From positions 806,001-870,000 of the forward strand of contig NZ_BEWM01000001.1 in assembly GCF_002723935.1 (NCBI RefSeq): 64,000 nt of DNA, written 5' to 3'. This DNA is from Gluconobacter cerinus. Its GTDB lineage: Bacteria > Pseudomonadota > Alphaproteobacteria > Acetobacterales > Acetobacteraceae. This document shows, piece after piece, positions 1 to 64,000 of the stretch. Made by a program: the position numbers and the translations under genes. Below the pieces are notes generated by a model. It did no database searches and was not told the origin of the DNA. It saw only the letters and a program-made list of their open reading frames with translations. Numbering within the stretch: the stretch's first letter is position 1; each line of letters opens with the position of its first letter.

Positions 1-558
1 CTTGGCGAGTTCGTCTTCCATCGCCTCACGCAACGCCAGCGTCGTATCCGTATCTTCCATCAGGGTGAAATGCGGATCAACGGAGGCTTCAAGGGGGAAA
101 CGACGCAGGAGCGACTGACAGAACGCATGGATCGTTTCGATCCGCAAACCGCCCGGCAGATCCAGAACTTTCAGGAACAGCGCACGAGCCGCACGACGTG
201 TCTCATCCGTATTGGGGACACGTAATTTCTCAAGTTCCCGACCCAGACGCTCATCCGGGAGCGACACCCATTCGCCGAGCCGGGACTGGAGACGATTGGC
301 CATCTCGGCGGCGGCGGCTTTGGTGTAGGTCAAGCAAAGGATGCGGGACGGATTTGCCCCTTCGGCCAACACAATCGACCCATCATCCGCGTCCACTTCA
401 AGGGGCAGCATCAGACGAAGCAGACGATCAATCAGCAGCTTGGTCTTGCCCGATCCAGCAGACGCAGACACGAACACCGATGCCATCGGATCAGACGCGG
501 CAAGCTGTGTGCGATCAGCTTCAGCAATAACGTCAGCGCGGTTGCGGGTCTCGCTCAT
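1..558 (-). CDS. addA: AddA helicase-nuclease, N-terminal part (runs off the window)
   Basis: AddA is the UvrD-like helicase and nuclease subunit of AddAB, which processes double-strand DNA breaks for RecA. The visible 186 residues are the amino end only. They hold the Walker A motif ASAGSGKT at about residues 32-39, the following helicase segment with LCLTYTKAAAAEMANRL, and ETIHAFCQSLLRRFPLE, all typical of the UvrD/AddA superfamily 1A fold. The ATG at 558 lies inside the addB stop (ATGA), so translation of addA is probably coupled to addB. The rest of the gene, including the nuclease domain, lies beyond position 1. Identification is firm because of the motifs and the addB neighbour. Confidence 0.95.
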   Translation of the reverse strand, partial: MSETRNRADVIAEADRTQLAASDPMASVFVSASAGSGKTKLLIDRLLRLMLPLEVDADDGSIVLAEGANPSRILCLTYTKAAAAEMANRLQSRLGEWVSLPDERLGRELEKLRVPNTDETRRAARALFLKVLDLPGGLRIETIHAFCQSLLRRFPLEASVDPHFTLMEDTDTTLALREAMEDELAK

Positions 559-3500
559 GAGTCGTCTCCTTCCGCATAGGCCGCGCGCCATTCATCCACC
601 CGTGCCAACTGGGCGTAATCCGTGTAGCGCGGCACATGCCCGGCCCAGGGCTGGGAGCGATAGGGTTGATCGGGATGGTCATACTCCTCAATGAGACCGC
701 GTAGTTTTTCCATGGCCTCGCCAATCAGGGCCGCCGCATCAAGGCTGGATTTCCGGCTCGGGACTTCGCTCTCTTTCCCCGGATCATCGCCGCCCGTCAG
801 ATGCCAGTACAGAAGCTGTTTCGTCTCGGCAGCCGGAACGCCTTCGAAAGCCCCCTTGGCCAGCAATGCCCCTTCCAGAACAAGCTGAACGGACCACCCA
901 CCTTCCACGGCTTTCCCGGTAGGCGGCGAACCGGTTTTGTAATCGAAGATCGTCGCCTTGCCGTCTTCATCAACGTCAATGCGGTCTGCCCTACCGCGCA
1001 GTTCGAACGGTGCACGTGCAGCTTCGATCTTGAACGACGCAGACACTTCCATATGCCGCGCGATGGCGTGTTCCTGTTCTCGCCGGGTGCGCTCCTGTAT
1101 GGCAACCCAGTCTGCAATACGCTCCAGTCTTGGGCTCCACCAGCTGACCAGCGCAGGTCGCATATTGGCCTTGGCCAGTTCTTCTGCGAACGCACGCTTT
1201 AGGGATGCGGCCACATTCTGCGGCCAGCGATCCGGATAATCTTTGAGAACGCGATCCATGGCCTCATGCACAATCATGCCGAAATCCGCGTGTTCTGCAC
1301 CTTCTTCAAGCGGCTTAAGCGCCTTCAGCTTCAGGACATGCTTGGCGTAAATGGCATACGGGTCCTGCATCCACGTCTCGATCTCCGTGATGCTCAGACG
1401 ACGCGGCCGGAGTGCCACAGGAGGCCTTGGCTCTGGGGGAGCCACGGTTTCTGCACCATCCAGCGGCTGATCCATCGCCTTTTGCCATTCGAGCGCGGGA
1501 TGCACAGGCAGTTTCTGCCCACGGCCACCCAGGAACGCTTCCATTCGCACCATCCAGCGGGCAGGCACACCCGGTGCACCGTCACGCCGGGCGGAACTGG
1601 AGAACACGACCTCCCCAGCGGCCAGAGCCGTTGAGACGAAATCATGAGCGCTGATGCCGATCTGCCGCTCAGGAGACGGCAGACCAACACGCGTTCGCAT
1701 AGGTCGGCTCAACCATGGCCCCGGATCTGTTGCAGGTGGCCAGACCGTTTCGTTTAATCCACCCAGAACAACCACATCGAACGCCAGCAGACGTGCTTCG
1801 AGCACACCGAGAATGGTGACACGCGGATGGGCCAGTTCCACACCGCCACGATGCGCGCGCAGGCCCGTCAGCATCTGCCCGGCCATAGATGTATTCAAAA
1901 AGGAATCCAGATGCGCCAACCTTTGCGGTGGCAGGATGCCGGTATGCTGGATCAAAGCGGCCAAGTGGCGGGAGAGCGCCTCACCATCATCCCCCATCCA
2001 GAGACGCCCGCCCGGATGCAGTCCTTCTTCGGGCTCTGCAGTCAGTTCTGTTTCGGTCGCCGCTAAGGCTTCGGCGGTATGAATTAAGGCTTCCAGCAAT
2101 TCAGGGAGTGGAACCGCGCCAGACAGGCCAAGCAAAGGCTCGAAAGCGGCTTCAATCCGGGCGATGAACGCTGCTGGCCCTTCCGGCTCATCAGGAGCAT
2201 CCGCGCTTGCCCCATTGTCCGGGTCACGCTGGTTCTGGATATACGTCTCAAGCGCCGCCTTAAGGCCTGCGATACCGGGTGCAGGAGCGGGTCCACGCAA
2301 CAACAAACGCTCCAGCCGACGGGCCGAGGCGTGACAGTTACCCGGTGTTCGCCCAAGAGATGCCAAAGGGTGTTTCAGAACAGAAAGCAGAGCCACCGGG
2401 GAAAGCTGCGCCTCGGCTGCCGTGGCGATCAGGCGCAGGAACACGGCGGTTGGCGTCTGCGCCAGAGGCTCACCGGCACTGTCATCAGCATAAATCCCGA
2501 ACCGCAACAGCTCGGTTCCAACGCGCTGGGCAAGGCTACGATCTGGCGTCACAAGCGCGCAGGTCTGGCCAGGAACGGACACCACATTTCTAAGAATCAA
2601 TGCGATGGACTGCGCTTCCTGCTGCTGATCCTGTGCAGGCAGCAGAGACAGGCCAGAAATATTCCGCGGTTTCAGATCCCGCCCCCAAGCCGTAATCCCC
2701 TGTTCCGGCAGCATGACGCCACGCATCAGGCGTTCTCTGGCCCGGTCCCTGCCGCCGTCCCAGTCCGTCAGATCGTCGCGTGTCAGCCCCAGATCCGTAA
2801 GAATTTCCTTGAGACCAGCCTGTGGGTGTGACGCAGGCAGCGCGTCCCACATCGCCTGAGGCAGGTCCAGATCAACCCCCGGAAGGATCACCAGTCCGGC
2901 CGGTAACGTCGCAACCGCCCCCAGCACATCTGAAACCGCTGCAGACCCATCTGCGAACCCGACCGCCCAGACAGGCGTGTGGGGAGGAACATGCTGCCAC
3001 GCTGCCGCCTGCGCTTTCAGACGCGCAACCTGACGGGCGACGGGGTTCGACAAACCTTCTTCTTCTAGCCATTTCGGCCAGATCGTTGTAACGATTTCCA
3101 GAAATTTCAGCGTCTGCTGCCAGTGTTCTGAAAAGCGTTCTTCCACAGCGTCTGGCAGGCTTTTTGCCAGATCGACGCCACTGCGTTCGGCCTCATCCAT
3201 CAGGTCCGCCAGTGCTTTGGCGAGAGGCCATGCCCGATCAATGCCTTTGGTTTTGTCCACTCCGACACTGACAATGGGCGTTTGCAGAATCAGCATGGAC
3301 AGAACAGCCAGCCGTCTTTGTGGTTCAACAGCCGGGGGCAACGAGACATCAATCCCGATGGACGCCAGCGCCTCTTCATCTACGTCATTGATCGCAACGA
3401 TGCGCGGCAGGAGGGATGCCTTGCCATCCAGCACGCGCAGAAATGCTTCCATCAACGCACGTCCGGCACGACGGCTCGGCACGAGCAGCAGGCCCGGACC

Positions 3501-3590
3501 GTCCGTTCCGGCAGCGGGGTCCTGTTTCAGCCATTCATGAGCGACCCGATCCAGAAACGGCTCGGTGCCAGCAATCGTCACAACGGTCAT
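555..3590 (-). CDS. addB: AddB double-strand break repair protein
   Basis: This 1011-residue protein is the partner of AddA. It opens with an inactivated helicase-like domain (IAGTEPFLDRVAHEWL, then LLLVPSRRAGRALMEAFL) and ends with a PD-(D/E)xK nuclease domain at roughly residues 865-890, containing GRADRIDVDEDGKATIFDYK, where the DYK residues are the metal-binding core. Length fits the alphaproteobacterial AddB family (about 1000 residues). I chose the ATG at 3590 because it overlaps the tsaE stop by four bases (ATGA). A longer open frame upstream only overlaps tsaE coding sequence. The same overlap recurs at the addA junction, so the three genes form one coupled operon. Confidence 0.93.
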   Translation of the reverse strand: MTVVTIAGTEPFLDRVAHEWLKQDPAAGTDGPGLLLVPSRRAGRALMEAFLRVLDGKASLLPRIVAINDVDEEALASIGIDVSLPPAVEPQRRLAVLSMLILQTPIVSVGVDKTKGIDRAWPLAKALADLMDEAERSGVDLAKSLPDAVEERFSEHWQQTLKFLEIVTTIWPKWLEEEGLSNPVARQVARLKAQAAAWQHVPPHTPVWAVGFADGSAAVSDVLGAVATLPAGLVILPGVDLDLPQAMWDALPASHPQAGLKEILTDLGLTRDDLTDWDGGRDRARERLMRGVMLPEQGITAWGRDLKPRNISGLSLLPAQDQQQEAQSIALILRNVVSVPGQTCALVTPDRSLAQRVGTELLRFGIYADDSAGEPLAQTPTAVFLRLIATAAEAQLSPVALLSVLKHPLASLGRTPGNCHASARRLERLLLRGPAPAPGIAGLKAALETYIQNQRDPDNGASADAPDEPEGPAAFIARIEAAFEPLLGLSGAVPLPELLEALIHTAEALAATETELTAEPEEGLHPGGRLWMGDDGEALSRHLAALIQHTGILPPQRLAHLDSFLNTSMAGQMLTGLRAHRGGVELAHPRVTILGVLEARLLAFDVVVLGGLNETVWPPATDPGPWLSRPMRTRVGLPSPERQIGISAHDFVSTALAAGEVVFSSSARRDGAPGVPARWMVRMEAFLGGRGQKLPVHPALEWQKAMDQPLDGAETVAPPEPRPPVALRPRRLSITEIETWMQDPYAIYAKHVLKLKALKPLEEGAEHADFGMIVHEAMDRVLKDYPDRWPQNVAASLKRAFAEELAKANMRPALVSWWSPRLERIADWVAIQERTRREQEHAIARHMEVSASFKIEAARAPFELRGRADRIDVDEDGKATIFDYKTGSPPTGKAVEGGWSVQLVLEGALLAKGAFEGVPAAETKQLLYWHLTGGDDPGKESEVPSRKSSLDAAALIGEAMEKLRGLIEEYDHPDQPYRSQPWAGHVPRYTDYAQLARVDEWRAAYAEGDDS

Positions 3591-4036
3591 AGCGCAATCC
3601 CGCTCAAGCGCTCGTCCGGCCAGCCGGTCAGCTCCGCAAACCGTTCGTCTTCTGTCGCGCCCGAGGTGAGCGTCAGATGCAGTGCATTGGCAGGGAGGAG
3701 ATCTTCGGCGCGCTCTGGCCATTCCACCAGCATAATGCCTTCACAGGCTTCATCCCAAGCCAGTTCATACAGCGCATCCGGCCCATCCAGCCGCCATAGG
3801 TCATAGTGGAAAACAGGCCCGGCAGACGTGTCATAGGGCTGAACCAGTGCAAAGCTCGGGCTTGGAACTTCCATCTGCGGATCACGGGCCAAAACCCGCA
3901 GAAATGCCCGCGCAAAGGTAGTTTTCCCGGCCCCCAGACCGCCTGACAGGGCAATGCAATCGCCCGGAGCGCACAGCCCAGCGATTCGGGCGGCAAGATG
4001 TTCGGTCGAGGACTGATCGGGAAGACGTATCTGCAT
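3587..4036 (-). CDS. tsaE: tRNA t6A biosynthesis ATPase TsaE
   Basis: TsaE is the small ATPase that works with TsaB and TsaD to place threonylcarbamoyl on A37 of ANN-decoding tRNAs. The 149-residue product has the Walker A motif GGLGAGKTTFARAFLR, the HYDLWRL segment (family HxDxYRL) and LVEWPERAEDLLP near the end, all diagnostic of this family. The start is taken at the ATG at 4036 with GGGG just upstream. A GTG seven codons earlier (4057) is also possible. It is the first gene of the tsaE-addB-addA unit and is divergent from the giant gene at 4277. Confidence 0.93.
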   Translation of the reverse strand: MQIRLPDQSSTEHLAARIAGLCAPGDCIALSGGLGAGKTTFARAFLRVLARDPQMEVPSPSFALVQPYDTSAGPVFHYDLWRLDGPDALYELAWDEACEGIMLVEWPERAEDLLPANALHLTLTSGATEDERFAELTGWPDERLSGIAL

Positions 4037-4130
4037 CCCCGCAATGTGACGCCGCACGCCTCATCCATCAAGCGGTGGATGTTCTGCTTTCTGACAACAG
4101 GGCATTGCTCGTCACAAGCATAAGACATGA

Positions 4131-4160
4131 CACAAAACGAAATAAAGTGAACGTTTTGTG
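4131..4160. promoter_or_regulatory. Inverted repeat in the tsaE / giant-gene divergent region
   Basis: CACAAAACG (4131-4139) and CGTTTTGTG (4152-4160) are perfect 9-bp arms around a 12-base spacer. It sits between the divergent starts at 4036 and 4277, in an AT-rich stretch. With no T-run and a wide spacer it looks more like a dimeric repressor site than a terminator. A weak TTGACT-N17-AGAAAT promoter-like pair at 4189-4217 lies just downstream towards the giant gene. No regulator can be assigned. Confidence 0.4.
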
Positions 4161-4276
4161 ATTATTTGAAAAATTCAAACAATCCTTATTGACTCTTTAT
4201 TACATACACAGAGAAATGGTTTTTAACTTTTCAGTAACCATTCTGAACAAGACCATTCCAATCAGGGTATTTACCG

Positions 4277-7200
4277 ATGACGTCCAACCTTCTGATCAAT
4301 GAATTCATGTTCAATCCAAGTACATCGGGAGATCCAAACGAATTTATTGAAGTCAAAGGGGACGCCGACACAGATTACAGTGAATGGTCACTGATCGTTG
4401 TTGATGGTGACGGCAGCGTCGCGGGCAAAATTGACAACGTTTTTCAGCTCGGGACGACCAACAGCGCTGGCTACTGGGTGACGCCATACCAGACGAATGC
4501 TTTGCAGAACGGCACGCAAACTGTCCTTTTGGTCAAGAATTTCACCGGCAAGGCTGGCGATGATCTCGATACCGCCAATGGTGGGACGTTCACGTCCACG
4601 CCCTGGTCTGAGATTGGAGATACCATTGCCGTTTCAGACGGTGGCAGCGGTGATCCGACCTATGCTGGCGCTCCGGTTCTGACGGGTAAGCTGATTGCCG
4701 GCGCCTCCCGCATTCCAGATGGAACGGACACAAACAGCGCCTCCGACTGGGCAATTGATGACCCCTCACTGGCTGGTATCGAAGGCTACGGAACCACTGC
4801 CGCTGCGGGAACGGTTCTGGTTACACCGGGAGCCGCCAATGACGGGAGCGCTACAGGCGGTTCAGGAACAGGCACCAACACAGGTGGTTCTGATACCGGC
4901 ACGGGAGGCTCTTCGGGCTCCGATACCGGGAGTGGAACGGGCACTGGCACCGGATCGGAAACAGGCGGAAGCTCGTCTGGCGGAACCAGCACCACGCCCC
5001 AGACTCTGACAATCCAGCAGATCAATGGCGTCGGCTATTACAGCCCGTATGCGGGCGCCAGCGTCACAACCACTGGCGTCGTCACAGCAATCGATACGAA
5101 TGGCAGCATCGGCTTTTGGGTTCAGCAGGCCAGCAAAGACAAGGACAGCATCGGTAGCACAGGCATCTTTGTCTATGCGGGCAAGACAGCCACCCTTCCG
5201 ACCGTGGGCGAAACCGTTACCATTACCGGAACCGTCACGAACTATTCCGGCACCTCCTGGAGCAAGTCCCTCACGCTGCCGGAGATCAATCTGGTCTCTT
5301 ACACCGATACGGGCGCGACCTACGCAGAGATTGCTCCGACGGTCATTGGTCAGGGTGGCCTGACGGTTCCAGCCGCATCTTACCTTGGTGACCTTGAGCA
5401 GGCGATCGATCTTAACAAGAGCACGGCGTCTCTCAGCCCGGACACGAACGCTCTTGATTTCTACCGCAACCTCATCGGTCAGGTCATTACCCTGCATGAT
5501 GTCGTAGCGACCGGCGCCACCGCGTCCAATGCCACATGGGTCGTGCCTGATAATGGTAATGGCCTCCTGACACCCACCGGTGCGCTTCAAAGCACCGAGA
5601 GCAGCATCAACACCCAGCGCGTCGAAATCTATTACGACAGCGGTGTCACGCCTGGTTCGGCCATCAGTGCCGAAGTCGGTGACAAGCTTGGCGATATCAC
5701 GGGCGTGCTGACCTATTACAACGGCGTCTATGAACTGATCCCAACCACACAGGTCACCGTCATTCACACGGAAACGCCTGCACCGGTTACGACCTTCCAC
5801 AAGGACGAGCAGAATCTTCTCGTCAGTGACTATAACATCGAGAATTTCAACGCTCTTGATCCGGCCAATGCAGACCGTCTGGCGCAGGTTGCCAAGATCA
5901 TCGTACAGAACCTCGATAATCCTGACGTTTTAGCCATTCAAGAAATCCAAGACGACAGCGGCACAACCAGCGATGGTACGGTCAGCGCCGAGCAAAACCT
6001 CGCAGCGCTGGTCAAGGCAATCGCAGATGCCGGTGGCCCGACCTACTCGTGGGCGCAGGTTGATCCTGCCAATAACACGCAGGGCGGCGTCACGGGCGGC
6101 AACATCCGTAGCGTGTTCCTGTACAACGCAGACCGCGTCACGCTGAAAGAGCCCGTTACCACCATTGGCAGTGAGGAACTGAGCGGCACGTTCAAGAATA
6201 CCCGCCTGCCACTGGTTGGAACCTTCGAGTTCAACGGCAAGGACGTCACGCTCATCAACGTGCATCTGTCCTCCCAGGCTGGAAGTTCGGAGCTTTATGG
6301 CGCGACCCAGCCACCGGTAAACCATGGCGGCACGACAGCGACGGTTAACAACCGTATCGCGCAGGCCCAGTACATCACGAACTACGTCCAGAACCAGCTT
6401 TCGAGCGATCCAACCGCCAAGATCGGCATCCTCGGAGACTTCAATGACGTGGCGTGGAGCGACGCCAATCAGGTCTATGCCAACGCTGGCCTGACAGACA
6501 TGGAAACCAAGGAAGACGCGAGCAACCGCTACACCTACATCTACGAAGGTAACGCTCAGTCCCTTGATCACACCATCGGCACAGACGGGTTCGCCAATGC
6601 AGGCCAGTTCCAGACCCTGCATATCAACACAGGGCAGCTGGATGGTGAATCGGATCACGATCCGTCCCTGACCCTGCTGGAAATGACGGACTACAGCGCC
6701 ACAAGCGGCGCAGCTCTGTCCGACGTTGCTCTAACGAATAGTCAGACCGCTGCCGTTCACAGCGGAAGCACAGCCTCGAACATCAGCGTTGGTGATGGCA
6801 GCCGCCTGGCACTTTATGCCGGCAGCACGACCAAGAATATCCATCTTGCCAGTGGTGCAAAAGTGGATCTGCCGGAACTCGCCTGGTCCAGCAGCACAAC
6901 AGCAACCCTGACAGACCCTTCCACGCTGGAAATTTCCAACGGCACAGACACCTATACAATAGCCCTAGACAGCGATTACGCCGCCGATTTCTTCACAGTT
7001 CAGTCTGACAGTACAGGCGGCACCCTGCTCCTCGCCGAAGGGACGCCATGCTATTGCCGCGGCACGCTCATCCTGACGAACCGCGGGGAAATTCCCGTCG
7101 AGCAGCTTGAAATCGGTGATCTGGTTCAAACCCGCTCGAACGGTCTGCGGGCTATTCACTGGATCGGTCGCCGCAGCTATTCGGGTACGTTCGCCAATGG

Positions 7201-9556
7201 CAACCGCGACATCCTGCCAGTCATTTTCCGGAGCGGTTCTCTGGGCAACAATCTGCCCCAGCAGGATCTGTCCGTTTCGCCGCTCCACGCCATGTATCTG
7301 GACGGGGTCCTGATCCCTGCAGTCGCTCTGGTCAATGGCACGAGCATCCTTCAGGCAGAACGCATGGATGAGGTGGCTTATTTCCACATTGAGCTGGAAA
7401 GCCACGACGTTATCTTCGCGAACGGTGCAGAATCTGAAACCTTTGTAGACGACAGCTCTCGCGGCATGTTCCACAATGCCTCTGAGTATGATGCGCTCTA
7501 TCCTGCAGCAGCGCAGGCTCAGGCCCGCTATTGCGCACCGCGTGTTGAAGAAGGCGCTCAACTAGCCACTATCCGGACGCGCCTGAACGCTCTTTCGACG
7601 AAAACACGTGTGGCAACGGGCGCTCTGGAAGGCTTCCTAGACGTCGTAACCCACACCCATATTGAAGGATGGGCACGCATTCCGGGCAGCACTGACGCCG
7701 TTCGTCTTCAGATCCTTGATAATGGGGTTGTTCTCGGCGAAGTCACTACGTCAACGGCAAGGCCAGATGTTGGTGGAGCCTGTGGCTTCCGATTTGACAT
7801 TCCAGGCGGTCTGTCTCCGCTGGATCGTCACGTTCTGGAAGTGCGTCGCGCCACCGATCATGCTCCCCTGGGCAACACGCCCTGGATGATGGACCAGATG
7901 GAGCAAAAAATTCCACAGGCTGTTCTATCACCGTCGCCAGTGGCCCCTCTGGATGGCTTCATCGACATCGCTACACGCAATCGCATCTCCGGCTGGGCGA
8001 CGAACCCTGCTGACTCCGAAGATGTCGTGACGCTGCAGATTGTCGATAACGGTGTGGTTCTCGCTTCCATCGTGGCGAACGGTCGTCGCCCCGATGTTGC
8101 CAAGAGCGGACGGCCCCTGCTCTGCGGCTTCGATGTGATCCTGCCCGGCGGCCTCTCCCCCCTCACACGCCATGTTCTGGAAGTGCGTCGGGAAGAGGAC
8201 GGCGCACTTCTGGGCACACCACAGGTTCTGGAACCCGTAACGGCCTTCGACGCGGATATGGAGCAGACTGTAGCCCGCGCTGTGTCTGCCGCCGCTGACG
8301 AACAGTCCGGCGATCAGGTTCTGTCCTTCCTCCTTGGACAGGTGGAAAAACTCCGACAGTCCCGTGCTCTGGCCGTGAGTGGTCTGGCAGAACAGTCGCT
8401 TCATGCCACGCGCCGTCGCCGGGGAATGCCCACGAAGGCCACCACGCAACGCAAGCGCGCGCTCGTCATTGACAGCCTTCGCCCCGATGCCAAGCGGGAT
8501 GCAGGGTCGCAGGCGATCCTGTCTCACATGATGGCCCTCGAAACTCTGGGTTATGACGTCTGTTTCGTAGCCGCTGACCAAATGGACATGACCGCTCCTC
8601 TGGACTCACTGCCGAGTGTAAAGGTGCAGGGGCTACCGTTCTTTGCGTCCGTCGAAGACGTTCTGCGCCGCCAGTTGAACAGCTTCGACGTCGTGTATCT
8701 GCACCGTGAAGATATCGCGACGCGCTACATGGCACTCGTCCGCCGTAACCAACAAAGAGCCTACGTCCTCTACAGCGTAGCAGACCTTCACTTCCTGCGT
8801 CTGGCACGTCAGGCCGCAGTGCAGGGCCGACCGGAACTGATGGCGAAAGCCAATCAGATTCGCGTGGCGGAATACCGTGCAGCTCTCCAGGCGGATGCTG
8901 TCCTGACGCACTCTGAAGCAGAAGCGGCCCAGCTTCGGAAAGATCTGCCGCAAGCCATCGTGCATGTGGTTCCATGGGCAACACCTGCGGCCAACAGATC
9001 GTCCACAAGCCACGACAGAAACGGCGTACTGTTCATTGGCAATTACGCACATGCCCCAAACAGTGATGCCGTGCAGTGGCTGGTGCATGACATCATGCCC
9101 GCAGTGTGGGCCATGGATCCGACCATTACCTGCACACTGGTTGGGGCAGAGATGCCAGACAGCATCCATGCTCTGGCCAGCGATCGCATCCGGGTTCTTG
9201 GTCATGTCCAGAACCTGGACAGCGTGCTGAATCAGGCGCGCCTCAGTGTCGCTCCTCTCCGGTTCGGGGCAGGCATCAAGGGCAAGGTTCTGGAAAGCCT
9301 CTCTGCGGGCGTACCCTGCATCATGACGCCCGTGGCCGCAGAAGGACTGGCGCTTCCGGAAAGCCTGCGTGGCCTTGTCCAGTCCACCAGCCAAGACATG
9401 GCCCAACAGATTGTGGCGCTGCATTCCGCCAAAACTCTGTCTGGCACCATTGAAGCCGGACAGACATACACCAGCGTCACATTCTCTGAAGGCGCTGTGA
9501 CAACAGCACTAGGTATGGCACTTGAGCGGAAAGTAACGCTTCAGGCAGCAGGCTGA
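4277..9556 (+). CDS. Giant fusion: LTD / OB / EEP nuclease / Hint / repeat domains / GT4 glycosyltransferase
   Basis: One unbroken frame of 1759 residues. In order: lamin-tail domain (about 1-180, INEFMFNPSTSGDPNEFIEV); Gly/Ser/Thr linker (188-240); OB-like domain (245-490) as in ExeM-type nucleases; DNase I-like EEP nuclease (510-800) with N520, E556, H663, GDFND at 720-724 and SDHDPS at 792-797; a repetitive beta-rich stretch (805-915); a Hint_2 domain (923-1085) with nucleophile-like C925 (TPCYCRGT) and H1004 (SVSPLH); two related domains (about 1115-1195 and 1223-1313) each with GWA and LSPL(D/T)RHVLEVRR; and a GT4 glycosyltransferase (1393-1742, PLRFGAGIKGKVLESL). No N-terminal signal peptide is visible although LTD-EEP nucleases are normally secreted. 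The ATG has AGGG 10 bases upstream. The Hint domain suggests self-cleavage between the nuclease and the C-terminal half (inference). Confidence 0.9.
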   Translation: MTSNLLINEFMFNPSTSGDPNEFIEVKGDADTDYSEWSLIVVDGDGSVAGKIDNVFQLGTTNSAGYWVTPYQTNALQNGTQTVLLVKNFTGKAGDDLDTANGGTFTSTPWSEIGDTIAVSDGGSGDPTYAGAPVLTGKLIAGASRIPDGTDTNSASDWAIDDPSLAGIEGYGTTAAAGTVLVTPGAANDGSATGGSGTGTNTGGSDTGTGGSSGSDTGSGTGTGTGSETGGSSSGGTSTTPQTLTIQQINGVGYYSPYAGASVTTTGVVTAIDTNGSIGFWVQQASKDKDSIGSTGIFVYAGKTATLPTVGETVTITGTVTNYSGTSWSKSLTLPEINLVSYTDTGATYAEIAPTVIGQGGLTVPAASYLGDLEQAIDLNKSTASLSPDTNALDFYRNLIGQVITLHDVVATGATASNATWVVPDNGNGLLTPTGALQSTESSINTQRVEIYYDSGVTPGSAISAEVGDKLGDITGVLTYYNGVYELIPTTQVTVIHTETPAPVTTFHKDEQNLLVSDYNIENFNALDPANADRLAQVAKIIVQNLDNPDVLAIQEIQDDSGTTSDGTVSAEQNLAALVKAIADAGGPTYSWAQVDPANNTQGGVTGGNIRSVFLYNADRVTLKEPVTTIGSEELSGTFKNTRLPLVGTFEFNGKDVTLINVHLSSQAGSSELYGATQPPVNHGGTTATVNNRIAQAQYITNYVQNQLSSDPTAKIGILGDFNDVAWSDANQVYANAGLTDMETKEDASNRYTYIYEGNAQSLDHTIGTDGFANAGQFQTLHINTGQLDGESDHDPSLTLLEMTDYSATSGAALSDVALTNSQTAAVHSGSTASNISVGDGSRLALYAGSTTKNIHLASGAKVDLPELAWSSSTTATLTDPSTLEISNGTDTYTIALDSDYAADFFTVQSDSTGGTLLLAEGTPCYCRGTLILTNRGEIPVEQLEIGDLVQTRSNGLRAIHWIGRRSYSGTFANGNRDILPVIFRSGSLGNNLPQQDLSVSPLHAMYLDGVLIPAVALVNGTSILQAERMDEVAYFHIELESHDVIFANGAESETFVDDSSRGMFHNASEYDALYPAAAQAQARYCAPRVEEGAQLATIRTRLNALSTKTRVATGALEGFLDVVTHTHIEGWARIPGSTDAVRLQILDNGVVLGEVTTSTARPDVGGACGFRFDIPGGLSPLDRHVLEVRRATDHAPLGNTPWMMDQMEQKIPQAVLSPSPVAPLDGFIDIATRNRISGWATNPADSEDVVTLQIVDNGVVLASIVANGRRPDVAKSGRPLLCGFDVILPGGLSPLTRHVLEVRREEDGALLGTPQVLEPVTAFDADMEQTVARAVSAAADEQSGDQVLSFLLGQVEKLRQSRALAVSGLAEQSLHATRRRRGMPTKATTQRKRALVIDSLRPDAKRDAGSQAILSHMMALETLGYDVCFVAADQMDMTAPLDSLPSVKVQGLPFFASVEDVLRRQLNSFDVVYLHREDIATRYMALVRRNQQRAYVLYSVADLHFLRLARQAAVQGRPELMAKANQIRVAEYRAALQADAVLTHSEAEAAQLRKDLPQAIVHVVPWATPAANRSSTSHDRNGVLFIGNYAHAPNSDAVQWLVHDIMPAVWAMDPTITCTLVGAEMPDSIHALASDRIRVLGHVQNLDSVLNQARLSVAPLRFGAGIKGKVLESLSAGVPCIMTPVAAEGLALPESLRGLVQSTSQDMAQQIVALHSAKTLSGTIEAGQTYTSVTFSEGAVTTALGMALERKVTLQAAG

Positions 9557-9564
9557 AGAAAAAG

Positions 9565-10632
9565 TCAGGACTGACCCAGGAGAGCCATCCATCGATCCAT
9601 GATGGGGCCTTCCTGAAATTCCAGCGCTTTAAGGCGGCCCATGTCAGACATGGCCCGCCTTTTTTCATTCTGCTCCATCAGAGCCAGAAGAGCTTCAGCA
9701 AGTCCGATATAATCCTCTGGTGGCACGAGAATTCCTGTTTCCTCCGGCACAACCACTTCCGCCGGGCCGGTTTCGCAATCGAAAGCCACCACCGGCACTC
9801 CCGCAGAGGCAGCCTCCAGCAGAACCATCGGCAGTCCTTCGTAGCGCGATGAACACACATAGAGCGCGGCCTGCCGGTAATCGTCGTCAAGATGAGGGGT
9901 CGCGGGGGCAATCGTCACCCGCTTCAGGCACCCCGCCTGTTGCAGAAGCATGAGCCGTTCCGGTCCGTCTCCACGAATAAGCAGACACCAGCCTGCTCCG
10001 CGTTGATCGGCTTCTATAATCGCCCAGGCTTTCAGAAGGAGATCATAGCCTTTCTGAGCGGTCAGCCGACCTGCCGTCAAAACAAAACGAGAAGTCTGCG
10101 CATAAGCTGTCTGCCAGACCCGGGGGGCCATATTCGGAATAACTGACAGAGACGCTTTGAGGGATAGTCCTGCCTGCCAGAGCGCTTTGTCACGCGCCGT
10201 CAGGACCACCACATCATCAGCCCATCGTGCCGCAATCTGCCGCCCCCAGACCCGTTTGCGACGCCCCAGCGCAATGTTGAAATTGAAGTGCTCCCACACG
10301 ATGCACCGACACCCGGCCAGACGGGCCGCAGCCACGCCATACAGAGCATGTGTGGCTTCCACGACAATTAGTGTGTCGATGCGGTGACGCTTCAGATAGC
10401 GCACCAATTTCCCAACAATTCGTGGCCAGGAGCTGAAAATTTTTACCGGCTTTTCAAACAGGGATTTTACGGGAATTCTGTCATCCAGCGGAAAGACGGG
10501 CGGGCCGTTTCCCACCAGTTCCAGCAGATGAACCGTCACATCCCGCTGAACAAGCCCGTTCATCACCGCGCAGGCAGAGCGTTCGGTTCCGCCTGTTGCA
10601 TTAATATGTTGGATGACAAAGGCGCACCGCAT
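9565..10632 (-). CDS. GT4-family glycosyltransferase
   Basis: A 355-residue retaining glycosyltransferase of the GT4 type (GT-B fold). The amino end reads MRCAFVIQHINATGGTERS, with the typical donor-side Gly-Gly-x-E. The carboxy half has FVLTAGRLTAQKGYDLLLKA and the nucleotide-sugar motif SSRYEGLPMVLLEAASAGVP (ExxxxxxxE), followed by DCETGPAEVV, a sequence common in poly(glycerol/ribitol-phosphate) and lipopolysaccharide-type GT4 enzymes. It is convergent with the giant fusion, with only 8 bases between the stops, and divergent from the ferredoxin reductase. The acceptor is unknown; a cell-surface glycan is likely from the family. Confidence 0.88.
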   Translation of the reverse strand: MRCAFVIQHINATGGTERSACAVMNGLVQRDVTVHLLELVGNGPPVFPLDDRIPVKSLFEKPVKIFSSWPRIVGKLVRYLKRHRIDTLIVVEATHALYGVAAARLAGCRCIVWEHFNFNIALGRRKRVWGRQIAARWADDVVVLTARDKALWQAGLSLKASLSVIPNMAPRVWQTAYAQTSRFVLTAGRLTAQKGYDLLLKAWAIIEADQRGAGWCLLIRGDGPERLMLLQQAGCLKRVTIAPATPHLDDDYRQAALYVCSSRYEGLPMVLLEAASAGVPVVAFDCETGPAEVVVPEETGILVPPEDYIGLAEALLALMEQNEKRRAMSDMGRLKALEFQEGPIMDRWMALLGQS

Positions 10633-10678
10633 GCGGGATGGTCTACCCCATTCAACTCAAAACGCCTAAGAAACAGAT

Positions 10679-11701
10679 ATGACGATTTCACCTCAAACCC
10701 TCTCCACCGACGTCGCAATTGTTGGCGCTGGTCCGACCGCCCTCTTCGCAGCCTTTGAATGCGGAATGCTCAAACTGAGCTGCGTCCTGATTGACGCGCT
10801 CGACAGTATTGGCGGTCAGTGCGCGGCGCTGTATCCGGAAAAGCCGATCTATGACATTCCGGCGCACCCTTCCATTGAGGGCGGCGCACTCATCGAAGCG
10901 CTGGATCAGCAGATTGCACCGTTCGACGTTCCCCGTCTGCTCGGCTCCCGCGTGGAAACCCTGACGGGCCACCGTGGGGACTTCACGCTCACCACAGCGC
11001 GTGGCGACACCGTGAAAGCCAAGGCTGTCATCATCGCGGCTGGAGCTGGCGCATTCGGTCCGAACCGTCCACCACTAGACGGACTGGAAGCGTACGAGCG
11101 CACAGGGGCAGTTCAGTACTACGTCAAGAAGCGTGCTGATTTTGCCGGTAAGAAAATTGTCGTTGCCGGTGGCGGCGATTCTGCTCTGGATTGGGCGCTG
11201 TCACTTTCAGAGGTCGCGGAGCACATTTATCTGCTGCATCGCCGAGACCGCTTCCGCGGTGCCCCGGAAACACTGTCCCGCATCGACGATCAGATCAAAG
11301 CGGGCCGTATTGAGAAGGTTGTCCCTTACCAGCTCCACGCCCTGCACGGTGCGGACGGCCAGCTTTCTGCCGTGGAAGTCACTACTCTAGCTGGCGAATC
11401 CCGCCATCTGGACGCTGATACGCTCCTGCCATTCTATGGCCTTTCCACGGATCTCGGCCCGATCGCGCTTTGGGGCCTGGACACGCATCGCAACACGGTT
11501 CCGGTCACCCCGGCGACCTTGGAAAGCAGCACACCTGGCATTTTCGCCATCGGCGATGTGGCAACCTATCCTGGTAAGCTTAAATTAATTCTTCAGGGAT
11601 TTTCTGAAGGTGCGATGGCAGTTCATGCCATTCACGCCATAGTTCATCCGGATACAGCCCTGCACTTCGAATATTCCACCAGCAAGGGCGTTCCGGGCTG
11701 A
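10679..11701 (+). CDS. Ferredoxin/flavodoxin--NADP+ reductase, thioredoxin reductase-like (YumC type)
   Basis: A 340-residue FAD- and NADPH-binding oxidoreductase. It has the FAD motif VGAGPTALFAAFECGM near residue 15, GGQCAALYPEKPIYDIP at about 44-60, the NADPH motif GGGDSALDWAL near residue 165, and the C-terminal FAD motif IFAIGDVATYPGK. It lacks the CxxC redox pair of thioredoxin reductase, and the tail GFSEGAMAVHAIHAIVHPD is typical of the YumC-type ferredoxin-NADP reductases. It would supply electrons to ferredoxins or flavodoxins in the cytosol. The Shine-Dalgarno is weak (AAGAAACAG). It precedes dadA by 97 bases on the same strand. Confidence 0.9.
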   Translation: MTISPQTLSTDVAIVGAGPTALFAAFECGMLKLSCVLIDALDSIGGQCAALYPEKPIYDIPAHPSIEGGALIEALDQQIAPFDVPRLLGSRVETLTGHRGDFTLTTARGDTVKAKAVIIAAGAGAFGPNRPPLDGLEAYERTGAVQYYVKKRADFAGKKIVVAGGGDSALDWALSLSEVAEHIYLLHRRDRFRGAPETLSRIDDQIKAGRIEKVVPYQLHALHGADGQLSAVEVTTLAGESRHLDADTLLPFYGLSTDLGPIALWGLDTHRNTVPVTPATLESSTPGIFAIGDVATYPGKLKLILQGFSEGAMAVHAIHAIVHPDTALHFEYSTSKGVPG

Positions 11702-11798
11702 AAAGCCGGGGGTAGACAACCGTTTCCGCTGGTGCTGATCTGATCGGTACCAAATCGAAAATACGGTTTTCTACCAATCGGAAAGCAGCAGAACTGTC

Positions 11799-13052
11799 AT
11801 GAAAATCATCGTCATGGGCGCCGGCGTCATCGGCGTGACAACCGCCTGGTATCTTGCTCAGGAAGGTCATGAAGTTGAGGTTATTGACCGGCAGCCTGGC
11901 GTAGGGCTTGAAACGTCCTTCGCCAACGCCGGTCAGGTCTCCCCTGGTTACTCGACACCATGGGCCATGCCGGGTCTGCCGTTCAAAGTCGCCAAATGGA
12001 TGACCAGCAAACACAGTCCGCTGATCATCCGCCCGCGCTTCGACACGGCCATGTTCCGCTTCATGGGCGAGCTGCTCGCGAACTGTTCGGAAAAAGCATA
12101 CGACATTAACAAGAGCCGTATGCTTCGAATTGCGGAGTATGCCCGCGATAAAATCGACGCCCTGCGCGACGAAACCGGCATCACATATGACGGAGACCAA
12201 AAGGGTCTGATCCAGCTTTTCCGGACGGATGCCCAGGTCGAACACGCAGCCGAGGACATGCGTCTTCTGGCAGAAAGCGGCGTGGATCATCAGCTTCTGA
12301 ACGTCGATGAAATCATTGCGCATGAACCAGGTCTGGCCCATGCACGCCATCGTCTGCGTGGTGGCTTGCGCCTTCCGGGCGATCAGACAGGTGATGCGCA
12401 TCTCTTCACACGTCGTCTCGCTGCCATGGCAGAGCAGAAGGGTGTGAAGTTCCGTCTTGGCACCACGATTGAAGCCATCGAAGCGGCTGACAAATCCATC
12501 GTAAGCATTCGTACCAGCGCTGGCCGCCTGACAGCAGATGCGTATGTGCTGGCTCTTGGCAGCTACTCCCCACGCCTGATGAAGCCACTGGAGCTGCGTC
12601 TGCCGATCTATCCGGTCAAGGGATACTCCCTGACCATGCCAATCACAGACGAGAGCCGTGCGCCGGTATCCACGGTGAATGATGAAACCTACAAGGTTGC
12701 CATCACGCGCCTCGGGGATCGCATCCGCATTGGCGGCACGGCCGAACTGACTGGCTTCAGCTTACGCCTGAGCCCGGACCGTCGTGAAACGCTGGAACTG
12801 TCGTTCAACGAGATGTACGGCGGCGGCGACCTCTCCGCCGCCCGTTACTGGACCGGCCTGCGCCCCTGCACTCCAGATGGCACACCCATCGTCGGGCCAG
12901 CTCCGCGCTACGGCAATCTATGGCTTAACACCGGTCACGGCACGCTGGGCTGGACGATGGCAGCGGGCTCCGGCCAGATCGTTGCAGACCAGATCTCTGG
13001 CCGACAGACGGCCATTCCGTCACTGGATCTCTCTCTCGATCGCTACCTGTAA
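11799..13052 (+). CDS. dadA: D-amino acid dehydrogenase
   Basis: A 417-residue FAD-dependent membrane-associated dehydrogenase that oxidatively deaminates D-amino acids (classically D-alanine) to 2-oxoacids. The FAD-binding motif GAGVIGVTTAWYLAQEGHEV lies at the amino end, followed by LETSFANAGQVSPGYSTPWA, a DadA signature. The carboxy end holds YWTGLRPCTPDGTPIVGPAP and LNTGHGTLGWTMAAGSGQIV, the second FAD-contact region. Length matches DadA (about 415-432). A racemase gene, often linked to dadA, is not beside it. Transcription ends at the palindrome just past the stop. Confidence 0.94.
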   Translation: MKIIVMGAGVIGVTTAWYLAQEGHEVEVIDRQPGVGLETSFANAGQVSPGYSTPWAMPGLPFKVAKWMTSKHSPLIIRPRFDTAMFRFMGELLANCSEKAYDINKSRMLRIAEYARDKIDALRDETGITYDGDQKGLIQLFRTDAQVEHAAEDMRLLAESGVDHQLLNVDEIIAHEPGLAHARHRLRGGLRLPGDQTGDAHLFTRRLAAMAEQKGVKFRLGTTIEAIEAADKSIVSIRTSAGRLTADAYVLALGSYSPRLMKPLELRLPIYPVKGYSLTMPITDESRAPVSTVNDETYKVAITRLGDRIRIGGTAELTGFSLRLSPDRRETLELSFNEMYGGGDLSAARYWTGLRPCTPDGTPIVGPAPRYGNLWLNTGHGTLGWTMAAGSGQIVADQISGRQTAIPSLDLSLDRYL

Positions 13053-13056
13053 AACG

Positions 13057-13092
13057 ATGCTGCTATCGGCTTTATAAAGCTGATAGCAGCAT
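13057..13092. terminator. Near-perfect 18-bp palindrome between convergent genes
   Basis: Positions 13057-13074 and 13075-13092 are inverted copies with one G-T mismatch, centred on TTTATAAA. It starts five bases after the dadA stop and is followed by TTCTTTCTC on the plus strand. The gene from the other side ends at 13157. It is a plausible bidirectional terminator, although its T-run is imperfect. Confidence 0.65.
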
Positions 13093-13156
13093 TCTTTCTC
13101 TGGCAGACCGATCTGACGTGATCTGCCAAAATCGGTTTTTAGCTATACTCTTCCGC

Positions 13157-15262
13157 TCAAGCGGACAGAAAAGCCTGAACGTCCTCTGCGGACACTGTGC
13201 CTTCGTGCTCAAGCAGCTCCTGCTTACCACCAACATGATGGGGCATCACCATCAACGGCGTTCCGTCATCCATAAAGCGAATACGCAACGTCTCCCAATC
13301 TGGTGCTACAAACTGCTTGTAAGCCTGCACTAAAGCGCATTGGTCGATACACCAGTTGGTCGGATTATCCGGATTGTAGGCAATTTGAAGATAATTATGC
13401 AGGAAACGGGCGATGTCGGGCACTTTCTCCGCATTCCCAAAGTAGGAGATGCCAGCCCCAAAACCCCACGGCTCTCCAAAAAACTGATGCCCGGCTTTAT
13501 CGTATGCATAAAGGCGGAAGCCATAATCTGCCGTGGCTTTCATCTCTTCCCAGAGTGTCAAGAAATCTGACGGAAAGTAGCCATCACAGTCTGCGGTAAT
13601 GACCGGACAGCTCCAGCGCTCGGCAATTTCCGGAAAAATCAGATATCGAATGGCCGTGTAGGTTGCACCGTCACGGTAGGTCAGCGGGCCATGCGCAAAG
13701 GTGAAATCAAGCCCATAGTCATGCACCGACAAGGCACTGGCTATTTCTTCCAACCAGTCCAACTGTTCACTCGTCGGGCTATCGATACCCAGACAGAGGC
13801 GGATGCGGCCCCCCTTCGATCGGGCCATGCACACTTTCAGCAAAGACAGCACTAGCTTGGGAATGAACTGGAAGTATCCAGTATCACATCCGAAAACTAG
13901 ACAAAGCTCTGGCTGAACGTCCTCCTGCCCTGGAAGAACACTGGACTTCCAAGTCCACGCCGACGTTCCAAGACGGTCTTCCACGACTTTGTCTTCAAGG
14001 CCTGCAACTTCATTTTCAGGCAGCCACGAAAACACACCGCAATTATAGTGAATTGGCATGATCCCGGTTTCGATGGCTTGGGTCTTGGCCTCGCTATAAT
14101 GCTTGTCTGCGGCAGCTCGATCCCCGGACAGCCACGCGTCATGCCCTAAACAAATCTCGCTCCAGTAACGGATGCCATTACATGTCTGCTCATGCCGCAA
14201 AAGCGCCAGGCCACGGTCTCGGCCTTTACTGAAACAGGACTGCTCAAACATCAGACTGTAGGCCTGCACCACATCCTGATTATTTGTTGTGGCCAACTTC
14301 TGGGAGAGCATCAGGGAATCAAAAAGAGGATCGAAGCCACTTCCTGAAACCTGTTGCATCAGTTCTGGGAGAAGAAGAAGCATGTTCTCTCCTTCTGCCA
14401 TTCTGGTCTCAAGATACCCAAATTGCCTGATTATGCTCGGATCAGGGAACTGCTGTGCAAGCGCCTGAGACAGGTGCGCTGTCGCGGCAGCATGATCTCC
14501 CATCCGCTCCGACAGAATGGCCTGAAAGTAGATGAGATCAGGACGCTCATCATACAGTCGGGCACATTTCAAAAATTCCTGGGCAAAATCCAATCGCCCC
14601 TGCTCTGCGCACATCAACGCCAGATACAGAATATGAATGATTTCATGCGGAGCGACGGAAACTTTGAGAATTTGCCTGTTCAGCCATTCAGTTTCGGACG
14701 TTGAATCAATACCCATGAGACTCTCAGACAGGGCATTCAACAGTTGAGATAAGACTTTGGGCGGGCAAGATTCCAAGATCCAGACGGTCTCTTCGCCTTC
14801 AGTTTCCAAGAGAACGATATCATCTTCTCTCGTGGCCATCAGAGTTTCGAGAGGCCATGCTTGCTCCCCAATTACGAGAGAAAATTCACGAATATATGGG
14901 AGGTGCAAAGGCCCTTTCCCCATAGACCATCTGCGCGACAGCAGAGCATGAAGGACAGGAATGAGAGATGCCCGGATTGGAAGAAAGCTCTCCCAGTCCA
15001 TGTGATGCCCCGTCCAGTCCAGATCCATGGAATTCCGGCTGGAGAGAAACTCTGTCCCCATCCTCAGAACGCACAAAGGACGTGTTGTGTCAGGCAGTTC
15101 GCGAAGCACGAGCCCAGACCGGGCAGGTGTCACTTCATAGCCGTCCTCTAACAGAACTGGTGTGACCACTTTTAGCAAGACGTCTGCAAAGGATGCTGTG
15201 CAGAGGCAGGCTTCCCTGCTGGCAAGCAGTGTTCCATGCCAGGACAGAAGATAAGAAGTCAT
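13157..15262 (-). CDS. TPR-containing putative glycosyltransferase
   Basis: A 701-residue protein. Residues about 1-190 match nothing I recognise. About 200-390 look like helical tetratricopeptide repeats (ALMCAEQGRLDFAQEFLKCA, YFQAILSERMGDHAAATAHL). From about 440 the sequence resembles a nucleotide-sugar transferase of the GT-A fold: LVFGCDTGYFQFIPKLVLSL at the start, a middle segment RLCLGIDSPTSEQL, a candidate DxD-like site ITADCDGYFPSDF, and NPTNWCIDQCALVQAY near the end, as in GT8-like enzymes. I chose the ATG at 15262; a TTG three codons earlier is possible. It is convergent with dadA. TPR-glycosyltransferase fusions commonly act on proteins or surface glycans; the substrate here is unknown. 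Confidence 0.7.
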   Translation of the reverse strand: MTSYLLSWHGTLLASREACLCTASFADVLLKVVTPVLLEDGYEVTPARSGLVLRELPDTTRPLCVLRMGTEFLSSRNSMDLDWTGHHMDWESFLPIRASLIPVLHALLSRRWSMGKGPLHLPYIREFSLVIGEQAWPLETLMATREDDIVLLETEGEETVWILESCPPKVLSQLLNALSESLMGIDSTSETEWLNRQILKVSVAPHEIIHILYLALMCAEQGRLDFAQEFLKCARLYDERPDLIYFQAILSERMGDHAAATAHLSQALAQQFPDPSIIRQFGYLETRMAEGENMLLLLPELMQQVSGSGFDPLFDSLMLSQKLATTNNQDVVQAYSLMFEQSCFSKGRDRGLALLRHEQTCNGIRYWSEICLGHDAWLSGDRAAADKHYSEAKTQAIETGIMPIHYNCGVFSWLPENEVAGLEDKVVEDRLGTSAWTWKSSVLPGQEDVQPELCLVFGCDTGYFQFIPKLVLSLLKVCMARSKGGRIRLCLGIDSPTSEQLDWLEEIASALSVHDYGLDFTFAHGPLTYRDGATYTAIRYLIFPEIAERWSCPVITADCDGYFPSDFLTLWEEMKATADYGFRLYAYDKAGHQFFGEPWGFGAGISYFGNAEKVPDIARFLHNYLQIAYNPDNPTNWCIDQCALVQAYKQFVAPDWETLRIRFMDDGTPLMVMPHHVGGKQELLEHEGTVSAEDVQAFLSA

Positions 15263-15341
15263 GAAATCCAAATCCGGAAAATTGACGGGACGATAATCTT
15301 GAACGCAACAAGTCTGGGGTAACCGTACAGTAAAAACAAAA

Positions 15342-15373
15342 AAAGCGGGACCAGCCTGCGCCGATCCCGCTTT
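15342..15373 (-). terminator. Rho-independent terminator of the His/Lys-rich protein gene
   Basis: AAAGCGGGA (15342-15350) and TCCCGCTTT (15365-15373) form a 9-bp stem with a 14-base loop. On the minus strand the stem is followed by TTTTTTTGTTTTT, a strong U-tract. A smaller hairpin (15386-15402) lies between it and the stop codon at 15412. Confidence 0.85.
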
Positions 15374-15411
15374 CCTCTACTTACCACCCGGTAAAACCGG
15401 GTAAGCCGCCA

Positions 15412-15711
15412 TTAGTTGGACGGTGCTGCTTCATCCGTCGTGGAGGCAGCAGCGGCAGCCTTCTTGTGCTTCTTGTGGTGGTGCTTCTTGTGATGATGCT
15501 TCTTCGTGGTGCTCGTCTTGTCAGACATTGCGGCATCCGTGGATGCTGCTTCCGGAGCGGCGGCAGGCGCAGCCGGCTCTGCTGGCGCGGCAGGAGCCGT
15601 AGGAGCAGGCGTTGCTTCGACCGGAGCAGACACTGGATCAGCGAAAGCCGGAGCAGCTGTCAGGGCCAGAGCAGAAACGGCGGCGATTAGGGAACGATTG
15701 AAAAGGCGCAT
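15412..15711 (-). CDS. Small secreted Ala/Pro-rich protein with a His/Lys-rich segment
   Basis: A 99-residue product with a clear Sec signal peptide (MRLFNRSLIAAVSALALTAA, cleavage likely after AFA), then an Ala/Pro/Glu-rich low-complexity stretch (about 25-60), then a strongly basic block KKHHHKKHHHKKHKK at about 70-84 and an acidic-neutral tail. The ATG at 15711 has GGAG upstream. A longer reading that begins 21 codons earlier would bury the signal peptide and is unlikely. The gene stands alone with its own terminator. Function is unknown. The basic His-rich block could bind metal, nucleic acid or anionic envelope polymers; nothing in the sequence decides between these. Confidence 0.75.
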   Translation of the reverse strand: MRLFNRSLIAAVSALALTAAPAFADPVSAPVEATPAPTAPAAPAEPAAPAAAPEAASTDAAMSDKTSTTKKHHHKKHHHKKHKKAAAAASTTDEAAPSN

Positions 15712-15930
15712 CTGAGAACGAAGCTCCAGAGAACTGAAAAACGGACCACATTTCAGAAAATTTGAAGTGGCCATGCTTTGAAATTAGCACCAGTGCGCGT
15801 CTTCGTCGTGCATTAACTTTATGAAATTTCAGGGGGATAGAGGTTCCTCTTCGCAAAGACGCCTCAATTCCGCCAAAGTCCCGTCGAGGACTTTCTGATT
15901 TCTTGCCTCTCGACTCTCAGCCATAAAAAA

Positions 15931-15956
15931 ACGCGCACCGGAAACCCGGTGCGCGT
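15931..15956 (-). terminator. Rho-independent terminator of typA
   Basis: ACGCGCACCGG (15931-15941) pairs with CCGGTGCGCGT (15946-15956) around a 4-base loop, an 11-bp GC-rich stem. On the minus strand it is followed by a run of T (complement of 15925-15930). It lies 31 bases past the typA stop. Confidence 0.9.
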
Positions 15957-15986
15957 TCTTTAAAATCTATTCCCTGATGGGAAAGA

Positions 15987-17807
15987 TCAGCTTTCGCGGC
16001 TCTTGGAAGCGCGCTTACGCTCGTTCGGATCCAGGTAACGCTTACGGATACGAATGGCGGACGGCGTCACTTCAACCAGCTCATCGTCTTCAATGTAGGC
16101 GATGGCCTGCTCAAGGCTCATACGGCGCGGCGGCGTCAGAAGCAGGGCTTCGTCCTTGCCGGATGCACGCATGTTGGTCAGCTTCTTTTCACGGACCGCA
16201 TTGATGTCCAGATCGTTCTCGCGGGAGTGCTCACCCAGGATCATGCCTGTGTAAATCTTCTCGCCAGCGTCCACGAACATCGTGCCACGATCTTGAAGGG
16301 CGAACAGCGCGTACTGCGTTGTCTGACCGTCTTCAGCGGAGATCAGCGAGCCGTTACGACGGCCTTCGATCGTGCCGACATACGGCAGGTAACCATGGAA
16401 CAGACGGTTCATGAGGCCGGTGCCGCGCGTGTCGGTCAGGAACTCACCGTGATAGCCGATCAGGCCACGGGACGGGATCAGGAACGTCAAACGAACCTTG
16501 CCACCACCGGACGGACGCATGTCCTGCATCACACCCTTACGCAGGGACATCTTCTCGACGACAACACCCGAATACGGCTCGTCAACGTCGACCAGAACTT
16601 CTTCGAACGGCTCTTCACGATCGCCGGTCTCTTCGTTTTCACGGAAGAGAACGCGCGGACGACCGATCGTCAGCTCAAAGCCTTCACGACGCATCTGCTC
16701 GATCAGAACGCCAAGCTGAAGTTCACCACGACCGGCAACTTCAAAAGCTTCGCTTTCCGGGCTTTCCGTAACCTTAATGGCCACGTTGCCTTCGGTTTCC
16801 TTGAAAAGACGGTCACGGATCTGACGGGACGTAACCTTCTTGCCTTCACGGCCACCCAGTGGACCATCGTTGATACGGAAGGTCATGGACAGGGTCGGCG
16901 GATCAACCGGGCGGGACGGCAGCGGCTCGCTGATGGACGGATCAGCAATCGTGTCCGGAATCGTTGCTTCGGACAGACCAGCAACGGCCACGATGTCACC
17001 GGCTTCGGCTTCATCAACCGGCACACGGTCCAGGCCACGGAAAGACAGCAGCTTGGTCAGACGGCCTGTTTCGACAACCGTTCCGTCCGGACGCAGCACG
17101 CGAACAGGCATGTTCACCTTCGCACGGCCCTGATCGATACGACCCGTCAGGATACGGCCAAGGAAGTTGTCGCTCTCAAGGATGGTTGCAACCATGCCGA
17201 AAGGCGCATCCTTGTCGACGTTTGGCGTCGGGACGTGGCGCAGAACCAGATCGAACAGCGGGGACAGGTCCTTCTTCGGTCCTTCCAGCTCAAGATCAGC
17301 CCAGCCCTGACGGCCGGAAGCGTACAGCATCGGGAAGTCGAGCTGGTGCTCGTCAGCGCCCAGGGATGCGAACAGATCGAAGATTTCTTCGTGCACTTCG
17401 TCCGGACGCGCGTCGCTACGGTCGATCTTGTTCACGACCACGATCGGGCGGATGCCACGGGCCAGAGCCTTGCCCAGAACGAACTTCGTCTGCGGCAGAG
17501 CACCTTCAGCGGCGTCAACGAGGATGATCGCGCCATCTACCATGCTCAGGATACGCTCGACTTCGCCACCGAAGTCAGCATGGCCCGGCGTATCAATGAT
17601 GTTGATACGCGAGTCTTTCCAGACAACGGACGTGCACTTGGCAAGAATGGTGATGCCACGCTCGCGTTCGAGGTCATTGCTGTCCATCGCGCGATCAGCA
17701 ACGTGCTGGTTCTCGCGGAAAGAGCCGGACTGCTTGAGGAGCGCGTCAACCAGCGTGGTTTTGCCATGATCGACGTGCGCGATGATGGCGATGTTACGGA
17801 TTTCCAT
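15987..17807 (-). CDS. typA: Ribosome-associated translational GTPase TypA/BipA
   Basis: A 606-residue GTPase of the elongation factor family that binds the ribosome and aids assembly and growth under stress. The G motifs are AHVDHGKTT (G1), DTPGHADF (G3) and NKIDR (G4), followed by the EF-Tu-like domain 2, the two alpha/beta domains with RGELQLGVLIEQMRREGFEL and the BipA-specific C-terminal domain ending in RKRYLDPNERKRASKSRES. I start at the ATG at 17807, which has GGAAG seven bases upstream; the frame is open further upstream but without family similarity. It is divergent from queF and has its own terminator. Confidence 0.96.
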   Translation of the reverse strand: MEIRNIAIIAHVDHGKTTLVDALLKQSGSFRENQHVADRAMDSNDLERERGITILAKCTSVVWKDSRINIIDTPGHADFGGEVERILSMVDGAIILVDAAEGALPQTKFVLGKALARGIRPIVVVNKIDRSDARPDEVHEEIFDLFASLGADEHQLDFPMLYASGRQGWADLELEGPKKDLSPLFDLVLRHVPTPNVDKDAPFGMVATILESDNFLGRILTGRIDQGRAKVNMPVRVLRPDGTVVETGRLTKLLSFRGLDRVPVDEAEAGDIVAVAGLSEATIPDTIADPSISEPLPSRPVDPPTLSMTFRINDGPLGGREGKKVTSRQIRDRLFKETEGNVAIKVTESPESEAFEVAGRGELQLGVLIEQMRREGFELTIGRPRVLFRENEETGDREEPFEEVLVDVDEPYSGVVVEKMSLRKGVMQDMRPSGGGKVRLTFLIPSRGLIGYHGEFLTDTRGTGLMNRLFHGYLPYVGTIEGRRNGSLISAEDGQTTQYALFALQDRGTMFVDAGEKIYTGMILGEHSRENDLDINAVREKKLTNMRASGKDEALLLTPPRRMSLEQAIAYIEDDELVEVTPSAIRIRKRYLDPNERKRASKSRES

Positions 17808-17978
17808 TTGGTCTTCCAGACGGTGCATCGAAGATGAGAATTTGCGCCGTCTTCTGCACCGAATCCCGCGAATATGCAAACTCTGTCGCAGTCTTTTCGT
17901 AAAGGGGCCGGGTTGAGTGAGGCGCAAAGCTGGTCCACATCTTCGGAAAACACAGTCTTTCCGCGAGAAGAATCCACC

Positions 17979-18467
17979 ATGTCCGACCATCATCCAACGG
18001 GGCCTTCCGCCCCGGGAACTGACGCCCTGAGCCAGCTTGGCCGTAACACGCCTGCCGCAAACAGCCCGGAAGAAGCCGTTCTGGAGCGTGTGCCCTCCCC
18101 TCATCAGGGTCGCAAATACGTTGTGCGCTTCACGGCACCGGAGTTCACATCTCTTTGCCCCGTGACAGGCCAGCCGGACTTCGCGCACATCGTCATCGAT
18201 TATATCCCGAGCAAATGGATCGTGGAGAGCAAGTCTCTCAAGCTGTACCTGACCAGCTTCCGCAATCACGGCGCTTTCCACGAGGATTGCTCCGTTGCGA
18301 TTGCCGAACGCCTTGTCGAACTGCTCGATCCGGAATGGCTGCGCATCGGAGCCTACTGGTACCCCCGCGGCGGCATTCCAATCGATGTCTTCTGGCAGAC
18401 AGGTGAACCGCCAGTAGGCGTCTGGATTCCCTCACAGGACGTTCCCGGCTATCGGGGCCGTGGCTGA
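17979..18467 (+). CDS. queF: NADPH-dependent preQ0 reductase (7-cyano-7-deazaguanine reductase)
   Basis: QueF reduces 7-cyano-7-deazaguanine to preQ1, a step in queuosine synthesis for tRNA. The 162-residue product is the short, single-domain type. The catalytic Cys is C60 in [13 protein letters not shown], with D67 as acid, and H101-E102 (FHED) match the family's conserved His-Glu pair at the expected spacing. The NADPH signature ESKSLKLY lies at residues 83-90. The ATG at 17979 follows GAGAAG. The frame is open 35 codons further upstream but that part is not family-like. The stop is followed after three bases by the next start, so the two genes are probably cotranscribed. Confidence 0.95.
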
Positions 18468-18470
18468 GAC

Positions 18471-19283
18471 ATGACTGAAGCGGCTGCCATTGCCCGTGCC
18501 CGCGGGCCTATCACCCAGGCACGGCTGGCGGTTGATTTCAGACGGATTGGCCTTGAACCCGGTATGACGGTTCTGGTTCATACGGCCATGAGCCGTATTG
18601 GCTGGATCTGTGGCGGGGCAAGAAGTGTTATTGAGGCTCTTCTTCAGGTTGTGGGGCCGGAAGGCACGATCGTCATGCCTGCGCAGTCTTCGGACCTGAG
18701 CGATCCCGCCGGATGGTGTGATCCACCCGTTCCACAGACCTGGTGGGACACGATCCGGGCCAGCATGCCAGCGTTCGATCCCCGCACAACCTCCACGCGG
18801 GGCGTTGGCACCGTTGCCGAGACCTTCCGCACGTGGCCTGGAACGCTCCGAAGCCTGCATCCGCAGGTTTCCTTTACAGCCCGGGGGCCACGGGCTGCAG
18901 ACATCCTCTCCAGCCAGCCTCTCGAAGACCCGTTTGGCGTTGTTTCCCCTCTCGCGGTTCTGAACCAGTGCGGCGCTTACGTGCTGATGATCGGCACAGG
19001 CTGGGAAACCTGTACGGCGCTTCATCTGGCGGAACGCCTCTCAGATCCGCACGGCCCCACGTTTGAAGACGGAACTGCTCTGCTGGTGGATGAGGAACGT
19101 CGTTGGGTCCGGTTCCGCATGCCGCAAACGAATGTGGAGCGCTTTCCGGCCATCGGGGCAAAGCTAGATGGGCAGGCCATGCTGCAACATGGCCATGTCG
19201 GGGCGGCCCCCTCGCGGCTGTTTCCAGTTGCGCAGGCGGTTGATACGGCCGTGGAAATATGGAGCTTACCGTCCCCCTTATGA
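18471..19283 (+). CDS. Aminoglycoside 3-N-acetyltransferase-like protein (AAC(3)/YokD family)
   Basis: A 270-residue member of the antibiotic N-acetyltransferase family, which transfers acetyl from acetyl-CoA to amino groups such as N3 of aminoglycosides. Family features: TVLVHTAMSRIGWICGGA near residues 33-50, GTIVMPAQSSD, GVGTVAETFRTWPGTLRS, H130 in RSLHPQVSF, and GTGWETCTALHLAE. Chromosomal relatives in bacteria without aminoglycoside resistance often have unknown natural substrates, so resistance should not be assumed. It follows queF by three bases (TGA GAC ATG) and its stop overlaps the convergent PepSY gene by six bases. Confidence 0.85.
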   Translation: MTEAAAIARARGPITQARLAVDFRRIGLEPGMTVLVHTAMSRIGWICGGARSVIEALLQVVGPEGTIVMPAQSSDLSDPAGWCDPPVPQTWWDTIRASMPAFDPRTTSTRGVGTVAETFRTWPGTLRSLHPQVSFTARGPRAADILSSQPLEDPFGVVSPLAVLNQCGAYVLMIGTGWETCTALHLAERLSDPHGPTFEDGTALLVDEERRWVRFRMPQTNVERFPAIGAKLDGQAMLQHGHVGAAPSRLFPVAQAVDTAVEIWSLPSPL

Positions 19284-20834
19284 TGTAACCGGGATGCGTA
19301 TTTCAGTCCGCCTGTGCGGGCTCTTTCTGAGGGCCAGCACAATGAGAACCACTCCATAAACAAGCGCCACACCATCCACACTCGCAGCCAAGGACGTAAC
19401 CTCTCCCGACGTCAGAGATCGTGTCATGTCCGTCAGGGGGATCAGCAGGGTCAGCACGCCAGCCGCAGTTATAAGGGGACGAAGACTTCTCGTTCCGCCC
19501 CAACACGCAGCGACAGTGAGGCAGATGAAAAAGACCGCGTAAAACAGGGCCTCAGCTGCCTGGTAGTGGCCTCCTTCTGGCAAGAAAGGCGCGGCAGCAA
19601 GAACTGCGGATACACCGCTGATGCAGCCAATCATGCAGCCTGTTGTCAAAGCCGAAAGGCAGCGCGTTCCAAAGCTGTCTTCCGCCAGACCAGCCGAACG
19701 GTCACGGCGCCTGCGTGATGAGATCCAGAGCTGATTGCCTGAGTAAAACAGGAATGCTCCACCAAACCCCAAAACGGCATAGCCCCATCGGATCAGCCAC
19801 CCTCCGTAAGTCCCGAAATGCAGAGCGTAGATCAACGTGAGGGCCTGGAATGCCGGCTTCTGATGGTTGGGCAGAAAATCAGTTGAGATCAGGCGCCCTG
19901 TGTAAGGATTGACCTCGCCATACCCCCCATCCGGCCGACGGCTGATCTGTGCCGCATCCTGTACCGTCACGTGCAAAGACAGCTTCCCGCCCCGGCTGGA
20001 ATAGGCCAGCGTGTCCGGCTCAAGCCCCGGAACCTGCTTTCGAAAGGCATCGACAATCGCCAGTGGCTCAAGAAGTGCCTGAGGCCGGTCACCTTGGTGC
20101 GAGTGATTTTTCTGAGGCAGATGCGTAGACACTGCTGGCAGAAACAGGGTTTTCTCCAACGCCATGATGGGCTGATGAAATGCAAACCCAGCAGCCGTTG
20201 CAGCCATCACGATGTGAAACGGCAGCGAGCAAACACCCAGCAATGTATGAAAATCGAGCCACATGCGGCGCAGATTTTCGGTCAGTCTGACGGCAAAGAG
20301 ATTACGGACCAGAGAGGGCAGCAGAACAATCGTGCCCGACACAAGCGCCACAGCATACAAAAGCGCCACAATCCCCATGATAAGGCGCCCATATTCCCGG
20401 TTCAGAGGAAGGCCTATTCTTTGATGCAGGATGTTGAGGAAATACCCGACCTGCGAGGGTGTTCTCGTCTGGGTAACGAGTGTGCCATCTGCGGCCAGAC
20501 CTGCATAAACTGTCCGTGCAGGCCCATGGTCCCTGTCTGATGAGACAACCCACATGAGGCTCGATGGACTGGTCTCATCCGGATGCAAAACCACAGTATG
20601 GTTGGCAATCATGGACGGATCTGCCGTCTCGGCCTTCTGCACCAGTTCGGACAGGCGATCAGCCGGAACCGGGGCTGGCAACGTAGCTGTGCGAGAGGCC
20701 CAGTTCCCCAGCGGCAATTCAAACATCGTCATGCCGCCTGCGTAAAAGGCGATGAACAGGAACAGCCCTGCCATAATGCCCACCCAGCTATGAACATTCC
20801 GGTAAAGCCGAACGACATCTCCGCGAATCTTCAT
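19278..20834 (-). CDS. PepSY-associated inner-membrane protein (iron-regulated)
   Basis: A 518-residue membrane protein of the PepSY_TM family. It opens with RLYRNVHSWVGIMAGLFLFI, a His-bearing first helix, followed by a periplasmic domain, a second helix (about 175-200), a third after DFHTLLGVCSLPFHIVMAAT, another periplasmic PepSY-like domain and a helix cluster near the end (about 365-510). The paired His residues in these helices suggest a haem-type electron carrier for ferric-siderophore reduction, as proposed for family members. The ATG at 20834 overlaps the upstream stop (ATGA). It is the last gene of the Fur-box operon that begins with the TonB receptor. Confidence 0.88.
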   Translation of the reverse strand: MKIRGDVVRLYRNVHSWVGIMAGLFLFIAFYAGGMTMFELPLGNWASRTATLPAPVPADRLSELVQKAETADPSMIANHTVVLHPDETSPSSLMWVVSSDRDHGPARTVYAGLAADGTLVTQTRTPSQVGYFLNILHQRIGLPLNREYGRLIMGIVALLYAVALVSGTIVLLPSLVRNLFAVRLTENLRRMWLDFHTLLGVCSLPFHIVMAATAAGFAFHQPIMALEKTLFLPAVSTHLPQKNHSHQGDRPQALLEPLAIVDAFRKQVPGLEPDTLAYSSRGGKLSLHVTVQDAAQISRRPDGGYGEVNPYTGRLISTDFLPNHQKPAFQALTLIYALHFGTYGGWLIRWGYAVLGFGGAFLFYSGNQLWISSRRRRDRSAGLAEDSFGTRCLSALTTGCMIGCISGVSAVLAAAPFLPEGGHYQAAEALFYAVFFICLTVAACWGGTRSLRPLITAAGVLTLLIPLTDMTRSLTSGEVTSLAASVDGVALVYGVVLIVLALRKSPHRRTEIRIPVTS

Positions 20835-21139
20835 GCCATGACACCATGCAGCAGGAAAAACAGGACCCACACCACGGCGTTGACGAGAACCAGCGTCAGC
20901 CATGCATGACGGGGGGAGCGGAACAGGAAAGAAAATGCCACCACAAGCCCCCAGACAGGCCCGGGAAACCAGCGCAAAATCTGGGATGCTGCGGTTTTAA
21001 GCTGGGCATCGGCGTGAAACAGCAGCCCCAGGATGCCCATCAGACCGATCGCCAGCGTGGCGCCGAGTATCAGTCCAGCCAACACCTTCCCGATCCATCC
21101 TGTGCCATCCAATGGCTTGGGCTGCGTCGTACCACTCAC
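20831..21139 (-). CDS. Small iron-operon membrane protein (DUF3649-like)
   Basis: A 102-residue protein starting at a GTG that overlaps the preceding stop (GTGA), with AGGGG nine bases upstream. It has three hydrophobic helices (about 17-42, 58-74 and 79-98) and the FRSPRHAWLTLVL motif that recalls DUF3649 proteins found beside PepSY proteins in TonB operons. A longer reading from an ATG 18 codons upstream is possible. It overlaps the next gene by four bases. The role is unknown; context points to iron-siderophore handling at the inner membrane. The DUF assignment is from memory of the pattern. Confidence 0.72.
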   Translation of the reverse strand: MSGTTQPKPLDGTGWIGKVLAGLILGATLAIGLMGILGLLFHADAQLKTAASQILRWFPGPVWGLVVAFSFLFRSPRHAWLTLVLVNAVVWVLFFLLHGVMA

Positions 21140-21408
21140 AATGTGCGCCCCTGAGGCCTGAAAATCGCCAGTGTAAGAGGCAGCAGAATACACGCCAGCA
21201 TCAGCACGGTTCCGACGATCAGCAGTGCGGTCAGAAAATGCATTCTCAGGCTCATCCCCCCCACAGCAGCCAACAGGCTGAGCAGCCCCGGCAATAAGCC
21301 CTCACGCGGCGAAAGAGAGCGGCGCAGCAGACACTGAGACGGTACAGACAGGTAAAACAGTCCAGCCGCGAGACTTGTCAGGACTACAGAAAGGAGTTCG
21401 AACACCAC
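21136..21408 (-). CDS. Small iron-operon membrane protein (DUF3325-like)
   Basis: About 90 residues, read from a GTG at 21408 just after the TonB receptor stop; a second GTG follows at 21405. Three hydrophobic segments can be seen (FELLSVVLTSLAAGLFYLSV, GLLPGLLSLLAAVGGM, FLTALLIVGTVLMLACILLP). Small proteins of this size with LSVPSQ..LLRRSLSPR resemble DUF3325 members that sit next to PepSY and DUF3649 genes. The open frame extends upstream inside the receptor gene, but that part is out-of-frame shadow. Its stop overlaps the next start (GTGA). Confidence 0.65.
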   Translation of the reverse strand: MVFELLSVVLTSLAAGLFYLSVPSQCLLRRSLSPREGLLPGLLSLLAAVGGMSLRMHFLTALLIVGTVLMLACILLPLTLAIFRPQGRTL

Positions 21409-21415
21409 CGGTCGC

Positions 21416-23617
21416 TCACCAACGATAGGACAGAGTGACGAAGACTGCCCGCCCTGGCGCCCACGCACAAGCAACCGAGCGCGTACATGCGGCGACGTAG
21501 TGGCGGTTTGCAATATTGGTGCCGTTGAACTGAATTCCGAAGCGCCGATAATCGATGTGCGCCTGCAAATCCCAGACAAGCTGGCTTGGAACCGTGAAGG
21601 TCGCAGGCAGTGCGCCTGCCGTATTGCCCGTATAGCGCACACCAGCGCCCAGACCCGTCACCCAGTTTCGGGCCAGATGGAAATCACGCTTCAGGAACAG
21701 GGATGCCATGTGAGATGGGATGGCCACGGGGCGCTGGTTTTTCTGGGCCGCGACGGTCGTCTTCGTGATGCGAGGGTCCTGATAGGTGAACGACGCCAGC
21801 ATATCGATCTTGTAAGGAAGTCGACCCACGCCTTCCGCCTCGAAGCCCCGTGTTCTCTGTTCGCCCGTCTGAATGTCATAGGTCGAATCAGCTGGGTCAG
21901 TCGTCAGAACATTGCTTTCGACCAGATTGAAGAAGTCAGCCGTTAACATGAAATCTTCGCCCCAGGGCGTGCCATGTGGGGGCTTGTATTTCAGACCAGC
22001 TTCGATCTGCCGTCCGCGTGTCGGCAGAAAAGGCGTGTTCTCACGTGTCGTTCCAACCTGCGGCTGAAAAGACGTTGCATAAGACACATACGGCGCCAGA
22101 CCGATGGCGGATTTGTAAAGCAATCCAACACGCCCGGTGAAGGCATTGTTCTGCTGAGGGGTCTGCTCCCCCGTCCGATTATTGACCGTCAGGCTTTGCG
22201 TGAAATCCTCACGGCCAGAAAGCGTCAGGTAGAAACGATGCCAGTCTGCCTGCTCCTGCGCGTACAGGCCGGTTTGTGTTTCTGTCTCGTTTGTATTGGT
22301 AGTCGTACCGTAGGTCGGCCAGGAAATCGGATTGTAAACGGGATTGTACAGATCAAGAGAGGGCGCTGTCTTTTGCCCGCGACGGAACGCCATGAAGTCA
22401 CTGCGAAAATCCACACCGACCAGTAACTCATGGTGAACAGGCCCCGTCCTGAGCTTCAGGTTTGAGCGCGTATCCAGCGTGACATTGTTATAGTTTGAGG
22501 ATTGCAGCAGAGCCTGACGCGTCAGAGTTCTCTGGTCAGCAGACAGGGCAACAGCCGTCACATATCGATATGACGCGTCAATATGCGCGTAACGCATGTT
22601 CTGACTGATGGTCCAGTTGGGCGTCAGATGACGTGTGAAGCTGTAGCCGATGGAAGCCTGGCGCTTTGAGTAAACATCATAGTCTGCATCGCTATTCAGG
22701 AAATTGCGCGCAATATAGCCGTATGGGCTCGCATAAAGCGTTCCGTTTGCGGGAAGAAACTGGGACGTGGACCCGCCATCGACCTGCTCATAACTGGCAA
22801 GGATCGTAAAATCCGTCTTGCTGTCCGGACGCCAGCTGACGGAAGGCGCGACATAAATCTCATTGTTCTTGATGTTCTTGGCATACGTGTCGGATTTTCG
22901 GATCAATCCGTTGAAGCGCCACAGGAGTGTCTTGGAGGCGTTCAACGCTCCACCCACATCTGCTGCGCCCTGAACACGACTGTAAGACCCGGTCTGGAAT
23001 GTCACCTGATTCTGCTGATTCAACCGCGGGCGTTTGCTGACAGCATTGATAATGCCGCCAAGCTGTCCCGACCCATACAGCGCGGACGAGGCACCACGCA
23101 GCACGTCCATCTCCTCAAGGCCCCACGGCTCAATGCTGTAGGAAAAAGACGTCGTCGCGTCCGGCGTCCGTGTGCCATCAAGGTAAATATCCGGCGAAAA
23201 TCCACGGATTGTTCCGAAATAGCCGCGTGGATCATCCTTTGAGCCATAATCGGAAACACCAGCCGCATAGCGAACTGCTTCGGAAATACTCCGGGCGTTC
23301 AGCATCGTCATGCGGGCCTGCGTAATGACGGTCAGGTTCTGGGGCACGTCTTCAAGTGGCGTGAATGTCTTGGTCGCAGCATTTCCGCCAGCCGCTAGCA
23401 ACCCGACATGACTGCCCTTCACTTCCAGACGCTCTTCCCGTGACAGTTCAGGGGAATGATCCGCATGCCTGGAATGTTCAGCGGCTTTTTCGCGTCCAGA
23501 AGGAGGGTGCTGATAATGCCTCGGACGTTCCTTCTCCGGCTCCTGCGCAAGCACCAGACCCGAAGGCAGCCCCAGCAACATCGTTGCACAGGGAATAAGA
23601 CACGACCGTACCCGCAT
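21416..23617 (-). CDS. TonB-dependent siderophore receptor
   Basis: A 733-residue outer-membrane receptor for ferric siderophores. A signal peptide (MRVRSCLIPCATMLLGLPSG, cleavage near VLAQ) is followed by a His-rich linker (about 22-60), the plug domain with DVPQNLTVITQARMTMLN, IRGFSPDIYLDGTRTPD and EEMDVLRGASSALYGSGQLG, then the beta-barrel, ending in the typical aromatic residue (VTLSYRW). I place the start at the ATG at 23617. The promoter carries a strong Fur box. It leads an operon with two small membrane proteins and a PepSY protein, an arrangement known from iron-uptake loci of other proteobacteria. The siderophore cannot be named. Confidence 0.93.
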   Translation of the reverse strand: MRVRSCLIPCATMLLGLPSGLVLAQEPEKERPRHYQHPPSGREKAAEHSRHADHSPELSREERLEVKGSHVGLLAAGGNAATKTFTPLEDVPQNLTVITQARMTMLNARSISEAVRYAAGVSDYGSKDDPRGYFGTIRGFSPDIYLDGTRTPDATTSFSYSIEPWGLEEMDVLRGASSALYGSGQLGGIINAVSKRPRLNQQNQVTFQTGSYSRVQGAADVGGALNASKTLLWRFNGLIRKSDTYAKNIKNNEIYVAPSVSWRPDSKTDFTILASYEQVDGGSTSQFLPANGTLYASPYGYIARNFLNSDADYDVYSKRQASIGYSFTRHLTPNWTISQNMRYAHIDASYRYVTAVALSADQRTLTRQALLQSSNYNNVTLDTRSNLKLRTGPVHHELLVGVDFRSDFMAFRRGQKTAPSLDLYNPVYNPISWPTYGTTTNTNETETQTGLYAQEQADWHRFYLTLSGREDFTQSLTVNNRTGEQTPQQNNAFTGRVGLLYKSAIGLAPYVSYATSFQPQVGTTRENTPFLPTRGRQIEAGLKYKPPHGTPWGEDFMLTADFFNLVESNVLTTDPADSTYDIQTGEQRTRGFEAEGVGRLPYKIDMLASFTYQDPRITKTTVAAQKNQRPVAIPSHMASLFLKRDFHLARNWVTGLGAGVRYTGNTAGALPATFTVPSQLVWDLQAHIDYRRFGIQFNGTNIANRHYVAACTRSVACAWAPGRAVFVTLSYRW

Positions 23618-23653
23618 CACAAAATCTCCGAAAAGCGAGCGCGGAGATAACAC

Positions 23654-23672
23654 TAATGATAATTATTCTCAA
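23654..23672. promoter_or_regulatory. Fur box upstream of the TonB receptor operon
   Basis: The 19 bases 23654-23672 read, on the minus strand, TTGAGAATAATTATCATTA, close to the consensus GATAATGATAATCATTATC. It lies 37-55 bases upstream of the receptor ATG, where Fur would block the promoter. This predicts repression in iron-replete cells for the four-gene operon at 23617-19278. Confidence 0.85.
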
Positions 23673-23773
23673 CAACGAAAAATGAGGAATTTCGAAAAAA
23701 ACTTCGAAATTTCCATCACTTTTTCAGATCATGACCTACAGGTCATATCCCTGTAACCAAAGCAGGCGAATGG

Positions 23774-24247
23774 TTACGCTTCAATTCCCAACTGACCCTG
23801 GAAGTACAGTAACGGGGCTTCATCACGAACGGTGATGGACGTGGGCTTCGCCATGAACAGCGCATGCGTGCCACCCTGAAACGTCTCGACGAGTTCGCAA
23901 TGCATCTGCACCAGTGCGCCATCGATGAAGGCCGTGCCGTCTTCCGCCCGCACCACAACGTCTGACCCGAATTTGTCCGCCGTTCTGCTAGCAAACAGCA
24001 TAGCCACATCCTTGTGGCTGTTGTTCAGGATGCTCAAACCAAAACGTCCGGCTTCAGCAATCGCTTTATAAGTCGAGCTGCCACGATGCAGGCAGATCAG
24101 AAGCAGGAGCGGATCAAGGGAAACAGATGTCAGGGCGCTGATGGTTGCACCCTGTTCGCCTTCGCTTCCCTTGGCGGTCACAACTGCGACACCCGTTGCG
24201 AAATGGGACATCGCCCGGCGAAAGTCCTGCTCATTCAGTGTCGTCAT
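23774..24247 (-). CDS. Flavin reductase family protein (FMN-binding split barrel)
   Basis: A 157-residue protein of the short flavin reductase family, which reduces FMN or FAD with NAD(P)H for partner monooxygenases or iron release. Signature sequences: FRRAMSHFATGVAVVTA at the amino end, TISALTSVSLDPLLLLICLH in the middle, and SILNNSHKDVAMLFASR. The ATG at 24247 has AGGAG eight bases upstream. It lies between the TonB receptor and an aldo/keto reductase on the same strand. No monooxygenase partner is adjacent. A ferric-flavin reductase role is possible because of the iron operon next door, but is only inference. Confidence 0.9.
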   Translation of the reverse strand: MTTLNEQDFRRAMSHFATGVAVVTAKGSEGEQGATISALTSVSLDPLLLLICLHRGSSTYKAIAEAGRFGLSILNNSHKDVAMLFASRTADKFGSDVVVRAEDGTAFIDGALVQMHCELVETFQGGTHALFMAKPTSITVRDEAPLLYFQGQLGIEA

Positions 24248-24348
24248 GACAACTCTCCTGCCATCGTCGGAATTTTTGGTTCCGGCACCATTACAGGAGA
24301 ACTCTGACCGTCACCAGAAGCCAAGGAACCGCTGGACGCTCTCTTTTT

Positions 24349-25188
24349 TCAGAAACGGGCAGTCATCGGATGCGCGCCCATACGGCCATCTTCGCGATCA
24401 AGTTTCTCAATCGCGGCCATGTCACTCTCCGTGAGGGTGAAATCGAAGACGTCCAGATTTTCAGCCAGTCTCTTTGGGTTCGCTGATTTCGGGATCACGA
24501 TCAGACCGTTCTGAAGATGCCAGCGGATAATGACCTGAGCGGGCGTCCGACCAACACTCCGGGCAACCTCCCCAATCGTCGCGTTCTCCAGCACCTGCCC
24601 TTTCCCGAGCGGGCGCCATGATTCCGTGCGGATATTGTGCTGTTCGTTAAAGGCCCGCAGCGCCTTCTGCTGGAAAAACGGATGAAGCTCGATCTGGTTG
24701 ACCGCCGGAACGACGCCAGTTGCATCCATAATACGCGACAGATGGTCTGGCTCGAAGTTGGACACTCCAATGGACTTCACGCGCCCCTCTCTTTGCAAGG
24801 TCACGAGTGCCTTCCATGTTTCCACATACTGGCCCTGCTCCGGCATCGGCCAGTGAATGAGATACATATCCAGAACCGGACGACGCAGCAGCCGGCAGCT
24901 CTCCTCATAGGCACGAAGCGTATTGTCGTAGCCCTGCTCGTCATTCCAGACCTTCGTCGTCACGAACACATCAGGATAATCCGCCAGAGCTTCACCAACG
25001 CCATCTTCGTTCCGATAAAGACGCGCTGTATCGACAGAATGATATCCGAGCTTCACAGCCTCCCGCACAACCGTTGCTGTTTCTTCAGGGGGCGTCTTCC
25101 AGACGCCCAGCCCGAGCTGCGGAATGACCCGGCCATCATTCAGTGTAATTCTTGTCTGGTTATCCAGATATGGCACCTCATCGTTCAT
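24349..25188 (-). CDS. Aldo/keto reductase (2,5-diketogluconate reductase-like, AKR5 type)
   Basis: A 279-residue NADPH-dependent (beta/alpha)8 oxidoreductase. The catalytic tetrad is visible as D53, Y58, K79 and H112. Other family motifs are LNDGRVIPQLGLGVWKTPPE, GVSNFEPDHLSRI, NQIELHPFFQQ, and the NADPH-binding IPKSANPKRLAENLDVFDF. Related acetic-acid-bacterial enzymes reduce diketogluconate, methylglyoxal or other carbonyls; the substrate here cannot be fixed from sequence. The start is supported by AAGGAA seven bases upstream. It lies 101 bases ahead of the flavin reductase gene, on the same strand. Confidence 0.93.
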   Translation of the reverse strand: MNDEVPYLDNQTRITLNDGRVIPQLGLGVWKTPPEETATVVREAVKLGYHSVDTARLYRNEDGVGEALADYPDVFVTTKVWNDEQGYDNTLRAYEESCRLLRRPVLDMYLIHWPMPEQGQYVETWKALVTLQREGRVKSIGVSNFEPDHLSRIMDATGVVPAVNQIELHPFFQQKALRAFNEQHNIRTESWRPLGKGQVLENATIGEVARSVGRTPAQVIIRWHLQNGLIVIPKSANPKRLAENLDVFDFTLTESDMAAIEKLDREDGRMGAHPMTARF

Positions 25189-25247
25189 CAGAAATTCCTT
25201 TTCAAATCTTGTTCTTACATATCAAACGCCTGATCGGTCGGCTGAGT

Positions 25248-28200
25248 TCAGGCTGGCACCACGAGCTGTGAAAGCTTGCGGGCCAGAGCTTCTGTGCTGA
25301 ACGGTTTCACAAGCAAAGCACAGCCGGGTTCAAGCAGTCCTTCATCCAGAATATTCTGCTCCGCATAGCCCGTAATGAACAGAATTTTCAGATCGGGAAA
25401 TCTGTCTCTCATGCGCGCAGCGAGTTGCCGCCCATTCATGCCCCCTGGCATACCAATATCCGTAATCATCACGCTTGGCTGAACGCCATTCGAAAAACGA
25501 TCTGACAATTCCAGAGCTGAAATACCGTCCTCTGCCGTCAGAACTCTTGCACCCAGATCTCCGACAACGTCACTCACAATGAGGCGTACGGCTTCCTCGT
25601 CATCCACAATCAGCACCAGCTTTCCAGACAACCGTACTGACGCCGTTTTCGTCAGAATATCACCGTCCGGAACATCTGCTGGTAACACAGTGGCAGGCCC
25701 GTTGTAGCGGGGGAGCCAGAGGCTGACAGACGTTCCGTCTCCCGGCCGGGACCTGATCTGGGCTTGCCCACCAGACTGACGGGCAAAACCGTAAATCATG
25801 CTCAACCCCAGGCCTGTCCCTTTCCCTAGAGGCTTGGTCGTAAAAAACGGATCAAACGCCCGTTGCAGCGTTTCTTCCGCCATCCCACAGCCGTTGTCCT
25901 CCACCTTCAAAAGCACGTAGTCACCAACAGGCACCCCGGCTTCGTGGCTGGCTACAGACCCCAAAGTTGTATTAGCGCTCACGATCCGTATGGTCCCGCC
26001 GCTCTCCCGCATCGCATCACGTGCATTGATACAGAGATTGAGCACAGCGTTCTCAAGCTGGTTAGCATCAACCCGTGTCGTCCAGATTCCTGGCTGCAGA
26101 TCAAACTGAATAGACACCAGTGGGCCAACGCTTCCGCGAAGAAGGGTCTCAAGACCACTGACCAGACCATTCACATCTGTCGGCACGGGGTCCAAAGGCT
26201 GCCGACGCGAGAACGCCAACAGACGGTGCGTCAGTGAGGCCGCACGTCGCACCGCGTCCTGCGACGCCGTGATATAACGATCAAGACCAATAGTGCGGCC
26301 TTGCGTCAGTCGGGTTTCAAGCAGCTCAAGACTTCCGCCTATTCCCGCAAGCAGATTGTTAAAGTCATGAGCGAGACCACCCGTTAGCTGGCCAACAGCT
26401 TCCATTTTCTGGGACTGGCGCAACTGCTCTTCCAGATCATTGCGCTCGGTGACATCACGGCCAACACCGTAAATGGTGTCCCCTTCATTATTGAAGTTCC
26501 AATTATAGAGCCGCCATGTGCCGTTCCGGTGCTTCATCCGCACGTCCAGCGCGACATCGGACCAGGGCGTGCTGTGTCGAACCCGATCGAACGCCTCACA
26601 AACCGCAGCCTGATCATCCGGATGACACAGGGCTTCAATCCTCAGCCCGATCAGACCTTCCTGTGTATAACCCAACGCCCGCAACCAGGAGGGACTGACA
26701 GCCATGTAGTGACCACTTCGGCTGATGATAACGAACAGGTCCTTGGCGATGGTCCAGAGGCGGTCACGTTCCCGCGTTCGCTGGCGGATCCGTTCCTCCA
26801 GCATGACGTTCATTTCACGCAATTCCTGCTGGGTCTTGGCCTGGCGCATGGCGGCATGGGTGCGATCCGCCACAGCACGGGTGAAGACGATTTCTTCTTC
26901 GGTCCAGACATGCGGAACAGTGGAATACACGCACATCACACCCACGAGCCTGCCAAACTTGAACAGGGGCACATTCAAAAGCGCGCGAATGTTGAGGGTT
27001 TCAAAGCGTTCGACACGCTTAAGCGTCAAAGTGTCCAGACGCACATCTGAAATTGCGACAGTACGCCCGCGAGCCAACAGAGGCCCATAATCGCCATAGT
27101 CACGGAACGCGTGGAATCCACGGATAGACGCCTGACGTTGGACATGACTGCCTGACCCCAGCGTCACTGTCCGCATTGCACCAATCAGCAGACCCGTTCC
27201 CGCCTCATCGACGGTTCCGTAGGCGGCGCAGCTTACGGAAAGTTCGCGACACAGGATCTGCGCGGCGACGCCTTCCATCTCATCAGCATTTTCCAGTGCC
27301 CTCAGGCGATCTCCAAGCTCCACCAGGGCTGCCTGACGGAGGGCCTGTCTCTTGCTGTGATCAATATCCAGCACGATGCCGGGAAAACGGAGCGGTCGCC
27401 CGTCTTCAGTCAGATCGCAACGACCATTCCCTTCAAACCATCGCGGGCCGGCCGGTGTGTGGACACGGAATTCGAAATCACATCGCCCCCCTGTGTGGAG
27501 GGCGTTTGTGATTGCGGCCGCTACACGCCCCTGATCTTCCTGCTCGATAGCAGCATAGAACGCTGTAACAGGAACGCCCTGCTCCAGTGCTTTTGCATCA
27601 AGGCCCAGCGTTTCAGCCAGACGCGTATCCCCGATCACGAGAGAAGAATTGTCATCCCACATCCATGTTCCGGCAATGGCGCCTGCATCCAGTGCAAGCT
27701 GAAGCCGAAGACTGGACTGATTGACTTCCGTCAGATCACGCCCCGTCGCCAGAAGCCGCTGGACGTCCCCGTCTTCTCCAAAAATCGGGGTAACGGCCAC
27801 ATCCCAGAAGCGGCGGTTTCCCCGCATGGTATTGGCATAACCCTGAAAGCGTCCCGCCTCTCCACTCAGTGCCGTTTTGACGGCCTGAGTCGCCATGATG
27901 CGGGCCTGCCCCCGCCACAGATCAACCCAGGGAACACCATGCAGGATAATCGGGCTATCGAGTTCCATTGCCTCGATGCCACCTGCATTGATGAACCGGA
28001 TGCACCCATCCATGTCCAGAATATGAATGCAATCTGGTGAACTGGAGAGAAGAAGATGGGTAAAGGCTTCGCTGGATCTGAGCGCCTCAGCCACGGCAGA
28101 GGCGTTTGAAACGTCCATAACCACGCCGACAGAGCACAGATCATCGTGACCCGGCCGATCATCATCCCGCCAGCCACGAATAAGCAGATGCCGCACCATT

Positions 28201-28871
28201 GTCGGACCCTGCGCATGTGAGACCACGATGCGGAAACGGAATTCGAAAGTGCCTTCTTCCCGCAATTCGTCTTCTGCAACACTTTCATATGCGGCGCGGT
28301 CATCTGGGTGGAGGCAGGCATATGCATCTTCCAGCGAAAGCCCCTGCATCAGCAGTTCGGGAGAAAGCCCCCAGATCTGGGCAAAGCGCTCATCTCCAAA
28401 CAGAAGCCGACGCGTCAGATTACAGCGGAAAAAACCCATCTCCGCGGCTTCGGCCATTCTTCTGATACGCCGATCCAGCCGATGAAGCTGACTGGCCACT
28501 CCGGAGCCGTCTGCCACCGGAAATGACCTGGCAATATGGCGCGCGCAAAGGGCCTGGACATTCTCCAGACCTGGCGTTTTCTGCCTGACACACAGCCAGA
28601 CTTCAGGAGAGCTTTCATAAACGGGAAGACGGCAAACAGCCTCAGGATTTTGACCCTCAAGCTCGGCAAGAAAGTGGCTGTCTCCACCAGAGACAATAAC
28701 CCACTCCCGATCATGGTCACGGAGAACCAGAGCAGCAGCTCCACCACCCAGACTGACTGCCAAAGCCAGTAGATGCTCCGAGAAGTCTTCAAGGGCTGTT
28801 CTGATCTGATGCACGATCGAAGGAGGAAGAGCGTTGCCGCTGGCTTGCGCTACTTCTGAACCGGCCATCAT
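25248..28871 (-). CDS. Soluble PAS/GAF hybrid sensor histidine kinase with receiver
   Basis: A 1207-residue protein without transmembrane segments. In order: an N-terminal GAF-like module (about 20-125), PAS domains at about 145-260, 270-385 and 390-505, a GAF domain (515-675), a fourth PAS (690-805), HisKA with H835 in [15 protein letters not shown], an HATPase_c domain with [18 protein letters not shown] and [12 protein letters not shown], and a receiver domain (1090-1205) with D1138 in [10 protein letters not shown] and a conserved K in LLVKPFS. The ATG at 28871 has GGGAG seven bases upstream. No response regulator is adjacent, so signalling probably passes through its own receiver to an unlinked partner. 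Sensed signals are unknown. Confidence 0.93.
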
Positions 28872-29048
28872 GCTGTCTCTCCCGGTCACGCCGCTTTTCC
28901 CGGATGGACGAGGGCCGACCTCACACTAACAGATCTTCACAGGAGCGCAGCCTCCCGCCAGAGTTCTTTTCCATAAAACCTTTGCGACCATCAAGAGCGT
29001 GCTGCGTTTCCTTCGCCATGTGCCATCCGATGAAGAAGGAAACCCGCC

Positions 29049-29843
29049 ATGCTTGGAATTGATCTGAGTGGTCGTACAGCCCTTGTCACAGGGTCCACTG
29101 GCGGGATCGGGCTCGCCATAGCGCGGCGCCTGGCAGAAGCTGGCGCAACCGTCATCATCAACGGCCGCAAACAGGAAAGCGTAGACAAAGCGCTGGACGT
29201 TCTGCGGGAACGTATTCCTGGTGGCACTTTCCGCAGTGTGGTGGCGGATGTTGGCACTGCCGAAGGGTGTGACACGCTTGTGAACACTGAAGGCGCTGTT
29301 GATATTCTGATCAACAATGCCGGAATTTTCGGCCCCAATGACTTCTTCAAGACCACGGATGAAAGCTGGCAGAAGCTGTTCGAGGTCAACCTCTTTTCCG
29401 GTGTCAGGCTGGCCCGCGCCTACATGCCAGGCATGAAAGAGCGTAACTGGGGCCGTGTTCTTTTTATTGCGTCGGAATCTGCAATCAACATTCCGGTGGA
29501 AATGATCGACTACGGTGTCAGCAAAACGGCCATGCTGGGTCTTGCCCGCGGTCTGGCCAAGGATATGGCGGGAACGAATGTCACGGTAAACTCCATCCTG
29601 CCAGGACCGACACTTTCCGAGGGTGTGGAAGACATGCTCAAGGCCCAGAACCCTGACAGCACTCAGCCTGTGGAAGAGCTTGCGGCGGATTTCGTCCTGA
29701 AGCACCGCCCAAGCAATATCCTTCAGCGCATGGCAACAGTTGATGAAGTCGCGAATATCGTTGTTTACGCAGCATCGCCCCTCGCCTCTGCCACGACGGG
29801 TGCAGCTTTGCGGGTTGATGGTGGAACGGTCGATACGATCTAA
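29049..29843 (+). CDS. Short-chain dehydrogenase/reductase
   Basis: A 264-residue classical SDR with a Rossmann fold. The cofactor motif TGSTGGIG is at residues 14-21, NNAG at 89-92, and the active tetrad is N114, S142, Y155 and K159. The closing DGGTVDTI replaces the usual DGGYTA. The substrate is not clear; related proteins act as ketoreductases or sugar/polyol dehydrogenases. A good ribosome site (GAAGGAAA) precedes the ATG. It is divergent from the hybrid kinase gene and followed by a strong bidirectional terminator. Confidence 0.9.
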   Translation: MLGIDLSGRTALVTGSTGGIGLAIARRLAEAGATVIINGRKQESVDKALDVLRERIPGGTFRSVVADVGTAEGCDTLVNTEGAVDILINNAGIFGPNDFFKTTDESWQKLFEVNLFSGVRLARAYMPGMKERNWGRVLFIASESAINIPVEMIDYGVSKTAMLGLARGLAKDMAGTNVTVNSILPGPTLSEGVEDMLKAQNPDSTQPVEELAADFVLKHRPSNILQRMATVDEVANIVVYAASPLASATTGAALRVDGGTVDTI

Positions 29844-29863
29844 AGACCCGAATTGAGAATAAT

Positions 29864-29901
29864 AAAAAAGCCCCGGCGCCTTTCGACGTCGGGGCTTTTT
29901 T
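29864..29901. terminator. Bidirectional Rho-independent terminator
   Basis: AAAAAAGCCCCG (29864-29875) pairs with CGGGGCTTTTTT (29890-29901), a 12-bp stem that has A-tracts on one side and T-tracts on the other. It separates the convergent SDR and Pmp3-like genes and can end transcription from both directions. Confidence 0.92.
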
Positions 29902-29917
29902 ATGGGCCGTTACAGGC

Positions 29918-30106
29918 TCAGCCGCGACGTGCAGCGGCCAGCTTCTGATCGGTGCGATACTGGCTCAACGCATACACGGACCAGATTGCAGCCGGAATCC
30001 AGCCAATGACAGTCACCTGAAGGAACAGGCAGATAATGCCTGCAAACGGGCGACCAATGGTGAAGAACTGAAGCCACGGCAGAAGCAGGGCAAGAATGAG
30101 ACGCAT
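29918..30106 (-). CDS. Pmp3/YqaE family membrane proteolipid (UPF0057)
   Basis: A 62-residue protein with two hydrophobic helices, LALLLPWLQFFTIG and GIICLFLQVTVIGWIPAAIW, joined by a short loop, and a charged tail. The LLP..FFTIGRPF and GWIPAAIWSVYAL segments match the Pmp3/YqaE family, which affects membrane potential and salt or cold tolerance. The ATG at 30106 follows AGGA by nine bases. It lies 83 bases downstream of glgX on the same strand and ends just ahead of a shared terminator. Confidence 0.82.
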   Translation of the reverse strand: MRLILALLLPWLQFFTIGRPFAGIICLFLQVTVIGWIPAAIWSVYALSQYRTDQKLAAARRG

Positions 30107-30189
30107 AAGATAGTCCTTTCCTAAAACAGGGTCCGTCATTCTTCGTCAGCTCTGACATGGATGCAATGTTTCATCCGCCATGTCCGCCC

Positions 30190-32328
30190 TCAGGCACACT
30201 CACCAGCTTCACGACAAATCAGTTCCAGCAGCAGCAGAGACCGACCGGTGACGGTGTATTCATGCTTCTGGTCAAAGACTTCTTTCTCGATCTCGCTACC
30301 AGCGTCTGGCTGGTTTGTGTCCAACAGAAGCTTCCACCGGCCTTCTCCTGTCTCTGGCAGTATGAATGGAACGGCGTCTTTCCATCCATTAAATACAAGC
30401 AGCACAGTCGCATCTGACCCGCGTCGCATGATGCCACTCCGCTGGCTGCGGCCGTCGATCATCAGACCAAAACACTGATCGTGCCCCCAGTCTTCCGGCA
30501 TCATCTGATTGCCACCAGCAGTCAGCCAGGTGAGTTCCTGAACATCCAGCTCTTTATTGTAAGCCTCCGTCAGAAAGCGCCCGCGCCGGAGAATGGGATA
30601 CCGGCGCCTCAATCCCGTTAAGCGGCGAACAAAATTCTGAAGTTGGGCGCCTTCTTTGCCGATCTCCCAGTTCAGCCATGAAATCTCACTGTCCTGACAG
30701 TAGGCATTGTTGTTCCCCTGTTGCGTCCGGCCAAATTCGTCACCGGCCAGAAGCATCGGCGTTCCCTGTGACAGCAGCAGAGTGGACAGCATGTTCCTGC
30801 ATTGGCGCCAGCGAGTAGCATTAATATCCGGGTCTCCTGTCGGTCCTTCCACGCCATAATTGAAGGATCGGTTATCGGGAGAGCCATCCTTACCCTCCTC
30901 CCCGTTCGCATCGTTATGGCGCTCGTTGTAGGAGACGCAGTCCATGAGCGTGAAACCGTCATGAGCCGTGACAAAATTCACGCTGGCCCATGTCTGACGT
31001 CCACTGTGATTGAAACGGTCCGGGCTGGCCAGAAGCTTGGGCGCCAGCGCGCCAGACTTGGCCTCGCCACGCCAGAAATCACGAACAGTATCCCGAAACG
31101 TGTCATTCCACTCCGCCCAGCCCGGCGGAAAATTCCCAACCTGATAACCACCCGGACCAACGTCCCAGGGCTCGGCAATCAGTTTCACATGCGACAACAC
31201 AGGGTCCTGCCGGCAGACGCGCAGAAACGTTGCATCATTATGGAAACCATCTTCCTCGCGCGCAAGTATTGTTCCGAGATCAAACCGAAATCCATCAACA
31301 CCCATTTCCTTGACCCAATATCTTAAACTGTCCGCAACAAAGCGGATGCAGTTCAGATGCGTCAGGCTGAATGTATTTCCGGTTCCCGTTTCGTTTATGT
31401 AATGTCTCTTGCTGTCCGGCATAAGCCGGTAATAGGAAACATTATCCAAGCCCCTGAATGAAAGCGTAGGACCAAGCTCGTTACCCTCCGCTGTATGGTT
31501 GTAAACAACGTCGAGAATAACTTCGAGGCCCGCTTCATGGCAGGCACGCACCAGAGCCCGGAACTCCTGAGCCGCATTATCAGGCTCTGCTGCGTAATGG
31601 CTTTCGGGGGCAAAAAAACCAATCGTATTATAGCCCCAGTAATTTCTAAGGCCCTTATCCGCCAGAAATTTGCTGTTGACGAAGCTTTGAACCGGCAGGA
31701 ATTCCACCGCCGTCACGCCCATATCCCGAATACTTTTCAGCAGTTTCGGGTCTGACAGTCCGGCATAGGTTCCCCGCAGTTTCTCGGGCACGGCAGAGTT
31801 CTGACGGGTATACCCTTTCACATGCATCTCGTAGATGACCGTATCTGTCCAGGGTGTATCGGGATGGTCAAAATGCTGCGGCGTCGGGTCAATGATGATG
31901 GCTTTAGGGACGAATGCAGCACTGTCTGCCGTGCTGAAACTCAAATCCTTGTCCGGGCTGTCCAGCTCATAGCCAAACAGGGAAGGATCCCATTTAAGAT
32001 CCCCATGAAATGCTCTGGCATATGGATCCAGGAGCAATTTATTCGGATTGAACCGGTGCCCTTCGTCGGGCTCATAAGGCCCATGAACACGGTAACCATA
32101 TAACTGCCCCGGCTTCAGATCCGGGATCCATCCATGAAAAACATGATCGGTATATTCAGGCAGACGGATCCGATCTGTCTCGCGTGTTCCGTCTTCATCG
32201 AACAGGCAGACTTCAACAGCTTTGGCGTGGGCAGAAAAAACGGCGAAATTTACCCCGGAATCGTCATAGGTAGCTCCGAGATTATTAGGATTTCCTTCCT
32301 GTAATCCCTTCTGACGCGAACCGCTCAT
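30190..32328 (-). CDS. glgX: Glycogen debranching enzyme GlgX
   Basis: GlgX is a GH13 isoamylase-type enzyme that removes short alpha-1,6 branches from phosphorylase limit glycogen. The 712-residue protein has an N-terminal CBM48-like domain, then the GH13 barrel with GVDGFRFDLGTIL (nucleophile D), IAEPWDVGPGGYQVGNFPPG (acid/base E), and FVTAHDGFTLMD with the downstream SFNYGVEGP segment. Length fits GlgX. The ATG at 32328 follows GGAACAATCAAA. It is divergent from glgA with 204 bases between the starts; that interval should hold the promoters of the cluster. Confidence 0.95.
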   Translation of the reverse strand: MSGSRQKGLQEGNPNNLGATYDDSGVNFAVFSAHAKAVEVCLFDEDGTRETDRIRLPEYTDHVFHGWIPDLKPGQLYGYRVHGPYEPDEGHRFNPNKLLLDPYARAFHGDLKWDPSLFGYELDSPDKDLSFSTADSAAFVPKAIIIDPTPQHFDHPDTPWTDTVIYEMHVKGYTRQNSAVPEKLRGTYAGLSDPKLLKSIRDMGVTAVEFLPVQSFVNSKFLADKGLRNYWGYNTIGFFAPESHYAAEPDNAAQEFRALVRACHEAGLEVILDVVYNHTAEGNELGPTLSFRGLDNVSYYRLMPDSKRHYINETGTGNTFSLTHLNCIRFVADSLRYWVKEMGVDGFRFDLGTILAREEDGFHNDATFLRVCRQDPVLSHVKLIAEPWDVGPGGYQVGNFPPGWAEWNDTFRDTVRDFWRGEAKSGALAPKLLASPDRFNHSGRQTWASVNFVTAHDGFTLMDCVSYNERHNDANGEEGKDGSPDNRSFNYGVEGPTGDPDINATRWRQCRNMLSTLLLSQGTPMLLAGDEFGRTQQGNNNAYCQDSEISWLNWEIGKEGAQLQNFVRRLTGLRRRYPILRRGRFLTEAYNKELDVQELTWLTAGGNQMMPEDWGHDQCFGLMIDGRSQRSGIMRRGSDATVLLVFNGWKDAVPFILPETGEGRWKLLLDTNQPDAGSEIEKEVFDQKHEYTVTGRSLLLLELICREAGECA

Positions 32329-32532
32329 TTTGATTGTTCCAGCAAAAACGCAAGTCGGTTTTCCTGCCCCATGGCAGAGCCGTGCAGCTTTTGGGGCGAT
32401 AACGCTGGAAGGGCTTCTGACACGACTATAAATTATTTGTGAAGGCGTTTCCAACAGCATCCATCAGGCGTTGTTTCATCGACAAAGCCAAAAAATATCC
32501 AACTCCGCAGGATAGCGAGAGGTGTGTGTGTG

Positions 32533-34173
32533 ATGACGCAGAATACGCCCGCATCAGCTGTGAGAGAGCTGCAGCTTCTTTCCGTAGCGGCGGAGATTTA
32601 TCCGCTGATCAAAACCGGGGGACTGGGAGATGTCGTTGGCTCACTGCCAGCGGCACTTGAGCCTCACGGGATCAGCACACGCACCATTGTGCCCGGCTAT
32701 CCGGCAGTTCTGCATGCACTGTGCAACCGCAAAGAAACAATCCGGATCGATAATGTTCTCGGATATTCCGTTATCCTTTGGGAAGGCCGCACCGATGGAG
32801 GCACGCTTTATGCCGTGGACGTGCCGGATCTCTACAATCGTCCCGGAAATCCATATCTTTCGCCAGACGGTCAGCCCTGGAGCGACAACGGCATCCGTTA
32901 TGCGGTGTTATGCCGAACGGCCGCATTAATTGCTTCCGGATTACTACCGGACTGGAAACCAGACGCAGTTCTGAGCCACGACTGGCATGCCGGGCTGGTT
33001 CCCGCCTATCTGCGCTATATGGAGGGCCCGACGCCGCCGGTCGCCCATGTCGTACATAACCTGGCGTTCCAGGGGCTCTTCCCCCGCGAAATGCTACACG
33101 CGTTCGGTTTGCCGGAGTGGTCTTTTACCTTCGACCAACTCGAATATTACGGCCAGATCAGCTTCATGAAAGCCGCTCTTCAGTTTTCAGACCGTCTGAT
33201 CAGTGTGTCACCAACCTATGCAGAAGAAATTCAGACTCCTGAGGAAGGAATGGGGCTGGATACCGTCCTGCGGGCACGTTCCAACGCCCTAACCGGCATT
33301 CTGAATGGCGTGGATCTTCGGGAATGGAACCCCATGACCGATCCCTCCGTCTTCTTTCCTTACGCGGTTGGAGACATCATCGCGCGCCGTGCGAACAAGC
33401 GTGTGTTTCAGGCTGAGTTTGGCCTTCCCCAGAAATCGGATGCTCTGCTTCTCGGGATGGTCAGTCGTCTGACCACACAAAAAGGGGCTGACCTTCTCGC
33501 AAAGCTGGCCCCTCGCCTCTTTCAGGAGAATATCCAGCTCGCAGTTGTCGGTGTGGGTGATGAAGGCATCATGCAGGAGTTTGCGACCCTACGTAGCCGG
33601 TATCCGCAAAATTTCGTCTGCCATCTGCGGTACAGCGAGACACTTGGCCACAGACTGCACTCTGCGGTCGATGCATCCCTGATCCCTTCCCGTTTTGAAC
33701 CCTGCGGCCTGACGCAGTTTCATGCCCTGCGTTACGGATCAATCCCGATTGCAGCCCGTGTGGGCGGGCTGAGCGACACCATTATTGATGCCAATTCAGC
33801 CGCTGTATCAGAGGGCGTCGCAAACGGAATTCTGTTCTCCCCCACAACAGAGGACATGCTCTATCTGGCAATCCGCCGCGCGCAGGCACTGTTTCGTCAA
33901 AAGGCTGTCTGGGCACGAATGCAGCGGAATGGTGCCCTGCACGATGTGTCCTGGAATGGCAAAGCCGCCCAATACGCCCGCCTGCTGCAGGACATGACCG
34001 GCCATGAAACAGTCATGACAGAGCCGGGCAGTGATATCGCCCCACGCCGCGCCGATCCGGCATCTGCACGTCCACGGCTGTCACGGCAGGTCGCACGGAT
34101 GCCGCGCACCGCAGGTGACACAGCGACGTCTTCACTTGTTCCATTCACGCCCCGTACGGGCACCCGTTCCTGA
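32533..34173 (+). CDS. glgA: Glycogen synthase (ADP-glucose) GlgA
   Basis: GlgA elongates alpha-1,4-glucan from ADP-glucose (GT5). The 546-residue product begins with LLSVAAEIYPLIKTGGLGDV, where KTGG binds ADP-glucose, and has NLAFQGLFPREMLHAFGLPE, MVSRLTTQKGADLL and the E-x7-E-type site SRFEPCGLTQFHALRYG. The last 45 residues are a low-complexity Arg/Pro/Thr tail not normal for GlgA. I chose the ATG at 32533 because AGAGG sits ten bases upstream; GTG codons at 32524 and 32530 are alternatives. It is first in glgA-glgB-treZ. Confidence 0.94.
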   Translation: MTQNTPASAVRELQLLSVAAEIYPLIKTGGLGDVVGSLPAALEPHGISTRTIVPGYPAVLHALCNRKETIRIDNVLGYSVILWEGRTDGGTLYAVDVPDLYNRPGNPYLSPDGQPWSDNGIRYAVLCRTAALIASGLLPDWKPDAVLSHDWHAGLVPAYLRYMEGPTPPVAHVVHNLAFQGLFPREMLHAFGLPEWSFTFDQLEYYGQISFMKAALQFSDRLISVSPTYAEEIQTPEEGMGLDTVLRARSNALTGILNGVDLREWNPMTDPSVFFPYAVGDIIARRANKRVFQAEFGLPQKSDALLLGMVSRLTTQKGADLLAKLAPRLFQENIQLAVVGVGDEGIMQEFATLRSRYPQNFVCHLRYSETLGHRLHSAVDASLIPSRFEPCGLTQFHALRYGSIPIAARVGGLSDTIIDANSAAVSEGVANGILFSPTTEDMLYLAIRRAQALFRQKAVWARMQRNGALHDVSWNGKAAQYARLLQDMTGHETVMTEPGSDIAPRRADPASARPRLSRQVARMPRTAGDTATSSLVPFTPRTGTRS

Positions 34174-34185
34174 AGGTATTTTTGC

Positions 34186-36387
34186 ATGATGGCTCGTCCG
34201 GTCGATCCCGTTCTTCAATCCATGACAGACGCACTTATGGCCGGGCAGTGCAGTGACCCCTTCGCACTCCTGGGCCGCCACCGGGATCATCGCCAGGATA
34301 TTGTGAGAGTCTTTTACCCCGATGCTGTGGAAGTCCATCTCATGGTGGAACAGGCATCAGGGCAGGTTTTGGAAAAGACCATGCGTCGGATCGATGATCG
34401 CGGCCTGTATTCCGCCACGCTCCCCCGCTCCGCCCGCTATCGCCTGCGTATCCGCTGGGCCGACGCCTGGCAGGATACCCATGATCCATACAGCTTCGGA
34501 CTACTTCTGGGCGACATGGATCTGTACCTTTTTTCGGAAGGGAAACATCAGCAGATCGACCGGATGATGGGCGCCATTCCCATGGCCGTTGAGGGTGTAA
34601 ATGGCGTCCGCTTCGCAGTGTGGGCACCAAATGCCAAACGTGTCTCCGTCGTTGGCGACTTCAATATCTGGGATGGCCGCCGGCACTGCATGCGCCTGCG
34701 TCATGGGTCTGGCGTGTGGGAATTATTTATTCCTGGAGTGCACGCCGGAGAGCGTTACAAATACGAAATAGTCTCTCAGGATGGACACGTTCTTCCTGCC
34801 AAAGCCGATCCCTATGCCAAAGCCGCAGAACTGCCGCCTGCCAATGCCTCTGTTATTGCGGCACCAGATGACTTTGTCTGGCACGACGCGGAATGGATGA
34901 GCACGCGCGCGGCCAGACATGCCAGTCAGGCTCCCATTTCAATTTACGAAATTCATGCCCCCTCATGGCGTCATCCCCAGCATGGCAATGACATCATGAC
35001 GTGGGAGGAGCTTGGTGATGTGCTCATTCCGTATCTTCAGAATCTGGGATTTACTCATCTCGAGCTGCTCCCAATCGCGGAGTATCCTTATTCCGGGTCG
35101 TGGGGATACCAACCGCTCAGCCTCTATGCACCTACTGTGCGCCATGGTTCACGCGCCCAGTTTGCCAACTTCGTTGACCGTTGCCATCAAGCCGGTCTCG
35201 GCGTCATCATCGACTGGGTTCCTGCCCATTTCCCTGCCGATCAGCATGGGCTGAGCCAGTTCGATGGCACACACCTGTATGAACATGCAGACCCGCAGGA
35301 AGGCTATCATCAGGACTGGCACACCCTGATTTATAATTACGGACGCAACGAAGTCTGTGGTTTTCTGGCGGGGAGCGCCCTGCACTGGCTGGAACAGTTC
35401 CACGTCGACGGTCTGCGCGTCGATGCTGTCGCGTCCATGCTGTACCGGGATTACAGCCGCAAGGAAGGAGAATGGCGCCCCAACATTCATGGAGGGCGCG
35501 AAAATCTGGAAGCGGTCAATTTCCTGCGCCATCTGTCAGAAACTCTGGAAGACCTCCACCCTGACACAATGCTGATCGCGGAAGAATCAACGTCCTGGCC
35601 AGGCGTGACAGCGCCCGCCAGAACAGGCGGCCTGGGCTTTACCTACAAATGGAATATGGGCTGGATGCATGACACGCTGCGGTACATGGAGCTTGATCCG
35701 CTCTGGCGCAGTTACCACGCAAACGACATCACTTTCGGCATGATCTATGCTTATTCGGAACGTTTTATCCTGCCACTTTCCCATGATGAGGTTGTTCACG
35801 GCAAAGGGTCTCTCCTGACCAAAATGCCGGGAGATGAGTGGCAGAAACATGCCAATCTGCGCGTACTCTATGCCCTGATGTGGGCCTATCCGGGCCGAAA
35901 ACTTCTCTTCATGGGCGGAGAGCTGGCTCAACCGCACGAATGGAATCATGAAGGTGAGTTGGCGTGGTATCGGCTGTGGGACGGGTATGGCCGCGGCATG
36001 CATGAGACGGTTCGTTCCATCAACACGCTGTATCGCTCCTACCCTGCCCTACATGCTTCCGATGATGAGCATGAAGGGTTTCAGTGGCTCGTTGCCGATG
36101 ATATCGCCAACACCGTTTTTGCCTGGCTCAGACAGTCTCCAGATGCACGCCCTGTTCTTGTTGTGAGCAACATGACGCCTGTTCCGCGCATGAACTACCG
36201 CATCGGCGTTCCATGGCGCGGTGAATGGCGAGAGCTCCTCAATACAGACGCAGCCCATCTGGGTGGAAGCAATCTCGGCAATCATGGGCAGGTGTATGCC
36301 GAGGATATTCCTGCCCACGGCATGCCACACTCTGTCGAACTGATCCTCCCCCCTCTTGCCGTGCTTTATCTTTCTCCAGCTCCCTGA
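34186..36387 (+). CDS. glgB: 1,4-alpha-glucan branching enzyme GlgB
   Basis: GlgB adds alpha-1,6 branches to glycogen (GH13). The 733-residue protein has the N-terminal CBM48 domains (FYPDAVEVHLMV and FAVWAPNAKRVSVVGDFNIWD), then the barrel with GLRVDAVASMLYRDYSR (nucleophile D), AEESTSWPGV (acid/base E) and LSHDEVVHGKGSL, and closes with the all-beta C domain. Its ribosome site GAAGG overlaps the glgA stop, so translation is probably coupled. Length is normal for the family (about 730). Confidence 0.95.
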   Translation: MMARPVDPVLQSMTDALMAGQCSDPFALLGRHRDHRQDIVRVFYPDAVEVHLMVEQASGQVLEKTMRRIDDRGLYSATLPRSARYRLRIRWADAWQDTHDPYSFGLLLGDMDLYLFSEGKHQQIDRMMGAIPMAVEGVNGVRFAVWAPNAKRVSVVGDFNIWDGRRHCMRLRHGSGVWELFIPGVHAGERYKYEIVSQDGHVLPAKADPYAKAAELPPANASVIAAPDDFVWHDAEWMSTRAARHASQAPISIYEIHAPSWRHPQHGNDIMTWEELGDVLIPYLQNLGFTHLELLPIAEYPYSGSWGYQPLSLYAPTVRHGSRAQFANFVDRCHQAGLGVIIDWVPAHFPADQHGLSQFDGTHLYEHADPQEGYHQDWHTLIYNYGRNEVCGFLAGSALHWLEQFHVDGLRVDAVASMLYRDYSRKEGEWRPNIHGGRENLEAVNFLRHLSETLEDLHPDTMLIAEESTSWPGVTAPARTGGLGFTYKWNMGWMHDTLRYMELDPLWRSYHANDITFGMIYAYSERFILPLSHDEVVHGKGSLLTKMPGDEWQKHANLRVLYALMWAYPGRKLLFMGGELAQPHEWNHEGELAWYRLWDGYGRGMHETVRSINTLYRSYPALHASDDEHEGFQWLVADDIANTVFAWLRQSPDARPVLVVSNMTPVPRMNYRIGVPWRGEWRELLNTDAAHLGGSNLGNHGQVYAEDIPAHGMPHSVELILPPLAVLYLSPAP

Positions 36388-36404
36388 GACAAAGGACGCA
36401 GCGC

Positions 36405-38162
36405 ATGTCTTCCTTCAGGTTTAAAAACCGCTTGGGTGCAGAACTCATCGCTCCCGATCGGACACGGTTCACGCTCTGGGCTCCCTCCTGTGAGAGAGTC
36501 TTCGTGGAAGTAGAAGACCTTCCGCCCATCGCCATGAGGCGACACGCAGATGGAACATTCGTCGCTGAAGCACCTTGTGGTGCCGGGGCACGATACCTCT
36601 ACCGCGTCCGCGACAACGTCACGGTTCCTGACCCGGCCAGCCGCTTTCAGCCTGATGGCGTACATGGGCGAAGCGAAATTCTCGACCCCGATTTTTATGA
36701 TTGGAAAACACCCGACTGGAAGGGGCGCCCGTGGGAAGAAACGATAATTTATGAGACTCATCTGGGTCTTGAAGGCAATTATGAGGGCATGAAAGCCCGC
36801 CTTCAGGAACTGGCGGATCTGGGCATCACAACGGTTCAGTTCATGCCGGTCAACAGTTTCAGCGGTCACTGGAACTGGGGATATGATGGCGTTCTGGTTT
36901 ATGCCCCAACGCCAGCTTATGGACGGCCTGAAGCCCTGAAAGACCTGATCGACCATGCTCATTCACTGGGTCTGATGGTCTTTCTGGATGTTGTGTACAA
37001 TCACTTCGGCCCAGATGGGAATTACCTGCTGGAATATGCAAAGGGCTTCTTCGACCCGCGCTACGACACGCCCTGGGGTGATGGTATCGACTTCCATAAC
37101 CCAATCGTAGCGGATTTCTTTATCGACAATGCGCTTTACTGGCTGATGGAATATCGCTTCGACGGCCTCCGCATCGATGCCGCATGGGCCATTACGGATC
37201 GACAATGGTTTTATAAACTTCGGAGCCGCATTCACAAAACCGTCGAAAAGGGCCGCCATGTTCATTTAATTCTTGAAAACGAGAATAATGACGCGGGCCT
37301 TCTCCGCGATGGTTATTCTGGACAATGGAGCGAAGACTGGCACCACACCCTGACCGTCATGCTCAGCGGAGAGGACAAAGGATTTTTCCTGCCGTTTCAT
37401 CACGAAACAACCGGCCTTCTTAAACGTGTCCTGACAGAGGGGCTTGCGTGGCAGGGCGAATTTTTTCCGCCGCGCCAGAAAACGCGTGGCAGTCCGAGCA
37501 GCGATTTACCTCCAACAAAATTCGTAACGTTTTTACAAAACCACGATCAGATCGGTAATCGCCCTCTGGGGGAAAGATTGATCACCCTTTCTGACCCCGA
37601 CGCCTTCAAAGCCGCCTATGCGCTGCTTCTTCTTTGCCCCATGACGCCAATGCTGTTCCTTGGGGAAGAGTGGGGCTCAAAAACGCCGTTCTATTTCTTT
37701 TCGGATTTTCACGGGGCCATTGGCGAGAAGGTCCGCCGTGGGCGCGAAGAACAGTTTGCCGAATACTGCAACCTGACGGACCCGGACATTCTTGCGACAC
37801 TTCCGAGCCCCACTGACCCGAAAACATTTCGAATTTCTCGCCCGGACCGAGCCGAACGGGACACACCGGAAGGTCAGACATGGCTTGCCAGAACAAAAGA
37901 ACTTTTGGCCTTACGCCATTCCAAAATTACGCCGCACCTGAAAGGAGCTTACAGCGCGGGAGCCGATATTCTGGGAGAGAAAGCTGTCATTGCCTCCTGG
38001 ACTCTTGAGGACGGCAGCCTGCTGACCATCGCCGTTAATCTGGGGACAGACACTGTATCGGTCCCCGAGCCAGAAAACATCTTTTACGAAACTAGCCCTA
38101 AACGAGCATCCCAGACACTTCCGCCCGGAACGCTCGTTGCGGCACTTGGTCGCGCCTTTTAA
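36405..38162 (+). CDS. treZ: Malto-oligosyltrehalose trehalohydrolase TreZ
   Basis: TreZ cuts trehalose from malto-oligosyl trehalose, the second step of the TreY/TreZ route from glycogen. The 585-residue GH13 protein shows FTLWAPSCERVFVEV (CBM48), GWNGWNYGYDGV-like SGHWNWGYDGVLVYAPTPAY, YRFDGLRIDAAWAI (nucleophile D), HLILENENND (acid/base E) and FLQNHDQIGNRPLGER. The ATG at 36405 follows AAAGGA by eight bases; the frame is open further upstream but overlaps glgB. No treY gene is in the window, so its substrate must be made by an unlinked enzyme or it acts on other glucans. Confidence 0.92.
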   Translation: MSSFRFKNRLGAELIAPDRTRFTLWAPSCERVFVEVEDLPPIAMRRHADGTFVAEAPCGAGARYLYRVRDNVTVPDPASRFQPDGVHGRSEILDPDFYDWKTPDWKGRPWEETIIYETHLGLEGNYEGMKARLQELADLGITTVQFMPVNSFSGHWNWGYDGVLVYAPTPAYGRPEALKDLIDHAHSLGLMVFLDVVYNHFGPDGNYLLEYAKGFFDPRYDTPWGDGIDFHNPIVADFFIDNALYWLMEYRFDGLRIDAAWAITDRQWFYKLRSRIHKTVEKGRHVHLILENENNDAGLLRDGYSGQWSEDWHHTLTVMLSGEDKGFFLPFHHETTGLLKRVLTEGLAWQGEFFPPRQKTRGSPSSDLPPTKFVTFLQNHDQIGNRPLGERLITLSDPDAFKAAYALLLLCPMTPMLFLGEEWGSKTPFYFFSDFHGAIGEKVRRGREEQFAEYCNLTDPDILATLPSPTDPKTFRISRPDRAERDTPEGQTWLARTKELLALRHSKITPHLKGAYSAGADILGEKAVIASWTLEDGSLLTIAVNLGTDTVSVPEPENIFYETSPKRASQTLPPGTLVAALGRAF

Positions 38163-38180
38163 CGAGGACGACCTACAAAA

Positions 38181-39722
38181 TTACAGCGGACGGTCGCCCT
38201 GGCTGGACGCTGTTTTTTCGTTCAGCCAGCCGCCTTGGAATCCCGCGCGCTTTAAGCCATCACGCAGATAAGGATTCTTTTTCATCGTGTTCCACACGAA
38301 GCCACTGCGCCAGTTTTCCAGCATTAGCAGAATAGGTCCCTGATCAATGCCAAGCTGCTGCCCGTCGACCCAGTAATCATTCTTGTCTTTGAATGACGGG
38401 TTGAAGGAGTCCAGGAAGCCATACTGATTGTAAATCCGGCTTCCGTAGCGCTTACGCATCTCTTCCAGTGCAGGAAGAGCAATTTCAGGCGCGAAGGCAA
38501 TCGATCCACCCGCGGCTGTTGGTGCAATGGTGCCATCGTCGAGAATGTAATCCCGGCCAGCACCACGTGCACTGTAAGCAAGGTAATGGCGATGCTTTCC
38601 GTCATAATCCTGCTGAATGTCCCCGGGGCCATCACAGGCGGTCAGACCCCAGATATTGGCACCGTAGTCCTTCCAGTCTCCGGGATTCGCCTGTGCGTAA
38701 GCGCGCTGCGCGTACACGGCTTCACGCCCGTTCTGGAAATAGTCATCATCATGCTTGCGATTGAAATCGTCCTGAATGCCACGGAAATCAATCCAGGATT
38801 CGCTGTACTGGTGACCAAAGAGTGGTGCGAAATTCAGCAGCTTATGGCCCTGAAAATCTCCCCATTGTCCGTCGTAGGTTGCCGTCCAGGTCTTCCATGT
38901 TTCTGCTGGAAGGGGATGCGTTGGCGATGCAATGGCCAGAAGATAAATGATCAGGCCTTCGTTATAGCCCTTCCAGTCCGTCGTGATGAACGTGTTGGGC
39001 GGCGACCATCCCATGCTCAGCCAAGGGCCATGCGCTTTCATCCACGTCCAGTCGATACGGCGATACAGGCGATCGGCAATGTCGCGGATTTCTTTTTCCT
39101 GCGCAGTATCCCGGTCATAATAAGACTGGGAAAACAGAACGCCGCCCATAAGAAGTGTTGTGTCTACACTGGAAAGTTCAGACCAGTCCGCGACGCGCAA
39201 GCCGGTATTGGGGTCCAAAAAATGGTAGAAAAAGCCTTTGTACCCTGCCGCCCCTGAAACCTTGTCGTTCTGCGGCAGACCAATCAGAAATCTCAGGGTG
39301 GTCAGCGTGCGGTCCGCAGCCTGTTGGCGGGTTATGTATCCGCGCTCCGCTCCAATTCCATAAGCCGTCAAACCGAAGCCCACACCCGCAATGCTCGCAG
39401 CGCCATTCGGCAGCGGAGAGCGATCAGGGATCAGCCCATTCTTGGGGTTGGCCGTATCCCAGAACCAGCGGAACGTCCGATGTTCCAGATCTTCCACAAA
39501 AGTCTGATCGGCCGCCGTGAGGGATGGTGGTTTGTCGGCCTGCGGTATCGCCGCACCTGCTGCGATGGCAGATCCTGAAAAGAGGGCAAGGTGCACAACC
39601 CCTGCCGCTACTCCAGTCCGGAGAAAACGGGAGGATGAAGCACAGAACTTTTGTCCTGCACGTCGTGCTGTCGAGAGAAACCTGCTGCCTGGCGCAGGCT
39701 GCATCCGAAAGTCAGTGCTCAT
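38181..39722 (-). CDS. Secreted glucoamylase-family protein (GH144-like beta-1,2-glucanase)
   Basis: A 513-residue protein with a long basic N-region and a hydrophobic export segment (GVAAGVVHLALFSGSAIAAG), then a domain of the Glycoamylase (PF10091) family. Family sequences visible are TFRWFWDTANPKNGLIPDRS, SSVDTTLLMGGVLFSQSYYD, WKGYNEGLIIYLLAIASP, GLTACDGPGD, GSIAFAPEIALPALEEMRK and LGIDQGPILLMLENWR. Characterised members of GH144 hydrolyse beta-1,2-glucans; older annotations call them glucoamylases. Location next to treZ/glgB is convergent, with 18 bases between the stops. The substrate (cyclic beta-glucan or another exopolysaccharide) is inference. Confidence 0.87.
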   Translation of the reverse strand: MSTDFRMQPAPGSRFLSTARRAGQKFCASSSRFLRTGVAAGVVHLALFSGSAIAAGAAIPQADKPPSLTAADQTFVEDLEHRTFRWFWDTANPKNGLIPDRSPLPNGAASIAGVGFGLTAYGIGAERGYITRQQAADRTLTTLRFLIGLPQNDKVSGAAGYKGFFYHFLDPNTGLRVADWSELSSVDTTLLMGGVLFSQSYYDRDTAQEKEIRDIADRLYRRIDWTWMKAHGPWLSMGWSPPNTFITTDWKGYNEGLIIYLLAIASPTHPLPAETWKTWTATYDGQWGDFQGHKLLNFAPLFGHQYSESWIDFRGIQDDFNRKHDDDYFQNGREAVYAQRAYAQANPGDWKDYGANIWGLTACDGPGDIQQDYDGKHRHYLAYSARGAGRDYILDDGTIAPTAAGGSIAFAPEIALPALEEMRKRYGSRIYNQYGFLDSFNPSFKDKNDYWVDGQQLGIDQGPILLMLENWRSGFVWNTMKKNPYLRDGLKRAGFQGGWLNEKTASSQGDRPL

Positions 39723-39902
39723 AGGCTCACCATAAGCGCAGAAGATGCATCACTTGAACGTGGTGTTACATCACAACGGCGTGATGTCTGCGAGGCTTGG
39801 AAAACTGCCAGAAATATCGAAAATTATCCACTTGGAAATTACGAATCCCGTACGATTTTGCAAGCTTCCGTTACATGGCCGAGTCCCGGATTCCTACTGC
39901 CG

Positions 39903-40694
39903 TCAAACTTCCAGCAAACGAGCCGCAATTTCTGCCGTAACGAAAGCTGCAATCATTTCAGGACGCTTGTCCCGGACGCCGAAATCTCCAATCGGGCAGA
40001 CCAGTTTATCAATCTGCTGTTGCGGGATGTCGATTGCCCGGAACGCACTCTCAAAGCGTTTGCGTTTCGTACGAGAGCCGATCATCCCAACGTATCGCAG
40101 ATCATTTCGTGCCAACGCTGCACCTGTAATGAGGGCATCCAGAGTGTGACTTTGTGTCAGTACCAGAACGCCCGAACCAGCAGGCGCTGCATTCAAGGTG
40201 CTTTCCCAGTCTGATGTGACCTGTGCTTCGACTGTTGGCGGAACAGGCCCGAACTCATCTTGCCGCGCATCAACCCAGACAAGCCTGAGGGGCAGAAGCG
40301 CCAATGATTTCGCCAGCGCTCTCCCAACATGTCCTGCCCCGAACAGAATCAACTGAGGCAGCGTCTCCCGCTCTTTCCAGGCCTGACTCTCAATGTCATC
40401 CAGGTTTCGTATGCGCTCGATGCTCACCGTCACAGCGCCGCCACAGCACTGGTTGATGGCAGGCCCCAGCGGGATATGACGTTCCAGATGATCGTCACCA
40501 TTGGTGAGGAGGGCCCGGGCATCCGCCATGCAGTCCCACTCCAGACGTCCCCCGCCGATGGTCCCAACCTGCTCGCGTTGTGTGAGGAGCATATAAGCCC
40601 CGGCCTCACGCGGCGTGGACCCTTTGGCGACCAGAACCGTGATTCTGGCCACCGCCTCCCCCGCATCACGCCAGCGGCGGATGGCTTCCAGCAT
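39903..40694 (-). CDS. xdhC: Xanthine dehydrogenase accessory protein XdhC
   Basis: XdhC binds and helps sulfurate the molybdenum cofactor before it is put into XdhB. The 263-residue protein has the N-terminal CoxI-like region VLVAKGSTPREAGAYMLLTQ and GTIGGGRLEWDCMADARAL, and a Rossmann-type C-terminal domain LILFGAGHVGRALAKSLALL. The CCGG in GPAINQCCGGAVTVSIERI also fits the family. It begins two bases after the xdhB stop, so the three xdh genes are one operon. Length is normal. Confidence 0.92.
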   Translation of the reverse strand: MLEAIRRWRDAGEAVARITVLVAKGSTPREAGAYMLLTQREQVGTIGGGRLEWDCMADARALLTNGDDHLERHIPLGPAINQCCGGAVTVSIERIRNLDDIESQAWKERETLPQLILFGAGHVGRALAKSLALLPLRLVWVDARQDEFGPVPPTVEAQVTSDWESTLNAAPAGSGVLVLTQSHTLDALITGAALARNDLRYVGMIGSRTKRKRFESAFRAIDIPQQQIDKLVCPIGDFGVRDKRPEMIAAFVTAEIAARLLEV

Positions 40695-40696
40695 GA

Positions 40697-43027
40697 TCAG
40701 TCGATCTCGCCACGCAGGCTCATGGCAGTCCGCAGAACCCGTTCCGGTGTGGCGGGGGCATCAAGCTTCGGGCAGGTCTTGTAATCATTCAGGCTGGCGA
40801 GAGCGTCCGAAATGGCCTGAAGAACTGCCACGCCATGCACAAAAGGAGGCTCCCCAACGGCCTTGGACCGGAAAATCGTCTCTTCCTGGTTCGGGGCATT
40901 TTCCAGCAGTTCCACATTGAAAATCCGTGGCCGATCGGAACAGGCCGGGATCTTGTAAGTGCTGGGCGCATGGGTCCGTAGACGACCCGCAGTATCCCAG
41001 ACCAGCTCTTCCATCGTCAGCCAACCCGCGCCCTGCACGAAACCACCTTCGATCTGCCCGACATCAATTTCTGGATTCAGAGATTGCCCGGCGTCATGGA
41101 GAATATCCACGCGGTCCATGGTGTTCTCACCCGTCAGCAGATCAACGGACACTTCCGCACACGCCGCACCATAGGCGAAGTAAAAAAATGGACGTCCCCG
41201 CCCCGTTGCCGGATCCCAGGAGATCTTGGGCGTCTTGTAGAACCCGTTGGAAGACAGGGAGATACGGGCGAAATAGACCTGCCATGCCAGTTGCTGGAAG
41301 GTCATGACGTCTGACCCGACATGCACGCCATCTGGCAGGAACTGCACGTCTTCTTCTGCGACATTCCACTTTTCGGCAGCAAACGCGATCATGCGGCGCT
41401 TGATCTTGGTGATGGCATCCAGGACTGCCATGCCGTTCAAATCTGCCCCGGAAGACGCCGCCGTTGCAGACGTGTTGGGGACCTTGCCGGTTGTAGTGGC
41501 TGTGATGCGGACCCGGTCGGACGTCAGACCAAACTCACGCATGGCAATCTGCACCATTTTCGTGTGCAGACCCTGCCCCATTTCGGTCCCGCCATGGTTC
41601 ACCTGCACGGAACCATCCGTATAGACATGAACCAGCGCACCAGCCTGATTGTAATGTGTCGCCGTGAAGGAAATGCCGAATTTTACCGGCGTCAGGGCAA
41701 TCCCGCGCTTGATGTAACGGCTGGTTTTATTGAAAGCGCGGATCTCTTCCTTGCGCTTTGCATAATCGCAGCGCCGTACCAGTTCCGTGACGATTTCCCG
41801 ACTGATCGAGTCTTCCACCGTCATGTGATACGGCGTGATGTTCCGATCTGTCGTTCCGTAGAAATTGCGCAGCCGCACCGTCACAGGATCAAGCCCCGTC
41901 GCAAATGCGACTTCCTCGATCACGCGTTCTGCCGCGACAATACCCTGCGGGCCACCAAACCCTCGATAAGCCGTGTTGGACTGCGTGTTGGTGCGCAGTG
42001 GTTCGGAACGGAACCGTACATCCGGATAAAAATACGCGTTGTCCGCATGAAACAGCGCACGATCCACAACAGGGCCGGACAGATCGGCGGACCAGCCACA
42101 GCGAGCGGCCAGAACCATATCGACTGCCAGAATGTCCCCGTCATCCGTAAAGCCGACATCATAATCCACAACGAAATCATGCCGCTTGCCGGTCATCATC
42201 ATATCGTCGTCACGATCCAGACGCATCTTGGCAGCCTGGCCGGTCAGATCAGCCGCAATGGCCGCCAAACAGGCCGCAGCATTGGCCTGCGTTTCCTTGC
42301 CCCCAAAGCCCCCGCCCATCCGGCGCACTTCAGTCGTGACCAGATGATGCGGCCGGCCCAGAACACATGCCACCAGATGCTGCGTTTCAGACGGATGCTG
42401 CGTGGAAGACCAGACGCGCATTTCCCCAGCCTCACCTGGCTGAGCCAGAGCGGCCTGCCCTTCGAGGTAGAAATGCTCCTGCCCGCCCATCGTGATATTG
42501 CCGGACAGACGGCGCGGCGCGGCAGCCAGTCCGGCATCCACATCACCGCGCTTCATGACCAGTGGACGCCAAACCAGATCGCCGCCAGCTTCACGCGCCT
42601 GAGCAACGTTCAGGATAGCGGGCTTTTCTTCATACTCGATCTTCGCAAGCCGCACGGCCTGACGGGCAGCCTGCCGGGACGTCGCCACTACGGCAAACAT
42701 CGGCTGGCCCCAGTAATAGACATGATCCGTGGCCAATAGGGGCTCATCATGCGCATGAACCGGGCTGATCTCGTTCTCGCCCGGAACATCCTCTGCCGTC
42801 AGAACCCGCACCACACCGGGCGCAGACCGCACCGCGCTCAGATCCATGGACACGATCCGCGCATGAGCCTTGGTGCTCAGCCCCGGAACGACATGCAACA
42901 TGCCTTTCGGCTCCGGCATATCGTCGATGTAGTTCGCACGCCCTGTCACATGCAGGATCGCACTTTCATGCTTCATGCTGGTGGAAGCCGCGCCCTGAAC
43001 CATCGGCATCTTGCGAGCTTCAGACAT
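40697..43027 (-). CDS. xdhB: Xanthine dehydrogenase molybdopterin-binding subunit
   Basis: The large (MoCo) subunit of xanthine dehydrogenase, 776 residues, which oxidises hypoxanthine and xanthine to urate. Visible features: HVTGRANYIDDMPEPKGMLH at the amino end, QEHFYLEGQAALA, the MoCo-binding GGGFGGKETQANAAACLAAI, TAYRGFGGPQGIVA, NHGGTEMGQGLHTKMVQIA and the C-terminal KAVGEPPFVHGVAV with the conserved Glu. The ATG at 43027 overlaps the xdhA stop by eight bases; the frame extends upstream but overlaps xdhA. Electrons pass to the FeS and FAD centres of XdhA. Confidence 0.94.
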   Translation of the reverse strand: MSEARKMPMVQGAASTSMKHESAILHVTGRANYIDDMPEPKGMLHVVPGLSTKAHARIVSMDLSAVRSAPGVVRVLTAEDVPGENEISPVHAHDEPLLATDHVYYWGQPMFAVVATSRQAARQAVRLAKIEYEEKPAILNVAQAREAGGDLVWRPLVMKRGDVDAGLAAAPRRLSGNITMGGQEHFYLEGQAALAQPGEAGEMRVWSSTQHPSETQHLVACVLGRPHHLVTTEVRRMGGGFGGKETQANAAACLAAIAADLTGQAAKMRLDRDDDMMMTGKRHDFVVDYDVGFTDDGDILAVDMVLAARCGWSADLSGPVVDRALFHADNAYFYPDVRFRSEPLRTNTQSNTAYRGFGGPQGIVAAERVIEEVAFATGLDPVTVRLRNFYGTTDRNITPYHMTVEDSISREIVTELVRRCDYAKRKEEIRAFNKTSRYIKRGIALTPVKFGISFTATHYNQAGALVHVYTDGSVQVNHGGTEMGQGLHTKMVQIAMREFGLTSDRVRITATTTGKVPNTSATAASSGADLNGMAVLDAITKIKRRMIAFAAEKWNVAEEDVQFLPDGVHVGSDVMTFQQLAWQVYFARISLSSNGFYKTPKISWDPATGRGRPFFYFAYGAACAEVSVDLLTGENTMDRVDILHDAGQSLNPEIDVGQIEGGFVQGAGWLTMEELVWDTAGRLRTHAPSTYKIPACSDRPRIFNVELLENAPNQEETIFRSKAVGEPPFVHGVAVLQAISDALASLNDYKTCPKLDAPATPERVLRTAMSLRGEID

Positions 43028-44480
43028 GGGCCAGCCCTCCCGTACGGGCCAGACGCGCCTGTGGGCCGCCCGTTGTTTCCTCAAAGAAGCGCGTCAGCAG
43101 ATTCGCGGCGACTGTCCGGCGATACCAGTCTGTGGCGCGCATATCCGTCAAAGGCGTGAAGTCCTGTGCAATCGCGGCTCTTGCGGCATCCAGCGTCGCT
43201 TCATCCCACCGGCGGCCAAGCAGCGCTGCTTCAGCATTCGCTGCGCGCTTCGGCGTTGCTGCCATCCCACCATAGGCCAATCGGACGGACGTAATGATTC
43301 CGTCTGCATTCCGGCGCATGAAAAAAGCCCCCAGAACCGCTGAGATATCCTGATCGAACCGTTTGGAAATCTTGTAAGCGCGGAACTGAACGTCCTTTTC
43401 AGGAACCGGAAGGGTAACGGCCTCCACAAACTCCCCGGGCCGCCGATCCTGCTTTCCATAAGCAATGAAATAGGCTTCCAGAGGCATGGAGCGACGTTCA
43501 TTGCCCAGTCGCAAATGCAGGGTCGCACCAGCGGCAATAAACATCGGCGGCCCGTCACCAATTGGCGAACCATTGGCGATATTTCCACAGACTGTTGCGC
43601 TGTTCCGCACCTGCGTTGAACCCAGACGACGGATCATCTCTGCTGCATCGGGAAGGAGGTCTGCGATAAACGGCTTGGCTTCCTGATAAGTCACGGCAGC
43701 ACTGATCGTCAGGCCTTCATCAGTGCGCTCAATCTTCCGTAACTCAGGGACACGGCCGATCGAGACGACATGCCGCAGTTGCTTCATGCCTTTGGTCACC
43801 CACAGACCCACATCCGTTGCCCCGGCGACAATCGTGGCCTCGGGATGCTGCACCAATGTGTCGGCCAGAACATCTACAGTCGCCGGAATTGTAAGGGTGC
43901 CTTCTGCGCCAGACACCTGAACGGTTTCACCGTCATTCAGGGTTGTGAGACGCTCCGTAATCGTCGCAACTTGCGCATCGAAACGGTCAGGGCCGGCCGA
44001 CATGGACTGTTTCATGGCGCGCACGATCGGCGCATACCCGGTGCAGCGACAAAGATTTCCAGCCAGAGCATCGTCAATCTGGGCATCATCAACAGTTGCA
44101 CCAGGCGTCTTGCGATACGCGGCCATGGACATGACAAAACCTGGCGTACAGAAACCGCACTGCGAACCGTGCTGTTCCACCATAGCAGCCTGCACGGGAT
44201 GCGGTGCATCAGGCGTACCGAGGTCCTCAATCGTATAAACCTGCGCACCATCCAGCATGCTGACAAACTGAATACATGCATTCACAGCGCGCCAAACGAG
44301 CCGATCCTGATCCAATCGTACGACCAGCACGGTGCAGGCGCCACAGTCGCCTTCGTTACAGCCCTCTTTCGTTCCGGTTTTGCCACGATCTCGTAGCCAG
44401 TCCAGAAGAGTCAGGGTCGGGTTCAGGCCACTCAGAGTGCAGTGCTCATCGCCCAGATAGAATTGTACAGCCTGTCTCAT
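43020..44480 (-). CDS. xdhA: Xanthine dehydrogenase small subunit (2Fe-2S and FAD)
   Basis: A 486-residue electron-transfer subunit. The first [2Fe-2S] cluster is ligated by the Cys residues in TKEGCNEGDCGACTV, and the second by QCGFCTPGFVMSMAA and LCRCTGYAPIVRAM. The FAD domain follows at about residue 200 onward (ATIVAGATDVGLWVTKGM, RNSATVCGNIANGSPIGDGP). It binds NAD+ or another acceptor. The start codon follows GGAGGGCAAGGATC, a strong ribosome site. It is the first gene of xdhABC. Confidence 0.94.
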   Translation of the reverse strand: MRQAVQFYLGDEHCTLSGLNPTLTLLDWLRDRGKTGTKEGCNEGDCGACTVLVVRLDQDRLVWRAVNACIQFVSMLDGAQVYTIEDLGTPDAPHPVQAAMVEQHGSQCGFCTPGFVMSMAAYRKTPGATVDDAQIDDALAGNLCRCTGYAPIVRAMKQSMSAGPDRFDAQVATITERLTTLNDGETVQVSGAEGTLTIPATVDVLADTLVQHPEATIVAGATDVGLWVTKGMKQLRHVVSIGRVPELRKIERTDEGLTISAAVTYQEAKPFIADLLPDAAEMIRRLGSTQVRNSATVCGNIANGSPIGDGPPMFIAAGATLHLRLGNERRSMPLEAYFIAYGKQDRRPGEFVEAVTLPVPEKDVQFRAYKISKRFDQDISAVLGAFFMRRNADGIITSVRLAYGGMAATPKRAANAEAALLGRRWDEATLDAARAAIAQDFTPLTDMRATDWYRRTVAANLLTRFFEETTGGPQARLARTGGLAHV

Positions 44481-44767
44481 GATCCTTGCCCTCCATGAGG
44501 CAACACGCGCAAAGCAAAACGGAAGAAGGCTGGCTGGACTGTCAAAGTTCGACCCTGGTGAAGATGGGGAAACCCCGAATATGAAAATGGGAGACTAGCA
44601 GAGTCCTGCACTGAAGAGGGTGTTGCCGTCCATATCCAAGATACGCATAACGCGTTGCTTTTTCGAGAGCACAAATAACGCCTACTGACACACAAGACCG
44701 AGCTCACTTTTCACTTCGCTATGCAGCAGCTTTAAGCAAGCCATTATGGCTGTTGCAGCGCGCCGCC
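44481..44767. other. Intergenic leader ahead of xdhA
   Basis: 287 bases without a convincing gene, between xdhA and the MocR gene stop on the same strand. A short hairpin TGGGG-AAA-CCCC lies near 44564-44576. The length suggests a regulated 5' leader or promoter region of the xdh operon, but I cannot name a riboswitch class. Confidence 0.35.
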
Positions 44768-46204
44768 TCAGAGAAGACCTTTCAGAACAGACCAGAGTTC
44801 GGGCTGCTCCACAGCACTGACGGTAAACCTCAACATGCTCGACGGTGCCTGCGTTGGAGAAAATAATGTTCCAGGCGCCAGAAGCATCCCTTTTGCAGAT
44901 GCCGCCCGCGCAACGGCCTCAGAATCCTGCCCACAATCCGCCCAGACGAAAATACCCGCAGGCGGAAGATACGGCAGCGTAAGACCACATCCGATGAGCG
45001 CATCCGCACATTTCTGGCGCGCCTGATTGACCCTCTGCCGGAGCCGGGAAAGATGCCGACCGTAGTGTCCATCTTTCAGAAGACGCGCCATGACGTTTTC
45101 TCCCAGTTGCGGCGTACATAAACCAGCCAGAAGTTTTAGGTCCGTCAACCGCGCCACAATATCCGGACGGGCCGCCAGCACACCTACCCTTAGACCGGCC
45201 GCCATCGTCTTGGCATAGCCTGTGACGAGAATAACCCGTTGCAGGCGGTCCATGGATGCAAGACGAATAGCAGTTCCATCATGGAAATCCGCGTAGGTAT
45301 CGTCTTCCAGAACCATGAAGTCATATTTCTCGGCCAAACGCAGGATATCATGCGCCGCTGCGGCTCCGAGAGTATATCCCGTGGGGTTGTGAACAACGCT
45401 GTTAATCAGGAAAAGCTTCGGTTTATGCTCCGCAGCCAGACGCTCCAGAACCTCCAGATCCGGCCCTTCCCGTCCCCGCGGCACACTGATGATTCTCGCC
45501 TCGTAAGCCGCCAAACGACCAAAAATCAGAGGCCAGCCCGGCTCCTCAACCAGCACCGTATCTCCCCGCTGGACCATCAATCTCAGCACAAGATCAATTC
45601 CATGCGTGACACCCGCCGTCATCAGCAGATGATGATCCGGATGCGCAGCGATGCCTTGGCCGCCCAGCATGGCCGCAATATGTCGGCGTAACTGCGGGCT
45701 CCCCTGCGGATGGCCGTACTGCAGTAACCCCGCAGAATCTTCCCGTGCGGCAGCCCGAATGGCGCTGGCGATCAGATCCGCATCCAGCCAGTGAGGTGGA
45801 AGAACACCAGATGCCGCAGTCAGACGATTAGACTGCCCGGTGCCGAACATTTCGCGCAAAAGCCATGTCACATCGAGCTTTGACTGCTCCGGGGGCGCCT
45901 GCGTTATGGCTTCCGCAAAGACTGGCGGCTCGACGGGTGAGCGCACGAAATATCCCGCGCCCGGCCGTGACAAAACTAGCCCGCGCGCCAGAAGACGCTC
46001 ATACGCTTCCATCACCGTATAGCGACTGAGCCCTGCGCTTTCGGCCATTTTGCGAACTGACGGCAGGCGGCTGCCGGGCCTGAGCCTGTGTGTCTCTATA
46101 CGCTCGGCGAATTCAGTTTCGAGTTGCTCAACGAGCGTTGTGTCACCACCACGGACGGGCTTCCAGAGGGGAAATGTCCCATGCTGAGCTGGCATTACTG
46201 TCAT
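44768..46204 (-). CDS. MocR-type regulator: GntR helix-turn-helix fused to a PLP aminotransferase domain
   Basis: A 478-residue regulator. The N-terminal winged helix (about 20-85) has RIETHRLRPGSRLPSVRKMA and GLSRYTVMEAYERLLARGLV. The rest is a fold-type I aminotransferase-like domain, with HNPTGYTLG, VLEDDTYADFHDGT and the PLP-lysine region VTGYAKTMAAGLRVGVLAA. MocR proteins sense PLP or amino compounds. The ATG at 46204 has GGAGG eight bases upstream; upstream in-frame codons would overlap the operator and the LysE promoter. It is divergent from the LysE exporter, which it probably controls. Confidence 0.92.
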   Translation of the reverse strand: MTVMPAQHGTFPLWKPVRGGDTTLVEQLETEFAERIETHRLRPGSRLPSVRKMAESAGLSRYTVMEAYERLLARGLVLSRPGAGYFVRSPVEPPVFAEAITQAPPEQSKLDVTWLLREMFGTGQSNRLTAASGVLPPHWLDADLIASAIRAAAREDSAGLLQYGHPQGSPQLRRHIAAMLGGQGIAAHPDHHLLMTAGVTHGIDLVLRLMVQRGDTVLVEEPGWPLIFGRLAAYEARIISVPRGREGPDLEVLERLAAEHKPKLFLINSVVHNPTGYTLGAAAAHDILRLAEKYDFMVLEDDTYADFHDGTAIRLASMDRLQRVILVTGYAKTMAAGLRVGVLAARPDIVARLTDLKLLAGLCTPQLGENVMARLLKDGHYGRHLSRLRQRVNQARQKCADALIGCGLTLPYLPPAGIFVWADCGQDSEAVARAASAKGMLLAPGTLFSPTQAPSSMLRFTVSAVEQPELWSVLKGLL

Positions 46205-46214
46205 GGTCAAACCT

Positions 46215-46265
46215 CCGGAACAGTCTGAAAGAATCCTGTTCAACTGTACCGGTACTGTTCCGGTA
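46215..46265. promoter_or_regulatory. Candidate MocR operator: inverted half-site and tandem 11-bp repeat
   Basis: Two consecutive 11-base units, CTGTACCGGTA (46244-46254) and CTGTTCCGGTA (46255-46265), differ at one base. An inverted half-site, CCGGAACAG, lies at 46215-46223. The repeat period is one helical turn, the geometry used by MocR family proteins for direct-repeat binding. The block fills the 112-base gap between the divergent regulator and LysE starts. Confidence 0.65.
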
Positions 46266-46316
46266 ATCCTTGTCATAGTGATCAGGATAATCCCGTCTGC
46301 AACAGGAAATTCCGTC

Positions 46317-46931
46317 ATGCCGACTTACTGGCAGGCTTTTGCGCCTCTCGTTCTTTTCACGTTTGTCGCATCCGTTACGCCCGGTCCCAACAATATGATG
46401 CTGGCGTCTTCCGGGCTGACACACGGTTTCCGCCGAACGATCCCACACATGCTTGGGGTTGCGTTGGGGTTTGTCCTGATGGTGGTCATTCTCGGCCTTG
46501 GTTTGGGAAGCCTGTTCGAGCATGCACCCTGGTTTTACGTTGGCCTGAAATATGCCAGCGCGGCTTATCTGCTCTGGCTGGCTTGGAAAATTGCCACATC
46601 CTCAGCAACGCCCGAAGCCAATGGGAAAGGAAAACCCATCAGCTTCCTGCAGGCTGCTGGTTTCCAGTGGGTCAACCCGAAAGCCTGGGTCATGGCCGTC
46701 GGTATTGTTGCGGCCTATGTTCCGAAGGAAGGGTTCTTCTTCAACCTTGCCATCGCCGGCGTCATCTGTGGGTTGGTGAATTGCCCTTCCGTCGCGCTCT
46801 GGGCTGGCTTTGGCGCAGGCATGAGACGGTGGCTTCATCGGCCGCTTCTGTTACGGAGCTTCAACTATGCGATGGCTCTGTTACTGGTCGCTTCCCTTTA
46901 CCCACTGGCTTTCGAAACGGCCTCTCGCTGA
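46317..46931 (+). CDS. LysE/RhtB-family amino acid exporter
   Basis: A 204-residue membrane protein with about six hydrophobic helices. The amino end has FTFVASVTPGPNNMMLASSG, the LysE/RhtB signature, and the middle has KYASAAYLLWLAWKI and NPKAWVMAVGIVAAYVP. These exporters extrude lysine, arginine, homoserine, threonine or related compounds by proton-motive force. The ATG at 46317 has AGGAAA nine bases upstream. Divergent pairing with a MocR regulator suggests substrate-induced expression. It is convergent with the ABC transporter operon, nine bases away. Confidence 0.91.
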   Translation: MPTYWQAFAPLVLFTFVASVTPGPNNMMLASSGLTHGFRRTIPHMLGVALGFVLMVVILGLGLGSLFEHAPWFYVGLKYASAAYLLWLAWKIATSSATPEANGKGKPISFLQAAGFQWVNPKAWVMAVGIVAAYVPKEGFFFNLAIAGVICGLVNCPSVALWAGFGAGMRRWLHRPLLLRSFNYAMALLLVASLYPLAFETASR

Positions 46932-46940
46932 GTTTCAACG

Positions 46941-47870
46941 TCAAAGAGGGTAATGGCAGGCGACCTGCCGTCCCTCACCGGACGGCTGAAGTACAGGACG
47001 TTCTGTTGCACAACGCGGCTGGGCAATCGGGCAGCGGGTATGAAAACGACACCCTGATGGCGGATTGACCGGGCTAGGCACGTCGCCTTGCAAAGGCGGC
47101 GGCAAGGCCCGATCCGGGCGCGGAACCGCATCCAGCAATGCTTTGGTATAGGGGTGTGCCGGCCGGTCCAGCACATTCAGGCCGTTTCCCTCTTCCACAA
47201 TACTGCCCAGATACATGACAGCAATCCGATCTGCCATTTGCCGGACAACGGACAGATCATGAGAGATAAAGATGCATGCCACGCCGAGAGAAGCCCGCAG
47301 ATCCCCAAACAGATTGACGATCTGAGCCTGAACAGAAACATCCAGTGCGGAAACGGGCTCGTCTGCGACAAGAAGCTCCGGCCCTAACGCCAAAGCGCGG
47401 GCAATGTTCAACCTCTGTCTCTGCCCCCCGGAGAACTCATGCGGGAAACGCCCGGCGACTGACTGTGAAAGACCCACCTGATCAAGCAGTTCCGCAACGC
47501 GCTCCCTAACCCCATGCCGACGATGAATGCGAAGGGGCTCGGCCAGAGACTCCCCCACCGTTCGACGTGGATTGAAGGCAGCAGAAGAATCCTGAAAGAC
47601 CATCTGCATTCGCGCGCGCCAGGGGCGCATTGCGCGATCGGACAGCCCGGAAATTTCCTGCCCGTCGAACAGAACCTTGCCAGATGTCGGCTGTGTCAGA
47701 CCAATCAGAGTACGTCCCAGGGTCGACTTTCCGCATCCGGATTCCCCGACGAGCGCCAGAGCTTCTCCTTTCCGCACCTGCAGGGAAACACCCGAGACAG
47801 CATGCAGCACACGTCCCCGGCCAAGACGGTAAGATTTCTCCAGATTGCGCGCTTCAAGCAGAACACTCAT
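46941..47870 (-). CDS. Dpp/Opp-type ABC transporter ATP-binding protein (DppF-like)
   Basis: A 309-residue ATPase of the oligopeptide/nickel transporter family. Walker A is GESGCGKST, the signature is FSGGQRQRLNIARALALGP, Walker B VADEPVSALDV, and the family-specific C-terminal domain has HPYTKALLDAVP and the Cys cluster CRFHTRCPIAQPRC. It starts within the stop of the upstream ATPase gene (ATGA). It is the fourth gene of a four-gene operon; it would pair with the DppD-like ATPase under the two permeases. Confidence 0.92.
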   Translation of the reverse strand: MSVLLEARNLEKSYRLGRGRVLHAVSGVSLQVRKGEALALVGESGCGKSTLGRTLIGLTQPTSGKVLFDGQEISGLSDRAMRPWRARMQMVFQDSSAAFNPRRTVGESLAEPLRIHRRHGVRERVAELLDQVGLSQSVAGRFPHEFSGGQRQRLNIARALALGPELLVADEPVSALDVSVQAQIVNLFGDLRASLGVACIFISHDLSVVRQMADRIAVMYLGSIVEEGNGLNVLDRPAHPYTKALLDAVPRPDRALPPPLQGDVPSPVNPPSGCRFHTRCPIAQPRCATERPVLQPSGEGRQVACHYPL

Positions 47871-48820
47871 GCCGCATACAGGACACACGCCACGCGTCGT
47901 CCCTCCTCGATTTCAGTCAGCGGCGGACGCACGGCACATTCTGACCGAACGAAGCTGCATCTGGGAGCAAACACACACCCAGTTGGACGATTATCAGGTG
48001 TCGGCGGCTGACCTGAAATAGTTGGAAGCCGTTCGGGTCTGGGACCGTCCAGGGGTGGAATGGCCGCTAGCAACGCCTGAGTGTAGGGATGCAAGGGACG
48101 ATCCAGAACATCCCGAACCGGGCCATTTTCAACCACCAGTCCCGAATACATAACTGCCACGTGCGTGCAGGCCTGCGCGACAACACCCATATCGTGCGTA
48201 ATCAGCATGACCCCGGCGCCTTCTTCCCGGATTTCGCGCAGCAATGTCAGGATCTGAGCCTGCACGGTAACGTCAAGCGCTGTCGTGGGCTCATCGGCAA
48301 TCAGCAGGGCCGGTGTGCAGGAGAGTGCCATCGCAATCATAGCACGCTGGCGCAGACCGCCTGACAATTGATGAGGGTAACGCTTTGCGGCCATGGCCGG
48401 ATCGGGCACACCCATCCGTTCCAGCAGCTGCACCGTCCGTGCACGGGCCTCACGTCTGCTGACGCGATGATGCAAACGGATCTGCTCGTCAATCTGCGCC
48501 CCGATAGACCTTACTGGCAAAAAAGCCGTCATCGGGTCCTGAAAGATCATCGCAATCCGCGCGCCCCGAAGTTTACGCATAACCTTATCCGGGAGGTTGA
48601 CCAGTTCCTGTCCAGAAAAGAGGATGCTCCCTGATGCTTTCAAACCGGGAAGAAGCCCCATGACGCTCATGGCCGTGAGGCTCTTGCCCGACCCGGATTC
48701 CCCCACGACCCCCAAAGCCTCGCCAGCATTCAGACGTAATGAAACACCTTCAAGGAGCCGCGTACCATCGGGCAGGTTCAGCTTCAGGCCCTGAATATCG
48801 AGCAACTGTTCAGCGTCCAT
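47867..48820 (-). CDS. Dpp/Opp-type ABC transporter ATP-binding protein (DppD-like)
   Basis: A 317-residue ATPase. Walker [12 protein letters not shown], signature [15 protein letters not shown], Walker [12 protein letters not shown], and the closing [12 protein letters not shown] and [15 protein letters not shown] segments are as in DppD/OppD. The ATG at 48820 overlaps the preceding permease gene by 11 bases and AGGGA lies upstream; ATG codons upstream at 48829 are alternatives. Third gene of the operon. Confidence 0.91.
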
Positions 48821-49793
48821 GCTGACCATCCCTGATACGCGGATCGAGGAGCGCATACAGTCCATCCACCAGAGCATTCGCGATGACAACGAACACGGCT
48901 GCATACATGACCGTCGCCATGATCAGAGGCAGATCCAGGGTGGCCAGAGCCTGATAGGTCAGACGTCCCACGCCCGGCAAAGCAAACACGACCTCTGTCA
49001 GCAACGCTCCGCCGCCTAGCAACTGGGCAAAATCCAGACCGAAGAGCGAGACATAGCTTAACCATGACAGTCGCAATCCATGCCAGAGCCACACACGTGC
49101 CGGCCCTGCGCCTTTCGCTCTTGCCGTGCGGATAGAGTCTTCTCCCATCGCACTCAGAAGTTCGGATCGCAGGATGCGGGCATATAGTCCCATGAAGGAG
49201 ACCGAGAGCGTCAGCGATGGAAGAAGCAGGGATTTTGCCCAGCCGATCGGACTTTGAGAGAGCGGCACATATCCCAGCGGAGGCACCCATCGAAACAGCC
49301 ACGTATCGTGCCAGCGACTCTGGGTGAACAGATTGATCACCTCCCCGAGCCAGAAAACCGGCATGGACAGCCCGATCAGACCCAGCACCATCAGGAGCCG
49401 GTCCACCCAGCTATCCCTCAGCACCGCGGACGCAACACCAATCACCAGAGATCCCACAACCCAGAAGAAGGCAGCCCATACAACGAGGGACAGCGTTACC
49501 GGCGCCGCAGACACCACTTCGGGCACGACTTTCTGACCATGATTAACGAAAGACGTGAGATCTCTGGTGACGAACAATTTCTCCATCATGCGCACGTACT
49601 GAACAGGCAACGGGCGGTCGAACCCATATTCGGCGCGGATCCGCGCCATGACCTGCGGGCTAGCGCCTCTCCCTGCGATACGTGCAGTCGGGTCTGCTCC
49701 GGGAGTGGCGAAGAAAATGCAGAATACCAGAACAGAAATACCGAAAATCACCAGCGCCATCTGTCCGGTGCGCGACAGGAAACTGCGTATCAT
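48810..49793 (-). CDS. Dpp/Opp-type ABC transporter permease (DppB-like)
   Basis: A 327-residue inner-membrane protein with six predicted helices; the first is MALVIFGISVLVFCIFFATP. DppB features are the periplasmic loop with YGFDRPLPVQYVRMM, the EAA-like loop ARILRSELLSAMGEDSIRTARAKGAG, and the end LVDGLYALLDPRIRDG. The ATG at 49793 overlaps the stop of the upstream permease (ATGA). The long open extension upstream is out-of-frame shadow. Confidence 0.9.
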   Translation of the reverse strand: MIRSFLSRTGQMALVIFGISVLVFCIFFATPGADPTARIAGRGASPQVMARIRAEYGFDRPLPVQYVRMMEKLFVTRDLTSFVNHGQKVVPEVVSAAPVTLSLVVWAAFFWVVGSLVIGVASAVLRDSWVDRLLMVLGLIGLSMPVFWLGEVINLFTQSRWHDTWLFRWVPPLGYVPLSQSPIGWAKSLLLPSLTLSVSFMGLYARILRSELLSAMGEDSIRTARAKGAGPARVWLWHGLRLSWLSYVSLFGLDFAQLLGGGALLTEVVFALPGVGRLTYQALATLDLPLIMATVMYAAVFVVIANALVDGLYALLDPRIRDGQHGR

Positions 49794-50776
49794 CGACCAG
49801 TTCCCTTCGGATCCAGATGATCTCGAAGGGCATTCCCCAGAACATTCAGGGCCAGCACTGTCACGACAATCGCTATGCCCGGCGCTATGGCGACAATTGG
49901 CCTCGTATAGAGAAGGCCTTCTCCATCCTGAATGAGCGTTCCCCATGACGCTGCGGGGGCTTGCACACCAAGAGACAGAAAGGACAACGCCGATTCCGCC
50001 AGAAGGCAAAGAGCCATGACGAGAGGCCCGAGAACGACCATCGAAGGCGCAAGACTGGGCAGAATTTCACGTCGGAGAATACGAAAATCCGAGGCTCCCA
50101 TCCCCCGGGCAGCCATGACGAATTCTGCTCGTGACAGACTCAGGACACGGGCTCGCAATGGGCGGGCGGCATACGGCACATAAACCAGCGCAATAATGCC
50201 TATGGGAATCAGAAAGCTATCGGCAGCAAGCGTTATAAACCCCAGATGAAGACCGTGCCCTACCGTTACAACCGACAGTGAAATGGCAAACAGGTAAACC
50301 GGGATAGCCCACAGGATATCGAGTAACCGGGACAGGACGACATCCACCCAGCCCCCGAAATATCCGGCACAAATACCGATACTTCCCGAGAGGCACAGAC
50401 ACAGCACTGCGGCCGATGCCGCGATCAATAGAGAGCTTCGACCGCCATACAACAGGCGAGACGCAACATCCCGTCCCTGGGAATCAGAACCCAGCATATA
50501 GGCGCCCGGTGACCAGTCCGGCCCCAGAGGCGTCAAACCCAGATGCAGAGGATTATCATTCGGCTGCATCAGGTCCAGTGACTGGCCGTGACGTGTGGTG
50601 GTCCCAGCAATGTTGGAAGAAAACGGGTCCACTCCCACCATTTGGGCGTAGAGCGGAGCACATAAGCTCGCCAGAATGACGAACCCCAACGCCGCGACCG
50701 CAAGAGCAACGCCTTTCTTGACGGAAAGCGCGCGGATCATTCGCAGAAAACCGTCTCCTCCCACACACACTCCCAT
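49790..50776 (-). CDS. Dpp/Opp-type ABC transporter permease (DppC-like)
   Basis: A 328-residue permease with the DppC features LGSDSQGRDVASRLLYGGRSSL, a first helix near residues 20-45, and the EAA loop RARVLSLSRAEFVMAARGMGAS with later ASWGTLIQDGE. It is first in the operon order C-B-D-F. Start at 50776 has no good ribosome site; an ATG at 50740 is preceded by GGAGGAGA at a rather long distance, so either could be right. No substrate-binding protein gene is beside it. Confidence 0.88.
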   Translation of the reverse strand: MGVCVGGDGFLRMIRALSVKKGVALAVAALGFVILASLCAPLYAQMVGVDPFSSNIAGTTTRHGQSLDLMQPNDNPLHLGLTPLGPDWSPGAYMLGSDSQGRDVASRLLYGGRSSLLIAASAAVLCLCLSGSIGICAGYFGGWVDVVLSRLLDILWAIPVYLFAISLSVVTVGHGLHLGFITLAADSFLIPIGIIALVYVPYAARPLRARVLSLSRAEFVMAARGMGASDFRILRREILPSLAPSMVVLGPLVMALCLLAESALSFLSLGVQAPAASWGTLIQDGEGLLYTRPIVAIAPGIAIVVTVLALNVLGNALRDHLDPKGTGR

Positions 50777-50859
50777 CTGCCGATCTGTTCAGCCTACCGT
50801 TCTAGCGGACCGACAGGGGAAGAGAAGAGGTGTAAAGGAAGAAACGTAAATCGTTTATT

Positions 50860-51054
50860 TCAGATCGGCCTCAGAACGGACCGTGCATGCTGTGAGACCA
50901 GGCGGCGCAGGGCGGACAAATCTGTCAGGGTCTGGTTATGCAGCCCGCGAACGCTGTCATGGGCGGCATAGAAGCGGCGCGCACCCGTTGCGCTGACCAG
51001 AATGGCAACGCCGAGAAAAATACCATTGATTTCGATAACTGTGGAACCAAGCAT
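50860..51054 (-). CDS. Small membrane protein, hypothetical
   Basis: 64 residues: a single hydrophobic segment (INGIFLGVAILVSATG) followed by a polar helical tail with LSALRRLVSQHARSVL. AAGG lies nine bases before the ATG at 51054. It is on the same strand as the ABC operon but 83 bases upstream. I do not recognise the family; existence is supported by the ribosome site and a one-helix design, not by homology. Confidence 0.45.
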   Translation of the reverse strand: MLGSTVIEINGIFLGVAILVSATGARRFYAAHDSVRGLHNQTLTDLSALRRLVSQHARSVLRPI

Positions 51055-51361
51055 GACGTCGAACCTTAAAAGCGCCCGACATCTATGTGCTGTCGGGAAA
51101 TTACGAATGAGAAGAGAAAGAATTCCGGCTCGCGGAAAGTCGGCAACACGGGGGTTGCCAGCAGCACATTCGACACATCATCAGGATGCCCTTCCGGTGG
51201 ATCAGTTCATGCTCTCATAACGGATGAAACGTCAGATCGTCAATATATTACGATAAACAATAAGTGATTCGTAAAATTATATATTATATTACTTTTATAT
51301 TTAGTTTTTTAAGATCAAATTCCGTCCTGCCCTTTTCCACGTCCTGTGATACAGAAACGAT
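51055..51361. other. Intergenic region with AT-rich tract ahead of cysK
   Basis: 307 bases between divergent starts. The segment from about 51236 to 51340 is very AT-rich (repeated TATAT and TTTT), well below the local GC level, and lies directly upstream of cysK. It can hold the cysK promoter, perhaps with an UP-like element. I see no gene or clear operator in it. Confidence 0.5.
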
Positions 51362-52357
51362 ATGAACAAAAAGGCCTTGTCTTCCCCCGCTCCCTTCGAA
51401 GGTTATGCCGCTCCGCGCGGTAAGGTTTACAACTCATTCCTGGAGACAGTGGGGGGCACGCCGCTCGTTGCACTGCCCCGCCTGACGGAACAGGAAAAGC
51501 TGCAGGGGCGCCTCCTGCTGAAGCTCGAGTTCTTCAACCCGCTAGGCTCCGTCAAGGACCGTATTGGCGTTGCCATGCTCCGCGATGCCGAGGCCCGCGG
51601 GCTGATCACGCCAGGACGGACAGCCCTCATTGAGCCGACATCCGGCAATACAGGCATTTCGCTTGCATTTGCGGCTGTTGCGCTAGGCTATCGCCTGATC
51701 GTCACCATGCCGGAAAGTGCCTCCATTGAGCGGCGCAAGATGCTGCGTCTCATGGGTGCGACAACCGAGCTGACACCTGCAAATGATGGAATGGCCGGTG
51801 CCATCCGTCGGGCAGAAGAACTGATGGAAACGCTGCCTGACGCGTGGATGCCAAGTCAGTTTGAAAACGACGCCAATCCGGCAGTTCATGAGCAGACAAC
51901 CGCGTTGGAAATCTGGAACGACACTGCCGGGCAAGTGGATATGGTTGTAGCCGGCCTGGGCACTGGCGGCACGGCTTCCGGAATTGCGCACGGCCTCAAG
52001 AAACACAACAAGGCGATCAAGGTCTTTGGTGTAGAACCACGGGAAAGCGCCGTTCTACATGGTGATGAACCTGGCCCCCACGGTATTCAGGGTATTGGCC
52101 CCGGATTCCAGCCGGATACGCTGGATCTGCGGGCACTGGATAGCGTGATTGAGGTTTCAGAGCAGGAATCGCTTACAACAGCGCGTCTTTGTGCCGCCGT
52201 CGAAGGCATTCCCATCGGAATTTCCTCTGGCGCCGCACTCTATGCTGGCATGACTTTGGCCAAGAAAACCGCCAATCGCGGCAAGACGATTGTTGTTATC
52301 GCCCCGTCTTTTGCGGAGCGTTATCTCTCCACACAGCTTTTCGACGGGCTGGCCTAA
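51362..52357 (+). CDS. cysK: Cysteine synthase A (O-acetylserine sulfhydrylase)
   Basis: CysK makes cysteine from O-acetylserine and sulfide using PLP. The 331-residue protein has the PLP lysine K65 in NPLGSVKDRIG, the TSGNTGISLA substrate loop, and GLGTGGTASGIAHGLKK, the phosphate-binding motif. Length fits CysK (about 310-330). A possible ribosome site is weak (AGAAACGAT), so initiation may rely on the AT-rich leader. It is followed by a perfect AT-rich hairpin. Confidence 0.94.
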   Translation: MNKKALSSPAPFEGYAAPRGKVYNSFLETVGGTPLVALPRLTEQEKLQGRLLLKLEFFNPLGSVKDRIGVAMLRDAEARGLITPGRTALIEPTSGNTGISLAFAAVALGYRLIVTMPESASIERRKMLRLMGATTELTPANDGMAGAIRRAEELMETLPDAWMPSQFENDANPAVHEQTTALEIWNDTAGQVDMVVAGLGTGGTASGIAHGLKKHNKAIKVFGVEPRESAVLHGDEPGPHGIQGIGPGFQPDTLDLRALDSVIEVSEQESLTTARLCAAVEGIPIGISSGAALYAGMTLAKKTANRGKTIVVIAPSFAERYLSTQLFDGLA

Positions 52358-52361
52358 GAAT

Positions 52362-52402
52362 GTTCAATAAAATAACTTTATAATATAGTTATTTTATTGA
52401 AC
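52362..52402 (+). terminator. AT-rich 16-bp perfect inverted repeat after cysK
   Basis: GTTCAATAAAATAACT (52362-52377) and AGTTATTTTATTGAAC (52387-52402) are perfect inverted arms around a nine-base loop, four bases after the cysK stop. It is likely a terminator or an mRNA-stabilising hairpin. Its low GC and lack of a following T-run make it unlike the other terminators in the window. Confidence 0.6.
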
Positions 52403-52484
52403 TCTGATTTATGTTCGTTATTAATCCAGATCACAAATCCTGATCGGGAATTGTCTCCCGGTCAGGTTTCTGGAGGCTTTGGGC

Positions 52485-53162
52485 ATGAACCTTTTCTCTG
52501 GCCGCGCAACTGCTCTGGACCTAGCAGCGAGTGCTCGAGCGCTTTCCTTTCAGCACTCGTCTGAAGAGACGGTTCTTGCCGCCGAATTCCATCACATCAA
52601 AACACAGTTCACGCCTTTGCTCGTGCCAGGACTTTTCGGTTCCGGACAGCACCACTGGCAGACCCGATGGGAAACTGCCTTTGGCCTGCCTCGCCTGCAT
52701 CAGGCAGACTGGGAAAATCCAACACCGGAAGAGTGGGACGCTGCACTGACGCAGGCCATTCAGCAGGCTGAAAAACCTGTCCTTCTGATCGCCCATAGCC
52801 TTGGTGCGGTCCTGACCATGCGGTGGCTCACACAGCATGAGTCATCCAATGTCGCTGGTGCGTTCCTCGTTGCGCCAGCGGATATTGAACATACGACGCA
52901 CCCGGAAGCATCTCGCATCAACGCGTTTGCTCCACTCTCAGAGGCTCCCTCTCCGGTTCCCGTCGCCATGATGGCCAGCCGGAACGATCAGTGGCTTTCC
53001 AACGATCGTGCCCGGCTACTGGCACAACGGTGGCAAGCCGAATTTACGGATGCCGGTCTGACAGGACATGTGGGGAGTAATGATTTTCTGGGGCTCTGGA
53101 GCCATGGCGCCAGAACGCTTATCTCCTTTGTTCAGCGCCGCCTCACGACGCCGGCTCAGTGA
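52485..53162 (+). CDS. RBBP9/YdeN-type serine alpha/beta hydrolase
   Basis: A 225-residue protein with the RBBP9/YdeN design: LLVPGLFGSGQHHWQTRW (oxyanion region), the nucleophile S105 in LIAHSLGAVL, the acid D168 in SRNDQW and H195 in GHVGSNDF. About 40 N-terminal residues precede the hydrolase core. TGGAGGC lies upstream of the ATG at 52485; a TTG two codons earlier is an alternative. The substrate is unknown. Its stop overlaps the convergent copA by seven bases. Confidence 0.87.
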   Translation: MNLFSGRATALDLAASARALSFQHSSEETVLAAEFHHIKTQFTPLLVPGLFGSGQHHWQTRWETAFGLPRLHQADWENPTPEEWDAALTQAIQQAEKPVLLIAHSLGAVLTMRWLTQHESSNVAGAFLVAPADIEHTTHPEASRINAFAPLSEAPSPVPVAMMASRNDQWLSNDRARLLAQRWQAEFTDAGLTGHVGSNDFLGLWSHGARTLISFVQRRLTTPAQ

Positions 53163-55525
53163 GAGTGTGGTTTCCAGCGGTTCAGAAGCAGGGAATTACT
53201 AACGACCGAGACTGAACTCATGGCCATGGCTGCACCCGCGACAATCGGGTTCAGCATGCCCAGTGCGGCCAGTGGCAGACCCAGAACGTTGTAGATAAAT
53301 GCAAAGAACAAATTCTGCCGGATCTTCGAAAGCGTAGCCCTGGATAGGGAAATGGCATCAAGAACAGCCGCCAATTCACTCTTCATAAGCACGACATCTG
53401 CCGTATCCAACGCAACGGCAGAACCGGCCCCGACGGCAAAGCCCACGTCCGCTGCGGCCAGGGCCGGTGCATCATTGATGCCATCCCCGACCATCCCCAC
53501 AACGGCACCTTCAGCGCGATATTTCGCCACGCTTTCAGCCTTGTGCTGCGGTAAAACGCCAGCGAGGTAATCATCCACGCCAACCTGCCGCGCAACAACA
53601 GCTGCGGCACGCTCATTATCGCCCGTCAGCATGACAACCTTGATTCCACGCGCCTTCAGTGCGGTGACCGTTGAAATGGCATCCGGGCGAAGACCATCCC
53701 CCAACGCGACGATGCCAAGCAGGTGTCCTCCCGTGGCGACCGCAATTACGGTCTGCCCTTCATTTTCGAGCGCCGCCACCGGAAGAGCATCCAGGCTGTA
53801 GCCGGCCTGCGTGAGATAGCGCGGAGATCCGAGCAAGGCTGCCTCTCCGTCAATCTGTGCCTCAACGCCCAGACCTGGGATGGCCTTGAACCCATCCACA
53901 CTCAAAATCGTCGCATGGTGAGTTGAGGCATAGTCCACGATAGCCCGAGCCAGAGGATGCTCGGAATTCTGCTCCAGAGAGGTGGCTACGGCCAGCAGAC
54001 GGTCGGCCGAAACCCCGTCAGCAGGATGCAAACGGGTGACAGTCGGACGACCTTGCGTCAGGGTTCCAGTCTTATCGAGAATGATTGTCGTAAGTTTCTC
54101 GGCTTGCTCCAGCGCATCTGCATTCCGGAACAGAATACCATTCTGGGCCCCTCGCCCTGTCCCGACCATGATGGCCGTCGGTGTAGCCAGACCAAGCGAG
54201 CAGGGACAGGCAATGACGAGCACAGAAACCGCTGAAATCAGGCTCCATGTCATGGAACCCGTCACCAGCCATCCGATCAGGAAAGTCGCGACAGCGAATG
54301 CGACAACGGCGGGAACAAAGATACCGGAAACACGGTCTGCCAGTCTCTGGACATTTGCTTTCGATCCCTGCGCCTGCTCGACCATGCGAACAATCCGCGC
54401 CAGAGCGGTATCCGAGCCAACACCTGTTGCCTTCACCCGGAGCATACCGTTGGCGTTGATCGTACCGCCGAAAACTTCACTCCCGGCCTGCTTCAGAACC
54501 GGTAAGCTTTCGCCCGTCAGCATGGCTTCGTTCACATCGGACGCACCATCCAGCACTTCGCCATCCACCGGGACACTCTCGCCGGGCCGGACGACAAAGA
54601 TATCTCCGGTGTGCATATCAGCTACCGCACGATCAACCAGAACACCGTCCCGCTCGACATGTGCGGTTTGCGGCTGAAGCTGCAACAGGCTTTCAATCCC
54701 CGCACTGGTACGCACTTTGGCACGCGTTTCCATCAGCTTGCCGAGTGAAATCAGAGTGATGATTGCACCGCTGGCTTCAAAATAAACTGGCTGGGGCAAG
54801 TGCAGGATCGCGACGACGGCACTAAATAGATACGCGATGCTCGTTCCCAGAACGACCAGCACATCCATGTTCGCCGATCCGCCCCGAACTGCATTCCAGG
54901 CCCGGCGATAAAGATGAGCGCCACAGACGAACTGAACCAGCGTCGCACTTACAAACTGAACAGCAAGCGGGACTGTCTCCATACGCCCCAGCAACATGCC
55001 GAACATCTCAATGAAAAGCGGTAGTGCAAGTACGAATGTCAGCAAAAAGCGGTTTCGCTCCCGACGCCACACAGCTTCACGCTTTGCCTTCGGATCTTCG
55101 CGCTTGCCTTCATCCAGACGAGATGCCCCAAACCCAGCCTTGGTGATTTTGGTCGCAAGATCGTCAGGCGTCACAATGCCTGGAACATAAGTGACATGCG
55201 CACGCTCGGCAGCGTAATTTACGCTTCCCTGCACGGACGGCATCCGGTTCAGAACCTTTTCAATCCGCGCAGCGCAGGCAGCGCAGGTCATGCCCGTGAT
55301 TGCGAAGTCTACACTCTGCTCATCCACCGAGAAGCCGGCTTTGCGCACTGCGGCAATAACGTCCCCGACTGTGGTGCCCGAGCCTTCCAGTTCGACCTGC
55401 GCACGCTCAGACGCAAAATTGACGGCTGCCTGAACACCATCCTTGCGGTTCAGAACTTTCTCGATCCGCGCAGCGCAGGCCGCACAGGTCATTCCACCAA
55501 CTGGAAAACTGACCGTTTGTGACAT
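53156..55525 (-). CDS. copA: Cu(I)-exporting P1B-type ATPase CopA
   Basis: A 789-residue cytosol-to-periplasm copper pump. Two heavy-metal domains start at residues about 9 and 80, each with the motif GMTCAACAARIEKVLNR (17 residues identical in both). The transmembrane CPC motif (CPCSLGLATPTAIM), the phosphorylation site DKTGTLTQG, and the hinge GDGINDAPALAAADVG are all present; the first two helices have KSR..-type metal platform surroundings. This is the Cu+ group (P1B-1). A 17-bp CsoR-like palindrome lies 64 bases upstream. Convergent overlap with the hydrolase gene is seven bases. Confidence 0.95.
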   Translation of the reverse strand: MSQTVSFPVGGMTCAACAARIEKVLNRKDGVQAAVNFASERAQVELEGSGTTVGDVIAAVRKAGFSVDEQSVDFAITGMTCAACAARIEKVLNRMPSVQGSVNYAAERAHVTYVPGIVTPDDLATKITKAGFGASRLDEGKREDPKAKREAVWRRERNRFLLTFVLALPLFIEMFGMLLGRMETVPLAVQFVSATLVQFVCGAHLYRRAWNAVRGGSANMDVLVVLGTSIAYLFSAVVAILHLPQPVYFEASGAIITLISLGKLMETRAKVRTSAGIESLLQLQPQTAHVERDGVLVDRAVADMHTGDIFVVRPGESVPVDGEVLDGASDVNEAMLTGESLPVLKQAGSEVFGGTINANGMLRVKATGVGSDTALARIVRMVEQAQGSKANVQRLADRVSGIFVPAVVAFAVATFLIGWLVTGSMTWSLISAVSVLVIACPCSLGLATPTAIMVGTGRGAQNGILFRNADALEQAEKLTTIILDKTGTLTQGRPTVTRLHPADGVSADRLLAVATSLEQNSEHPLARAIVDYASTHHATILSVDGFKAIPGLGVEAQIDGEAALLGSPRYLTQAGYSLDALPVAALENEGQTVIAVATGGHLLGIVALGDGLRPDAISTVTALKARGIKVVMLTGDNERAAAVVARQVGVDDYLAGVLPQHKAESVAKYRAEGAVVGMVGDGINDAPALAAADVGFAVGAGSAVALDTADVVLMKSELAAVLDAISLSRATLSKIRQNLFFAFIYNVLGLPLAALGMLNPIVAGAAMAMSSVSVVSNSLLLNRWKPHSH

Positions 55526-55588
55526 CTGGGACTCTCCTGAGCGGACCGAATTCGCGAAGCCACAGGCTCCAAAACAAAGGGGAATAAT

Positions 55589-55605
55589 ATACCCCCATAT
55601 GGTAT
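55589..55605. promoter_or_regulatory. Candidate CsoR operator upstream of the copper ATPase
   Basis: ATACCCCCATATGGTAT: inverted ATACC/GGTAT arms with a seven-base centre. The same 17-base design recurs at 60045-60061. It sits 64-80 bases ahead of the copA ATG. This resembles the CsoR/RcnR-type GC-tract operators. Confidence 0.65.
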
Positions 55606-57320
55606 TATAAAAGACGCTGAACAGTTACGCTTTTTTCGCGAAGAATCATTTCCTGGCCATGAAATGCTTTAAGGGCTGCGTGATGCGCAACACTGATGAG
55701 GGTGATGTGAGGCAGGCGTTCAAGGAGGCGCGCATAAAGATCAGCCTCGTTCTTCTCATCCAAAGCAGACGTTGCTTCATCGAGGAACAGCGTGGACGGT
55801 CGAGCAAGAAAAACCCGAGCAAATGCCAGTCGTTGCTGCTCTCCCGGAGATAACACGTCTCCCCAGGCCGCTTCATTCTCCAGATCTGGCATAAGGACCG
55901 CCAGATTTGCCGCCAGAAGCGCCTCTTCACAGGCGTCACGGGCATAGCGATCCGGGGTTGCTGGATAGCTAAGGGCTTGAAGCAAAGAGCCAGCCGGAAC
56001 ATAACTGCGCTGAGGCAGGAACATGGCATCGCGCATGTTAAAAGAAATATGCCCTGTCCCCTGCGTCCATAGTCCGGCGAGGGCCCGTAGCATGGTGCTC
56101 TTCCCTGCCCCGGATGGCCCGCTAATGAACCACCGCTCTCCCGCAGGAATATGGAGGCTTCCTATATCCGCGATGCGAGAGCCATCAGAGCGATCGAGAG
56201 CCAGAGCTTTGATTTCAATCCCGTCTGCATCCGTCGGCGTCCGCACGATACCACCGGCCGGAAGGCTCACGACAACACGCTCAAATTCCCCCAGACGCTG
56301 AAGGATGGAGCGAAGGGTTGCCAGATCCGTGTAATTTTCGATGAACCATTGCAGGCTTCGGCGGACATTCATGAATGCTGAATTGATTCGCGAATACAGA
56401 CCAAACGTCAGAGCATGTGCCAGAAGCTTCGGCACAAGCAGCGCCCACAAAACGATATTAACGCCACCCGTATAGAGTTCGACCACAGTATTGGCGCGCC
56501 ACGTGTAGGTCATGACGCCGCGCCAGTTTTTGGCAATACGGTTCAGGCATTCGGACAAACGGAAGTGCTCCGCAGCCTCTCCACCATAGAACGCGATCTG
56601 TTCAGCGTTGCGGCGAACATCCAGCAAGGTCGCGCGTAAATCAGCATCGTAATGCTGCTGACGATAATTAGCGCTGACAAGGGGGCCACCTGCTTTTTCA
56701 AGCACGAACGAGACCAAAAGAATGGAAATCGTCGTTCCGAAAAACATGTATCCGGGGATGACGATGTGCCAACCATGCCAGACAAATGAGAGTGTTCCAC
56801 CGATCGTCCAAAGCACGACTGCAAAGGACAAAAAGGTTGTGACAGCCTGAATGGCTTCCAGCCCGAGACGGAGCGTCCAGACGGTCATCTGGGCCAGATC
56901 ATCGGCAATACGCTGATCCGGGTTATCAGCCCGGTTCTGACCATGTTCCAGATGATAATACGCGTCATCGGAGAGGTATTTGCGCAGATAAACCCGTGTA
57001 TTCCACAGGCGCCAGCGCATGGAGAGCACCTGTGTCATATATTGCTGGATAACTCTCATTCCGGCGCTAAGCGACGTCATCAGAATATAAATGGGCAGTA
57101 ACGCAATGCAGGCTGCAACACGGTATGCGAACATCGTGTCGAAAAAGGTCTGGTCCCATTTCCCAAACCACACCGCGACCTGAACATCCAGAAAGGACAA
57201 GCCGATAATACTGCCCAGAAGGCCCAGCGCCTTCCAGCGATCTTCCGACCGCCAGTAGGGGAGCAGAACCTTCCAGTCAGAAAGAGAATGCGGGGGTGTC
57301 GGGGGTTCAGTATGTGCCAC
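55605..57320 (-). CDS. SbmA/BacA-like ABC transporter with fused ATPase (ABCD type)
   Basis: A 571-residue fusion of an SbmA/BacA-type membrane domain (about 1-330) and a nucleotide-binding domain (from about 380). The membrane part has EHGQNRADNPDQRIADDL, the EAA-like motif of the ABCD/SbmA_BacA group, and several helices including IALLPIYILMTSLSAG. The ATPase shows Walker A SGPSGAGKSTML, signature LSPGEQQRLAFARVF and Walker B LFLDEATSALDE. Known relatives take up peptides or cobalamin. I take the GTG at 57320, which overlaps the TonB receptor stop by 14 bases; an upstream GTG (57383) would lengthen the protein. Substrate is unknown. Confidence 0.85.
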   Translation of the reverse strand: MAHTEPPTPPHSLSDWKVLLPYWRSEDRWKALGLLGSIIGLSFLDVQVAVWFGKWDQTFFDTMFAYRVAACIALLPIYILMTSLSAGMRVIQQYMTQVLSMRWRLWNTRVYLRKYLSDDAYYHLEHGQNRADNPDQRIADDLAQMTVWTLRLGLEAIQAVTTFLSFAVVLWTIGGTLSFVWHGWHIVIPGYMFFGTTISILLVSFVLEKAGGPLVSANYRQQHYDADLRATLLDVRRNAEQIAFYGGEAAEHFRLSECLNRIAKNWRGVMTYTWRANTVVELYTGGVNIVLWALLVPKLLAHALTFGLYSRINSAFMNVRRSLQWFIENYTDLATLRSILQRLGEFERVVVSLPAGGIVRTPTDADGIEIKALALDRSDGSRIADIGSLHIPAGERWFISGPSGAGKSTMLRALAGLWTQGTGHISFNMRDAMFLPQRSYVPAGSLLQALSYPATPDRYARDACEEALLAANLAVLMPDLENEAAWGDVLSPGEQQRLAFARVFLARPSTLFLDEATSALDEKNEADLYARLLERLPHITLISVAHHAALKAFHGQEMILREKSVTVQRLL

Positions 57321-59634
57321 GAAGTGTTGCCATGAAACTGCGAGGAGCGGCCGGGAAATTAAACTGCCAGACGCCGCTGGCACGTTCGTAATAATAGCGG
57401 TCTGTCAGGTTATAGGCGTTCAACTGAAGTTTGAGATGCTTGTTGAACCGGTATCCAATGACGCTGTCGAGCGTCATGTAACCGCCCTGAACTGTCGTGG
57501 CATAACTGCCCCGAAGATTGCTGTAGGCGTCCAGCCCGACACCAAAGTTCAGTCCTTTCAGGCGACCTTGCTGCACATTGTAATGCACCCAGGACTTGAA
57601 CATGTGATGCGGTGAGAAAACACCCCCGAAGTCTGAAACTTTCGGGTTGGAAACCTTGGTATCCAGATATGTGTATCCGATGGAGACATCCAGTCCCGGC
57701 AGGATCTGGCCATCCACCTGCGCTTCCCAGCCTTGCCGACGGATTGGGCCGGTCGTGATGTAAAAGCTGGTGTGATCCGGGTCCTGAACAGGCTGGTTCA
57801 CACTCTCCATACGAAACAGAGCTGTCGAAATATTAAGGCGGCCGTGGAAGTACTCGCCTTTAAACCCCGTTTCGACCTGATTGCCCTGCTGCGGCGTCAA
57901 ACCTTCTCCGTTGAAAGTCAGCCGCCCCACAGAAGGTGTGAAGATGCTGGCATAACTGGCGTACCAGGAGAGGTTGGGCGTGATCTGATACACCGTGCCG
58001 AGATAAGGCGTCAGTTGGCCATGAATATTCGCCGTGGTTTTCCATGGGCTTTCCGGAGACGGACTGCCATCCCGCGTCTTTTCGGAAAAGCGTGACACCC
58101 GGCCGCCAAGAATCAGCGAAAGATGATGGATCAGCTCAAGGCGTAGCTGACCATAGAACCCCCACTGATAAGCATTGTCGTCTGTGCCTTCAGCCCCTTC
58201 CGCCGGGTTATAGGTAATACTGCCTGCAGCCGGTTTCTTTACGACCGCCGTATTGTTGATGCTGACATCAGAGTAGAGCGCGTCTGAATTTACAGCTCCG
58301 TAGGCAACGTGTGTGTTGTAGGCGTTATAATTAAAACCCAGCAGCAAATGATGCGTCCGGTGCAGAAGGCGGAAGCTGCCTGTTGCATAGATGTCCGCAG
58401 ATCTGGAGGTGTTCGTACCTCGGTATGGAAAGTTTCCAGCGTCCTTGTAGGTCAGGCGCCCTGTCTGGGTATCAATGTTGGTCCACGGCTCATTATAAAG
58501 CGTGTTGTAGCTTTGGTCGTAGAATGTCCCACGTGCTGTGACGCTCCAGTCGCCCCAGAGCTTCTGCGTCAACGAGGCGATCGTCTGCTGGGTCATATAA
58601 TTGCTGTAGCCCCACGGTGGCGTGGGGTTCGCATCCCGGCCGCCATACCAGAGCGTCCGCGTGGTCGTGACGGGGAGCCCGTAATAGGGTGCATCAATAT
58701 TCTGCTTCTGGGCTGCATGAGAGACAAGGAATGTGGTGGACGGTGTAATGTCCCATTCCAAAGCGCCATAAGCCTGCCACATCCGATTATGGGCATACTT
58801 GTAGAAGTAATCGTTATCCTGAAAGACGTCGGCCGTACGGAACCGTAGCGTTTTGGAGCGATTGAGCGGAACGGTCAGATCAACATCGGCGCGATAATTA
58901 TTAAAGCTACCAACCGAGGCACTTCCGCTTGCAGCAAAATCCTTGCCGGGCTTTTTTGTCACCTGATTGACAACGCCGCCAGCTCCGCCAGCGCCCTGCA
59001 ACAACCCGGCCGATCCGCGCATAACCTCGATCCTGTCAAACATGGACAGGTCAAAGCTTGCATTGTTCAGCGTTCCAGCAGCGTTCGGTGTATTATCGAT
59101 GGACGTCGTGAGCTGATAGCCGCGTGAATAGAAATTACTGTTGGCGGTAGAACCGGGAAGAACGCGGATACCGTTAATCTGCCGCATGGCGTCCGTCATC
59201 GTCAGCATGTTGGAATCTTCCATACGCTGCTGTGTGATGACAGAAATGGAGTGCGGAATATCCTTCAATGCGACGAGCGTTTTACCCCATGCCTCTACGG
59301 CGGGTGCGGTATAGGAGCGTGGCGTTCCATAAACACGCAGGTTCTCTGTTCCGCCGTCTACGGTCGAGGCCAGATCGGGGCTTTGGGCCACGGGTGCTTC
59401 AGCAATAGCGGCTGTAGTTTCCGGAGAAACCGTCGGCTTCCCGCAGACCTGCCGTCCCCCCGCATCTTTGTGCTGAATGCGGCAATGAGACATTTTCTGG
59501 CGTGTTTTCTCTCCGCGTTCCGCAGCCTGAGCATCAGGAGCGGAGCCCATCAGGACAGTCCCGCAAAGAAGGGCAGACCCGGAGACCGAGAACTTCAGGA
59601 AACGTCTGGATGCGTCAATGCCGTGATGTGTCAT
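57307..59634 (-). CDS. TonB-dependent siderophore-type receptor (in the copper island)
   Basis: A 775-residue outer-membrane receptor. A signal sequence (SRRFLKFSVSGSALLCGTVL) is followed by a Cys-containing variable region, the plug with LKDIPHSISVITQQRMEDSN and FDRIEVMRGSAGLLQGAGGA, and the barrel, ending in a Tyr (SFMATLRGTY). The ATG at 59634 has an AGG seven bases upstream; the frame runs further up, but that part overlaps nothing family-like. I saw no Fur box in front of it. Its stop overlaps the SbmA-like transporter gene, so they are translated together. The ligand (siderophore, metallophore or cobalamin-like) cannot be told. Confidence 0.9.
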   Translation of the reverse strand: MTHHGIDASRRFLKFSVSGSALLCGTVLMGSAPDAQAAERGEKTRQKMSHCRIQHKDAGGRQVCGKPTVSPETTAAIAEAPVAQSPDLASTVDGGTENLRVYGTPRSYTAPAVEAWGKTLVALKDIPHSISVITQQRMEDSNMLTMTDAMRQINGIRVLPGSTANSNFYSRGYQLTTSIDNTPNAAGTLNNASFDLSMFDRIEVMRGSAGLLQGAGGAGGVVNQVTKKPGKDFAASGSASVGSFNNYRADVDLTVPLNRSKTLRFRTADVFQDNDYFYKYAHNRMWQAYGALEWDITPSTTFLVSHAAQKQNIDAPYYGLPVTTTRTLWYGGRDANPTPPWGYSNYMTQQTIASLTQKLWGDWSVTARGTFYDQSYNTLYNEPWTNIDTQTGRLTYKDAGNFPYRGTNTSRSADIYATGSFRLLHRTHHLLLGFNYNAYNTHVAYGAVNSDALYSDVSINNTAVVKKPAAGSITYNPAEGAEGTDDNAYQWGFYGQLRLELIHHLSLILGGRVSRFSEKTRDGSPSPESPWKTTANIHGQLTPYLGTVYQITPNLSWYASYASIFTPSVGRLTFNGEGLTPQQGNQVETGFKGEYFHGRLNISTALFRMESVNQPVQDPDHTSFYITTGPIRRQGWEAQVDGQILPGLDVSIGYTYLDTKVSNPKVSDFGGVFSPHHMFKSWVHYNVQQGRLKGLNFGVGLDAYSNLRGSYATTVQGGYMTLDSVIGYRFNKHLKLQLNAYNLTDRYYYERASGVWQFNFPAAPRSFMATLRGTY

Positions 59635-59779
59635 AAAACCTGCCCAGAAAAAATAACTCTGCCGCACAATTTGTTTCGATTTGACAATATAACGCTGCAG
59701 CATGATACCCGGACTGGTTTCACAGATTGAACCGGGTGTTGTGTACCGTGCGCCTCTCTGAATGAGAAGGCGAAGCGCG

Positions 59780-59992
59780 TTAGGAAACCAGGTCGAACCC
59801 TGTTTCTTCAACAGTTTCGGCCAGCCCCGCAGGAGTTGCCACGTCGGGATCGTACACCACCGTAACCTGTCCGCCAGCCAGTACGACTGTAACCGACGAG
59901 ACGCCGCTCACGTGTTCCAGCGCCTCGCGCAGACGCTTTGCACATCCTTCGCAGGACATTCCTTCCACTTTGAGATGTGCTGTCTGCGTCAT
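59780..59992 (-). CDS. copZ: Copper chaperone CopZ (heavy-metal-associated domain)
   Basis: A 70-residue HMA protein with GMSCEGCAKRL (C14 and C17), which binds Cu(I) and passes it to CopA. Two ATG codons are possible; the second (59992) has AGAAGGA eight bases upstream, and the first (59998) would place it too close, so I use the second. It is 62% the size of the ATPase HMA pair. The CsoR-like site at 60045-60061 is in its promoter region. Confidence 0.93.
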   Translation of the reverse strand: MTQTAHLKVEGMSCEGCAKRLREALEHVSGVSSVTVVLAGGQVTVVYDPDVATPAGLAETVEETGFDLVS

Positions 59993-60044
59993 GGTCATTT
60001 TCCTTCTGGCTTACTCAGTATCCTTGGAATACTGCGATTCTTTC

Positions 60045-60061
60045 ATACCCCTGTTGGGTAT
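60045..60061. promoter_or_regulatory. Candidate CsoR operator upstream of copZ
   Basis: ATACCCCTGTTGGGTAT, a 17-base palindrome with six-base arms ATACCC/GGGTAT. It is 53 bases ahead of the copZ ATG and faces the plus-strand copper operon as well. It is the best of the three candidate sites. Confidence 0.72.
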
Positions 60062-60132
60062 ATGTTTTTCTCCTATGCGGTTTCCGGGCAGTTTTGAAAT
60101 TAAAATCGTTAATATAACGTATTAAATAATGT

Positions 60133-60149
60133 GTACGGATGGGGGGTAT
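60133..60149. promoter_or_regulatory. Weaker CsoR-like site ahead of the plus-strand copper operon
   Basis: The 17-base block 60133-60149 ends in GGGGGGTAT, like the reverse complement of the copA-ATPase site, but its left arm (GTACG) matches poorly. It lies 144-160 bases upstream of the small His/Cys-rich gene. A separate 13-bp palindrome, CGTTA-ATA-TAACG, is at 60107-60119. Confidence 0.4.
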
Positions 60150-60292
60150 CCAAGAGAAATCCTGTCTCCCTGCTTTTTGTGTGTGCTCTGTGGGTGAAAT
60201 CTCTCTTCCATTCATTCCCTGCCTGGGTATAGGGTCATTGCAGGAGGCAGGCGAAAGGACATCCAGACGCCTGTGGAAGACAGGGATCTGTG

Positions 60293-60697
60293 ATGCTCAA
60301 AACGCATACCCGGACATGGCTTGGCATCATTGCCTGCCTGCTGATGCAGGTGGGACTGATGGCTGGTGCCTTTCCGGCGAATGCAGCATCACGGGCACAC
60401 GCCATGGCCATGACGCACTGCGTATCCATGACTCACAAGACGACTGATGCCTGCGACAAGCACAGTATGCCGGGCCTCGGAACTCCCACTCTCCATGATC
60501 ATCATCACGCGGGGCATGGACAGGGCTGCTGCCACATCCATTCTGTGTCGGCTGAGCCTCTCTTGACGCTTGCGAACACACCCTCGTTGTCGGCGCATCC
60601 TGCGATTGCCAGACGCTTTGCCAAAACAGGCCACACATCGCTGTCTGGAACAGACTGGATTCCGACGCCCCCTCCCCCCAAACAACTGATTTCCTGA
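60293..60697 (+). CDS. Secreted His/Cys/Met-rich small protein, likely copper-binding
   Basis: 134 residues with a signal peptide (MLKTHTRTWLGIIACLLMQV, cleavage near ANA), then a region rich in metal ligands (AHAMAMTHCVSMTHK and HDHHHAGHGQGCCHIHS), and a Pro-rich tail. The pattern resembles DUF2946-type periplasmic proteins near copper genes, but I cannot confirm the family. The ATG at 60293 has AGGG eight bases upstream; a GTG just before it is an alternative. The next gene starts 85 bases later, so it is probably part of the copper operon. Confidence 0.7.
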   Translation: MLKTHTRTWLGIIACLLMQVGLMAGAFPANAASRAHAMAMTHCVSMTHKTTDACDKHSMPGLGTPTLHDHHHAGHGQGCCHIHSVSAEPLLTLANTPSLSAHPAIARRFAKTGHTSLSGTDWIPTPPPPKQLIS

Positions 60698-60782
60698 AAC
60701 GACCCGATCCGCAGCTTTGCTGCGGCTGGAGTATACATCCGTGCGCTCCGGTTTTCCTGCACCGTTTCCCGGTTTTCAGCTG

Positions 60783-62579
60783 ATGTCCAACTCATTCGAC
60801 CCCATGCGCCCCCTGACGCGGCGGCGTTTTGTTACGAGCCTCGGTGCGGGAGCCTGCCTGAGCGCCCTGCCTCACAAAGCACAAGCGAGCACTCGCGCGT
60901 CTACAGGCCTTCTGCCTCTAACACCTTCCAATGCCTGGGATCTGAAGGTCAGCCGAACGCATATTTCTCTCGATGGAAAATCCATGCACGCCCCCAATAT
61001 TGGTGGAACAGTGCCTGGCCCCATCCTGCGCTGGAAACAGGGCGAAACCGTTACACTGAACGTCTCAAACGCGCTGAATGAAACAACGTCGATCCATTGG
61101 CACGGCATCCGCGTCCCGTCCAATATGGATGGCGTGCCGGGCCTGAGCTTTGCGGGCATCCCACCGGGCAAGACTTTCAGCTATCGCTTTCGCCTGCATC
61201 AGAGCGGCACATACTGGTATCACAGCCATTCCAACATGCAGGAAGCGATGGGACTGTATGGCGCCATCGTCATTGACCCCATTCGTCCTGATCCGAATGC
61301 CTGCGACCGGGATTATGTCATCTTTCTGGGAGAATGGACGGATGTCATGCCGCATGACATCGTCAGCAATCTCAAAATGCAGGATGACTATTACGTCTTC
61401 CGTCAACGAACAGCCGCGTCCTTTCCCAAAGAAGCCCGTGATGCAGGGGGCGCCATGGCCGCTCTGAAGGACCGGCTTGCCTGGTCCCGGATGAACATGG
61501 CCGCAACCGATATCGCGGATGTTTCAGGTGCTATCTACACCTATACATTGAACGGCAACGCGCCAGACATGAACTGGAACGGCCTGTTCCGCCCAGGCGA
61601 GCGTGTGCGTCTGCGCTTCATCAATGGCGCCACCATGACGCTGTTTGACGTGCGGATTCCGGGTCTCGAAATGCTCGTCGTTCAGGCGGATGGCAACGAC
61701 GTGGAACCAGTTCCGGTTGATGAATTCCGCATCGGCGTGGCGGAGACATATGACGTCATCGTTCAGCCCAAGGAAGACCGGGCCTATACGATCTTTGCTC
61801 AAAGCGAAGACCGAACAGGCTTTGCCCGCGGCACACTGGCGCCTCGCCCCGGCATGAGTGGGCTTATCCCGCCCATGGACCCACGCCCCGTCCGCACCAT
61901 GGTTGATATGGGTATGGGCAACATGAAGCCGGGAGAGAGCATGGACCACATGGCGATGCCCGGAATGGACCACGGCTCGGACATGAAAAACATGCCTGGA
62001 ATGGATATGTCTCACATGGACATGAGCCATATGGGGCATATGTCCATGCCAAAAATGGAAATCGACGATCCCGGGCCGCCGCCGATCAGTGTCGAAAACC
62101 AGAACGTCGCGATGATGCCGATTGATCGGACAAACAGCCCAGGGGATGGGCTGGAAAACAACGGTCGACGCGTCCTGAATTATGGGCAGCTTCGCGCGAC
62201 ACGACCGGGCGCAGACCGCAGGCCTCCATCACGGGAGATCATCCTGCATCTGACGGGAAACATGGATCGTTATATCTGGGGCTTTAATGGCCGAAAATTC
62301 TCAGAGTCCGGACCAATCCGCCTCAAAAAAGGAGAGCGTGTCCGCTTCACACTGATCAATGACACCATGATGGAACACCCGATCCATCTGCATGGCCTGT
62401 GGAGTGAACTGGAAAACGGACAAGGCGATTATCGCCCTTACAAGCACACCATCATTTCACAACCGGGATCTCGCATGAGCTATCTCGTGACGGCAGATAT
62501 TCCCGGCATGTGGGCCTATCACTGTCATCTGCTCTATCACATGGATCTGGGCATGTTCCGCACCGTGGTGGTGTCATGA
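60783..62579 (+). CDS. Periplasmic multicopper oxidase CopA (PcoA family)
   Basis: A 598-residue copper oxidase exported by Tat (TRRRFVTSLGAG). Copper-ligand motifs are HWHG, HSHSN, HPIHLHG and HCHLLYHMDLGM. A Met/His-rich segment at about 370-425 (SMDHMAMPGMDHGSDMKNMP and more) is the Cu(I)-binding insert of the PcoA/CopA group. It oxidises or sequesters periplasmic copper. The start at 60783 is chosen as the nearest ATG ahead of the Tat motif; an ATG at 60804 is also possible, and no ribosome site is clear. Overlaps copB by four bases (ATGA). Confidence 0.93.
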   Translation: MSNSFDPMRPLTRRRFVTSLGAGACLSALPHKAQASTRASTGLLPLTPSNAWDLKVSRTHISLDGKSMHAPNIGGTVPGPILRWKQGETVTLNVSNALNETTSIHWHGIRVPSNMDGVPGLSFAGIPPGKTFSYRFRLHQSGTYWYHSHSNMQEAMGLYGAIVIDPIRPDPNACDRDYVIFLGEWTDVMPHDIVSNLKMQDDYYVFRQRTAASFPKEARDAGGAMAALKDRLAWSRMNMAATDIADVSGAIYTYTLNGNAPDMNWNGLFRPGERVRLRFINGATMTLFDVRIPGLEMLVVQADGNDVEPVPVDEFRIGVAETYDVIVQPKEDRAYTIFAQSEDRTGFARGTLAPRPGMSGLIPPMDPRPVRTMVDMGMGNMKPGESMDHMAMPGMDHGSDMKNMPGMDMSHMDMSHMGHMSMPKMEIDDPGPPPISVENQNVAMMPIDRTNSPGDGLENNGRRVLNYGQLRATRPGADRRPPSREIILHLTGNMDRYIWGFNGRKFSESGPIRLKKGERVRFTLINDTMMEHPIHLHGLWSELENGQGDYRPYKHTIISQPGSRMSYLVTADIPGMWAYHCHLLYHMDLGMFRTVVVS

Positions 62580-63349
62580 AAGCCGCCTGGGCAGCAACCA
62601 TGCTTCTGGCTGGAACCGGTATGGCTTATGCCGAAGACACCACGCAGTATCATGCCGCGGATGCTCCGGTTCCGGGCGCGGTCACGCATCTTGGCAACAT
62701 CATGCCCGTGATGATGGACCAGAGCAGCTGGTTCCATGGCATTCTGGAGCAGGCAGAAGGGCGCTATGCCCCCGCCGGCACTGATTTCCGCTGGGACGGT
62801 GAAGTCTGGTACGGCACGGATTATGACCGACTCTGGATCAAGTCTGAAGGCACGCTTGAGAAAGGGCACCTGAGCGATGGCCAGCAGGATATTCTCTACA
62901 GCCGTGCCATTTCCACATACTGGAACCTTCAGGGCGGCGTGCGTGTTGACTTGGATGATGGCCCGACCCGGACGTGGGGGGCCTTCGGTATTCAAGGGCT
63001 GGCCTTATACCAGTTCGAGTTTCAGGCCACAGGGTATGTCAGTGATCGTGGGCGCTTTGGTGCCCGCGTCGAGGGATCATACGACTTCCTATTGACCAAT
63101 CGCCTTATTCTCCAGCCTCAGGCGGAGTTCAATCTCTATACGAAGTCTGATCCAGCCCGACAGGCAGGCGCAGGCCTGTCAGACATCGATGCCGGGCTCA
63201 GGCTTCGTTACGAGCTATGGCGAAAATTCGCGCCTTATGTGGGCGTCACATATTCCGGCCATCTGACACAGGCCCGCAGGATCGTACGGGATCAGGGCGA
63301 GAAGCCCGGCTCGGTACGCTTCAGCCTCGGTATCAGAAGCTGGTTCTGA
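62576..63349 (+). CDS. copB: Outer-membrane copper resistance protein CopB
   Basis: CopB/PcoB is an outer-membrane beta-barrel that works with the periplasmic oxidase. The 257-residue protein has a signal peptide (MKAAWAATMLLAGTGMAYAE), FRWDGEVWYGTDYDRLWIKS, QDILYSRAISTYWNLQGGVR, and the barrel end SVRFSLGIRSWF. It has fewer Met/His repeats at its amino end than the Pseudomonas protein. The ATG at 62576 overlaps the multicopper oxidase stop (ATGA). Confidence 0.9.
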   Translation: MKAAWAATMLLAGTGMAYAEDTTQYHAADAPVPGAVTHLGNIMPVMMDQSSWFHGILEQAEGRYAPAGTDFRWDGEVWYGTDYDRLWIKSEGTLEKGHLSDGQQDILYSRAISTYWNLQGGVRVDLDDGPTRTWGAFGIQGLALYQFEFQATGYVSDRGRFGARVEGSYDFLLTNRLILQPQAEFNLYTKSDPARQAGAGLSDIDAGLRLRYELWRKFAPYVGVTYSGHLTQARRIVRDQGEKPGSVRFSLGIRSWF

Positions 63350-63374
63350 TCTTCAATTTTCAGGAATTCTCATA

Positions 63375-63656
63375 ATGAAAAAAGCTCTTCTCGCTGCTTC
63401 CGCCCTTCTGTTCGCCACAGTGGCATATGCTGCCCCCACCCAGACACCCGCACCAAAGGCGCCTGTGGCCGTAAAGGCAGACCCTCTGGCAGGCCTGACC
63501 ATGGATCAGCAGATGGAACTCTGCGAGCACCTTGAAACTCTTAAGACGCAGAGCAAACCCTTAACTCCGAAGATGCAGCAGCAGCTCAAGGCCTGTCAGG
63601 CGATGAGCATGGACGCTCCTTCTGACACAGCCCCGGACGCGACACAGGACCGCTAA
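63375..63656 (+). CDS. Small secreted protein, unknown function
   Basis: 93 residues with a signal peptide (MKKALLAASALLFATVAYAA), then a Pro/Ala-rich stretch, and a region with two Cys in MDQQMELCEHLETLKTQ and QLKACQAMSMDA. The Cys pair and Met could bind a metal, but nothing is decisive. The gene lies 25 bases after copB, in the same direction, with a possible ribosome site CAGGAA. It is likely the last gene of the copper operon. Confidence 0.7.
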   Translation: MKKALLAASALLFATVAYAAPTQTPAPKAPVAVKADPLAGLTMDQQMELCEHLETLKTQSKPLTPKMQQQLKACQAMSMDAPSDTAPDATQDR

Positions 63657-63681
63657 ATCCACCGATGGAAAAGAGGAGGCG

Positions 63682-63987
63682 TCAGCGCATCATCCGGCGC
63701 ACGACCTGCAAAAGCTCGTCAATCGCCTCTTCGCCACCGTCCGTCTGCACGGCTTTCCTGACACAACCATTAGCGTGCGTGGACAGGATCTGGATGGAAA
63801 CACCGTCCAACGCAGATTTGATGGCGGAGATCTGTGTGAGAATATCAACGCAGTAACGGTCATCCTGAACCATGTTCAGGATACCACCAACCTGACCCTC
63901 GATCCGACGGATGCGGTTCAGAAGTGCCTTCTTCTGAGGTTGCTCAACGCGCTTCTCACCGGGTGTCTCACTGGTGGCACAATGCAC
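63682..63987 (-). CDS. csoR: CsoR-type copper-sensing repressor
   Basis: An all-helical regulator of the CsoR/RcnR/FrmR family, about 101 residues from a GTG at 63987. The frame stays open to the window edge, so the true start may lie beyond it. The Cu(I) ligands are C46 in RYCVDIL, H71 and C75 in THANGC; the spacings (25 and 4) equal those of mycobacterial CsoR (C36, H61, C65). Copper binding would release it from the GC-tract palindromes at 55589 and 60045. It is convergent with the operon it probably controls. Confidence 0.87.
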   Translation of the reverse strand: MHCATSETPGEKRVEQPQKKALLNRIRRIEGQVGGILNMVQDDRYCVDILTQISAIKSALDGVSIQILSTHANGCVRKAVQTDGGEEAIDELLQVVRRMMR

Positions 63988-64000
63988 ACAGCCGTCTGCC

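Follow-up and report, generated by a model that had tools for sequence, protein, structure and literature searches.

Why should a nuclease of extracellular appearance share a reading frame with a glycosyltransferase (GT), and what does the self-processing domain between them do? The question arises at a locus of Gluconobacter cerinus lying in a window of 64,000 nucleotides (i.e., the whole stretch of DNA that was analysed). There, an uninterrupted ATG-to-stop frame (4277..9556, + strand, as are all features below unless stated otherwise) encodes a protein of 1759 residues. An earlier note on this DNA had described one frame carrying a nuclease, a Hint domain and a GT, a description that our analysis bears out. 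Read from N- to C-terminus, the layout is an LTD-like/OB/EEP nuclease, a short stalk, Hint_2, a conserved tail, two FnIII/Ig-like modules and a GT4 enzyme. The conserved tail, the two modules, the AIDA-stalk-like stretch and the occurrence of Hint and GT with other passengers had been missed by the earlier note.

The fused gene and its nuclease passenger

Relatives commonly carry these parts as separate neighbouring genes, which could speak for an assembly or annotation artefact uniting two genes. However, one-frame copies were found in 10 other Gluconobacter genomes (77-93% identity, with the match spanning residues 1-1750 or more), and the same stop-free frame occurs in two Acetobacter genomes, A. 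fallax and A. senegalensis keeping the order of parts. The Hint-to-GT half was 64% and 56% identical in two Acetobacter species. Moreover, the parts are under purifying selection (median dN/dS per part 0.06-0.22, a rough estimate with dS near or above 1), including the segments that flank the joins on either side. Since the frame is conserved across genomes, we consider the artefact refuted and its residual probability negligible. One ortholog (L029) is broken into two frames.

The N-terminal domain (residues 1-190, 4277..4846) aligned with a mean column identity of 75% across six rows, one of them from another genus. Its earlier label as a lamin-tail domain did not survive: Pfam yielded no matches on residues 1-268 at E<=1, and PF00932 none across the genome at E<=0.001. 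We therefore call it LTD-like, by eye and by its ExeM-like position. A Gly/Ser/Thr-rich linker follows (residues 191-244, 4847..5008), variable among orthologs and with the highest median dN/dS of any segment (0.22, from 6 usable of 11 pairs). The next region (residues 245-495, 5009..5761) resembles the OB/YhcR part of ExeM/NucH nucleases, as placed by NCBIfam model NF033681 and by alignment to structure 9sf9. The NF033681 match covered residues 265-785 at 150 bits (E 1e-43) and did not reach the curated cutoff of 300, while the OB and EEP regions together aligned along 555 residues to structures 9sf9/9sf8 (E about 3e-60), confirming the OB-like domain previously proposed. In the EEP nuclease domain (residues 505-800, 5789..6676; Pfam EEP match at 519-775, E 8e-7), the active-site residues N520, E556, D721, D793 and H794 lie where the earlier note had placed them and do not differ between the window copy and 10 orthologs, so that the catalytic residues expected of an ExeM/NucH enzyme are present. 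Directly before the Hint domain stands a short segment resembling a beta-helix or AIDA stalk (residues 805-920, 6689..7036; weak Pfam AIDA match, E 0.008, below cutoff). Similar segments precede the Hint domain in several other passengers (PASS profile matches at other loci).

The passenger is free of cysteine. It shares with ExeM of Shewanella and Xds of Vibrio (both ExeM/NucH) the order LTD-like, OB/YhcR-like and EEP, together with the EEP active-site residues. ExeM carries a signal sequence and, at its C-terminus, a membrane anchor containing a putative rhombosortase site (PMC6085458), whereas no signal peptide is visible in the window protein when its N-terminus is read by eye, and Hint, the FnIII/Ig-like modules and GT take the anchor's place. 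The passenger is very probably an extracellular nuclease of the ExeM/NucH kind.

The Hint_2 domain and its conserved tail

The Hint_2 domain (residues 924-1059, 7046..7453) matched PF13403 at 153 bits against a cutoff of 28.4 (E 9e-45, model positions 1-146 of 147). It presents an N-terminal Cys nucleophile and a block-B [ST]xxH motif through C925 (7049-7051), S1001 and H1004 (7286-7288). C925 and H1004 are as the earlier note stated, and neither varies among the window copy and 10 orthologs. We collected 99 distinct Hint sequences by similarity to the window's Hint, and all 99 retain C925, S or T at 1001, H1004 and H1043; the median dN/dS of the domain is 0.07. Profile searches gave weak matches to 1gpp (E 0.004), to the BIL domain 2lwy (E 0.03) and to the PI-SceI intein (E 0.74), with C925 aligned to residue 1 of the latter. 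The likeness to BIL domains lies in a Hint fold within bacterial proteins, but the window's Hint belongs to the Pfam family Hint_2 and its subtype has a GT partner.

Cleavage of the P924-C925 bond is likely, given the intact catalytic residues. In inteins, a Pro at position -1 disfavours the N-S shift; as Pro occupies this position in 59 of 72 YCAPR-type Hints (see below), the protein may be cut at C925 only slowly or under certain conditions. The same Pro, together with the lack of a visible signal peptide, could instead indicate a Hint domain that is inactive or rarely cleaves, in which case the fused product would be a tethered enzyme of the cytosol, or the gene would be in decay. The broken ortholog L029 and a Hint remnant fused to the GT at another locus (L186) fit such decay. 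Yet the retention of C925, S/T1001 and H1004 in all 99 Hints, the low dN/dS of the domain and the intact EEP active site, in a protein resembling the extracellular nuclease ExeM (PMC6085458), all argue against it and leave it improbable.

A conserved tail of ~50 residues, of the type SESFVDD..FHN..YCAPR..G..L, follows the Hint domain (residues 1060-1112, 7454..7612). Its YCAPR motif was invariant (20/20), and the YCAPR tail is, as far as sequence tells, the mark of a GT-associated Hint subtype. The C-terminal His-Asn followed by Cys, Ser or Thr of a splicing intein was absent at the end of the domain, where HDVIFANGAESETF (residues 1043-1056) lacks HN. An H1066-N1067 pair does occur after the domain, with Ala as the next residue. 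Among 62 distinct SRxMFxN motifs, His was present in 56, with Ala next in 56 and Ser next in 1. A splicing intein was rejected on account of this Ala and of the 21 of 50 Hint/GT pairs that are two genes (see below). A second, C-terminal cleavage may occur at H1066-N1067.

The glycosyltransferase and its association with Hint in Acetobacteraceae

Beyond the tail lie two FnIII/Ig-like modules (residues 1116-1215, 7622..7921, and residues 1222-1325, 7940..8251), which we named GWA in this analysis, a linker predicted to be helical (residues 1326-1384, 8252..8428) and the GT itself (residues 1385-1759, 8429..9553). The assignment to GT4 made earlier holds: Glyco_trans_1_4, the C-terminal half of GT4 enzymes, matched residues 1583-1716 above its cutoff (72.8 bits against 27, E 5e-20), and structure prediction with Foldseek indicated a GT-B fold, with matches to 7qsg, MshA and BshA at E about 1e-13 to 1e-11. 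The C-terminal half also resembles the GT4 family TIGR03087 (stp1; E 7e-26, 91 bits, below the cutoff of 317), to which the window protein adds GWA modules and Hint. By title, the best fold matches act on lipids, small molecules and polysaccharides, which offers nothing in favour of a protein acceptor. A PDB sequence search with a GWA-GT profile returned no matches at E<=0.001.

In 200 Acetobacteraceae genomes, Hint was linked to 38 of the 48 best matches to GWA-containing GTs. In 32 of the 48 it either shared the frame of the GT or lay no more than 2 kb upstream of it on that strand, and six were linked otherwise: by the fused Hint remnant of L186, as a pair 1.8 kb apart (L187), on opposite strands (L104) or in swapped order (L194-L196). 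The GT gene is hence tied to a kind of adhesin or secreted protein in these 38 of 48, as in a dedicated protein glycosyltransferase pair with a function like that of AAH or TibC. No Hint lay within 1.8 kb of nine inspected GWA-GT genes of the 48, nor of L067. The GWA module also stands at the start of GT genes for which the fetched stretch shows no Hint, among them a GT2-GT4 gene (L135).

Similarity to the window's Hint-GT half yielded 50 Hint/GT loci, 29 of them fused and 21 neighbouring (median gap 21 bases, range -168 to +106). On the GT tree, the fused label requires eight changes, three of which are forced by well-supported branches. Hint and GT distances were correlated across 43 loci (Mantel r 0.60, 0/2000 permutations), a figure from which species phylogeny was not removed. 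In the window's own genome, the GT accompanies both YCAPR Hints (2/2) and none of the 15 other Hints within the fetched stretches; the non-GT subtype there carries a different module of ~200 residues in place of GWA-GT. In Acetobacteraceae, this GT often accompanies the YCAPR subtype of Hint_2, whether in one frame or as an adjacent gene, and passengers vary. The window-type Hint nevertheless works without an adjacent GT, because a listed GT adjoins only 27 of 51 Hint matches above 255 bits and 36 of 83 above 200 bits; of the 24 GT-less matches above 255 bits, the one inspected (G112:C123) proved to be paired. Hint_2 is abundant in the family, being found in 154 of the 200 genomes, with up to 18 among the matches listed per genome.

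These comparisons bear on two claims of the earlier note. The fusion is real, but the premise that it is unexpected should be revised, as a GT attached through Hint to an extracellular-looking passenger without signal peptide recurs in the family. Its idea that the Hint domain parts the nuclease from the GT fits, with catalytic residues kept in all 99 Hints collected and with the 21 pairs that already are separate neighbouring genes.

The passengers ahead of the Hint domain include AIDA stalks, RTX proteins and the nuclease, and contain at most 1% Cys in 49 of 50. Their Ser+Thr content was dropped as support for glycosylation: it is about 12 to 30% in GT-linked passengers and 23% in the window's, vs 19-32% in 15 passengers of GT-less Hints from the same genome, which are equally rich. 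At one locus (L103) the passenger looks like an S53 peptidase by eye, with no such match in Pfam. At three loci the last part of the Hint-GT gene overlaps with a gene for a sulfotransferase, an arrangement fitting the finishing of a glycan.

With regard to export, no recurrent cluster of secretion genes was recognised among 365 neighbour frames, few of them annotated, at 41 loci, and in the window's own genome the type I system genes are not adjacent to the Hint genes. HlyD, a component of the type I system, was present in 134 of 154 Hint_2-positive vs 18 of 46 Hint_2-negative genomes (uncorrected for phylogeny and incomplete genomes). We give export of the nuclease by the type I route an even chance. 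One recurrent neighbour cluster (seven loci) resembles an ABC ATPase by eye.

Candidate roles of the Hint-GT pair

The window protein is one case of a wider Hint-GT pattern, which suggests a means by which a protein could be coated with sugar and then released. We tentatively arrived at the following reading, to which we grant slightly under an even chance. The arrangement [extracellular passenger]-[Hint_2 YCAPR]-[one or two GWA]-[GT4] would be a reusable Acetobacteraceae module for surface and secreted proteins. The chain, lacking a signal peptide, would be synthesised in the cytosol, and the GT4, still attached or as a freed partner, would add sugar to the passenger, the Ser/Thr-rich linker and the stalk being likely sites. 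The Hint domain would turn the bond between P924 and C925 into a thioester and then cut it, freeing the nuclease while the Hint-GT half presumably stays inside, as the intact catalytic residues lead us to expect. The Cys-free nuclease would then leave the cell, with the type I secretion system of this genome as the most likely route, and would degrade or restructure extracellular DNA in the manner of ExeM. Glycosylation is itself the hypothetical step here, and that the passenger is the acceptor of the GT is a suggestion from sequence that we put just short of evenly balanced.

Alternatively, an operon may have become a fusion for co-expression alone: the Hint domain would cut, the GT4 would serve surface or exopolysaccharide synthesis, and the passenger would go untouched, the surface protein only binding to or acting within that glycan layer. 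The resemblance of the GT to the PEP-CTERM/XrtA glycosyltransferase TIGR03087 (below cutoff) and, by fold, to polysaccharide GTs agrees with this, as do the GWA modules in Hint-less GT genes and a Ser/Thr richness that is not GT-specific. However, the link is with one Hint subtype while passengers change (2/2 vs 0/15 in the own genome), and it survives in split, fused and order-swapped forms, suggesting more than co-expression. A weaker counterpoint is that no polysaccharide cluster was recognised among the recurrent neighbours, Pfam having been applied to the sulfotransferase and one S24/HTH gene only. We regard co-expression alone as unlikely, though deserving of serious consideration.

The likeness to Hedgehog/Hog proteins, i.e., a variable N-terminal secreted part, a Hint domain with an N-terminal nucleophile and an extra module after it, raises a further possibility. 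No Hint domain is known to join a protein to a sugar, a want of precedent that counts against it. In Hedgehog, a sterol recognition region follows Hint (PMC2362128); in the window protein, the GWA modules and GT4 occupy its place. The GWA-GT half could hold or make a glycan or glycolipid, one hydroxyl of which would attack the thioester formed by Hint. Adhesins and, in the window protein, a DNase would thereby be linked by their C-terminus to a glycan on the cell surface, with sugar replacing cholesterol. The Pro at -1 would slow uncatalysed cleavage, so that the precursor waits until the glycan is in place. A Hint domain with an N-terminal nucleophile but no C-terminal splicing nucleophile suits such ligation, as does the different module that the non-GT subtype carries at that position. 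On the other hand, the GT of split pairs is a separate protein that need not be near, and sugar binding by the FnIII/Ig-like modules is only putative. We deem ligation quite improbable; if true, it would be a new kind of protein-glycan bond.

A GT serving a surface protein is also known from AIDA-I/AAH and TibA/TibC (autotransporter heptosyltransferases), whose AIDA stalk repeats are found in some Hint-GT passengers. The AIDA-I and TibA passengers carry a signal peptide and use type V export. AAH and TibC serve adhesins of the AIDA-I/TibA type (PMC4358343); they are separate proteins that make up a heptosyltransferase family of their own, whereas the window's GT is a GT4 joined through Hint. 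Tying one Hint_2 subtype to a GT gives it a testable function, namely to free surface and secreted proteins and to decorate them with sugar. If the glycosylation reading is right, the fusion would be a single-chain glycosylation-and-release device with exchangeable passengers, useful as a tool and for understanding the biofilms of acetic acid bacteria. We found no report of the Hint-GT link in the published, largely open-access papers searched; a single open-access paper among them names a Hint_2-type gene in an acetic acid bacterium, and it reports the function as unknown (PMC11999647).

Of note, the fused gene is followed by a separate, convergent GT4 gene of 355 residues (9565..10632, - strand), a neighbour also present at 3 of 11 other ortholog loci (L019, L021 and L022), as judged from flanks of about 1.5 kb only.

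The fused frame, its parts and its conservation

The gene at 4277-9556 (+ strand) runs uninterrupted from ATG to stop and encodes a protein of 1759 residues, in which Pfam placed an EEP nuclease (residues 519-775), a Hint_2 domain (924-1059) and the C-terminal half of a GT4 glycosyltransferase (GT; 1583-1716), bearing out an earlier note that had read these three in one frame. The catalytic residues it named are exact in position and do not differ between the window copy and 10 orthologs. Its lamin-tail domain (LTD) label for the N-terminal part found no confirmation; the NCBIfam model of ExeM/NucH extracellular nucleases matched residues 265-785 under cutoff, and the protein falls outside ExeM on both score and LTD. 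Solved structures 9sf9 and 9sf8 align to the OB and EEP region (~555 residues, E 3e-60), and the glycosyltransferase model TIGR03087 was also matched, under cutoff (NCBIfam). Just before Hint, residues 805-920 resemble the remnant of an AIDA stalk (Pfam AIDA, E 0.008, under cutoff). Hint is followed by a conserved ~50-residue tail, in which the motif YCAPR is invariant (20/20 aligned), and two ~100-residue modules, termed GWA here, lie between this tail and the helical linker and GT.

A chance frame or an assembly join is ruled out by retention of the frame within the genus and of the part order in two Acetobacter species. In a search of 60 relatives, the whole frame was found in 10 other genomes of the genus at 77-93% identity, one aligning over 1-1750 and the rest reaching 1758 or 1759. 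An eleventh ortholog (locus L029, genome G002) is broken into two frames, split in the OB region, and the other genomes of the genus in this search held parts only or different arrangements. Acetobacter fallax and A. senegalensis present the same part order, with a Hint-to-GT half that is 64% and 56% identical, respectively. Judged from codon comparisons, the parts are under purifying selection, with a median dN/dS of 0.06-0.16 across parts and 0.22 for the Ser/Thr/Gly linker, rough values given that dS is near or above 1 and that each median draws on 6 to 11 usable of 11 pairs.

Alignment-based AlphaFold2 models of the Hint-to-GT half and of the GWA pair had mean pLDDT values of 85 and 89. 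Foldseek matched the GWA model to FnIII and Ig pairs (best E 4e-7); TM was only ~0.25, so this likeness is local. The GT model matched GT-B enzymes, best 7qsg (E 2e-13, TM by target 0.64), and also MshA, BshA, WaaG and PglA. Pfam runs on GWA-bearing proteins reported no family for the module. GWA also occurs near the start of GT genes at L135 (4762-7365; GT2 and GT4 by Pfam), L128, L134, L137, L140, L141 and L144, with no Hint beside them within the fetched stretches.

Hint chemistry and predicted release

C925, S/T at 1001, H1004 and H1043 were present in all 99 distinct Hint sequences, and a weak profile match (E 0.74) aligns C925 with the first residue of the PI-SceI intein. A splicing intein was considered and rejected, as Ala follows H1066-N1067 (likewise in 56/62 distinct motifs of that kind) and no splicing nucleophile stands after Hint; Hedgehog-like N-terminal thioester chemistry is therefore expected. 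Such chemistry at the Hint N-terminus would be expected to free the nuclease, and a second cut after N1067 may free the GT from Hint. Like Hedgehog, the window protein resembles a self-releasing precursor. Pro at position -1, which in inteins slows the first cleavage step, was found in 59/72 Hints of the YCAPR subtype (Hint_2 with the conserved tail), making it possible that cleavage is conditional.

The Hint-GT partnership across Acetobacteraceae

Among 200 genomes of the family, at least 124 had matches to the Hint-plus-tail profile (E<=1e-40) and at least 92 had GWA-GT matches (E<=1e-60), with scoring limited to 16 and 6 candidates per genome, respectively. GWA was spanned by 48 of the best 60 GT matches, and 32 of these 48 had a same-strand Hint upstream, in frame or within 2 kb. 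We inspected 15 of the remaining 16: one had a fused Hint remnant, one a Hint 1.8 kb upstream, one a Hint on the opposite strand, and three (L194, L195, L196; a single clade on the GT tree) had the GT upstream of Hint with ~100 bases between, while nine, one of them on a 5 kb contig, had no Hint within 1.8 kb. In total, 38/48 were linked to Hint, and a Hint was present for 3 of the 12 best GT matches without GWA. Viewed from the Hint side, a listed GT lay beside 27/51 matches above 255 bits and 36/83 above 200 bits, so many Hints of this subtype occur without one.

We examined 50 Hint-GT pairs, gathered by similarity to the window Hint-GT and hence no census, of which 29 form one frame and 21 are neighbours separated by -168 to +106 bases (median 21). 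The fused label requires 8 changes on the 60-sequence GT tree, at least 3 of which are forced by well-supported branches. This pattern indicates that Hint and GT were joined or separated several times without parting company, as is usual for parts with a common function. Distances among Hints correlated with those among GTs (Mantel r 0.60, 0/2000 permutations as high, 43 loci), part of which would be attributable to shared ancestry alone. In L056 (5936-13881), three consecutive Hint genes precede one GT gene, which suggests that one GT serves several passengers (the parts N-terminal of Hint).

The window's own genome holds 17 Hint_2 genes, two of them with the YCAPR tail: the window gene and one on contig 2, where a 582-residue Hint protein is followed 23 bases on by a separate 650-residue GWA-GT gene. 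The other 15 carry a different ~200-residue tail, and no GWA-GT was found near them in the fetched stretches (~16-20 kb each, one being a 7.5 kb contig). Two pairs of near-identical Hint genes on different contigs of this genome (L076:2935-4698 with L080:6026-7789; L068 with L069) look by eye like recent duplications.

Passengers, probable export route and possible glycosylation

Passengers include AIDA stalk repeats (Pfam; L051, L057 and L061, with L051 alone passing the cutoff), RTX repeats (L126), long glycine-rich repeats and the nuclease of the window. The L126 record, titled Microbispora (an actinomycete), holds Acetobacteraceae-like RTX-Hint and GWA-GT genes; its metagenome-bin label is probably wrong. 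The nuclease passenger has moved between Hint types: in genome G026, of another genus, it is joined to a Hint that carries the second tail type and lacks a GT; the profile of that tail matched G026 at E 6e-35 and left the window protein unmatched. L085, a fusion with an adhesin passenger, branches among nuclease-bearing fusions on the GT tree (support 100/85, 99/78).

Cys made up at most 1% of 49/50 passengers (3% in L119) and is absent from that of the window. Ser+Thr content was ~12-30% in GT-linked passengers, mostly rich, and 23% in the window passenger, against 12.6 +- 2.7% in 130 mechanical background frames. As the 15 own-genome passengers without GT were equally rich (19-32%), this richness points to extracellular repeat proteins and not to glycosylation.

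Since the GT requires nucleotide sugars, which occur in the cytosol, the precursor has to be in that compartment while the GT acts; the lack of a visible signal peptide fits this. Type I secretion is the probable export route. One HlyD of the own genome passes the family cutoff and is preceded by an ABC gene, and HlyD occurred in 134/154 Hint_2-positive versus 18/46 Hint_2-negative genomes (uncorrected for phylogeny), and in 93/96 genomes with at least four Hint_2. In L200 (G119, C1:505000-524900), an HlyD gene at C1:524777 lies ~14 kb from a Hint-GT pair, and another Hint gene is ~8 kb away from it.

TibC and its relatives are GTs serving AIDA-type adhesins (PMC4358343), making the passenger, by analogy, a natural candidate acceptor; the window system perhaps works alike. 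Every single part of the window protein is already known. Our search of the open-access literature, mostly by title and abstract, returned no paper on a Hint_2-glycosyltransferase link, and the single paper found to mention a Hint protein of an acetic acid bacterium gives its function as unknown (PMC11999647). By its likenesses, the system would be a Hedgehog-type self-releasing precursor in its working, perhaps also a TibC-type glycosylation pair.

In three loci (L049:7409-8311, L050:11456-12358, L090:3730-4689), a sulfotransferase gene (Pfam for L049 and L090, similarity for L050) begins before the Hint-GT gene has ended, an overlap which fits a decorated glycan, whatever its attachment site. 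Another link of export with sugar transfer is L185 (own genome, C2:486000-504000), where the ABC and HlyD genes of the type I secretion pair have genes for a Sel1-repeat protein and a GT2-GT4 glycosyltransferase downstream in the same orientation (7983-16463).
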